A stretch of 29,914 bases of DNA, from the IMG/VR virus record IMGVR_UViG_3300020125_000531, positions 1-29,914 of that record; one strand, given 5' to 3'. The DNA is from a virus. The position numbers were made by a program, and so were the translations under genes. Shown in pieces: positions 1-29,914 of this stretch. The notes beneath the pieces are model-generated. The model made no database searches. It had not been told where the DNA came from and was given only the letters and a program-made list of their open reading frames with translations. Position 1 is the stretch's first letter, and each line of letters starts with the position of its first letter.

Positions 1-97
1 CACGGTGCCACTTTCCGGGTCCGAAGTGTAATCGGACCCATTCCCGCCACGTCTCGGCGCGGCGTAGCGTGCAAGGGACACCGAAGCGCGGACGCGG
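1..97. repeat. Direct terminal repeat, left copy (circular seam)
   Basis: The first 97 bases are identical to the last 97 bases of the window (29818-29914). This is the usual sign of a circular molecule, or of a terminally redundant one, cut at an arbitrary point. The unit genome is then 29,817 bp. The repeat lies inside a small reading frame rather than in a special terminus, which favours an assembly overlap of a circle over a true physical end. Confidence 0.95.
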
Positions 98-115
98 CCG
101 TCGCAAAACGAGCAT
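1..115 (-). CDS. Seam-spanning small protein, N-terminal part
   Basis: This is the 5' part of a 54-residue minus-strand gene starting at ATG 115 and continuing across the seam to a TGA at 29768. The full product begins MLVLRRPRPRFG and has a Trp/Arg-rich middle (ETWREWVRLHFGPGKWHR). No domain is recognised. Its stop overlaps the GTG start of the next gene as GTGA, which supports translation. A competing frame begins at GTG 162, overlapping the TAG of the upstream gene, and carries a CSFCDG zinc-ribbon-like start before ending near 29811. The two frames may be alternatives, or halves of one frameshifted gene. Confidence 0.45.
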   Translation of the reverse strand, partial: MLVLRRPRPRFGVPCTLRRAETWREWVRLHFGPGKWHR

Positions 116-161
116 GGGGCAAAGATAGCGTCGAGCTTGTCGACGCGACTCGCCGGTATCA

Positions 162-401
162 CTAGGCCCCCCAACGCGCTCGAATGAGCGCTTGAAGCTC
201 GTTCGTGAGCTTCTCGTGGAACGCCGGATCGATCTTGGAGCCTTCCTCTTTCAGGATGCGCACGGCGAGGTCGATGGTGCTTTTCAGGAGCACGAGCGCG
301 GGGCCGGGCACCATCGCAGCTTCGAGGGCGGGGATGGCGATGCCCTCGACCTCGGAAATCACGTTTGCAACATCAGTCGCGGTCGGAGCTTGCGTCGACA
401 T
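162..401 (-). CDS. Hypothetical 79-residue protein
   Basis: The protein starts MSTQAPTATD behind a GGAGG ribosome binding site 6 bases upstream. Residues 10-50 form a hydrophobic to amphipathic helical stretch (VANVISEVEGIAIPALEAAM, then ALVLLKSTIDLAVRIL), followed by a charged helical tail. This could be membrane-associated or part of a small helical bundle; no family is recognised. It sits in a run of tightly spaced early genes: its first bases overlap the end of the lipoprotein gene upstream, and its TAG touches the next frame. Confidence 0.7.
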   Translation of the reverse strand: MSTQAPTATDVANVISEVEGIAIPALEAAMVPGPALVLLKSTIDLAVRILKEEGSKIDPAFHEKLTNELQALIRARWGA

Positions 402-642
402 GGGTACCTCCGTCGTCGGGACAGGTGAGAGCGGGCAACGGCGCCGCTGGCCACGAGGGGAGCCACACGTCGCGCACATCGCGCACGTTTTGCAGCGCCT
501 CTTGACAGGTGTGCGCCTGGTTGACAGCGCGTCGCATTTGCGTCGCGTAAAGCGACGTGTCGATGTCCGCGGCCGGAATCGGTCGCGAACCGCACGCCGC
601 GAGCGCAACGAGCACAGTGAGATTCAGCAGCACTCTCGACAT
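373..642 (-). CDS. Small lipoprotein
   Basis: An 89-residue protein with a short N-terminal signal and a lipobox (LVALAAC with Cys17 followed by GS), so it is probably lipidated and anchored in the envelope. The mature part has two further cysteines (CQEAL, LTCPDD) and an acidic C-terminus. The start follows AAAGGAGATGTA and overlaps the TAA of the membrane-protein gene upstream as TAATG. A small membrane protein followed by a small lipoprotein could be a lysis pair of the holin/Rz1 type, but nothing specific proves that. Confidence 0.7.
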   Translation of the reverse strand: MSRVLLNLTVLVALAACGSRPIPAADIDTSLYATQMRRAVNQAHTCQEALQNVRDVRDVWLPSWPAAPLPALTCPDDGGTHVDASSDRD

Positions 643-785
643 TACATCTCCTTTCGGTCGCACCACTTCGTGAAGTAGACGGCGCCAACGACCACCGCCG
701 CACAAACCCACAGCCCGAATCGGTGCTGCGTGTACGCCAAGCCGAGGCACGCCCCCATGAGAAACGACTCGAGGTGCGGGTTCAC
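642..785 (-). CDS. Small membrane protein
   Basis: A 47-residue reading from a GTG start. It has one clear transmembrane helix (FGLWVCAAVVVGAVYF, about residues 23-38), a weaker hydrophobic stretch before it (FLMGACLGLAY), and a basic end (KWCDRKEM). The open frame extends to an ATG at 866 inside the methyltransferase gene, so the start is uncertain; no strong ribosome binding site decides it. The stop overlaps the lipoprotein start (TAATG). It may be a holin-like or other membrane protein. Confidence 0.5.
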   Translation of the reverse strand: MNPHLESFLMGACLGLAYTQHRFGLWVCAAVVVGAVYFTKWCDRKEM

Positions 786-798
786 GAGAGGGAAGATA

Positions 799-1584
799 TC
801 ACGGATTCGCGGCAAAGAACGCCCGAGCGAAACCGGGTGCTGTGATCGCTCGGTGCGCGGCGACATGGCAATGCAGCGCGCGACGACGACCGCGACAGCG
901 CCTGCACGGTGGGCCGCCGCCTAGCGCCTTGACGAACGGCCCGCGCGTCGGGATCGTGAACTCGCCCCACAGCGCCGTTCTCTTCGTCCAGGGGTCGCCA
1001 AAGTCCCGCGGCTCAAACACATCGCGCGGCGTGCCGAGGTACTTGCTCAAGAGACCAGTCGGGTTTTCGAGCGCCCACCAGCGTGGCCGCGTTGCCAACA
1101 CAATCCGCAAGCAAGCCAACACCACTTCGAGCCCACCGCGAATGTCTCGAGGCAAACGCGGGTGACCGTTGCGAGCGATCGAAAACTGGTCGCACGGCGG
1201 CGCAGCGAGCACCCCCCACACATTGCTCGGCGGCCGGAAGGTCCGGACGTCCATGTCCGGAAGCGTCACACGCACCACCCTGTAGCCTGCTTTCTTGTAG
1301 GGCTCGGACCACGCCCCCGAGCCGGCGCAAAGGTCCAAGATGACGCGCGATCGCACCGGTATTACCGCCGGAGCTCGGGTAATACCCCGCCAGCGCGGTA
1401 ATACCGTCTCGAGGGCGCCGGCGCCGGTAATACCCCGACGGCCGCCGAGGGCGCGCCAAAGGAGCCAGGGCCCGAGCCCCTCCGGACCCCTTGTTTTCTT
1501 GCGGATCGCGTCGAGCTTACGGCGCTCCTCATCGGTGATACGCATCGGAAAAACCGCACCGCGTCGACCGTCTCGGTTTTGCAT
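799..1584 (-). CDS. C5-cytosine DNA methyltransferase
   Basis: A 261-residue protein with the hallmarks of the Dcm-type m5C methyltransferases. These are an AdoMet-binding motif I (VILDLCAGSGAWSEPY, residues 81-96), the catalytic motif APPCDQFS with Cys131, and ENP (residues 173-175) with a following WTKRTALWG segment. It is short for the family and the target-recognition region is small. The start MQNRD is preceded by GAGGG. The first 75 residues (MRITDEERRKL then an Arg/Gly-rich stretch) are not part of the fold. The stretch of about residues 50-77 is encoded by four copies of the genome-wide GGTATTACC motif. Likely role: methylating the viral genome against host restriction. It is first in the minus-strand unit that continues through the seam. 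Confidence 0.8.
   Translation of the reverse strand: MQNRDGRRGAVFPMRITDEERRKLDAIRKKTRGPEGLGPWLLWRALGGRRGITGAGALETVLPRWRGITRAPAVIPVRSRVILDLCAGSGAWSEPYKKAGYRVVRVTLPDMDVRTFRPPSNVWGVLAAPPCDQFSIARNGHPRLPRDIRGGLEVVLACLRIVLATRPRWWALENPTGLLSKYLGTPRDVFEPRDFGDPWTKRTALWGEFTIPTRGPFVKALGGGPPCRRCRGRRRALHCHVAAHRAITAPGFARAFFAANP
1358..1434. repeat. Cluster of four GGTATTACC motifs
   Basis: GGTATTACC is present at 1358-1366 and its reverse complement GGTAATACC at 1378-1386, 1397-1405 and 1426-1434. The first two are inverted around GAGCTC and form a near-perfect version of a 26-bp palindrome whose half sites recur elsewhere (3242, 10153, 16957, 16975, 18763, 23308). The cluster lies inside the methyltransferase coding region, close to the divergent control region, as expected of a protein-binding array. 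Confidence 0.8.
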
Positions 1585-1735
1585 GGGGCCCTCGAGCTGT
1601 AGCCCGGCCGATTGACAGACGCAAAGAACCATGCACCCTAGGGGGCAACACGGAATGCAGCGAAAGCCGCCCACGTCTGCCGCTCACCCTAGTGTGTGGG
1701 TACCGTCGGTGCCCACGCTTTCGCGTCCGTTGCCG
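1585..1735. promoter_or_regulatory. Divergent control region (methyltransferase / GroES-like operon)
   Basis: About 150 bp separate the minus-strand methyltransferase start from the first plus-strand gene, so both promoters should be here. A TTGACA hexamer lies at about 1611-1616 on the plus strand without a convincing -10 at 16-18 bp. The octamer CACCCTAG occurs twice (around 1633 and 1685) and could be an operator. I cannot place a promoter with confidence. Confidence 0.4.
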
Positions 1736-2002
1736 ATGCGCTCGGCGCCGACGCCGGTCAAGCGCGTCCACACAACCGCCGAGCGCGAGCATCTCTGCGA
1801 GACGTGGTGGAACGCCAAAGAGCTTGTCGAGTCACTCGAAGCGCAGCTCTCAGCCGCACACCAAGCAAAGATCCGCGCAGCCAAGGCGCTTGTCGAAGCG
1901 GTCGGCACCGGAAAAACCTTCACGTGGCGCGGACACCTTCTCACCGGAGCGCGCCGCCTCTCCACCTACTTCATCCGTCAACGCACCGTCGAAACACTCT
2001 GA
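1736..2002 (+). CDS. Hypothetical small helical protein
   Basis: An 88-residue frame, first in the plus-strand mini-operon. The middle (AEREHLCETWWNAKELVESLEAQLSAAHQAKIRAAKALVEA) is predicted to be one long, partly coiled-coil helix, followed by a short beta-like tail (TFTWRGHLL). This resembles small uncharacterised phage proteins of helix-plus-tail layout. The GTGKT string in it is not a Walker A motif. The start is uncertain: the frame is open to 1631 and no clear ribosome binding site is seen before ATG 1736. Confidence 0.55.
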   Translation: MRSAPTPVKRVHTTAEREHLCETWWNAKELVESLEAQLSAAHQAKIRAAKALVEAVGTGKTFTWRGHLLTGARRLSTYFIRQRTVETL

Positions 2003-2017
2003 AAGGACCACCGCACC

Positions 2018-2455
2018 ATGAATCAGCGCATCCCGGGTAAGCCGCAGCTGCCCAACGAAAAACAAATCCTCGACGCGCACATGATGGCGCAAGCCGAGCG
2101 GCTCGATAAAGCCATCCGCGAGGGCAAGCAATACGGCGACGGCGCGCCGTTCGAGATCGAGCCCGTGGCCCCGGGGTGGATTCTCTGTCACCTCATCGAG
2201 CACCCCGAAAGCGAAGGCGGCATCATCTTTCCTGAGTACGTCGCCAAACGCTTCGTGCACTACAAAGCGGTCCGCGTCGGCCCCCCGGCGCAAAACGCAC
2301 TCGGGCACGACAAGCCGCGCACCGTGACCGAGGTTGGACAAGAATTCGTGACGCAAGGGAGTGCGATGGCTCACGTGCACCGCGGCGTCTCACTCTACTT
2401 CCACCAGCAAGACTCGGTGCTCTGCTGTATCCGTCCGCGCGCGGTGGCGTCGTGA
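2018..2455 (+). CDS. GroES-like co-chaperonin
   Basis: A 145-residue protein whose C-terminal 100 residues follow the Cpn10/GroES pattern. There is a first strand and loop (PGWILCHLIEHP, residues 52-63), the roof-loop-like EGGIIFPE (66-73), KAVRVGPP (83-90), a segment matching the family's KxGD..V region (TEVGQEFVTQG), and a final YF...DSVLCCI strand where GroES has an acidic residue then the last strand. The N-terminal 45 residues are extra and helical. Phage co-chaperonins such as T4 gp31 replace host GroES for capsid folding; that role is inferred here. The ribosome binding site is AAAGGA. The stop overlaps the next start as GTGA. No GroEL is encoded, so it would work with the host's. Confidence 0.55.
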   Translation: MNQRIPGKPQLPNEKQILDAHMMAQAERLDKAIREGKQYGDGAPFEIEPVAPGWILCHLIEHPESEGGIIFPEYVAKRFVHYKAVRVGPPAQNALGHDKPRTVTEVGQEFVTQGSAMAHVHRGVSLYFHQQDSVLCCIRPRAVAS

Positions 2456-2613
2456 CCGAGCACGAAAAGGGGCGCCTTCGGCACTACCTCACCGAGGTCG
2501 CCACGATGCTCGATGAAGATGACGTGGGGTCAGCGCTCGTCACCATTCGGGAGTGTGGCGAAGAATTCGGGCTCGACCTCGAGAGCGACGACGACGAAGA
2601 AATCGAAGGATGA
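2452..2613 (+). CDS. Small acidic protein
   Basis: A 53-residue protein with a GTG start overlapping the stop of the GroES-like gene. The sequence is helical (KGRLRHYLTEVATMLDEDD) with a strongly acidic C-terminus (ESDDDEEIEG). No family is recognised. The overlap at both ends (GTGA in, ATGA out) is the main evidence that it is translated. Confidence 0.55.
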   Translation: MTEHEKGRLRHYLTEVATMLDEDDVGSALVTIRECGEEFGLDLESDDDEEIEG

Positions 2614-2690
2614 GGCGCCTCGCGTGCCTCGTCGCCGATTGGTTCCGATCGTGCGAAGAAAAACTCATGACGTGGCTGGCGGGCAAATGA
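2610..2690 (+). CDS. 26-residue peptide
   Basis: MRRLACLVADWFRSCEEKLM... is a short amphipathic helix with a basic N-terminus. Its ATG overlaps the previous stop (ATGA) and its TGA overlaps the next ATG (ATGA), an exact tiling that suggests a real coupled micro-gene. Confidence 0.4.
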   Translation: MRRLACLVADWFRSCEEKLMTWLAGK

Positions 2691-2917
2691 GCCCGCCTTG
2701 CCCGTCGTGCCGCAAGAAAGTCGCGCGCACCGTGTCGTGCGCCGACGCCGCCGAAACGCACGTGCATTGGCACTGCCCTTGCGGCCGAGAATGGCCGATC
2801 TATCGCGAGCGCCGCCTAGTGAAACTGGATGTGCCCCGCCAAAACTTGCCGGACAATTTCGATGATGCCCATCACAAGCGCGCTTCCGCCCATCGCCATC
2901 ACCGGCCGGGTTTTTGA
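2687..2917 (+). CDS. Zinc-ribbon protein
   Basis: A 76-residue protein with a C4 zinc ribbon: CPSC at residues 5-8, then a CPCG pair near residue 31, with HVHWH between them. After REWPIYRERRL the last 30 residues are His-rich and lack family character. They run antisense over the end of the convergent late gene ending at 2816, so this tail may be only the consequence of the overlap. It is last in the plus-strand mini-operon and is coupled to the previous gene by ATGA. Confidence 0.6.
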   Translation: MSPPCPSCRKKVARTVSCADAAETHVHWHCPCGREWPIYRERRLVKLDVPRQNLPDNFDDAHHKRASAHRHHRPGF

Positions 2918-3223
2918 CTTGCGCTCGTAGCGATTGCGCTCCTCTTCGAGCTTGCGGAGCGCGGGGCGCTTTACCTGCGTGATGTCCTCCCAGTCGTCCG
3001 GCAGCGGCGCGAAGTCTCGGAGCCCAACTGCCTTGCCGACCGATCCGAGCTGCCCCGACACAGTGCCGAGCATGCGCTCGATTTTGGGGAGCGACTCGAG
3101 CTTGCGATCGACTGCAGCAAGATGCTTGTCCGTTTTCTCGCGCCACGCATCGGTTTCGTCCTGTCGCGCTTCGAGGCTCACGGTGCGACCGAGAACGAAA
3201 TCGATGTCTGCCTGAGTCGTCAT
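2816..3223 (-). CDS. Coiled-coil membrane-anchored protein
   Basis: A 135-residue protein with a long N-terminal helix rich in heptad-like charged and hydrophobic residues (about 1-60). A conserved-looking middle follows (FAPLPDDWEDITQVKRPALRK), then a basic stretch (NRYERKSK) and a C-terminal transmembrane helix (MAMGGSALVMGIIEIVRQVLA). It is the last gene of the late operon, starting behind AAAAAGGACGTCC. It overlaps the convergent plus-strand zinc-ribbon gene by 102 bp. It could be a membrane-tethered spacer or spanin-like element; the function is unknown. Confidence 0.7.
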   Translation of the reverse strand: MTTQADIDFVLGRTVSLEARQDETDAWREKTDKHLAAVDRKLESLPKIERMLGTVSGQLGSVGKAVGLRDFAPLPDDWEDITQVKRPALRKLEEERNRYERKSKTRPVMAMGGSALVMGIIEIVRQVLAGHIQFH

Positions 3224-3241
3224 GGACGTCCTTTTTTTGCG

Positions 3242-3258
3242 GGTATTACCCGAGCTCG
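3242..3258. repeat. GGTATTACC motif, extended half-palindrome
   Basis: GGTATTACCCGAGCTCG lies in the gap between two late genes and supplies the TAA stop of the 62-residue gene next to it. The next four bases also match the copy at 10153. Confidence 0.85.
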
Positions 3259-3434
3259 CGGCGCCGGCGTCGCCGTTCGTACAGCTCGCCGAGCTTGACT
3301 CGAGTCGCGTCGTCGACAGCGCGAATGTCAGTGTCCGCGTGCCGACGCCAAAAGGCCCGGGCCGCCTCGAGTGAGCCCGGGCCGTGCACAACGTCGCCGT
3401 AACGGTCGACCACCACGAAGCGAACCGCGCCCAT
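3246..3434 (-). CDS. Hypothetical 62-residue protein
   Basis: The sequence starts MGAVRFVVVDRYGDVVHGPG, a beta-strand-rich opening, followed by helices and a very basic C-terminus (LYERRRRRRELG). Its stop codon lies inside the GGTAATACC repeat. It follows the 24-residue membrane peptide by a few bases. No family is recognised. Confidence 0.6.
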   Translation of the reverse strand: MGAVRFVVVDRYGDVVHGPGSLEAARAFWRRHADTDIRAVDDATRVKLGELYERRRRRRELG

Positions 3435-3437
3435 CGG

Positions 3438-3512
3438 TTAGCCCCTCGGCAATCTGCCGCGAAACAGCCAACCGAAGAGCACGCCGCCGATAAAAACAGG
3501 AACAAAGTACAT
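3438..3512 (-). CDS. 24-residue membrane peptide
   Basis: MYFVPVFIGGVLFGWLFRGRLPRG is translated from an ATG that overlaps the TGA of the upstream gene (TGATG). It is one hydrophobic helix with a positively charged end, so probably a single-pass membrane peptide. The coupling and the late-operon position support it despite its size. Confidence 0.5.
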   Translation of the reverse strand: MYFVPVFIGGVLFGWLFRGRLPRG

Positions 3513-3838
3513 CAGAGCCCCGCGTCGTGGTCCGCCGCGTGCGTCTTGTTGGCCTCGCTCGGCGCGTGCGTCTTGTCGGCCTCGAGCGCCTGATCGAGCG
3601 CCTTTTGCGCGGACAGCCGATCCTCGACATCCTTGCGAGCTTGCGCCTTTAGCGCCTCGATCTGCTCTTTGCGTGCCTTGGTGCCGACCGATGTCTCGAT
3701 GACAGTGGCCAGGTAGGCTTCCTTGTCCTGGGCCACGAGATCGAGGTAGGCAACGCGCGCCTTCGGGCGATCGTCGAAGGGGAGCACCTCGTAGGGTGCC
3801 GAGGAAGTAGCAGGGGCGACGATGACGAGGTGTTTCAT
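3512..3838 (-). CDS. Hypothetical 108-residue helical protein
   Basis: The start MKHLVIVAP follows GGAGAAAACACC. A short beta N-terminus (MKHLVIVAPATSSAPYEVLPFDDRPKARVAYLDLVAQDKEAY) is followed by a long charged helix of Lys/Glu/Ala and an acidic, His-containing tail. It lies directly downstream of the fibre gene, where phages often keep a fibre assembly or attachment protein, but there is no direct evidence of that role. Confidence 0.65.
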   Translation of the reverse strand: MKHLVIVAPATSSAPYEVLPFDDRPKARVAYLDLVAQDKEAYLATVIETSVGTKARKEQIEALKAQARKDVEDRLSAQKALDQALEADKTHAPSEANKTHAADHDAGL

Positions 3839-3869
3839 GGTGGTGTTTTCTCCTCTGTGGAAATCAGGT

Positions 3870-6209
3870 TCAGGTGAGCGTGCGCAAGAGCTGCGGCGTA
3901 AAGATGATCTCCGCGGCGCACACCGTTTGCTCGGTGGTAGCACCGGTCGAAAACGAAAGCCGCAACGTTCGGGCGGCCGGGGCCGTGACCGTCAGCGCCC
4001 ACGTCGCCGCACCGGCATCGAAAAACGAATCGGTCGGATCGTTGGCGCCGCCGATGATGGTCGCGACTCCCGCCATGCAACGAACGAGCGCGTATACCCT
4101 TCCCGACTGCGCAAGCGTCCCTGCCGCATTGGTCGCAAGCCAGTCGATGATCACGTGATAGACAACATCGTCTTGTAGCTGAACCTCAGCACCGGATGGG
4201 CCGTTGAGCTTCAGTAGCGTCGTTTCACCCGCGCCGAGCCCCGGCGTCGTATTGTAGACACCGAGCCGCGTAGCTTGCATCGCACCGGCAGCGCCGTTGC
4301 CGACGTAGCCGTGCGAATGCTCGGCCAGGCGAAGCGCGTTGGCTTTCAGGCCGGAAGCGTGTGCACCGAGCCCCGCCGCCACGCTCAGCACACCACCGGC
4401 GACCATCGAAAAGTCGCCGCTTGCCGTGTTGGATTGACCACCACCGACAGCCGCGTGGTCACCCGAAGCGGTTCCCGTGCCACCACCGGAAACGACCGCA
4501 CCGCTACCGCTCGCGACGTTGGACGAACCACCACCGACGGTCGAATTGGCCGCAGAAGCGGTGTTGCTGCCGCCACCGCCGACGCTCGAATTGGCGGCGG
4601 AAGCCGCGTTGCCAGCGCCGCCCGCGATGGTCGCACTTGCACCCGACGCGGTGTTGCCATTGCCACCACCAACGGTCGCATTGGGATTGGTCGTGACGGT
4701 GTTGCTGACACCGCCGCCGATGGTGCAGCCCGCTCCGGGGCTCGAGATGTGGTTGCCGGTGCCGCCGCCAATCGAGGCGTCGTCGCCCACGGTCGTGTTT
4801 GATTCACCCCCCGCAATCGTCGAGCCCTGCCCGCCCGCGTTGTTGACGGCACCGCCACCGACGGTCGCATTGACGCCAGCCGTCGTGTTGGTGACACCGC
4901 CACCGATCGTCTGCCCCGTCAGCGCCGCCGTCGCCAAGCCGCCGATGCCACCCGCGACGGTCGAATTGGAAGCTCCGGTGCCGACAGTGTTGCCCGATCC
5001 ACCGCCGATGGTGCTGTTGTCTGCGTCGATCGAATTGGTCGTACCACCGCCAACGGTCGACGCAGCATTGTTGCCGACCTGATTGTGGTCGCCGCCGCCG
5101 ATGGTGTTGAACGAACCGCCGCCGAGCCCGTTACTGAACCCGCCGCCGATGACGTGGTGGTCGCCACCTTCTGAGGCGATCGAATTGGTGTCTCCACCAC
5201 CGATGACCGACGCAACGACGCCCACGATGGTGTTGCTGACACCGCCGCCGATGGTGTCGTGAGCGTCGTCGGCCTCGTTCAGCTCGCCGCCGCCGATCAC
5301 GCTGTTGGCGCCGAGCGCCTGGTTATTTGCACCACCACCGACGGCAGCATTGGTGCCGCCTGCCGTGTTGGTATTGCCGCCCACCACCGAGCTATGACTC
5401 GTCTGTGCTTGGTTGTTTTCGCCACCACCGATAAAGCTTTGGTCGCCGCTCGCCGTGTTGGTGCTGCCGCCGCCGACAGCGGACGCGATGCCTTGCGCCA
5501 GGTTGGTCGTGCCACCCGCAACGGCGGAATTGTCGCCATCGGCCCCGTTGGTGAGACCACCGGCTACCGTTGCATGGTCGCCGCTCACTTCGTTGCCGGT
5601 GCCGCCACCGATGACCCCGGAGATGACTCCGACGTTGACTGTATTGGAGTCGCCACCGCCGATCGCACCGTTGCCGGCGCAAAGATTGTTGGAACCGCCA
5701 CCGATCGAAGAATCAGCTCCCGTCGCAGCTACGGCATTGGCGAGCCCGCCCGCGATGGTGCTGTTGTCCGAATGAGCGGTGTTTTGGTCACCACCCGCGA
5801 CGGTCGCAAAGTTGCCGTCGACCGGAAGCGTCGGCGCCGTCGCGCTACCGTGTGCCGTGATGCCTTGCTTCGTGTCGTCGATGGTCTGCGGGTTGACGCA
5901 TACCGCCGGATCGCGCTTTATGTTGGTGGTGTCGAGCGCCACCGCGTTGTCCGCGATGTAAGGACTCGCACCGCCGCCACCACCGGGCGCTGGCAATGCA
6001 ACCCAGAACCCGCCGCGCACCGACGCGATGTGCGTCGCGTCCGCGGGGCCCACATCGTCAGGCTCCCATACGAAATGGCGCCCGGCCGCTTGCAGCCAAC
6101 ACACCACGCCTTCGCACATCGGCTCGGTAAGGGCGAGATTTGCAGCCGTGTCTACGGCCACCGGGACGCCGGTGTTTTCCGTCGGCGTACGCAAGATGGG
6201 AGTCGTCAT
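3870..6209 (-). CDS. Trimeric fibre / receptor-binding protein with YadA-head-like repeats
   Basis: A 779-residue protein. Residues 1-130 are a probable attachment region. From about residue 135 to 610 there are some 30 short repeats of the form GGGxxNxAxGxxAxV, the pattern of the left-handed beta-roll of YadA-type trimeric adhesin heads. The last 170 residues (from LAEHSHGYVGNG) form a beta-rich domain whose layout (LNGPSGAEVQLQDDVVYHVIIDW... WALTVTAPAARTLRLSFSTG) resembles C-terminal domains of many phage tail fibres. The likely role is host recognition as a homotrimer. The DNA is internally repetitive, which explains several long spurious frames on the other strand. The start is ATG at 6209. 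Confidence 0.8.
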   Translation of the reverse strand: MTTPILRTPTENTGVPVAVDTAANLALTEPMCEGVVCWLQAAGRHFVWEPDDVGPADATHIASVRGGFWVALPAPGGGGGASPYIADNAVALDTTNIKRDPAVCVNPQTIDDTKQGITAHGSATAPTLPVDGNFATVAGGDQNTAHSDNSTIAGGLANAVAATGADSSIGGGSNNLCAGNGAIGGGDSNTVNVGVISGVIGGGTGNEVSGDHATVAGGLTNGADGDNSAVAGGTTNLAQGIASAVGGGSTNTASGDQSFIGGGENNQAQTSHSSVVGGNTNTAGGTNAAVGGGANNQALGANSVIGGGELNEADDAHDTIGGGVSNTIVGVVASVIGGGDTNSIASEGGDHHVIGGGFSNGLGGGSFNTIGGGDHNQVGNNAASTVGGGTTNSIDADNSTIGGGSGNTVGTGASNSTVAGGIGGLATAALTGQTIGGGVTNTTAGVNATVGGGAVNNAGGQGSTIAGGESNTTVGDDASIGGGTGNHISSPGAGCTIGGGVSNTVTTNPNATVGGGNGNTASGASATIAGGAGNAASAANSSVGGGGSNTASAANSTVGGGSSNVASGSGAVVSGGGTGTASGDHAAVGGGQSNTASGDFSMVAGGVLSVAAGLGAHASGLKANALRLAEHSHGYVGNGAAGAMQATRLGVYNTTPGLGAGETTLLKLNGPSGAEVQLQDDVVYHVIIDWLATNAAGTLAQSGRVYALVRCMAGVATIIGGANDPTDSFFDAGAATWALTVTAPAARTLRLSFSTGATTEQTVCAAEIIFTPQLLRTLT

Positions 6210-6228
6210 GGTAGCGGGGTCTTTCTTG

Positions 6229-6387
6229 TCAGCGAACGCGAGTCAAATGAGGATTGCGCCGTCGGGCTGAGGGCGAAGCGCGCCGCGTCGATGCGGCGAG
6301 AATCGCCCTAGCCCTCGGCAGGGGTATGCGCATCCGTGCGGCGATACCCATCGCCGCGGCCTCGAACCCGGAATGCTTCGGGTGCAC
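6229..6387 (-). CDS. Small basic protein (AAxTRxASxxARRxNPxLxRV family)
   Basis: A 52-residue protein from a GTG start with AGAAGGG upstream. The sequence runs MHPKHSGFEAAAMGIAARM, then IPLPRARAILAASTRRASPS, then ARRRNPHLTRVR. Small phage proteins with this pattern (KxxGF..A...IA....I....A.AILAA.TR.AS..A...NP.L..V) are common next to structural genes. The high Arg content suggests nucleic-acid binding, perhaps in genome packaging; that is inference. It would be missed by an ATG-only search. Confidence 0.65.
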   Translation of the reverse strand: MHPKHSGFEAAAMGIAARMRIPLPRARAILAASTRRASPSARRRNPHLTRVR

Positions 6388-6399
6388 GGTGGGCCCTTC

Positions 6400-6741
6400 T
6401 CAGTTTTGCAGCGGATCGACCTCGAGCACGTAGTCGAGATCGGTTGCGACGGCGAGTAGCCACGTGGTGACCGTAAGCACGGTGCCGCTCGTGAAAGCCA
6501 CCTGAGCGTTTCCACCCGCACCAGCGCCTCGGAGATTGGCGACTGCCTTCATGCTGTTGGTATCCCAGCCGCCGCCCGAAGTGATGGTGTGCGTGTAGAC
6601 GCCTACGCCCGTGCGGGCCACCGCGACGATGCCGCGCGAGTTGCTCTGCGAAGCAAGCACGCTTGCCGCGCCGAACCCGCCCGCGTCAGTACCCTTGATG
6701 AGGGCAAAGTACGAACCGAACAAAACGCCTGCTGTGCTCAT
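6400..6741 (-). CDS. Beta-rich structural protein candidate
   Basis: A 113-residue protein, MSTAGVLFGSYFALIKGTD..., rich in Gly, Ala, Thr and Val with alternating beta-strand patterns (GIVAVARTGVGVYTHTITSGG, AQVAFTSGTVLTVTTWL) and almost no charge. It looks like a small beta-sandwich structural or fibre-accessory subunit. The start follows GGAAGGAAATCACA. It lies between the larger beta protein and the fibre. The function is inferred only from composition and context. Confidence 0.65.
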   Translation of the reverse strand: MSTAGVLFGSYFALIKGTDAGGFGAASVLASQSNSRGIVAVARTGVGVYTHTITSGGGWDTNSMKAVANLRGAGAGGNAQVAFTSGTVLTVTTWLLAVATDLDYVLEVDPLQN

Positions 6742-6756
6742 TGTGATTTCCTTCCG

Positions 6757-7662
6757 TTACAGGTTGAGACCGAACCGCAGTGACACTTGTGTCGCTCCCG
6801 CATTGGGATTCGAGACGGTCACGCTCTGCGCGCCGCCCGGGATGGGATACACCGTCGCCGCGTTGGCGGCTTGGGCAAAACGACCGAGGTTGACGCCATG
6901 GCCCGCAAACAGAAAGTTGATGGGCACCGAAACGTCGGTCGCAATGTCGATGGCGTAGATCGAGAACGAATTGGCAAACGGCGGGATGATGAAGTTTCGC
7001 ACCGAGCCCACCGCGGGCGACACTGCCATCGCCGCGTAGGTCGACCAGCTCGGACCGATGCCAGGCGATCCCCTCGAGCCGTACGAGAGCGCGGCACCGA
7101 CCACCACCTCGGCAGGCGCGCCGACGGGCAACGCGCCGCCATTGGCGACCGTCGGATCGAAAATCGTGTAGATGCCCGAAACCTGCACGAACGAGCCGAG
7201 CACCGAAACCTGCGTGCCGTCGTTGCAATCCACGTCAGCCGTCACGGTGTCGGCACCGGCGCCCCATTGAAGGCGCGCCTTGATGTCGATCACAAACGCC
7301 GCCGTGCCCGTCGAGCCCTGGATCGGCACTACCGGCGGGTTGAGCGTCACGGTGATGACGCGCGGCGATGGACGTCGCTTGGCGTCGGCGCGCACGATGG
7401 TTGCGACGCTCATCCACGTCGGCTGCACCGTCGTGTCGTTTGGGGGAATCGGCGCACCCGAGGTCGGCGCGTTTTTCAAAACGGCGTTACCGCCGAGCGC
7501 CTGAACGTTGGTTTGCGAGAGCGTGCCGCCGTCGAGCCCGTAGGCGCTCCGCACGAGCGTGCGCAGAAAGGCGAGCCCCGCACCACCACGCGACGCGCGC
7601 TGCTCAGGAGCGGGCGGAACACCGCGCGGGCCCGAGACGGGCATACCGGGAAAGCGATTCAT
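6757..7662 (-). CDS. Beta-rich structural protein, capsid candidate
   Basis: A 301-residue protein. Residues 1-95 form a Pro/Arg/Gly-rich extended arm. From about residue 98 there are eight or more beta strands (RVITVTLNPPVVPI, AAFVIDIKARLQW, TVTADVDCNDGTQVSVLGSFVQVSGIYTIF, AEVVVGAALSYG, VRNFIIPPFANSFSIYAID, VPINFLFAG, SVTVSNPNA, VSLRFGLNL). An N-terminal arm followed by a beta-sandwich is the layout of single jelly-roll capsid or spike proteins. I recognise no specific family. The ATG overlaps the transglycosylase stop (ATGA). Confidence 0.65.
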   Translation of the reverse strand: MNRFPGMPVSGPRGVPPAPEQRASRGGAGLAFLRTLVRSAYGLDGGTLSQTNVQALGGNAVLKNAPTSGAPIPPNDTTVQPTWMSVATIVRADAKRRPSPRVITVTLNPPVVPIQGSTGTAAFVIDIKARLQWGAGADTVTADVDCNDGTQVSVLGSFVQVSGIYTIFDPTVANGGALPVGAPAEVVVGAALSYGSRGSPGIGPSWSTYAAMAVSPAVGSVRNFIIPPFANSFSIYAIDIATDVSVPINFLFAGHGVNLGRFAQAANAATVYPIPGGAQSVTVSNPNAGATQVSLRFGLNL

Positions 7663-8372
7663 GTGGGTAGCAACGCCCTTTCCGTTTTGAGCTCCAACTG
7701 GTGCACGGCGGCGCGCGTGCGATCGTAGCCATCGCGCGTCGCACCGCGCAGCGTCTTGGCCCGCGTCGTCGCGGCCAAGTAGCTCGCCCCTCCGAGCGCG
7801 AGCACGACGAAAATCACGCCGAGCGCACCGGGCCCCGGCATGATGGTCATGCCAGGAATCGGGATGCGCGGCTTACCGCTCGCGGCATTGAGCACGCCGC
7901 GAATCGTGCTCGTAATGTCGTGGCGAGTCACGTAGCCCTTGCCCTCGCGATCGAACCCCTTGTTTTGCGTGTAGACGGCGCTGCCGTCACTCGCGACCAC
8001 CCAATCGTCGGCGTGGTTTTTGGCGGCGGGGTAGAAGATGGCGAGATAGACCGAATCGAGGTCGGGGAACGGCATGTGCGGCGCGAGGTACTGCACCACG
8101 TAGGGGATTTGTTCGGCAAACGTCATCTGCGCAAGCTCGTCGGTCGTCGTGCCGAGCCCGCGCGCCGTTGACGGCATGAATTGAATCAGCCCGGTCGCGC
8201 CCGAGCCAGCGGCGTTGCGCACCTCGGGACGAAACCCCGACTCGAAGCTCATCACCGTTGCGAGCCAATCGGGGTTGATGTTGAGCACTGCCGCCGCCTC
8301 GGCCAGCGCGCGCAAGTCGGCCGGCGAGAGCTTCTCGATTCCCTTCACGGCCGCAACGTCGGTTGCCGTCAA
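7659..8372 (-). CDS. Membrane-anchored lytic transglycosylase
   Basis: A 237-residue protein from a TTG start that overlaps the preceding stop as TTGA, with AAAGGCGG upstream. Residues 30-150 match the SLT/goose-lysozyme-like transglycosylase fold: MSFESGFRPEVRN carries the catalytic Glu44, followed by SGATGLIQFMPSTARGLG, the signature GLxQ/FMP region, and LYLAIFYPAA further on. It would cleave the glycan strands of peptidoglycan. A transmembrane helix (GALGVIFVVLALGGASYLA) and a basic tail follow, so the enzyme is anchored near its C-terminus. This suits local wall penetration from a virion membrane or vertex better than free endolysin action. Confidence 0.85.
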   Translation of the reverse strand: MTATDVAAVKGIEKLSPADLRALAEAAAVLNINPDWLATVMSFESGFRPEVRNAAGSGATGLIQFMPSTARGLGTTTDELAQMTFAEQIPYVVQYLAPHMPFPDLDSVYLAIFYPAAKNHADDWVVASDGSAVYTQNKGFDREGKGYVTRHDITSTIRGVLNAASGKPRIPIPGMTIMPGPGALGVIFVVLALGGASYLAATTRAKTLRGATRDGYDRTRAAVHQLELKTERALLPT

Positions 8373-8857
8373 GAGACCACCGCCTTTACGATTTTCTTCT
8401 CCACCATGGGCAGAAGCACGACCGCGCCGAGCGCGAGCCCGCCGACGATCGCGGCGATCTTGAGAAAGCCCTTGCCGGGCGTTACCGAGTCGACCACTGA
8501 ATCGACCGATGGCCCGTGCGATTCGGTGGCCGAACCCGTCGGCCCTTGAAAGTGTTGCTGAGCCGCGGGGGCCGACAGTTGGATGCGAGCCAGGTCGGCT
8601 TTCCAGGCGTCGACCTCTTTGGCCCACTGGTCCACGTCGCTCGTGTCCTGCACCGGGATAAACGGCACCTTGTCGATATTGGCCGAGCGAAACTGCGTCC
8701 AAGCGCCATACCACCCCATCCAACGTTCCCACCAATCGCCGGTCATGTACGCAGCGTGATCGCGCAAAGCGGCCTGCACGGCATCGTTCAAGCCGTCCGC
8801 TTCACCCCCGACCTTGCGGCCGAGTCGCATGTACTCATCCGACGAAACGAAACTCAT
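8369..8857 (-). CDS. C-terminally anchored membrane protein
   Basis: A 162-residue protein with a helical, Trp-rich N-terminal half (DWWERWMGWYGAWTQF) and an amphipathic middle. A Ser/Pro/Thr-rich linker precedes a C-terminal transmembrane helix (GFLKIAAIVGGLALGAVVLLPMV) and a Lys-containing end. It is coupled at both ends: its ATG overlaps the previous gene and its TGA lies in the TTGA start of the transglycosylase. It is probably a partner of that enzyme or part of the same vertex complex; no family is recognised. Confidence 0.7.
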   Translation of the reverse strand: MSFVSSDEYMRLGRKVGGEADGLNDAVQAALRDHAAYMTGDWWERWMGWYGAWTQFRSANIDKVPFIPVQDTSDVDQWAKEVDAWKADLARIQLSAPAAQQHFQGPTGSATESHGPSVDSVVDSVTPGKGFLKIAAIVGGLALGAVVLLPMVEKKIVKAVVS

Positions 8858-9033
8858 TTACGATCTCGCTTTCGATCGCCGTTGAGCACGCGCGCAAACT
8901 TCACGGCATCGGCCGGCGTCCTCTCCTCACTCACCAACGAACGCTCGATCGCGTGCGAGTCCCAACTAGTAGTTGAACGGCCCACCCGATAGACCTTTTT
9001 CCCATCGGCAAAATAGTAGGTTTTTGCAGCCAT
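8854..9033 (-). CDS. Hypothetical 59-residue protein
   Basis: MAAKTYYFADGKKVYRVGR... is a small basic protein with a beta-hairpin-like N-terminus and a helical C-terminus ending KRDRK. Its stop overlaps the next start (ATGA). No family is recognised. Confidence 0.6.
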   Translation of the reverse strand: MAAKTYYFADGKKVYRVGRSTTSWDSHAIERSLVSEERTPADAVKFARVLNGDRKRDRK

Positions 9034-9039
9034 GAAGAT

Positions 9040-9408
9040 TCACCGGTGCAGCGCGTGGACGGCTGCCTTTCCTAGATCGACGGTCTCTTTCGAGGCCCAG
9101 TGGAAGGGAGTACCCGCAACACGACCGAGCGCGTCAGCGGCGCGCCCCGCGAGAGACAACAGCGTCGAGGCGAGCCCGAAGAGACCGCCAACCGCCGGGC
9201 CGACAACCGCGAGCACAGGGTGAGCGCCCACGGCATCGGCACCACGACCGACACGCACGGCGCCGACGGAGATGCGTGACAGCGCACGTTTCGCACGCGG
9301 GTCACCCGCTTGCGCGAGCGCCACGAGCGAAGCGTAGGTGTGCACTGCGCTCGGATCGCCCGCTTGAAGGCGCCGCGCGAACGCTGTGCAATTGACGTGA
9401 GCATTCAT
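9040..9408 (-). CDS. Membrane protein with GDPxA repeats (small paralogue)
   Basis: A 122-residue protein. Residues 8-47 contain two GDPxA units (RLQAGDPSAVHTYASLVALA, then QAGDPRAKRALSRI). A hydrophobic Gly/Ala/Leu segment follows (VLAVVGPAVGGLFGLASTLLSLAG), and the end carries GTPFHWASKE. The neighbouring 151-residue protein has the same order and a matching KPFHWSGSK motif, so the two are paralogues. The start follows AAAGGAGCG. Likely an internal membrane-associated virion protein (inference). Confidence 0.7.
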   Translation of the reverse strand: MNAHVNCTAFARRLQAGDPSAVHTYASLVALAQAGDPRAKRALSRISVGAVRVGRGADAVGAHPVLAVVGPAVGGLFGLASTLLSLAGRAADALGRVAGTPFHWASKETVDLGKAAVHALHR

Positions 9409-9426
9409 GGTGTCGCGCTCCTTTCC

Positions 9427-10311
9427 TCAGCGATGGGCCGCCGCTGCCGCCGCGCGCTGCGCTGCCGCCGTCGCTGCAGCAGAAGCTTGCTGCGACGCAC
9501 GCGCCGCCTCACGCGCGGCAATGTCGTGTACCTTTTTCTGGAAAATGTAGCCGGCGCCGCTCGGCGCCTGGTTCCAACGGGCAATGCCCCGCTGCACGGC
9601 GGCAGCGATGTCCATCGCAATCGGCGTACCGATCGCCTGATACGCCGTGAGAATTTCCTTCGTCGCAGCGAGATCGCCCATCGCCTCGGCAGCTTTGAGA
9701 CGCATGTTGAGCGTCGTGATTGCCTGCGCGTAGTCGGCACCACCCGCACGCGAAGAATCGGGCGGCGGCAGCGACGCGACGATGTTGGCCAGCTCGACCA
9801 GGTTTTTGCTCGACGACGGCACCACCGGCCCGGCCGATGTTTGCACGACAGGCACCGGAGGCGGGGGAGGCGGAATGTAGCCGCCACCACCGCCGCCGCC
9901 CGAATCGGCTGCCGCGGATTTGTCGGGCTCGGCTGCGGGGAGAGCCATCGTCGCCGCTACCGAGGGCTTCGTTCCCTTGGCGTAGGCGTACGCCGCCACG
10001 GCTGCGACAGCGAGCGGACCACCAAGCGTCGCGCCGCCGAGCAAGCCAACCCAAAGGGGCTTCAGCAACGCAGCACCTACCGCCGCACCGCCGATGGTGC
10101 CGACAGCCGCGGGCACCATGTTGGCCTTCACGTCGAAGGCGCCGACGCCGACGGTATTACCCGAGCTCGCGGCAATCCGAGCGAGCGCCGCGCGTGCGCC
10201 GGGATTGCCATTCGACGCAGCACGCCGCAAGCGCTCGAAGGCGAGCTGTGCGTTGGGGTCGCCTGCCGCAAGGCGAGAGCGGAAACGAGCGGCATGAACG
10301 GCGGGGTGCAT
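9427..10311 (-). CDS. Membrane protein with GDPxA repeats and polyproline linker
   Basis: A 294-residue protein. Residues 8-46 carry the paired motif (FRSRLAAGDPNAQLAFERL, then NGNPGARAALARI). A hydrophobic segment follows (VPAAVGTIGGAAVGAALLKPLWVGLLGGATLGGPLAVAAVAAYAYA, about residues 65-112), long enough for one or two transmembrane helices. Then come a Gly-run/polyproline linker and an Ala-rich helical C-terminus. The start MHPAVHAARF follows AAAGGA. One GGTATTACC repeat is read here as SSGNT. It probably spans the virion membrane with a long helical domain on one side; inference. Confidence 0.7.
   Translation of the reverse strand: MHPAVHAARFRSRLAAGDPNAQLAFERLRRAASNGNPGARAALARIAASSGNTVGVGAFDVKANMVPAAVGTIGGAAVGAALLKPLWVGLLGGATLGGPLAVAAVAAYAYAKGTKPSVAATMALPAAEPDKSAAADSGGGGGGGYIPPPPPPVPVVQTSAGPVVPSSSKNLVELANIVASLPPPDSSRAGGADYAQAITTLNMRLKAAEAMGDLAATKEILTAYQAIGTPIAMDIAAAVQRGIARWNQAPSGAGYIFQKKVHDIAAREAARASQQASAAATAAAQRAAAAAAHR
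10153..10169. repeat. GGTATTACC motif, extended half-palindrome
   Basis: GGTATTACCCGAGCTCG, identical to the copies at 3242 and 23308 and inverted relative to that ending at 16983, lies within the coding region of the 294-residue membrane protein. Confidence 0.85.
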
Positions 10312-10324
10312 GGTGACGGTCCTT

Positions 10325-10780
10325 TCAGGCGTGAGCCGGAAGCATCTTGGACACGGCGCCCGGCACGAGCTTCGGGTTGCCGAATCTCGCGTGCACGTGA
10401 CCAAGCTTGCTGCCCGACCAGTGAAACGGCTTGGCGACGACGGCGCCGGTGCCAGCGACGAGATTTCCGGCGGTGTTGAGCGCCGCCGCGACAACGCCCG
10501 CAGCCCAGCCGATCGGCTTGGTCACGAGACCGGCGCCGGGCAATGCGCCCGTCGCCTCCCATCCCGAAACGATGGCGCGCGCCTTCATCTTTTTCGCGTG
10601 GCGGCTGTAGCGAAGCTGCTTTTGCAAGCTCGCCATGACGAGCAAGGCGCGCGTCGCTGCGGGGTCGCCGTTGTGCATCATCTCGACCAGCTTGGCGTGG
10701 GTCGCAAGACACGCCGGGTCACCGCTGTTGATGCCGCGAAGGTGATTGAACAGAATGCTATCCGACATGATGATTTGCAT
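10325..10780 (-). CDS. Membrane protein with GDPxA repeats (PFHW paralogue)
   Basis: A 151-residue protein. The paired motif occupies residues 12-50 (INSGDPACLATHAKL, then HNGDPAATRALLVMA). A basic patch (RYSRHAKKMKARA), a hydrophobic segment (IGWAAGVVAAALNTAGNLVAGTGAVV) and KPFHWSGSK follow. It is a paralogue of the 122-residue protein at 9040-9408. Two starts are possible, ATG 10780 just after the upstream stop or ATG 10768; neither has a strong ribosome binding site, so translation is probably coupled. Confidence 0.7.
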   Translation of the reverse strand: MQIIMSDSILFNHLRGINSGDPACLATHAKLVEMMHNGDPAATRALLVMASLQKQLRYSRHAKKMKARAIVSGWEATGALPGAGLVTKPIGWAAGVVAAALNTAGNLVAGTGAVVAKPFHWSGSKLGHVHARFGNPKLVPGAVSKMLPAHA

Positions 10781-10781
10781 C

Positions 10782-12488
10782 CTAGGCAGCCGCTTTCAGT
10801 TTCGCCCGTGCCAACATGGGAATCGAGACCGCCTCGCGATTGGCTCGCTCGGCGAGCGCCAGCAGACGAATCGCGCGCGTCGCTTCCGGATCGAGCCGGT
10901 TGTAGCGCTCGACAATGTTGGAGATGCGCGCGCGCACCATCGGATCGCCCGCCTTGCCCTTGGCGACCATCACCCGCAACGTCGACAGCGCCGCGTGCGC
11001 TTCGGCGATCTGCACTTCCTTCGCAGCCGCCTGCACACCGAGCGCGTAGCCGTTTTGGCTCGCGGGCGTCGCGACGTAGGCGTGAATTGCCGCCTTCACC
11101 TCGGCCGGCGCCATGAGCCCGCCCTTCGCCGCGTAGAACGCCGCAACCTCGGTCGGGCTCAACCCCGGAGGCGGAAGTAGACCGAGCTGCCGACCGACAA
11201 AAATCGCCGACGCCGTATCGAACCCCTTCAGCGCATCGACGCTATTGCCGAGCTGCGAGCGCGCGAGGTTGATGCCTGCTTCGGTGAGCCCTTGGCCCTT
11301 GTGCAAAATGCCAACGCCCACGTCGAAACCGAGCTGCACGTCAGGTGGAAGCGTCGAGCGCACCGCCTCGAGAATGGGATCCTTACGCCCGTCACCGGCA
11401 CCGACGGCGCCCGCGAGCTGAATCGCCTTGCTCACGACGCCGAGCCCGGGCACCGACACGCCGCTCGTCGCCTTGTTCCAGAGGTCGCCGCCTACGTCGC
11501 CAAGCGCGGCAATCGCCATCGGGCCGAGGTTGGCCGCAACGGCGCTCTGAATGTTTTGCCCGTGCACCATCGCGAGCCCGATATCGAAAGCCTTCTTGGC
11601 TTCCTCACTCGGCAATTGGTTACGCGCTGCCGACATGAGAGCTTCATCGAAGCTCTTACCGTGCACGACCGCGACCGCCGCGTCGAAACCAGCGCGCACG
11701 AGCGGACCGCCGGGAATCGAACCGCGCACACCCGCCATGAAAGCTTCGTCGATGGTCGCGCCTTGTGCGAGCGCAACGCCAGCGCCGAGCGCCGCCGCGA
11801 CACCAGTACCGATGCCAGGCACGAACGAGATGACGGCTTGCGCGAGCGGCGCCACTTGCGTGACATCAGCCGTGATGCTTTTCCACGCACTACCAAGCGT
11901 GTCGGCAACGTTGTCACCGTTGGCGATGGCGTAGGCGGCTGTGAACGGAGTCGTTGCCATGTGCGCAGCTGCACCGATGGCGCCGACCACACCACCGGCC
12001 ACCGACGAAGCGACGCTACCGATCGAGTCGAGGAAATTCGGGTGAGGCGGACCGTCGTACCAACCGGTTCCTTGCGCAAAAAGCACCTGTTGACCGAGGT
12101 CGCCAATTTCGCTCGCCGGTGCGCCCGCCTTGAGCGCCGCCTGCACAGCCGCCGCGCTCCAAGCTTCTTCCCAGGTCGAGCGATCCCAAAAAAACGCTTG
12201 TTCGTCGGTCGACGAAATCGACAACCAGCCACCCGGGCCAGGTTTGCCTTTTGGCTCACTCGGTTTCGGCTGCGACGGCACCGAGTCGATCACAGCCCTA
12301 AACGAGCGCTGCCCCGAAGCCTGCCCGTACTTCTGCGACATGAACGCCGCGACCTTCGCAGCAACAGGCAACGCAAAAATGAGCGAGGGCGGAGCTACGC
12401 CAACGACGACCATCCCGCCGACGACAGGACGCGCCCCGCGCGCCTCTTGGGCGTGCTTCGCATCGACGATCGCGGCGGCAAAATTCAA
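10782..12488 (-). CDS. Large hydrophobic internal/membrane protein
   Basis: A 568-residue protein, the largest of the late block after the fibre, started by TTG in a TTGA overlap with GGGAG upstream. After an N-terminal hydrophobic helix, the middle (about 170-430) is a series of Ala/Gly-rich helical units with a recurring pattern: IPGGPLVRAGFDAAVAVVHGKSFDEALMSAAR, then LPSEEAKKAFDIGLAMVHGQ, then LPPDVQLGFDVGVGILHKGQ. Units of this kind occur in uncharacterised phage structural proteins. Residues about 502-545 carry a diverged copy of the GDPxA motif (KAGDPMVRARISNI, RLDPEATRAIRLLA). Candidate internal, scaffold-like or injection protein; the function is inferred. Confidence 0.7.
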   Translation of the reverse strand: MNFAAAIVDAKHAQEARGARPVVGGMVVVGVAPPSLIFALPVAAKVAAFMSQKYGQASGQRSFRAVIDSVPSQPKPSEPKGKPGPGGWLSISSTDEQAFFWDRSTWEEAWSAAAVQAALKAGAPASEIGDLGQQVLFAQGTGWYDGPPHPNFLDSIGSVASSVAGGVVGAIGAAAHMATTPFTAAYAIANGDNVADTLGSAWKSITADVTQVAPLAQAVISFVPGIGTGVAAALGAGVALAQGATIDEAFMAGVRGSIPGGPLVRAGFDAAVAVVHGKSFDEALMSAARNQLPSEEAKKAFDIGLAMVHGQNIQSAVAANLGPMAIAALGDVGGDLWNKATSGVSVPGLGVVSKAIQLAGAVGAGDGRKDPILEAVRSTLPPDVQLGFDVGVGILHKGQGLTEAGINLARSQLGNSVDALKGFDTASAIFVGRQLGLLPPPGLSPTEVAAFYAAKGGLMAPAEVKAAIHAYVATPASQNGYALGVQAAAKEVQIAEAHAALSTLRVMVAKGKAGDPMVRARISNIVERYNRLDPEATRAIRLLALAERANREAVSIPMLARAKLKAAA

Positions 12489-13144
12489 GGCACTCCCTTC
12501 GCGCTCGCCGTCGCCCACGTTTGCGGTCCGACGATACCGTCGGCTGTGAGCCCGTGCGCTTTCTGCCACGCCTTGGTAGCTGCCGCGGTGGCCGGCCCAA
12601 ACTGCCCGTCGGCTTGCACGCCGATGATGGCCTGCCACATGGCGACCTCAGCGCCCGAGCTACCTTGCTTGATGGTCGAGTGCGCCGGTGGATGCGAAAG
12701 CACGCTCTGCACCGCCTCGGTTGCCGAAGCGAAAAACCCCGGAGGCGCCGCCGTCGCGGCGCTTGGTGCCGCCGCCTGCTGCGACGCGATGATCTGATCT
12801 GCTTTGGCCGCCGCCGCCGCCGCCGCGCCCGATGCTCCCGTCGCGGCGAGCCCGTTGGCCAGCTGCTGCAACATAGCCGGATCTTCGCTGGTGTTGATGG
12901 CGCTCGTCACCTTCGCGGCGACCTTTTGACTCAACGGACCGAAATAGGCCGGCGATGCCGCTGAGGGGTGCTGGTTGAACGCTGCCGGAGCCCCGGGATA
13001 GGCCGGAATGCCCTTGGCCGGGGGAAGTAGCAGGGGAGCCTTTGCCCGCGTGCGACGCACAGCCTCGACGACGCCGATACCGGCCGCCGCTGCGACCAGG
13101 AAAATCAGCCAATTCGGAACGTTAGGCTTTGCAGTCGTCGTCAT
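12485..13144 (-). CDS. Membrane-anchored peptidoglycan-binding protein
   Basis: A 219-residue protein. Residues 11-28 form an N-terminal transmembrane helix (NWLIFLVAAAAGIGVVEAV). Residues 86-118 carry a DPAMLQQLANGLAATGASGAA motif shared with the 262-residue neighbour. Residues 157-211 are a PG_binding_1 domain (IKQGSSGAEVAMWQ, then DGQFGPATAAATKAWQ, then HGLTADGIVGPQTW). It would bind the cell wall while anchored in a membrane, as expected for a virion vertex or penetration protein. The start lies 25 bp after the 5' edge of the parS palindrome (nine bases from its nearer edge). The stop overlaps a TTG start downstream. Confidence 0.85.
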   Translation of the reverse strand: MTTTAKPNVPNWLIFLVAAAAGIGVVEAVRRTRAKAPLLLPPAKGIPAYPGAPAAFNQHPSAASPAYFGPLSQKVAAKVTSAINTSEDPAMLQQLANGLAATGASGAAAAAAAKADQIIASQQAAAPSAATAAPPGFFASATEAVQSVLSHPPAHSTIKQGSSGAEVAMWQAIIGVQADGQFGPATAAATKAWQKAHGLTADGIVGPQTWATASAKGVP

Positions 13145-13153
13145 GGGGACACC

Positions 13154-13169
13154 TGTTTCACGTGAAACA
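13154..13169. promoter_or_regulatory. Perfect chromosomal-type parS site
   Basis: TGTTTCACGTGAAACA is a perfect 16-bp palindrome and an exact match to the bacterial chromosomal parS consensus bound by ParB/Spo0J. It lies in a 29-bp gap between two late genes, one of the few non-coding spots of the operon. No parA or parB gene is visible in the genome. I found only this copy. It may let the viral DNA load the host's ParB; alternatively it may be a local operator overlapping the leader of the downstream gene. Confidence 0.8.
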
Positions 13170-13173
13170 ACAG

Positions 13174-13962
13174 TCAGATCCTACCCGGGTAGCCAGCTAC
13201 CCGAAAGGGGGAGCGTCGAGCCTTGGTCGCCACGGCTTTCAGGTCCCTGTCGATGCGCTGCACCGTCTCGCGAGCCGCCGCCACGCGCGTCTCGTTGCCG
13301 ACCTCGCCGTCTGCCGGCAAGCCGTTGCCTGCCTGAAAATACGCGGTCGCCTTGCGGGTTTTCAGGCCGAAAATACCGTCGATGCTCATGTCGGCACCGT
13401 TGGCCTTGCGCGCCCACCCCGAGGCGTTGAGGAAGCGTTGCCAACCGGCAACATCCTCACCCATCGAGCCGAGCCCAAGCCTCGGCAACGGCGGCCCAAC
13501 GCCGGCCAGAATGGTTTGCTCGGGCAGCGTCACGCTACCGCGAGAAGCTCCCCACGTGAGAGCACCGACCACGCCGTCGGCTGTGAGCCCGTGCGCCGCC
13601 TGCCAAGCTTTGGTCGCAGCAGCCGTCGCGGGGCCGAATTGCCCATCCGCCGTCACGCCGATGATGGCCTGCCACTGCTTCACCGCCGGGCCGGTCGAGC
13701 CCTGGTGAATCACTGGAGTCGCGCCGTCGGAAATCGCAGCAGCCTTTTGCTTTGCGGCCGTTGCGGCACCGGTCGCGCCGACTTGGCCGAGCTTCGCGGA
13801 AAGCGCGTTGAGGTGCGCGGGGTCGTTCGAGAGGTGAAGGACGTTCATGACCTTGGCTGCCGTCGCGTCGGGCAACGAACCGAACCAATGCTTTTTGCGA
13901 CCTTCGGTCCAAACGAGCCAACCAGCAGCCAAGCCGAGCGGCCATGCGAGGAGGGGAATCAT
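13174..13962 (-). CDS. Membrane-anchored protein with two peptidoglycan-binding domains
   Basis: A 262-residue protein. The N-terminal membrane helix is MIPLLAWPLGLAAGWLVW. The shared DPAHLNALSAKLGQVGATGAA motif follows at 47-72, then PGBD 1 at about 85-139 (GSTGPAVKQWQAIIG, DGQFGPATAAATKAWQ, LTADGVVGALTWG). PGBD 2 lies at about 164-228 (GSMGEDVAGWQRFLNASG, SIDGIFGLKTRKATAYFQ, LPADGEVGNET). A basic helical tail ends the protein. PGBD 1 is closely related to that of the 219-residue neighbour, so one probably arose from the other by duplication. The start overlaps the peptidase stop (ATGA). Confidence 0.85.
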   Translation of the reverse strand: MIPLLAWPLGLAAGWLVWTEGRKKHWFGSLPDATAAKVMNVLHLSNDPAHLNALSAKLGQVGATGAATAAKQKAAAISDGATPVIHQGSTGPAVKQWQAIIGVTADGQFGPATAAATKAWQAAHGLTADGVVGALTWGASRGSVTLPEQTILAGVGPPLPRLGLGSMGEDVAGWQRFLNASGWARKANGADMSIDGIFGLKTRKATAYFQAGNGLPADGEVGNETRVAAARETVQRIDRDLKAVATKARRSPFRVAGYPGRI

Positions 13963-14372
13963 CCTTGGCCTTTCATCCCGAGCCGCTTGCTCGGGTCGTC
14001 CACCCCGTAAGGGGTCCACACCTTGATGTGGTACATGGTGAATTTCTCGCCGTCTGGCCGTACGCCTTGCCAGTTTGACCACATGGGGCGCGCTGGAATG
14101 CCACGCACTCTCAGCTCAGCAACGCGCCACGCGGCCAGGTCCTCACAGTCGGCGCCACCTTGGCGCAACACGTTGGGGATCGGTATCCACTGCTCATACC
14201 CCCATTCCTCTCGAATGTACCGGACGCCGCTCGAGTAGAGCAGCGGCGTTTCCGGGTGCCAGGCGAGATACAGCTCATCGAGCCGAATCAGGGTCCAGAG
14301 CAGAATTTGAAGCGCGCGATTCCTGTGGCCTTCGTCGCGCTCCAAATCTACTTCGAGGGAGATGTTGAGCAC
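13959..14372 (-). CDS. Transglutaminase-fold cysteine peptidase-like protein
   Basis: A 137-residue protein from a GTG start. It carries the transglutaminase-like catalytic triad pattern: Cys76 in GGADCEDLAAWRVAELRVRG, His115 in MYHIKVW, and Asp in VDDPSKRLGM (about 125-126). Phage proteins with exactly this order (DCEDLAAWR...H..V...DPS..LGM) are frequent among structural genes and are thought to process or crosslink proteins, or to act on peptides of the wall. It sits between the capsid-like gene and the peptidoglycan-binding proteins. The start is chosen because the upstream capsid-like gene ends 20 bases before it; no perfect ribosome binding site is present. Confidence 0.75.
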   Translation of the reverse strand: MLNISLEVDLERDEGHRNRALQILLWTLIRLDELYLAWHPETPLLYSSGVRYIREEWGYEQWIPIPNVLRQGGADCEDLAAWRVAELRVRGIPARPMWSNWQGVRPDGEKFTMYHIKVWTPYGVDDPSKRLGMKGQG

Positions 14373-14391
14373 CGGGACCGATGGCCCCGCG

Positions 14392-14967
14392 TTACTCGAC
14401 GACGATGCCTTGCATCGCTCCCACGAACGGCAGCGCGCCGCCCGTGATGTTTTGGATGACCACGAAAATGATCTGCGAGATGTCCGCAGTATCGCCGTGC
14501 AGGCCGATGCCCACCGCGGTTTCCGTGAACATGCGCCCGGGAAGCGATCCGACGCTGGCGAGCTGCGGCAGCACGCCGACGCGAATGTCGTTGACGACGA
14601 AACCGCCGGCAACGTCGCTCGAGATGATGAGGCGGTTGACGCGGAATTTCTTCTGCGGCTGTGCCTGCACCGTGACGGTAGCGGCGCCGGCAACGGTTGC
14701 CGTCGGACCACCGACGAGATTGAGGGGAAGGTAGTGCTCACGCCACACGCCGCGCGACACGTCGCGCACCTCGTAGGAGTGACCCTGGTTGGGCAGGTTC
14801 AGCGGAGCCTGCGGAGCGTCGGCGCCCATCGCCAACAGATGGTCGAGATCGGCATCTCCCGAGTAGGTTGCACCGACGATATCGTCGGCTCCCATGAAAC
14901 GGCGGCGGCTGCCCATGACACCCATCCGGTCGTAGCCCACGATATCACCCATTGACGATCGGCCCAT
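14392..14967 (-). CDS. Capsid-like beta protein, second gene of late operon
   Basis: A 191-residue protein. The first 60 residues are Met/Gly/Arg/Asp-rich and flexible. From about residue 63 the sequence is beta-rich: SYEVRDVSRGVWREHYLPLNL, FRVNRLIISSDVAGGFVVNDIRVG (108-131), LPGRMFTETAVGIGLHG, and ISQIIFVVIQNITGGALPFVGAMQG (163-187). The RLIISS...F...DI.VG...F...N.T....F.GA.G pattern looks like a compact jelly-roll or beta-sandwich structural protein, and I take it as a major or minor capsid candidate. The same pattern recurs at residues 118-201 of the early protein at 27762-28832. The ribosome binding site is GGAGAGAAG. Confidence 0.65.
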   Translation of the reverse strand: MGRSSMGDIVGYDRMGVMGSRRRFMGADDIVGATYSGDADLDHLLAMGADAPQAPLNLPNQGHSYEVRDVSRGVWREHYLPLNLVGGPTATVAGAATVTVQAQPQKKFRVNRLIISSDVAGGFVVNDIRVGVLPQLASVGSLPGRMFTETAVGIGLHGDTADISQIIFVVIQNITGGALPFVGAMQGIVVE

Positions 14968-14998
14968 GTTCTCTTCTCTCCTCCCCCCCTACCTCTTT

Positions 14999-15589
14999 TT
15001 ACGCGGCTTTGGCTCGCGATCGAGCCGCAGCCTTCTTCGGCTGAACGCGCATCGCGTCGGCCAAGTCGTTCACGCTACGTTGCGGTAGCGCGTGTCCGTT
15101 GTTGACGGCGGCACCGTTCGGCGCGGGCTGTGCTTGCGGCGGCCCGACACGGTTCGGCTCGATCGCACGCGGCGCTTCGGCACTCGAAGAAATCTGAGCG
15201 GCGGCCGACGAGAGCGCGGCGGCGCGCTTGCGATGCTCGGTCCCCATGCGGAGGCCCTCGACGCAGCCAACGAAAGCGATGGCCTCGGTCGACAGGTTGT
15301 GCACGTGACTCGCGTGTTGACCGGCGAGCCCGGAGAAACTGAGCAAGTGACCGGCAATGCCGCCGAGCACCTCGACGGGAATGCCGCCGAGCGTCTTTTC
15401 TCCAAACCGACCGCGCTGGTAGCCGAGCGCGACACCCGCGGTCGTGATTTCGAGCGCCGTGAAAACGGTGCCGACGTGTTGCTCACCAGCCGCCTTGACG
15501 CCCTTCAATTGGCGCTCGGCGCGTTCGGCCTTGGCCAACACTTCATTGAATTTCGCGGCGCTCACCGTCAGAGCTTGAACAGATGCCAT
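14999..15589 (-). CDS. First late-operon protein, helical membrane-associated
   Basis: A 196-residue protein. An N-terminal coiled-coil helix (1-40, NEVLAKAERAERQLKGVKAAG) is followed by an Ala/Gly-rich amphipathic or hydrophobic region (about 43-115, VFTALEITTAGVALGYQRG to EAIAFVGCVEGL). The C-terminus is Pro/Ala/Arg-rich with a basic end (KKAAARSRAKAA). It is the first gene behind the late promoter, with AGGACGGTAGGAA upstream. The composition suits a scaffold or internal membrane protein with a nucleic-acid-binding tail; no family is recognised. Confidence 0.65.
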   Translation of the reverse strand: MASVQALTVSAAKFNEVLAKAERAERQLKGVKAAGEQHVGTVFTALEITTAGVALGYQRGRFGEKTLGGIPVEVLGGIAGHLLSFSGLAGQHASHVHNLSTEAIAFVGCVEGLRMGTEHRKRAAALSSAAAQISSSAEAPRAIEPNRVGPPQAQPAPNGAAVNNGHALPQRSVNDLADAMRVQPKKAAARSRAKAA

Positions 15590-15645
15590 TTCCTACCGTC
15601 CTTTGAGTTGACTCGGGGCGAGGGGATCTCGCAACGAGTAAAGAA

Positions 15646-15674
15646 CGTATAGCCACGGCCCAGGGACTTGACAA
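15646..15674 (-). promoter_or_regulatory. Late promoter (sigma70-type)
   Basis: Read on the minus strand: TTGTCA (15674-15669), 17 bp, then TATACG (15651-15646). It lies 57 bp upstream of the first late gene. This is the best-matching promoter in the window. A plus-strand TTGACA overlaps the same bases (15668-15673) but has no good -10, so the plus-strand promoter of the divergent operon is not defined. Confidence 0.65.
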
Positions 15675-15701
15675 ACCTCTTGACCCAAGGATCATGCCGA
15701 C

Positions 15702-16526
15702 ATGGCCAACCACGCTCCCGAAGGGGCCCCCGAACCGACCCCGGAAATCGTACAGGGGGGGGAGCACGACAGCACAACCGCCTGGCTCACCCCGGCCGAG
15801 GTCGGCCAGAACTACCACCGCACGCGCACCTGGCTTCACGACCGCACATCGGCCGGTCGCGTGCGCTCGAAAAAAGCGCCCGGGCTCAACAACGCGCAGC
15901 TCTACGCCGAAAGCGACGTAGCGGCGATGGTCGACGAAGAGCGCTCCGAAGAGGGAGCGAGCGGCGTCGTCAAGCAAGCCAACGAGCTATCGAACCAGGC
16001 CGGCAAACAGATGGGGGAGATGTGGCGCGTCTACATCGACGCATCCAAACAGCTCACGCACGAGCTACAGGAAGCGCTCGCCCGCGCGCACAAGTACATC
16101 ATCCAGCTCGAAGACTCGAACCTCGACCTTCGTCGACAGACGCAGCGCCACGCGAATGACGACCACCTTCGGCAAATGGACACCGCCGAACGCGAGCACC
16201 ACCGCAAGATCCAAACCGACGCCATCGAAAGCCTCAAGAAGCTTGCGCTTCCCATCATTCTCAAAAAACTCGGACTCGCAGGCGGCGCACCACCACCGGC
16301 CACCGACGACACGAGCGCAACGCCGTCGCCCGACCGATGGGGACTTTCGACGGAGCAAAAACTTCAGCTCACCGACGCGATGCTCGGATGGGTGCAGTCA
16401 CTCACCGACGAAGAGTCGACGCAGATCTCAGCCGTGCTCAAAGGCGACGAACGTGCAGGACTTCTCGTCGCACTTCGCGACATGATTCCCAAGAACGAGC
16501 CCGCCGCCACCAACGGTGCCGCATGA
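15702..16526 (+). CDS. Helix-turn-helix / coiled-coil DNA-binding protein
   Basis: A 274-residue protein. Residues 27-77 look like an excisionase/MerR-type winged helix (AWLTPAEVGQNYHRTRTWLHD, AQLYAESDVAAMV). Residues 90-190 are a long coiled coil (ELQEALARAHKYIIQLEDSNLDLRR...), then a hydrophobic helix (LKKLALPIILKKLGLAGG), a Pro/Thr linker and a C-terminal helical domain (TEQKLQLTDAMLGWVQSLTDEESTQISAVL). It is first in the plus-strand operon and divergent from the late promoter, so it may control the late genes; this is inference. The ribosome binding site is AAGGA. Confidence 0.7.
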   Translation: MANHAPEGAPEPTPEIVQGGEHDSTTAWLTPAEVGQNYHRTRTWLHDRTSAGRVRSKKAPGLNNAQLYAESDVAAMVDEERSEEGASGVVKQANELSNQAGKQMGEMWRVYIDASKQLTHELQEALARAHKYIIQLEDSNLDLRRQTQRHANDDHLRQMDTAEREHHRKIQTDAIESLKKLALPIILKKLGLAGGAPPPATDDTSATPSPDRWGLSTEQKLQLTDAMLGWVQSLTDEESTQISAVLKGDERAGLLVALRDMIPKNEPAATNGAA

Positions 16527-16936
16527 GCCACACCCGCGACAGCGAAACATGGTGCCCGGCGTGTGAACGCAACGGGTGCCGCGACGGGGACTTTCTCAGC
16601 GTCGCATGCGCTCGTCACCGAACGCACGCCATCGGCGCACTTCCATCGACAGAACCACCCGCCGAGCCATGCGTGGCGTTTGAGGTTTTCGTGTGGAGCT
16701 TCGACGGTCAATGGTTCGCCAGCAATCGACACCGCTCAGTCGCCAGTGCTCAGCCGATGGGCTGGCGCCCCGGTAAGCATACGATGCAAAACATCAACGC
16801 CGATGGGCACGTCGTCGTTTCAAGCCTCAGCCTACGTCAGGCTATTGGCGCGCTCGGTCAAATCGTCGTGCAACAAAAGGCCCTCAGTGCCATCGCAGAA
16901 AAGCACCTCAACAAAAAGGAGACCCCCACCACATGA
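16523..16936 (+). CDS. Hypothetical protein with N-terminal Cys pair
   Basis: A 137-residue protein coupled by ATGA to the regulator. The N-terminus has WCPACERNGCRDG...CARHRTH, a possible zinc site. The middle (CVAFEVFVWSFDGQWFASNRHRS) is beta-like, and the C-terminus (LSLRQAIGALGQIVVQQKALSAIAEKHLNKK) is one amphipathic helix. The Cys-rich N-terminus is encoded by a 44-bp segment found exactly at 29270-29313, where it is read on the opposite strand inside an unrelated gene. Confidence 0.65.
   Translation: MSHTRDSETWCPACERNGCRDGDFLSVACARHRTHAIGALPSTEPPAEPCVAFEVFVWSFDGQWFASNRHRSVASAQPMGWRPGKHTMQNINADGHVVVSSLSLRQAIGALGQIVVQQKALSAIAEKHLNKKETPTT
16585..16628 (+). repeat. 44-bp exact repeat, copy 1
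   Basis: Identical to 29270-29313 in the same orientation. It begins CGGGGACTTTCTCAGC and ends GAACGCACG. Here it codes on the plus strand for DGDFLSVACARHRTH; at the other site the coding strand is the complement. Confidence 0.9.
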
Positions 16937-16956
16937 GACACACGACCACTCGAGCG

Positions 16957-16983
16957 GGTAATACCGCGAGCTCGGGTAATACC
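16957..16983. repeat. Two GGTAATACC motifs ahead of a ribosome binding site
   Basis: GGTAATACC at 16957-16965 and 16975-16983, joined by GCGAGCTCG. The second with its flank is the reverse complement of the extended motif at 3242. GGAGG, the ribosome binding site of the next gene, follows immediately, so a protein bound here could control its translation start region or transcription. Confidence 0.85.
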
Positions 16984-16993
16984 GGAGGCACAC

Positions 16994-17230
16994 ATGGCGC
17001 GCGATAACGATGACCTCGGCATCGACCGAGACACGCAACCCAAGGACGTGCTCGGGTTCGTCGGGCGCTTCCTCTTCAACGCCAACGCGGGCTCGGCCGT
17101 CACCAAACTGTTCGACTGGATGCGCCACGCCAACGAAGAGCAGATCCACGACTTTGCTGGCCGCATGTCGTTCCAGGACGCCAAGACGTTTCGACGACTC
17201 ATCCAGGTCATGAAAGACGAAAACCTCTAA
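16994..17230 (+). CDS. Hypothetical 78-residue helical protein
   Basis: MARDNDDLGIDRD... is acidic at the N-terminus, then mostly helical (PKDVLGFVGRFLFNANAGSAVTKLFDWM, EEQIHDFAGRM, DAKTFRRLIQVMKDENL). The start has an excellent GGAGG directly after the GGTAATACC pair. No family is recognised. Confidence 0.65.
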   Translation: MARDNDDLGIDRDTQPKDVLGFVGRFLFNANAGSAVTKLFDWMRHANEEQIHDFAGRMSFQDAKTFRRLIQVMKDENL

Positions 17231-17253
17231 CCCTCGACAGGAGCCACCGCACC

Positions 17254-17472
17254 ATGAAGAAAGCCCCCCGCAGAACCAAACACGCAAGCATGAGCGAGCC
17301 CGCCGTGCTTTCGGTCACGTACCATCTCACGAAACCTCAGCTCGAAGATCTCGGGAAACGGTTTATGAAACTGGTCTCGAGCGGGCTGTTCGCTCCCGAC
17401 GGCCCGCTCGGCATCGCGGCCAAGGTCAGAAAGGTTGGCAAGTCGCCGACCAGAAAATCGAGGAAATCATGA
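17254..17472 (+). CDS. Small basic protein
   Basis: A 72-residue protein with a basic N-terminus (KKAPRRTKHA), a central segment (AVLSVTYHLTKPQLEDLGKRFMKLVSSGLF) that reads as strand-helix, and a very basic end (VRKVGKSPTRKSRKS). It may bind nucleic acid. The ribosome binding site is CAGGAGCC. An internal ATG at residue 13 is an alternative start. It is coupled to the next gene (ATGA). Confidence 0.6.
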   Translation: MKKAPRRTKHASMSEPAVLSVTYHLTKPQLEDLGKRFMKLVSSGLFAPDGPLGIAAKVRKVGKSPTRKSRKS

Positions 17473-17864
17473 GTGCACAAGTCAGCGCAGCCATCGACCA
17501 CGTGGTCAGCATTCTCGAAAGCGCCGTGAAGAAAGGCGCGCACACCGCAGAGGAGATTCAAGGGCTCCACCTTCAGATCGCAGCGGCACTCACGCCACTC
17601 GCTGTCGCGGCCATGAACGCTTCGCAGCAAGCACCAGCAGCGGCAGCCGCCGACCCCACCGCAGCCACCGCGACAGCCGCCCCCGAGAATGCGCAAACTG
17701 CACCGCCTGGCCCGCGACCTGGCACAGCAGCGCTTCTCGCCAAGGGCGTACGCGAGCTGAGCATTCTTGTGGAGCAGTTCTACAAGATGAACGGCAACAT
17801 GATCATGCTCAACACGGTGCAACCGCAGCTCGAGACGATGCGCAAATCGATCGCCCACCTCTAG
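17469..17864 (+). CDS. Hypothetical Ala/Pro-rich helical protein
   Basis: A 131-residue protein. An N-terminal helical region (VSAAIDHVVSILESAVKKGAH, EIQGLHLQIAAALTPLAVAAM) is joined by an Ala/Pro/Thr-rich linker (about 60-85) to a C-terminal helix (LLAKGVRELSILVEQFYKMNGNMIMLNTVQPQLETM). No family is recognised. It is in the same operon as the regulator. Confidence 0.6.
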   Translation: MSAQVSAAIDHVVSILESAVKKGAHTAEEIQGLHLQIAAALTPLAVAAMNASQQAPAAAAADPTAATATAAPENAQTAPPGPRPGTAALLAKGVRELSILVEQFYKMNGNMIMLNTVQPQLETMRKSIAHL

Positions 17865-17868
17865 GCCG

Positions 17869-17970
17869 ATGACCTCGTGGGTATCGTTTGTTCTCGGCGT
17901 TGACCTCGGCGCCGCACTCATCGTCGGTATCGACCTCATCGGAGATCGATACCGATGGTGGAAACGGTAA
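17869..17970 (+). CDS. 33-residue membrane peptide
   Basis: MTSWVSFVLGVDLGAALIVG... ends in a basic, Trp-rich tail (DRYRWWKR). One transmembrane helix is predicted. It starts five bases after the previous stop and ends eight bases before the next gene. Confidence 0.45.
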   Translation: MTSWVSFVLGVDLGAALIVGIDLIGDRYRWWKR

Positions 17971-17977
17971 CGCCCAC

Positions 17978-18301
17978 GTGAGCCCCGAAGAGCGAGCGCG
18001 ACACCTCTACGCGCTCGCGCGTGACCCGGGCACGAACGACGAAGAGCGCCGAAACGCCGCCATGGCGTTGGTGCGCCATCTTGAGCATCACAAGATTCCC
18101 ATCGGCAACCCAGGTGAAGCGCTCGACGGTTCGGCTCGCGAGGAGATCGACCGACTCATCCGTGCATTTTGGGACGCCCCCGCCGAAGCGCGACCGGCGC
18201 CCCATCCGCTGTCTTGCGAGGGGTGCGACGGTCGCATCGTCATGCACGAGCTTTGCTACCTCAAAGGCCCGGTTGCCTGGCACCGCGGCTGCTACCGCTA
18301 G
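17978..18301 (+). CDS. Small protein with C-terminal Cys/His site
   Basis: A 107-residue protein from a GTG start. The N-terminal half is helical (PEERARHLYALARDPGTNDEERRNAAMALVRHL). The C-terminus has CEGCDGRIVMHELCYLKGPVAWHRGCYR, with Cys/His spacing of a small zinc finger. It is last in its operon. Its TAG shares the palindrome CTAG with the stop of the convergent minus-strand gene, so the two units meet with no spacer. Confidence 0.6.
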   Translation: MSPEERARHLYALARDPGTNDEERRNAAMALVRHLEHHKIPIGNPGEALDGSAREEIDRLIRAFWDAPAEARPAPHPLSCEGCDGRIVMHELCYLKGPVAWHRGCYR

Positions 18302-18477
18302 TTTGGGCTAAAGCTGCTTTCGACAGTGGCGCACAGCTCTTCGAGATCCTCCGTCTTGGAAAACTCGCAGAGCGGCTCAGCATGGGTGCGCTGCGCGACG
18401 CCGGCCGGGTCACGCCAGAGCTTGCAGTCGCGTTCGCACTCCGGGCACTTGTAGACGTAAACGTAGGTGTCAGACAT
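18298..18477 (-). CDS. Zinc-ribbon protein
   Basis: A 59-residue protein. MSDTYVYVYKCPECERDCKLWRD opens like a zinc ribbon (CPEC), with a further Cys pair contributed by LCEFSK and ELCATV. The last gene of the early minus-strand block. It overlaps the stop of the convergent gene through a shared CTAG. Confidence 0.6.
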   Translation of the reverse strand: MSDTYVYVYKCPECERDCKLWRDPAGVAQRTHAEPLCEFSKTEDLEELCATVESSFSPN

Positions 18478-18655
18478 CGGCGCATGACCTTCCGACAACC
18501 AACTTGCGCGGGCAAAAACACGGGTCACACCTCGGACACACGTCGAATCCGTGCTCGCACGGGAACGCGATCGGACAGAGCGCCGACCGCGCCCACTTGC
18601 AATCGACGCGATGGCCAGCCTCGACGGCAATCTTGCTCAACCCGTCGACAACCAT
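18470..18655 (-). CDS. Cysteine-rich protein
   Basis: A 61-residue protein with eight cysteines, including CPRCDPCFCPRK. Earlier cysteines lie at DCKW, ALCPIAFPCEHG and VCPRC. It probably binds one or two zinc ions. The ATG overlaps the upstream TGA (TGATG). Confidence 0.6.
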   Translation of the reverse strand: MVVDGLSKIAVEAGHRVDCKWARSALCPIAFPCEHGFDVCPRCDPCFCPRKLVVGRSCADV

Positions 18656-18876
18656 CACCGCACGCCAGCGTCGGGGCCGTCGTTGCGAATGGCTGGCGGA
18701 ATGCAGGGGTAACCCCCGGCGTCCACACCGCACACGCACTCGGGGCAGCTCGTCGCCGTCGGGGTATTACCGGTGGCGGGCTCGTAGCTCGACACGTCGC
18801 CACCGCAGTGAACGCCGGCAACGGCGATACCAAGAAAAAGAACGGTCCAGTGCAGATAGAGAAAAAAACGTTGCAT
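18655..18876 (-). CDS. Secreted or lipidated Cys-rich protein
   Basis: A 73-residue protein with a hydrophobic N-terminal signal (MQRFFLYLHWTVLFLGIAVAGVHC). The signal ends in a Cys that could be lipidated, though the AGVHC context is not a standard lipobox. The mature part contains CPECVCGVDAGGYPCIPP. A GGTAATACC repeat codes for GNT in it. The ribosome binding site is GGAGG. Confidence 0.6.
   Translation of the reverse strand: MQRFFLYLHWTVLFLGIAVAGVHCGGDVSSYEPATGNTPTATSCPECVCGVDAGGYPCIPPAIRNDGPDAGVR
18763..18771. repeat. GGTATTACC motif
   Basis: Single copy inside the 73-residue gene. The flank CCGGTAATACCCCGACGGC (minus strand) is shared with the copy at 1426, so more than the 9-mer is conserved between these two. 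Confidence 0.75.
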
Positions 18877-18919
18877 GGTGTGAAGTCCTCCAATCAGTCA
18901 GACGAGCACTAGCGTAGCG

Positions 18920-18961
18920 CATTCAAAACAAGTGGGGAGGGTCAACGCAGACCCTCCCCAC
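18920..18961 (-). terminator. Rho-independent terminator after SSB
   Basis: A 12-bp perfect stem (18932-18943 with 18950-18961) and a six-base loop, followed on the minus strand by TTGTTTTG. It lies about 50 bp after the SSB stop and separates the replication genes from the last three small genes of the block. Confidence 0.75.
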
Positions 18962-19008
18962 AAGCGCCCCGTTTCCGTCCGGGGCCACGACGCTCGTTCA
19001 TGGTTCTA

Positions 19009-19491
19009 TCAGAACGGCAAGTCGTCGTCGGTCGAAAAGGTCGAGTCGAGCCGACTGGCCTTGTCGACCGCACCAAGCGTGCGTCGAAGCGTGTCACCCT
19101 CGAGAACGTCTTTCATGGCAACACCGCCAGCCGTGTTGACGAATGAAAGCCGCGTACGCTCTTCGCCCTCATACTCTTCGGTCGTGTAGACGAGCGACAC
19201 CTCCTGCAAGGTCAGCGCCTTGTGGTAGAGCGCGCCGTCTGGTCTCACTTCTGCGCGATTGGCAAACGCCGACCACGACCGCAACGGCCGCCCGGTGCAC
19301 GCCGCGATCACGTCCGCCGCGAGCTTCGTGGCTTCGGGTGAGCCGAGCGTGCCGTACCACACATCCCGCTTACCCTTCGCTTCACCCGGCTCTGTCACCA
19401 TAAACTCGATGCCGAGCTGAGTGTTACCTGTGGTCGCTTTGCCGAAACGGAAAACGCCCGTGCATCGGCCGGAGAATCGTCCTTCGTTCAT
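19009..19491 (-). CDS. ssb: Single-stranded DNA-binding protein
   Basis: A 160-residue protein ending STDDDLPF, the acidic tip that bacterial SSBs use to recruit host replication and repair proteins (DDDIPF in E. coli). The body is beta-rich with an OB-fold-like order of strands (GRCTGVFRFGKATTGNTQLGIEFMV, KRDVWYGTLG, ALTLQEVSLVYTTEEYEG, RTRLSFVNTA), although it is diverged from standard SSB. Located four genes after the rolling-circle initiator and followed by a terminator, it fits coating of displaced single strands. The start follows GAAGGACAAGAAC. Confidence 0.65.
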   Translation of the reverse strand: MNEGRFSGRCTGVFRFGKATTGNTQLGIEFMVTEPGEAKGKRDVWYGTLGSPEATKLAADVIAACTGRPLRSWSAFANRAEVRPDGALYHKALTLQEVSLVYTTEEYEGEERTRLSFVNTAGGVAMKDVLEGDTLRRTLGAVDKASRLDSTFSTDDDLPF

Positions 19492-19721
19492 GTTCTTGTC
19501 CTTCGGTTGGTAGGTTTCAGTAGCTCTCGCACTCCGTGACACTCTCTTGTTTTCATCTTCCAACGATGGCCGCAGGCGTAACACTCGGCATCGCGAAAGG
19601 CATTCGCTTCTGCTTTTGACGAAGCGCAATTGGGACAATTCAACCCGATCGCAAATGGCGGTTTCGTCGGACGCGGCACCGGGATACCGCACGTGTCGTC
19701 GGGCTCGTAGGCGAGCGTCAT
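19488..19721 (-). CDS. Zinc-ribbon protein
   Basis: A 77-residue protein with CPNC...CYACGHRW, a standard C4 zinc ribbon, in the second half and a basic tail. Its ATG overlaps the previous stop and its stop overlaps the SSB start, so it is translated with the SSB. Confidence 0.6.
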   Translation of the reverse strand: MTLAYEPDDTCGIPVPRPTKPPFAIGLNCPNCASSKAEANAFRDAECYACGHRWKMKTRECHGVRELLKPTNRRTRT

Positions 19722-20092
19722 CGCTTACCCCTAGCCGCAAGCGCAGCGCACACCTTACGAGATGTCTCCGAGCGCAACGGCGACCGCGACGCGCGTTCTC
19801 TCAACACGCGCATCGTCCACCGCTCACCACAGCGCTTCGTACAATGGCGGCGGTTACTTCCGATCGCGAGATAGGGCACTAGAATTGGCACACCGCACCC
19901 GCGACACGTGCGCACGACGAACCCGCCCATCGCCTCACGCGCCTCGCGATTGAATGCCCGCTGTTTCGTGCGGGTGGTCACAAACGGAGTCGAGATGCAA
20001 AACGACTGTGTCTCGCGCCTGAGGTCGCGGCGATCGACCACGCTCGGCGCCTCCTCAGCGAACAGCTCGAGAATCTCAGCCGTCGTCGTCAT
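19718..20092 (-). CDS. Zinc-finger protein
   Basis: A 124-residue protein. An N-terminal acidic helix (TTAEILELFAEEAPS) is followed by a zinc-finger-like TCRGCGVPILVPYLAIGSNRRHCTKRCGERW, then a basic C-terminal region. The CxxC(G) and CxxxC spacing with intervening basic residues resembles small phage zinc proteins. It is coupled on both sides (ATGA). Confidence 0.6.
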   Translation of the reverse strand: MTTTAEILELFAEEAPSVVDRRDLRRETQSFCISTPFVTTRTKQRAFNREAREAMGGFVVRTCRGCGVPILVPYLAIGSNRRHCTKRCGERWTMRVLRERASRSPLRSETSRKVCAALAARGKR

Positions 20093-20292
20093 CGCTCACC
20101 ACCGGGAAGCACACGCAACCCAACCGACGACGACACGCGCCCGAAAAGCTCCAACCCGGCAGCCATCGAAAAATAGAACTTCACCAAGGCGGCGGCGACG
20201 ATTGGATCTTCGGGCATCGGAATCGGTCGCATGTGCTCTATGGGCTCGTGGGGTAACCACAAGCACAGAAACGGCGGGTCGGTCTGGTTCAT
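20089..20292 (-). CDS. Hypothetical 67-residue protein
   Basis: MNQTDPPFLCLWLPHEPIEHM... has a Pro/His-rich N-terminus and one moderately hydrophobic helix (VAAALVKFYFSMAAGLELFG). It directly follows the replication initiator and overlaps it by ATGA. No family is recognised. Confidence 0.55.
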   Translation of the reverse strand: MNQTDPPFLCLWLPHEPIEHMRPIPMPEDPIVAAALVKFYFSMAAGLELFGRVSSSVGLRVLPGGER

Positions 20293-21857
20293 GCGGCGAC
20301 CGCCTCTCTCGCTACGGTGCCAGAGCCACGATAGCGGGCGAGCGCCGCCAGCAGCGCTTCGTAGATTCTCGTCGCAGCTTTCTCCGGACCGTGACGCCGT
20401 AGCTCATCGTCAGCAATCACGTCAGCCACGTCTCGGAACAAAATGCGCATCATCCGACGGAGGTACCCCTCGAGCGCCCGCGCGTAGTCGCGCTCGTCAT
20501 GGCCCATCGTCGGCGGCGCGTCGGGCACCGACAGTCGACCCGAGCCAGCGAGCGCCGAGATCGCCGCGCCACGAGCTTGCGCCGGGGGCGCGCCCTTGCG
20601 CTGCGGTCGGATGCGCGCGTAGGGGACCGGAGCGTTGTCAGCGTAGGTCGCATCCTGCACAGCCCGCCAAGCGTCGACAATTTTCCAACGAGTCACACGC
20701 TCTTCGTCGTCGCGCTCTCGCCAGGTGAGCCACACGCGACTCGCGTAGTTCCAGAGCGCATCGCGCGCCCCAAAATACTCGGGCATCGTGCGAGCCCGTA
20801 CCGTCTCGAGCACACCGTCGGTTGTCACCACCTCAAAGCCGTTTTGCAAAACCTCGGTGCGCAACTGGAACTCGACGCGCGTCACTGCGTCGAAACCGTT
20901 CCAGCCCGAAGCGGCCCACAAGTCTTGCTCGGTGCCACGCTTGCCCTCGCGACCAGCACATGCCAGCTCTTCGGTCTTGTTGTAAACGCGCGCCATGAAT
21001 GGAGCGCCGGGACAGACCGTCCAACCGGTCACGCTGCGATTGCGCACGTACACCTTGCGCGTGTCGGGCTCAGCGAACCCCGTGCGCGTCGCTCGAGGCG
21101 CACGCTTGACGATTAGCTCATCAGCAAAAATATCTTCGAGAGGGAAGCCCACCAAGTCGCAAGCCTCGTCGCCGCGACGCACGCGCTCATTGTCGGGGCC
21201 AAAGTCGGCGACGGTGCCGAACGACTGAGCAATGGCCCTGGCACGTTCGATGACCTCGCCCGGATCGTGGGTCGCCAAAAACAGCGCATCGAACGTCAAC
21301 TCGAACGTCCAGCCGCCTGGAGCTCCAAGCCGCAGCTCCCCCCGAGCCTCCCCCGAATGCCAGCGCCAGAGGTCAGCCGTCATTGTAGGTGAAAGTGAGA
21401 CACTAAATCCGCTCGCGAAGTCCACCGAGACGGCCTGTCGGAGGTTTTGAGCAAGCTCGGCCCTGGTCCGGAGCAACTCGAGGCAGGTAGGGTCCAGCCG
21501 CCACGCCACCGTCAAAGCGTCGGTTCTGCGGCGCAAGACGGTGGGGTTTTGGTCTTGTGACCCGGGGGTCGAGCGGAGGGGGGAAAGGGGTCGAAACGAC
21601 TGGCGTGCAGCCGCTCCCGTGGCCGCTCGCGCCGACCGAAATGGTCTTGTGAGGGGGGTGTTACCTGACCCCCCGCCGGCATCGCCCTGCCGTGTGACCA
21701 TACGTGACGATACGTCAGCGGCCATAGGTGACCATATGTGACCATATGCGCCTGAGGCCGACGGAACGGGCGCGGGCTCGGGCATGCCGAGCACGTCACC
21801 GGGCGGCGGCACCCTGCCGGCGATGCGAGCGACTCGAGCGCGAAGGGATTCGTTCAT
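20289..21857 (-). CDS. rep: Rolling-circle replication initiator (Rep_trans-like)
   Basis: A 522-residue protein. Residues 110-345 show the layout of the Rep_trans / phage replication initiation factor family. A beta-strand with the metal-site-like region comes first (GGWTFELTFDALFLATHDP), then TGWTVCPGAPFMARVYNKTEE (with Tyr292, the candidate nicking tyrosine region). DLWAASGWNGFDAVTRVEFQLRTEVL follows (the conserved W...G...V.R.E.). Such enzymes nick one strand at the origin and remain attached through tyrosine. The N-terminal 105 residues are low-complexity and are encoded by DNA carrying iterons and a strong hairpin. The C-terminal helical part (380-522) is specific. The start overlaps the upstream stop (ATGA). 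Confidence 0.75.
   Translation of the reverse strand: MNESLRARVARIAGRVPPPGDVLGMPEPAPVPSASGAYGHIWSPMAADVSSRMVTRQGDAGGGSGNTPLTRPFRSARAATGAAARQSFRPLSPLRSTPGSQDQNPTVLRRRTDALTVAWRLDPTCLELLRTRAELAQNLRQAVSVDFASGFSVSLSPTMTADLWRWHSGEARGELRLGAPGGWTFELTFDALFLATHDPGEVIERARAIAQSFGTVADFGPDNERVRRGDEACDLVGFPLEDIFADELIVKRAPRATRTGFAEPDTRKVYVRNRSVTGWTVCPGAPFMARVYNKTEELACAGREGKRGTEQDLWAASGWNGFDAVTRVEFQLRTEVLQNGFEVVTTDGVLETVRARTMPEYFGARDALWNYASRVWLTWRERDDEERVTRWKIVDAWRAVQDATYADNAPVPYARIRPQRKGAPPAQARGAAISALAGSGRLSVPDAPPTMGHDERDYARALEGYLRRMMRILFRDVADVIADDELRRHGPEKAATRIYEALLAALARYRGSGTVAREAVAA
21551..21674. other. Candidate replication origin elements within rep
   Basis: GGTCTTGTGA occurs twice (near 21554 and 21643). 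Right after the second comes a 7-bp G/C stem (GGGGGGT 21653-21659 with ACCCCCC 21668-21674) around the loop GTTACCTG. The string GGTGTTACC within it differs by one base from the genome-wide GGTATTACC motif. A hairpin beside direct repeats and iterons inside or next to the initiator gene is the normal place for a double-strand origin of rolling-circle replicons. The nick site itself cannot be assigned. Confidence 0.5.
21694..21746. repeat. Iteron array, 10-bp phased
   Basis: Copies of GTGACCATA start at 21694, 21704 (GTGACGATA), 21718 (GCGGCCATA), 21728 and 21738. Spacings of 10, 14, 10 and 10 bp put most units on one face of the helix. The array lies in the region coding for Rep residues 38-55. 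Two more units occur at 23767 and 23777. Probably a binding site for Rep or another replication protein. Confidence 0.65.
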
Positions 21858-22072
21858 GCCGGCACCGACTTTCCACCGACCATTGACTCGGCTGCCTCAC
21901 ACGCGCGTTCGATTTCTTTCGCCAACGTCAGCATGAATTTTGCGCTCCCATGAACCTCGAAAAGCTGCTGAGCATCCTTCGATGAAAACGAAACGTGCAC
22001 GCGCTTGGTGGTGACATCGACTGAGACTTTGATCTCGCGCCCCACTTCAACTTCCGTATCCGTCCGATTCAT
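21854..22072 (-). CDS. Hypothetical 72-residue protein
   Basis: MNRTDTEVEVGREIKVSVDV... is a beta-rich N-terminus (EVEVGREIKVSVDVTTKRVHVSFSS) followed by helices (AKFMLTLAKEIERACEAAESM). It is directly upstream of and coupled to rep, so perhaps a replication accessory or control protein. No family is recognised. Confidence 0.6.
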   Translation of the reverse strand: MNRTDTEVEVGREIKVSVDVTTKRVHVSFSSKDAQQLFEVHGSAKFMLTLAKEIERACEAAESMVGGKSVPA

Positions 22073-22296
22073 GAAGGCACCTCGGCTTTTTGAGCGACGC
22101 CGCCGTCGTGATCGTCGTCATCGCCGCGACGAAACAGGAACGCGCGGGTAGCCGAAAAGTAGAAGTACGCGGCCCACATCAGGACACCGCGCGTCGAGTG
22201 CCGCACCGCGAGGTCGGCCAGCATGCCCAGCTCGAGGGCGACCGCGACGAAGTGAGAAATCGCGTCGGTCAATTTCTTCGGATCGATGGTCTTCAC
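22069..22296 (-). CDS. Hypothetical 75-residue membrane protein
   Basis: GTG start. The sequence has a hydrophobic segment (SHFVAVALELGMLADLAV, then GVLMWAAYFYFSATRAFLF) and an acidic tail DDDDHDGG. Probably one or two membrane passes. It is coupled to the genes on both sides (GTGA and ATGA). Confidence 0.55.
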   Translation of the reverse strand: MKTIDPKKLTDAISHFVAVALELGMLADLAVRHSTRGVLMWAAYFYFSATRAFLFRRGDDDDHDGGVAQKAEVPS

Positions 22297-22346
22297 TTAC
22301 GTAGCCTCTCTCGGTGCGCTCGTTCGCGCTGGCTCATGGCACTCAT
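22293..22346 (-). CDS. 17-residue micro-gene
   Basis: MSAMSQRERAHRERLRK fits exactly between two genes. Its ATG overlaps the upstream stop (ATGA) and its stop overlaps the downstream GTG (GTGA). The product is very basic. It may be only a coupling device that carries ribosomes across a short gap. Confidence 0.35.
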   Translation of the reverse strand: MSAMSQRERAHRERLRK

Positions 22347-22537
22347 AGTTCCTCGGGCACGCGACCGACGGCTCTACGCTCGGCGCGGGTTGCACTGCAC
22401 TTTGGACACGGGGAGTCGTCGTTGGTTTCGCAGCGCTTCCACTCAACGAACGTCGAGAGCGCGCGGCACACTTCGCAAACCCAGCCATCGCGCGACGCGT
22501 CGCGCATCGCCTCGAGTGACGGCGCATTGTCGCTCAA
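22343..22537 (-). CDS. Zinc-ribbon protein
   Basis: A 64-residue protein from a TTG start (TTGA overlap with the upstream stop). WVCEVCRALSTFVEWKRCETNDDSPCPKCSATRAE holds two CxxC pairs and is typical of small phage zinc ribbons. Confidence 0.6.
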   Translation of the reverse strand: MSDNAPSLEAMRDASRDGWVCEVCRALSTFVEWKRCETNDDSPCPKCSATRAERRAVGRVPEEL

Positions 22538-23088
22538 GACTCACCCGCCTTGAGACGCTTCGCCTCGGAACGCTCGGCCGACGTTGCACCGCACACGGGA
22601 CAGTTGCCGCCGTGCGCCGGAGCCGCCCACAACGAAAGCGGCGCCGCCTGCTCGCAGCGTGCGCAAAAACCGAGTGAGTCGAGCTTCGTGAGGTCGGGCC
22701 CGATTGCCTCGAACGCCGCGATGATGGCTTGGCACGCGTCGCCGTCGTGCCGTTCGATAGCTTTCGGCCACTCGGCGCGAAGCTCGTCCTTCGTCATCGC
22801 CGAATAGTTGACGGACGGCACGAGACGTGTAGGCGACGACGCGGGCCCCGACGGCACCACGCCCGACGGACGTTCGGGCACGATGGGAAGGTCGGGGCGC
22901 GTCACTGCGTCGCGCGGAGCCACGGCGTTGGTGCTAGCGAGATAAGCGCCGACCGGACAACCATCCGCATGAGCTTCTGCATGAGCACCGCGCACGCTCG
23001 TCTCGCAAAGGTGACACTCACCCGTGTCTATCGCCCAATCGACACACGCTTGGCCGATTTCTTCTAGCGTCGATTTCCATTTCGTCAT
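22534..23088 (-). CDS. Protein with two zinc-ribbon-like sites
   Basis: A 184-residue protein. The N-terminal site is ECHLCETSVRGAHAEAHADGCPVG. A Pro/Val-rich linker follows. The central helical part (SAMTKDELRAEWPKAIERHDGDACQAIIAAFEAIG) leads to a C-terminal ribbon (LGFCARCEQAAPLSLW...GNCPVCGATSAERSEAKRL). It is coupled to the DUF3310 gene upstream (ATGA). The role is unknown; nucleic-acid or protein contacts are likely for such ribbons. Confidence 0.6.
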   Translation of the reverse strand: MTKWKSTLEEIGQACVDWAIDTGECHLCETSVRGAHAEAHADGCPVGAYLASTNAVAPRDAVTRPDLPIVPERPSGVVPSGPASSPTRLVPSVNYSAMTKDELRAEWPKAIERHDGDACQAIIAAFEAIGPDLTKLDSLGFCARCEQAAPLSLWAAPAHGGNCPVCGATSAERSEAKRLKAGES

Positions 23089-23342
23089 CGGCGCCCCGCT
23101 CCCTTCGTGCGTTTCTTGATTTCACGGTCGCAGTACCAGCGGGCCTTTTTGAGATCCTCGAGCGCGACGCCTTTCAGGTCAGCGCGCCAGAGGTACTTGA
23201 TGGCGTTGCCCACGTTGAAACCAAACCACTCCACCACGTCGATGCATTCGACGCCGGAAGGGTGCTCCTTGTAGTGCGACGGATTTACGGGGTCAGATTT
23301 CGCGCCCGGTATTACCCGAGCTCGGCGCGTTTTCTTCTTCAT
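23085..23342 (-). CDS. DUF3310 family protein
   Basis: An 85-residue protein. DPVNPSHYKEHPSGVECIDVVEWF (17-40) then NVGNAIKYLWRADLKG and LEDLKKARWYCDREIKK (62-78) are the hallmarks of the DUF3310 family of phage proteins, which includes the T7 gp1.7 nucleotide-kinase group. Expected role: nucleotide metabolism, not proven for this short form. A GGTATTACC copy lies in the codons for RVIPG near the N-terminus. Confidence 0.85.
   Translation of the reverse strand: MKKKTRRARVIPGAKSDPVNPSHYKEHPSGVECIDVVEWFGFNVGNAIKYLWRADLKGVALEDLKKARWYCDREIKKRTKGAGRR
23308..23324. repeat. GGTATTACC motif, extended half-palindrome
   Basis: GGTATTACCCGAGCTCG within the first codons of the DUF3310 gene, identical to the copies at 3242 and 10153. 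Confidence 0.85.
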
Positions 23343-23872
23343 CGGGCCTCGCCAGTTTGGAGAACAACAGGGGTGTGTGCGCGCCGTCGGGCTCGTTGGC
23401 CCGACGGCGATACCTGCCACGGCTCGCCAACCAGCCACCCGGCAAGGTCGTCTACCGCCGGGGGCGGGGAATCGGCCAGCCAGGGGGAGGTAGGCCCTCG
23501 CCCGAGCCTCAAAAACGGCTTGGAGAGACTGAGGGCGCCAGGGAACCGGCTACGGCGGGCGAGCCCGCCTACAGCCGCGCAAGCGCGGCCCGTGGTCGTT
23601 GACCGGGGGGCCATCGCCGCAAAGAACGGCTGGCGGGTGAAAATTCCAACGACACTGCCGCCTAGCGGACTAGCCGGCTCGGGACAGTCGGGGCAAGTCC
23701 ACGCGAGCCCCCGCCGGCCGAGCCGAAACGACCAGCCGAGCGCCACGAGGTCGGCCATCGGTCGCCATGACGATACGTGACCACACATGCATTGTATGGC
23801 CACTCGCCCAACGTGCGCCCCCTCGTAGGCTTGCACGTACGCGGCGCGCTCCCTGGCCATCGTGCTCACCAT
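23339..23872 (-). CDS. Zinc-finger protein with low-complexity extension
   Basis: A 177-residue reading. The first 75 residues look real: AIQCMCGHVSSWRPMADLVALGWSFRLGRRGLAWTCPDC is a CxC/CxxC zinc site of a common small-phage-protein type. The last 100 residues are Pro/Arg/Gly-rich, show no fold, and are encoded by DNA full of strong hairpins (23382-23409, 23554-23588). The extension may therefore be non-functional read-through over a structured element. The start is uncertain (ATG 23872 or 23860). Confidence 0.5.
   Translation of the reverse strand: MVSTMARERAAYVQAYEGAHVGRVAIQCMCGHVSSWRPMADLVALGWSFRLGRRGLAWTCPDCPEPASPLGGSVVGIFTRQPFFAAMAPRSTTTGRACAAVGGLARRSRFPGALSLSKPFLRLGRGPTSPWLADSPPPAVDDLAGWLVGEPWQVSPSGQRARRRAHTPVVLQTGEAR
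23382..23409. other. 10-bp perfect hairpin
   Basis: CGCCGTCGGG (23382-23391) pairs with CCCGACGGCG (23400-23409) around an eight-base loop. No U-run follows on either strand, so it is not an obvious terminator. Confidence 0.6.
23548..23588. other. Tandem GC hairpins
   Basis: GGCGGG-CGAG-CCCGCC (about 23554-23569), flanked by a further GGCT/AGCC pairing, is followed at once by CCGCGC-AA-GCGCGG (about 23575-23588). With the hairpin at 23382 this makes a 200-bp highly structured stretch. Confidence 0.55.
23767..23785. repeat. Outlying iteron pair
   Basis: ATGACGATA (23767) and GTGACCACA (23777), 10 bp apart and related to the iterons at 21694-21746. They lie in the coding region of the zinc-finger gene, about 2 kb from the main array. 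Confidence 0.5.
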
Positions 23873-23903
23873 TGCGCACCGTCGCCGAAAAAACGCAACT
23901 TTG

Positions 23904-24071
23904 TCATGGGCGACGCCACCCCCGAACGAGAATGACGACGATGCCGGCCAGCGCGACAATGGCACCGCCCGACCAGATCAAAAACCCGACGTGACCGACG
24001 AACGCGAACGGCACGCCGAGCATGCACCACACGAGCACGGCCGTGGCCCACGATTCCTCGAATGCAGTCAT
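23904..24071 (-). CDS. Small membrane protein
   Basis: A 55-residue protein, MTAFEESWATAVLVWCMLGV..., with two transmembrane helices (WATAVLVWCMLGVPFAFVG and FLIWSGGAIVALAGIVVILV) and a basic C-terminus (RGWRRP). It is coupled to the upstream gene by ATGA. Function unknown; a superinfection or lysis role is possible but unsupported. Confidence 0.6.
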   Translation of the reverse strand: MTAFEESWATAVLVWCMLGVPFAFVGHVGFLIWSGGAIVALAGIVVILVRGWRRP

Positions 24072-24223
24072 GCGAGCACCAACGTCGCCAGCAGGAGGCG
24101 CCAGCGGGCTACGGTGCAGCGACGAACGACCGCGTGCTCGCGATCGAGCCAAGCGAGGTCACGCGCGAACGTTTCCCCGTCCGACTCATTGAGGTATCGC
24201 CAGAGCGCCTCGAGATTCGTCAT
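24068..24223 (-). CDS. Hypothetical 51-residue protein
   Basis: MTNLEALWRYLNESDGETF... is helical with an Arg-rich second half and a Leu-rich end (RWRLLLATLVLA). It is coupled by TGATG and ATGA overlaps. No family is recognised. Confidence 0.5.
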   Translation of the reverse strand: MTNLEALWRYLNESDGETFARDLAWLDREHAVVRRCTVARWRLLLATLVLA

Positions 24224-24534
24224 CACTGCCCTCCGAGCTTCGTCAGCAGACCGCACGCGCGGCAACGCTCGTCACCGTTGGCATGTAGCCGCTTCGGGCC
24301 CTCATGCGCGCAGTCGCGCGGCAGCGTGGCGGCAACGTCGCCGTCGTCGTCGTACGCTATCGGATCGAGCTTCACCCACGGTCGCCCCGCGAGGTCGCAC
24401 GTCCAATCGAAAAGCATGGCGACCTCTGTGAAGTCGCCTTCCCAGCCGTACACTTCGGCGACCGTTTTCAGCTTCGCCAGAAACCCATCGTCGATGGCGG
24501 CGCGCGCAATGTCGTGTGCTTCCTCGCGAGTCAT
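24223..24534 (-). CDS. Hypothetical protein with C-terminal Cys site
   Basis: A 103-residue protein with an N-terminal helix (EEAHDIARAAIDDGFLAKLKTVAEVYG), a middle with DFTEVAMLFDWTCDLAGRPWVKLDPIAYDDD, and a C-terminal CAHEGPKRLHANGDERCRACG zinc-like site. It follows AAGGACGTCC. No family is recognised. Confidence 0.55.
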   Translation of the reverse strand: MTREEAHDIARAAIDDGFLAKLKTVAEVYGWEGDFTEVAMLFDWTCDLAGRPWVKLDPIAYDDDGDVAATLPRDCAHEGPKRLHANGDERCRACGLLTKLGGQ

Positions 24535-24791
24535 GGACGTCCTTGGATGCGGAGCTTGCCGGCTAGGTCAGCAAGACGGCCGTGGGCTAGGTCAACAAGA
24601 CGGCCGTAGGCGTGTCGCCACATACGCACAAGACGCTCTTGACTCTTGATGCGCCGCCAGAGCGACACCTCGACCGCCGTGGCCGCGCGCACAACGTTGC
24701 CACCCGCCGCCGTGACCGAAACGACGTACCAGTGACGACCGGGCGAAAAGCCGCGACCGCTACGTTGCACGAGCGTGAAACGCTTGCTCAT
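24531..24791 (-). CDS. Hypothetical basic protein with short tandem repeat
   Basis: An 86-residue protein. A beta-rich N-terminal part (MSKRFTLVQRSGRGFSPGRHWYVVSVTAA) is followed by a basic helix and an eight-residue repeat (GRLVDLAH, GRLADLAG) produced by a 24-bp DNA duplication. It is coupled to the next gene by ATGA. Confidence 0.55.
   Translation of the reverse strand: MSKRFTLVQRSGRGFSPGRHWYVVSVTAAGGNVVRAATAVEVSLWRRIKSQERLVRMWRHAYGRLVDLAHGRLADLAGKLRIQGRP
24561..24608. repeat. 24-bp tandem duplication
   Basis: GGCTAGGTCAGCAAGACGG... is repeated once, with two mismatches between the units (24561-24584 and 24585-24608). It is in frame with the gene, so it adds one eight-residue unit. Confidence 0.85.
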
Positions 24792-24793
24792 CG

Positions 24794-25180
24794 CTAGAGC
24801 CCCGGGCGCGTCGCCGCGCAGTGCTTGCAATAATCCTTGCCGGGGTCGTAGGCGTGTGCACACGGGTCGACCGTTGTGTGGTGTCCCCCACGAACAACCT
24901 TGAGCCCTTGCTTCGCCCCACCCAAGATGACGCTTCCAACCTCGCCGACCACCTCGAGCAAACGCCGCGCCTCGGCCAGCTCCGTTTCGGTATCGCGGAG
25001 CCTCTGCAACGCAGCGGCCAGATCATAGAGCGCCGCCTCGCGTTCAGCGTCGGCATCTTTGTAGAGCCGGAGAATACTGCCCCAAAACAGCGCATCGGGC
25101 AGGGTCTTCTCATGCCTCGCGAGCGCGATCACCTTTTGCTTCGCGAGCGCGCGAAAATTCTGATTGGTGACAGCGCTCAT
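24794..25180 (-). CDS. Coiled-coil protein with C-terminal zinc site
   Basis: A 128-residue protein. A helical N-terminus (NFRALAKQKVIALARHEK) is followed by a coiled coil (about 45-80, DADAEREAALYDLAAALQRLRDTETELAEARRLL) and a C-terminal PCAHAYDPGKDYCKHCAATRPGL, where Cys and His residues could bind zinc. It starts four bases after the upstream stop. No family is recognised. Confidence 0.6.
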   Translation of the reverse strand: MSAVTNQNFRALAKQKVIALARHEKTLPDALFWGSILRLYKDADAEREAALYDLAAALQRLRDTETELAEARRLLEVVGEVGSVILGGAKQGLKVVRGGHHTTVDPCAHAYDPGKDYCKHCAATRPGL

Positions 25181-25181
25181 G

Positions 25182-25400
25182 TCAGTAGTCCCGCTCGGCA
25201 CGACAGACCGCGCATCTATTGAGTAGGCGCATGAACTCACCACCGCAGTGCTGGCACTTCTCCTCACGCTTCCAACGCTCGGGAGGGGTCTCGCTCGATT
25301 CGGGCGTGACGGGAATCGGCGGCGCCGGGTCGGTTTTTTCGGCGCCAAGCTCGTCGTCGAGGTCGAGCGTGTCAGCGTCGCGCGGGTCACTCGTGCTCAT
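25182..25400 (-). CDS. Zinc-ribbon protein with acidic N-terminus
   Basis: A 72-residue protein. Residues 1-45 are acidic and Pro/Thr-rich, probably disordered. The C-terminus has KCQHCGGEFMRLLNRCAVCRAERDY, a compact C4 ribbon. The ribosome binding site is GGAAAG. Confidence 0.65.
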   Translation of the reverse strand: MSTSDPRDADTLDLDDELGAEKTDPAPPIPVTPESSETPPERWKREEKCQHCGGEFMRLLNRCAVCRAERDY

Positions 25401-25404
25401 GGGA

Positions 25405-25617
25405 TCACTTTCCTTTCAAACTAAACAACGTGGTTTGTTGGGCGTTCTCGCGCGGGCGACGCGGCGCGCGTGTCGCACCCACGGCAACGAGCTTGCCGGG
25501 GCACAAGAAATCGACGCAGGAGCGCATTTGCAGCGTTTCGCCGGCCAAGAGGTACACAGTGATGCGCTTGCGACACTTGAGGCACACTGCCGGCACCTGA
25601 GCACGCTTCGGCATCAT
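25405..25617 (-). CDS. Zinc-ribbon protein
   Basis: A 70-residue protein with CLKCRKRITVYLLAGETLQMRSCVDFLCPGK, an extended ribbon with two Cys pairs, and a basic tail. Two adjacent ATGs (25617 and 25614) overlap the upstream stop, either giving coupling. Confidence 0.6.
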   Translation of the reverse strand: MMPKRAQVPAVCLKCRKRITVYLLAGETLQMRSCVDFLCPGKLVAVGATRAPRRPRENAQQTTLFSLKGK

Positions 25618-25964
25618 GCTACCCGCCTTGTGACGATGGCCGCGCTCGTAAACGCGAGCCCCTCGCGGTCGTCGAAGTGAGCGCCACTGTGCTTCGGCGC
25701 CGAGCTGCAAATCAGCAGCTCACCGTTGAGCTCAACGCGACAACCACACGCACCGACGCGCTTTTGCGGTAGCCGACAGAAAATCCGCCAGCAGCTAGCG
25801 CACGTCGGCCAAAGCTCTAACCCGGGAAGCTGCGGCGCGTCGTGCCCGTCGAATCCCTCGTGCCGCCCGCAGAAAGAACGACCGCTACGGTGCATGAAGT
25901 GGCGCACCGGACCGACAATCGGACCGACGAAGCGCTCGGACGCGTAGCAGGTGACGGGTTTCAT
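25614..25964 (-). CDS. Cysteine-rich protein
   Basis: A 116-residue protein, MKPVTCYASERFVGPIVGPV..., with nine cysteines including CGRHEG, CASCWRIFC and GACGCRVELNG. The H/C spacing (RHFMHRSGRSFCGRHEGFDGHD) suggests metal binding. It is coupled by TGATG to the gene before it. No family is recognised. Confidence 0.6.
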   Translation of the reverse strand: MKPVTCYASERFVGPIVGPVRHFMHRSGRSFCGRHEGFDGHDAPQLPGLELWPTCASCWRIFCRLPQKRVGACGCRVELNGELLICSSAPKHSGAHFDDREGLAFTSAAIVTRRVA

Positions 25965-26257
25965 CAGTGAACAACCCCTCCGGGTTTCAGTCGCGTAGCG
26001 ATCACACGACCGATGGTGGTGTGGCAACGACCGCAGTTTCGTTGCTCGACGTGCTCCTCGGTGCCCTCGACCTCGCCATCGACCCACTGTCGACCAACCA
26101 GCTCGAGAAGCTCCCACGCCATCATCGGAAACGCTCGGATGTGATCGTGGTGCCCGTCGGGGCACTGGATACGGGCGCCATTTTCGCGCTCGAACCGTAG
26201 ACCGTCGAGGATACCAGAAAGCTTCGCCATACCACGCGCGCGCGCCGATTCGCTCAT
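25964..26257 (-). CDS. Hypothetical protein with zinc-like site
   Basis: A 97-residue protein. An N-terminal helix is followed by RIQCPDGHHDHIRAF and, 40 residues later, QRNCGRCHTTIG, which together could form one zinc site. Start MSESARARG overlaps the end of the lipoprotein gene. Confidence 0.55.
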   Translation of the reverse strand: MSESARARGMAKLSGILDGLRFERENGARIQCPDGHHDHIRAFPMMAWELLELVGRQWVDGEVEGTEEHVEQRNCGRCHTTIGRVIATRLKPGGVVH

Positions 26258-26535
26258 CAGAACCCCGGCGATTTGACAGAAGGTTGCGAGCACGAGGTGT
26301 CGACCGGCAAACGCGCACGGCATTCGACCAGCGCGTGCACCGGCGAGCGCTCGAGAGTCGTGTAGCCGAATGGGCACGACTGGCCGGCCAGCAGCATGCA
26401 GTCGAGACTACTGGCCGAGCACGAGATCGCGAACGCTGTGCCACCGTCCGGCGAGACTGTGCGCGTAGCGCTCGGCGACGACAGACAGCCCGCAACGAAC
26501 ATCGCCGCAAAGAGACACAGGAATCGAGCGCTCAT
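26257..26535 (-). CDS. Small lipoprotein
   Basis: A 92-residue protein with a signal peptide and lipobox (MFVAGC followed by LSS, Cys at residue 17). The mature part contains FAISCSASSLDCMLLAGQSCPFGYTTLE, a pattern (ISC...DC...A...CP.GY) seen in small uncharacterised bacterial and phage lipoproteins. Expected location: envelope. It is coupled to the membrane gene upstream (ATGA). The role is unknown; exclusion of competing phages is one possibility for early viral lipoproteins. Confidence 0.7.
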   Translation of the reverse strand: MSARFLCLFAAMFVAGCLSSPSATRTVSPDGGTAFAISCSASSLDCMLLAGQSCPFGYTTLERSPVHALVECRARLPVDTSCSQPSVKSPGF

Positions 26536-26756
26536 CGCCGCTTCACGCATTGGCGCACCGGTTGACAGGATGAGATGACCGGCCCGCCAGCTCCGGTCGG
26601 AACCCCTACGCACGTAAAATCGCCAGTTGGCCGCGACTCGAGGCAAGTAGCTTGATCCCATGCGAAGAGCGCCATCAGAGCAGCGACAAGCAAACCCAGC
26701 ACCAAAAACCCCGTATTGTCCAACATCCAATCAGCCAAGCGAACGATGTGGCTCAT
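26532..26756 (-). CDS. Small membrane protein
   Basis: A 74-residue protein with one transmembrane helix (NTGFLVLGLLVAALMALFAW) and a Cys-containing C-terminal domain (TCLESRPTGDFTCVGV, SSCQPVRQC) that would lie outside if the positive-inside rule holds. It is placed directly before the lipoprotein. Confidence 0.6.
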   Translation of the reverse strand: MSHIVRLADWMLDNTGFLVLGLLVAALMALFAWDQATCLESRPTGDFTCVGVPTGAGGPVISSCQPVRQCVKRR

Positions 26757-26797
26757 TTGCCGCCTCGGCTTGCTTCGTGTATCTTTTGCGTGCTCAT
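26753..26797 (-). CDS. 14-residue leader peptide
   Basis: MSTQKIHEASRGGK has its own ribosome binding site (GTGAGGAATAG) and ends in ATGA overlapping the membrane-protein start, which lacks a strong site of its own. It probably serves as a ribosome loading leader. Confidence 0.45.
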   Translation of the reverse strand: MSTQKIHEASRGGK

Positions 26798-26920
26798 TGG
26801 TGACTATTCCTCACTGGTGACGAGCCGTGCGGGCGAGTGAAGCGCCTTCCGTCTCGAGGGCCCCGCAAGGGGCCTTGCTTTTCATTAGACGAGCACACCC
26901 TACGATTCGATGCAAATGGG
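26798..26920. terminator. Intergenic gap with hairpin and plus-strand T-run
   Basis: GGCCCC-GCAA-GGGGCC (26859-26874) is followed by TTGCTTTTC on the plus strand only. It thus looks like a plus-strand terminator although all neighbouring genes are on the minus strand. The rest of the gap shows no convincing promoter. Confidence 0.45.
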
Positions 26921-27241
26921 TCACGGGTGACCCCCCACCGGAGCACCCGCCGGCCGGATGCCGGTGCACTCGCGCGCCGAAATACCGACGATGATGCCGA
27001 ACAGCACAGCGAGCCACGTCGGAGCGCGCCGAACCTGTGAGGGCACCACCGGCGCCTCGAACGCCACCGGGTGACCAAAAGAGCACGTCACCACCGGCCG
27101 GCCGGGCTCGCTAGCTGCCTCGAGCGCCCGGCGCTCGGCGATACTTTGCCGTAGCTGCACGGGGCGAATGCCGCCGCCCCCCCGATCGTGGGGCACCGTT
27201 TCGCGAAGCTTCTGCATGCGCGCTTTTCGTTGGGGCGTCAT
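26921..27241 (-). CDS. Hypothetical single-pass membrane protein
   Basis: A 106-residue protein. A basic N-terminus (TPQRKARMQKLRE) precedes a Gly/Arg region and a segment with VVTCSFGHPVAFEAP. A transmembrane helix follows near the C-terminus (TWLAVLFGIIVGISA), then a short Pro/Gly tail. It is coupled to the nucleoside deoxyribosyltransferase-like gene (ATGA). No family is recognised. Confidence 0.6.
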   Translation of the reverse strand: MTPQRKARMQKLRETVPHDRGGGGIRPVQLRQSIAERRALEAASEPGRPVVTCSFGHPVAFEAPVVPSQVRRAPTWLAVLFGIIVGISARECTGIRPAGAPVGGHP

Positions 27242-27699
27242 GGTGCGTTTTTCGTCAACGCGACGAGTCGCTCGGTCGCGTCTGCAAGCGATTCGAGCGG
27301 CGCCGTCTCAGCGATCGACAGTGGCAAAATCGACATGGCGCCATCGGGCATCTTGTCGAGCAAGTGCCAGAGCACCGGAACACCGCGCTCGAGGGCTCGC
27401 CCCACTTCGATGTACGTCTCACGCGGCGACGCAAAAACCGAAAGCAGAAGCACCACCACACGCGCCTCGTGTAGCTCGCGCACGTTGAGCCTCAATACCT
27501 CAGTCGCGGCGTCGCCAACGGGGTCAGATTCGCCGAACATGTAGCGCCGGTGCCACGTCGACACGACGCGCACGCCGTTGCCCTCGAGCACGCGCGCCCA
27601 ATGCTGCGCTTCGAGCACGAGAGCACGCGGGCTCGCGATGTAGACGCCGGGTCGGGGCTGGACAGGGGGAACGGAGGGGGATAGGCTTTGCATTGTCAT
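27238..27699 (-). CDS. Nucleoside 2-deoxyribosyltransferase-like protein
   Basis: A 153-residue protein. GVYIASPRALVLEAQHWARVLEGNGVRVVSTW (18-49) is the Rossmann-like start of the nucleoside 2-deoxyribosyltransferase/DUF4406 superfamily. The core Asp region is replaced by LNVRELHEARVVVLLLSVFASPRETYIEVGRALERGVPVLW, in which Glu98 sits in the position of the catalytic Glu (xxE.G.A). Members transfer or remove bases from deoxynucleosides. In phages they are linked to nucleotide salvage or to modified bases; here the role is inferred. Start by ATG 27699 or 27693; the ribosome binding site is weak. Confidence 0.65.
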   Translation of the reverse strand: MTMQSLSPSVPPVQPRPGVYIASPRALVLEAQHWARVLEGNGVRVVSTWHRRYMFGESDPVGDAATEVLRLNVRELHEARVVVLLLSVFASPRETYIEVGRALERGVPVLWHLLDKMPDGAMSILPLSIAETAPLESLADATERLVALTKNAP

Positions 27700-27719
27700 C
27701 CGGTTGGTTCTGAGGGCAC

Positions 27720-27760
27720 CGAACGCCCCACGGTGAAGCAAAAGCGCCGTGGGGCGTTCG
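27720..27760. terminator. 14-bp intergenic hairpin
   Basis: CGAACGCCCCACGG (27720-27733) pairs perfectly with CCGTGGGGCGTTCG (27747-27760). It starts two bases after the stop of the 356-residue gene. Neither side has a real U-run, so it may be a weak terminator, an mRNA-protecting stem, or a DNA signal. Confidence 0.5.
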
Positions 27761-27761
27761 A

Positions 27762-28832
27762 CTATTTAGGGGGATGCTCGTCGCCAACCTCGTGCCACCG
27801 CGGCGACACGTTTTGTGGGTCGTGTGACTGCGGCCTGATGTCGCCCCACGACTTAAAGCTCGCGGTTGCCCTCAACGAGAGCACGATCTGCCCTTGTTCC
27901 ACACCGACACTTTCGACCGTCGCGGGCTGACATCGGCGGTTGGCATCATCCACATGAACCACCCGACCCAAGTAAAGCCCCTCACGCGCCGTGCGCTCGA
28001 ACGTGTCGACGACACCATCGACCTTGAGACCCCATCGTTCCTGCCATAGCCGCGTCAGCTCTTCGGTGCGTTCATCCCAAATCCCGTCGGCACCATCGAC
28101 ACCAATCCACTTTTGCCACAAGTGAACAAGCCTGCCGCGCGACCCCGCGCGCAGATAGCGCCCATCCGGACCGGGCCGGACATCCGGCGCAACATGGCGC
28201 TTGTTCAACTCGACGATCCGCTCGTGTGGAATGAAGAAACCGAGCGCACCGTCGAAGCGACACTCACGCTCGCTCGTGTTGCGCACGTGAACACTCACCA
28301 CTTGCCCCAATTCTACCGTTGCAGACAAGCGGAGCGGTTCTGGATCTACGGGCCGAGGTTGCCAAAACATCGACGCAGGAGTCGACCACAACAGCACGTC
28401 GGCAAGACCGACGACTACCCGCTCGATCGAAAACGACGGCGCGCACGCCGCGTCGACCACGAGACGCAGCAGCTTGACCATGGTCGACGGCTGATAGCAC
28501 ATGGTACGACGCTGCCCCGGCATCACCGGCACTGCTGATTGTATGCCAACGGCCCGGAAGTCGCCCTGCCCGCGGAGCAGCGCCTCGATTAAATGCTGGT
28601 CACCTAAATCCGCACGAGCTACCGGAAAGCGCTCGGCAAGCTCGAACGCTGCGCGGGCTCGCTCTTCGTACTGCGAGAGCGCGTCCGGGCCAGCGCGCTC
28701 GACCATCACCTGAAACACGCGACCCAGCTTTTCTTCTTTGCCCTCGGCACGCACGAGCGCGAGCTTGTGGTTGTCTTGCTCAAACAACAGCCGCGCAGCT
28801 TTTTTGATGGTGTCATCGTCACGGGTGGTCAT
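27762..28832 (-). CDS. Capsid-like domain fused to a peptidoglycan-binding domain
   Basis: A 356-residue protein of the early block. Residues 1-95 are helical. Residues 100-201 repeat the pattern of the late capsid-like protein: LLRLVVDAACAPSFSIERVVVG, PASMF, and LGQVVSVHVRNTSERECRFDGALGF align with RLIISS...F...DI.VG, PGRMF and ISQIIFVVIQNIT...F.GAMQG. Residues 235-276 read as a PG_binding_1 domain (VHLWQKWIGVDGADGIWDERTEELTRLWQERWGLKVDGVV). A beta-rich tail follows. So the virus has two copies of the beta domain, one with a cell-wall-binding unit. Possible roles: spike or vertex protein made early, or a decoy; unproven. Ribosome binding site GGAGATAG. Confidence 0.65.
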   Translation of the reverse strand: MTTRDDDTIKKAARLLFEQDNHKLALVRAEGKEEKLGRVFQVMVERAGPDALSQYEERARAAFELAERFPVARADLGDQHLIEALLRGQGDFRAVGIQSAVPVMPGQRRTMCYQPSTMVKLLRLVVDAACAPSFSIERVVVGLADVLLWSTPASMFWQPRPVDPEPLRLSATVELGQVVSVHVRNTSERECRFDGALGFFIPHERIVELNKRHVAPDVRPGPDGRYLRAGSRGRLVHLWQKWIGVDGADGIWDERTEELTRLWQERWGLKVDGVVDTFERTAREGLYLGRVVHVDDANRRCQPATVESVGVEQGQIVLSLRATASFKSWGDIRPQSHDPQNVSPRWHEVGDEHPPK

Positions 28833-28853
28833 GGTGCTATCTCCAAGTAGAAT

Positions 28854-29381
28854 CTAGTTAGACGCCCGAATGTCGCGCACGTCGGTCGGCAGCGGCCGGA
28901 GCGACTCGAACTTGTCGCGGTAGCGACGGAGCCCCTCGAGCGCCACAAACGCCCCCGGGGGCGGCACGACCATCATGGCCACCATCATCAACGCCGTAAT
29001 GGTTGGCCCTGGGTCGGCATTCGCGTTGAGCGCCGCGCGCACGATCATGAGCGCCGCGCGTTCGATGGACGTCGCGTTGGCGTCCAACATGGCCGCACGC
29101 TCTACGTGCTCCTCGAGAAACGCATCCGTCGGCAGCTCACCAGCGAGAGACGGCACCGCCGTCATGTACTCACGCGCCAACCGGTAAAGCTCTGCGCGGT
29201 CTAGGTCGGCGCGCTGCGCGCGCATGATGGCGAGCGCGGCGTGCAGCACCGCGTAGAGCCCGATGCCGGCGGGGACTTTCTCAGCGTCGCATGCGCTCGT
29301 CACCGAACGCACGACACGCTCGATCGCATCCAACGCAGCCTCGTCTTGCGACGCCGATCTACCTGGTCTATGTTCCGTCAT
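28854..29381 (-). CDS. Hypothetical Ala-rich helical protein
   Basis: A 175-residue protein, mostly helical. It has a segment ASQDEAALDAIERVVRSV, then a hydrophobic helix (TITALMMVAMMVVPPPGAFVALEGL) near residue 140 and a basic end. The ribosome binding site is AGAGGAGCC. Codons for VTSACDAEKV lie on the 44-bp repeat shared with 16585. Function unknown. Confidence 0.6.
   Translation of the reverse strand: MTEHRPGRSASQDEAALDAIERVVRSVTSACDAEKVPAGIGLYAVLHAALAIMRAQRADLDRAELYRLAREYMTAVPSLAGELPTDAFLEEHVERAAMLDANATSIERAALMIVRAALNANADPGPTITALMMVAMMVVPPPGAFVALEGLRRYRDKFESLRPLPTDVRDIRASN
29270..29313 (+). repeat. 44-bp exact repeat, copy 2
   Basis: Identical to 16585-16628 and in the same orientation; see that entry. 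The two genes read it on opposite strands and in unrelated frames, so protein homology cannot explain the identity. Confidence 0.9.
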
Positions 29382-29508
29382 GGTGGCTCCTCTCGAGAGC
29401 TTCCCGGGCCCCGGGCGTTGCAATCCGCCGCGGGGCCCAGTTTTTTTGTTTGACCTGTCCAAGTTACGCCGAAATCGGCATGCCGGTCAACCACTCGGCG
29501 CCGTTTCC
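29382..29508. promoter_or_regulatory. Intergenic region: minus promoter and plus-strand terminator-like hairpin
   Basis: On the minus strand TTGACC (29490-29485), 18 bp, TAACTT (29466-29461) is a plausible promoter for the 175-residue gene and the capsid-like gene after it. Between it and that gene lies a 12-bp stem (29406-29417 with 29426-29438, one bulge) followed on the plus strand by TTTTTTT (29441-29447). This is a textbook terminator for plus-strand transcription, yet no plus-strand gene precedes it. CTCTCGAGAG just upstream of the ribosome binding site may also pair. Confidence 0.55.
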
Positions 29509-29622
29509 TCAGAAACCCAGCCGCCGCAACTCGCGATCAACCACGGCGCTACGCCAGCGGTACGACTCGCCCGGAATCGCCGCGATGAGCAAACAGCGCA
29601 GCGAAAAAAGCCGCCGCCTCAT
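29509..29622 (-). CDS. 37-residue basic peptide
   Basis: MRRRLFSLRCLLIAAIPGES... ends DRELRRLGF. The ATG overlaps the upstream stop (CGATGA). Arg-rich, with a Leu/Ile-rich middle. No family is recognised. Confidence 0.45.
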   Translation of the reverse strand: MRRRLFSLRCLLIAAIPGESYRWRSAVVDRELRRLGF

Positions 29623-29771
29623 CGGCTGGCCGCTTTCATCTCTCGACGGATGATGCAATCTTCGCAAACCGCTCGCGCGGTCTTTCTGCCGCATCCGTGG
29701 GTGCACCGGCCGGCCGCTCTAAGTCGCCAGTAGCGTCGCCGGTCGCTACCGTAGCGATTGCGTTTGCTCAC
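29619..29771 (-). CDS. Zinc-ribbon protein
   Basis: A 50-residue protein from a GTG overlapping the previous stop (GTGA). RRRYWRLRAAGRCTHGCGRKTARAVCEDCIIRR is a typical basic mini-ribbon with CxxxC/CxxC, similar in layout to HNH-associated and transcription-factor-like small phage ribbons. Confidence 0.6.
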   Translation of the reverse strand: MSKRNRYGSDRRRYWRLRAAGRCTHGCGRKTARAVCEDCIIRREMKAASR

Positions 29772-29914
29772 GGTCGACCCTCGCCAATCGTAAGTCTCCA
29801 GAGGTCACCAACAATCACACGGTGCCACTTTCCGGGTCCGAAGTGTAATCGGACCCATTCCCGCCACGTCTCGGCGCGGCGTAGCGTGCAAGGGACACCG
29901 AAGCGCGGACGCGG
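29768..29914 (-). CDS. Seam-spanning small protein, C-terminal part
   Basis: This is the second view of the gene annotated at 1-115. Here the window keeps the C-terminal codons (ending VGDLWRLTIGEGRP) and part of the repeated segment but lacks the ATG, which lies 18 bp beyond the end in circular coordinates. It should be counted once with the entry at 1-115. Confidence 0.45.
   Translation of the reverse strand, partial: PRPRFGVPCTLRRAETWREWVRLHFGPGKWHRVIVGDLWRLTIGEGRP
29818..29914. repeat. Direct terminal repeat, right copy
   Basis: Identical to 1-97; the circle closes here. See the left copy. Confidence 0.95.

Follow-up and report, generated by a model that had tools for sequence, protein, structure and literature searches.

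An exact copy of the chromosomal parS site lies in a 29-bp intergenic gap of a virus record in which no viral ParA or ParB was found, and the same site recurs, and is conserved, in other phages that lack ParB. The record is IMGVR_UViG_3300020125_000531, and the entire stretch of 29,914 bases that we analyzed is referred to here as the window. The explanation that we favor, with a probability of roughly 0.55, is that host ParB is loaded at this orphan parS onto the circular DNA of the virus, which helps the genome to stay with or near the host chromosome.

Results

A perfect parS site between two peptidoglycan-binding genes

The sequence TGTTTCACGTGAAACA is a perfect 16-bp palindrome that matches the chromosomal parS consensus at 16 of 16 positions; the same word served as the parS query consensus in PMC10197239. 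It occurs once, as the only match within three mismatches across all 29,914 bases, and dinucleotide shuffles of the window yielded 0.09 matches at that tolerance. Given the base composition of the window (64% GC), 1.1e-6 copies of the exact 16-mer are expected. These results confirm the original prediction that the site is perfect and that such a match is very unlikely to arise by chance in GC-rich DNA. The window contains three perfect 16-bp palindromes, of which parS alone is AT-rich. The features needed for the following description are these:

13154..13169, no strand: parS palindrome TGTTTCACGTGAAACA (exact match, composition odds, enrichment in viral contigs)
13145..13173, minus strand: intergenic gap of 29 bp holding parS and a Shine-Dalgarno-like AGGTG
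12485..13144, minus strand: downstream gene, 219 aa, with a C-terminal PG_binding_1 domain (Pfam PF01471, 1e-12; PHROG endolysins)
13174..14082, minus strand: upstream gene with PG_binding_1 in two stretches (Pfam PF01471, 1.8e-21)
1..97, no strand: left direct terminal repeat, identical to 29818-29914
29818..29914, no strand: right direct terminal repeat, identical to 1-97
20289..21857, minus strand: putative rolling-circle initiator, 522 aa (tblastn 6e-4 to 6e-3, ∼31% identity)

The palindrome takes up 16 of the 29 bp between the two peptidoglycan-binding genes, both of which are on the minus strand. Read on that strand, the gap is TGA-CTGT-parS-GGTGTCCCC-ATG, where TGA is the stop codon of the upstream gene and the ATG at 13144, reached after the 29 bp, opens the downstream gene. 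The upstream gene ends 4 bp before parS, and parS ends 9 bp ahead of the downstream start codon; the AGGTG starts with the last A of parS and thus overlaps the site. No sigma-70-like promoter was seen near parS. The PG_binding_1 match agrees with the expectation of a downstream peptidoglycan-binding gene, and by sequence reading its product has a hydrophobic N-terminal segment. The true start of the upstream gene is probably internal. A 125-nt direct repeat (12514-12638 and 13551-13675, 78% identical) was found inside the two flanking genes, which therefore look like a duplication. Since peptidoglycan-binding, SLT, and transglutaminase-like genes surround parS, its location within a late operon is plausible.

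Absence of viral ParA and ParB matches

No match to ParB_N (PF02195) was found in the record by a search that matched 10 of 14 control genomes, and none to the ParA-type ATPase family (PF13614), for which all 14 controls were positive. A regex search of every frame of the window revealed no convincing Walker A motif. The site thus stands without parAB, as anticipated: a self-contained ParABS system would have genes for ParB and ParA along with parS, and neither was found in the record. The combination of a parS site with no viral ParB is that of the phi29-type arrangement; the several copies of parS that also characterize that arrangement are not seen in the window, which has one. No gene for lysogeny or plasmid maintenance was recognized in the window.

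Other features of the genome

Given its 97-bp direct terminal repeat, the 29,817-bp genome is either circular or circularly permuted. The 20289-21857(-) product has no match in Pfam or NCBIfam; it shows weak similarity to the gene II endonucleases found in filamentous phages of Thermus, and this likeness suggests replication by a rolling-circle mechanism. Other recognizable genes encode an SLT lytic transglycosylase, a transglutaminase-like protein, DUF3310, and a C5-methyltransferase. Because no capsid, terminase, or packaging ATPase was recognized in the record, its assignment as a virus depends on how it is listed and on the lysin-type and phage-type genes that it carries. The region 6757-7662 was considered as a capsid candidate and set aside when its AlphaFold2 model (pLDDT 34) was unusable. 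With ∼30 kb, a circular-type genome, a putative rolling-circle initiator, and no detectable relatives, the record possibly represents an undescribed virus type.

Several other features were recorded. The 779-aa product of 3870-6209(-) has many degenerate GG(G)xxNTASG-type repeats and no Pfam match; on reading, the repeats resemble those of trimeric adhesin heads, and the protein is a possible spike or fiber. A weak match to Cpn10 (GroES; E = 0.038) was found for 2018-2455(+). GroES-like proteins were also noticed by eye in the marine parS phages described below, and a GroES is annotated in Planktothrix phage Pag-Yong1, which is related through terL and lacks parS. The motif GGTAATACC is present in ten copies on either strand of the window (1358-1434, 3242, 10153, 16957-16983, 18763, and 23308) versus 0.115 expected, and five of the ten sit inside the longer GAGCTCGGGTAATACC. 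Several copies are directly upstream of start codons (ATG 16994 on the plus strand; ∼3226 on the minus strand), and the motif is a candidate start-associated operator or promoter. The 16-mer of the GGTAATACC/GAGCTCGGGTAATACC set also lies at the start of a methyltransferase gene (57% identical to that of the window) in IMGVR_UViG_3300036784_000063.

Relatives and possible host

No relatives were found in IMG/VR by using four window proteins, and a DNA-level search of phages with the window gave no match. The Rep protein had no relatives among GTDB genomes and none that was convincing in 379 genomes of the Nannocystis phylum. The methyltransferase matched Nannocystis exedens over a short segment of 57 aa (72%), and it also gave the 57% match in IMGVR_UViG_3300036784_000063, a record with no parS and no further gene in common with the window. 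Myxococcota may be the host phylum, a weak lead from sequence similarity. In the N. exedens genome, five parS-like sites of the TGTTCCACGTGAAACA type are clustered, the Myxococcus xanthus parS consensus is TGTTCCACGTGGAACG (PMC3899335), and 60 of the 379 genomes searched from this phylum contain the exact parS word; it is possible that the host is a member of Myxococcota that has this word.

Exact parS in other virus records

Because no relatives of this virus were found, we examined the broader idea that viruses lacking ParB carry parS. IMG/VR contains the exact 16-mer in at least 120 stretches. The baseline for this enrichment is one control palindrome of matching composition, TGTTACACGTGTAACA, which was found in 3 IMG/VR contigs; it is at least 40-fold rarer than parS, and therefore at most a few percent of the parS-bearing contigs would be coincidental. 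Among the 120 loci listed (of at least 120), 65% of the sites are in non-coding DNA according to a crude gene model, compared to 24% of random positions and 27% of AT-matched 16-mers. Single-linkage clustering of proteins placed the 120 listed loci into 35 groups, a rough count of lineages in which one group merges 72 loci.

Fifty parS-bearing records, including many short fragments, were searched whole. ParB_N was absent from 48 of them, with one of the two matches exceeding the family cut-off, and a phage terminase was detected in 14. Bacterial contamination is unlikely to be the whole account of parS in IMG/VR, because ParB_N is present in 2 of the 50 records only and named phage genes flank several sites. 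Three viral contigs (L017, L044, and L053) have three to five exact parS sites within ∼1 kb in a chromosome-like cluster, and a terminase adjoins the cluster in L044.

A conserved site upstream of terL in a marine lineage

By using the terminase of one parS carrier (L066), we fetched 80 relatives regardless of whether they contain parS; the lineage, and not its individual members, was thus picked for having the site. Exact parS was found near the terL start in 57 of the 80 loci and a site within one mismatch in 59, while several of the loci without parS begin too near terL to include it. Nearly all of the sites are 107 to 152 nt before terL (one is at 327), and 191 shuffled palindromes with the same half-site letters matched a mean of 0.06 loci at up to three mismatches. 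In an alignment of 51 distinct sequences, the parS columns were 99.8% conserved versus 79% for the other columns and 92% for the best other 16-column stretch; the alignment was anchored on parS, so these values describe conservation given presence. In 19 longer records from this lineage, with lengths reaching 57.5 kb, ParB_N had no match. One copy of parS is the rule in the six records of the lineage scanned whole, and for that reason multiple copies may not define phi29-type use.

Pelagibacter is the host of the cultured relatives HTVC027P and HTVC023P. HTVC027P has a one-mismatch parS, CGTTTCACGTGAAACA, ∼4 kb before terL, and no parS within two mismatches was detected in HTVC023P or in three more distant named phages. 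The marine lineage resembles the window virus in having parS in a gap that precedes a structural or late gene and in having no ParB_N in the records searched; it differs in that its members are tailed phages with a terminase, and no kinship between the two was detected.

Comparison with known parS arrangements

Phage phi29 has four copies of TGTTTCACGTGGAACA, one mismatch away from the parS consensus, and in shuffles of its genome a tolerance of three mismatches gave 0.17 matches. The capture of phi29 DNA by the spore involves Spo0J, the ParB homologue of the host (Meijer 2005, cited in PMC9437464). Like the window virus, phi29 combines parS-type sites with no annotated ParB gene. The two differ in that phi29 is a tailed phage, is linear and protein-primed, infects a sporulating host, and has four near-perfect sites, whereas the window virus has one perfect site, a circular-type genome, and a putative rolling-circle initiator. 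Two phi29-like contigs are among the parS carriers, L071 with two sites and L010 with six; both possess the phi29-type packaging ATPase and head protein families, and L071 also encodes a member of a phage DNA polymerase family. In L071 (11.7 kb), parS is near each end (132-147 and 11579-11594), and the flanks are oppositely oriented and partly similar.

The mobile element SGI1 contains parS mimics that are bound by the ParB of its helper (IncC) plasmid, from which it gains stability (PMC10954446). It is comparable to the element in the window as a mobile element with parS-like sites (two in SGI1), and it makes use of the ParABS system of another replicon. The SGI1 case was demonstrated experimentally and involves a plasmid ParB and plasmid-type parS, whereas the window has the chromosomal consensus and is known from sequence alone. 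The phi29 and SGI1 precedents make a site with borrowed ParB a known kind of arrangement. Chromosomal parS of the Bacillus, Caulobacter, and Streptomyces type is the same 16-bp word as the window site, but on chromosomes the sites usually lie together close to the origin, in a genome that also contains parAB, whereas the window site is single and accompanied by neither gene.

Discussion

In the mechanism that we favor, host chromosomal ParB would recognize the viral parS during infection, close as a CTP clamp, and slide onto the circular viral DNA, and the resulting partition complex would allow host ParA and ParB to retain viral genomes alongside the chromosome or to distribute them with it. 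Such a partition or positioning role would most likely operate while the virus is in a carrier or plasmid-like state or when the host cell divides. The original prediction of host-ParB use by a ParB-less virus is strengthened insofar as the site is real, beyond chance, and orphan, and it fits both phi29 and the marine lineage with its conserved site; binding by the ParB of this virus's own host and CTP-dependent loading are what the mechanism would further entail. Counted against partition are the single site compared to the four of phi29, the lack of detected relatives of this virus, the absence of a recognized gene for lysogeny or plasmid maintenance, the lack of detected kinship to the lineage in which the site is conserved, the TGTTCCACGTGAAACA-type sites of Nannocystis, the M. 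xanthus consensus TGTTCCACGTGGAACG, and the restriction of the exact word to 60 of 379 genomes in that phylum.

We considered whether the palindrome is something other than a functional viral parS. An unused 16-bp palindrome could coincide with the parS consensus, and this notion draws on the single copy, the lack of relatives found in our searches that might show conservation, and the scanning of many windows and famous motifs at the first stage, which inflates coincidences. It is nevertheless improbable in view of the 1.1e-6 copies expected per window of the same composition, the at least 40-fold rarity of the control palindrome in IMG/VR, and a placement within the 29-bp gap that looks non-random. 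Nor do we give much credence to a different reader of the palindrome, be it an RNA hairpin beside the Shine-Dalgarno sequence or a binding site, coincidentally matching parS, for a repressor of the virus or the host. The transcript could fold into a hairpin with a 7-bp stem and a loop of 4 nt (∼-8.9 kcal/mol) ending at AGGTG, and the window has another recurrent start-associated motif in GGTAATACC, but a hairpin or operator needs no exact parS word, and the site occurs once. The hairpin version was rejected when the fold proved no better than shuffles (z = -0.3 at 41 nt and +1.7 at 61 nt). It is similarly doubtful that the record is non-viral, as a plasmid-like rolling-circle element or a host-derived piece with chromosomal parS. 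The lack of a recognized capsid, terminase, or packaging ATPase and the weakly phage-like replication initiator are consistent with that origin, yet the sequence is listed as a virus record, it encodes several wall-degrading or wall-binding proteins with matches to endolysin and lytic tail families of phages, and its DUF3310 and methyltransferase genes are of phage type; moreover, if the element were a plasmid, its orphan parS would likewise imply the use of host ParB.

A separate alternative retains host ParB binding and assigns it a regulatory benefit, with loading and spreading tuning transcription of the adjacent peptidoglycan-binding genes and no segregation. The position of parS, 9 bp before a start codon and overlapping AGGTG, is compatible with this idea, as is its location upstream of a late gene, terL, in the marine lineage. 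In Pseudomonas aeruginosa, raised ParB levels are reported to potentiate repression of the promoters adjacent to parS3 and parS4 (PMC5521831). In the window, however, parS is embedded in a tight same-strand run of genes with no promoter-like site, and the proposal that ParB regulates the downstream gene gained no specific support. ParB repression in other systems is modest, and the phi29 and SGI1 precedents favor DNA capture or stability. We therefore view a solely regulatory function as unlikely and prefer host-ParB loading that keeps the viral genome with the chromosome.

Our searches, which covered open-access papers and few subscription ones, turned up no report of an orphan parS for the Pelagibacter-phage-like lineage or for genomes like that of the window, and the absence of an earlier report is a weak sign of novelty. 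We judge the odds to be even that orphan parS is a widespread viral trait by which many unrelated ParB-less phages dock their DNA on the host ParB partition machinery, a reading that spans the Pelagibacter-phage-like lineage, with its near-invariant parS upstream of terL, and circular, putative rolling-circle genomes. The system is directly testable: the site is short, its reader protein is known, an assay that depends on CTP exists, and HTVC027P is a cultured phage whose site is near-perfect. If confirmed, the wider pattern would be of more interest than the single site; it would make the phi29/Spo0J case one instance of a general strategy that is not confined to sporulating hosts, and the borrowing of host ParB by means of a 16-bp tag may be a common viral tactic, including among marine phages related to those of SAR11 (Pelagibacter).
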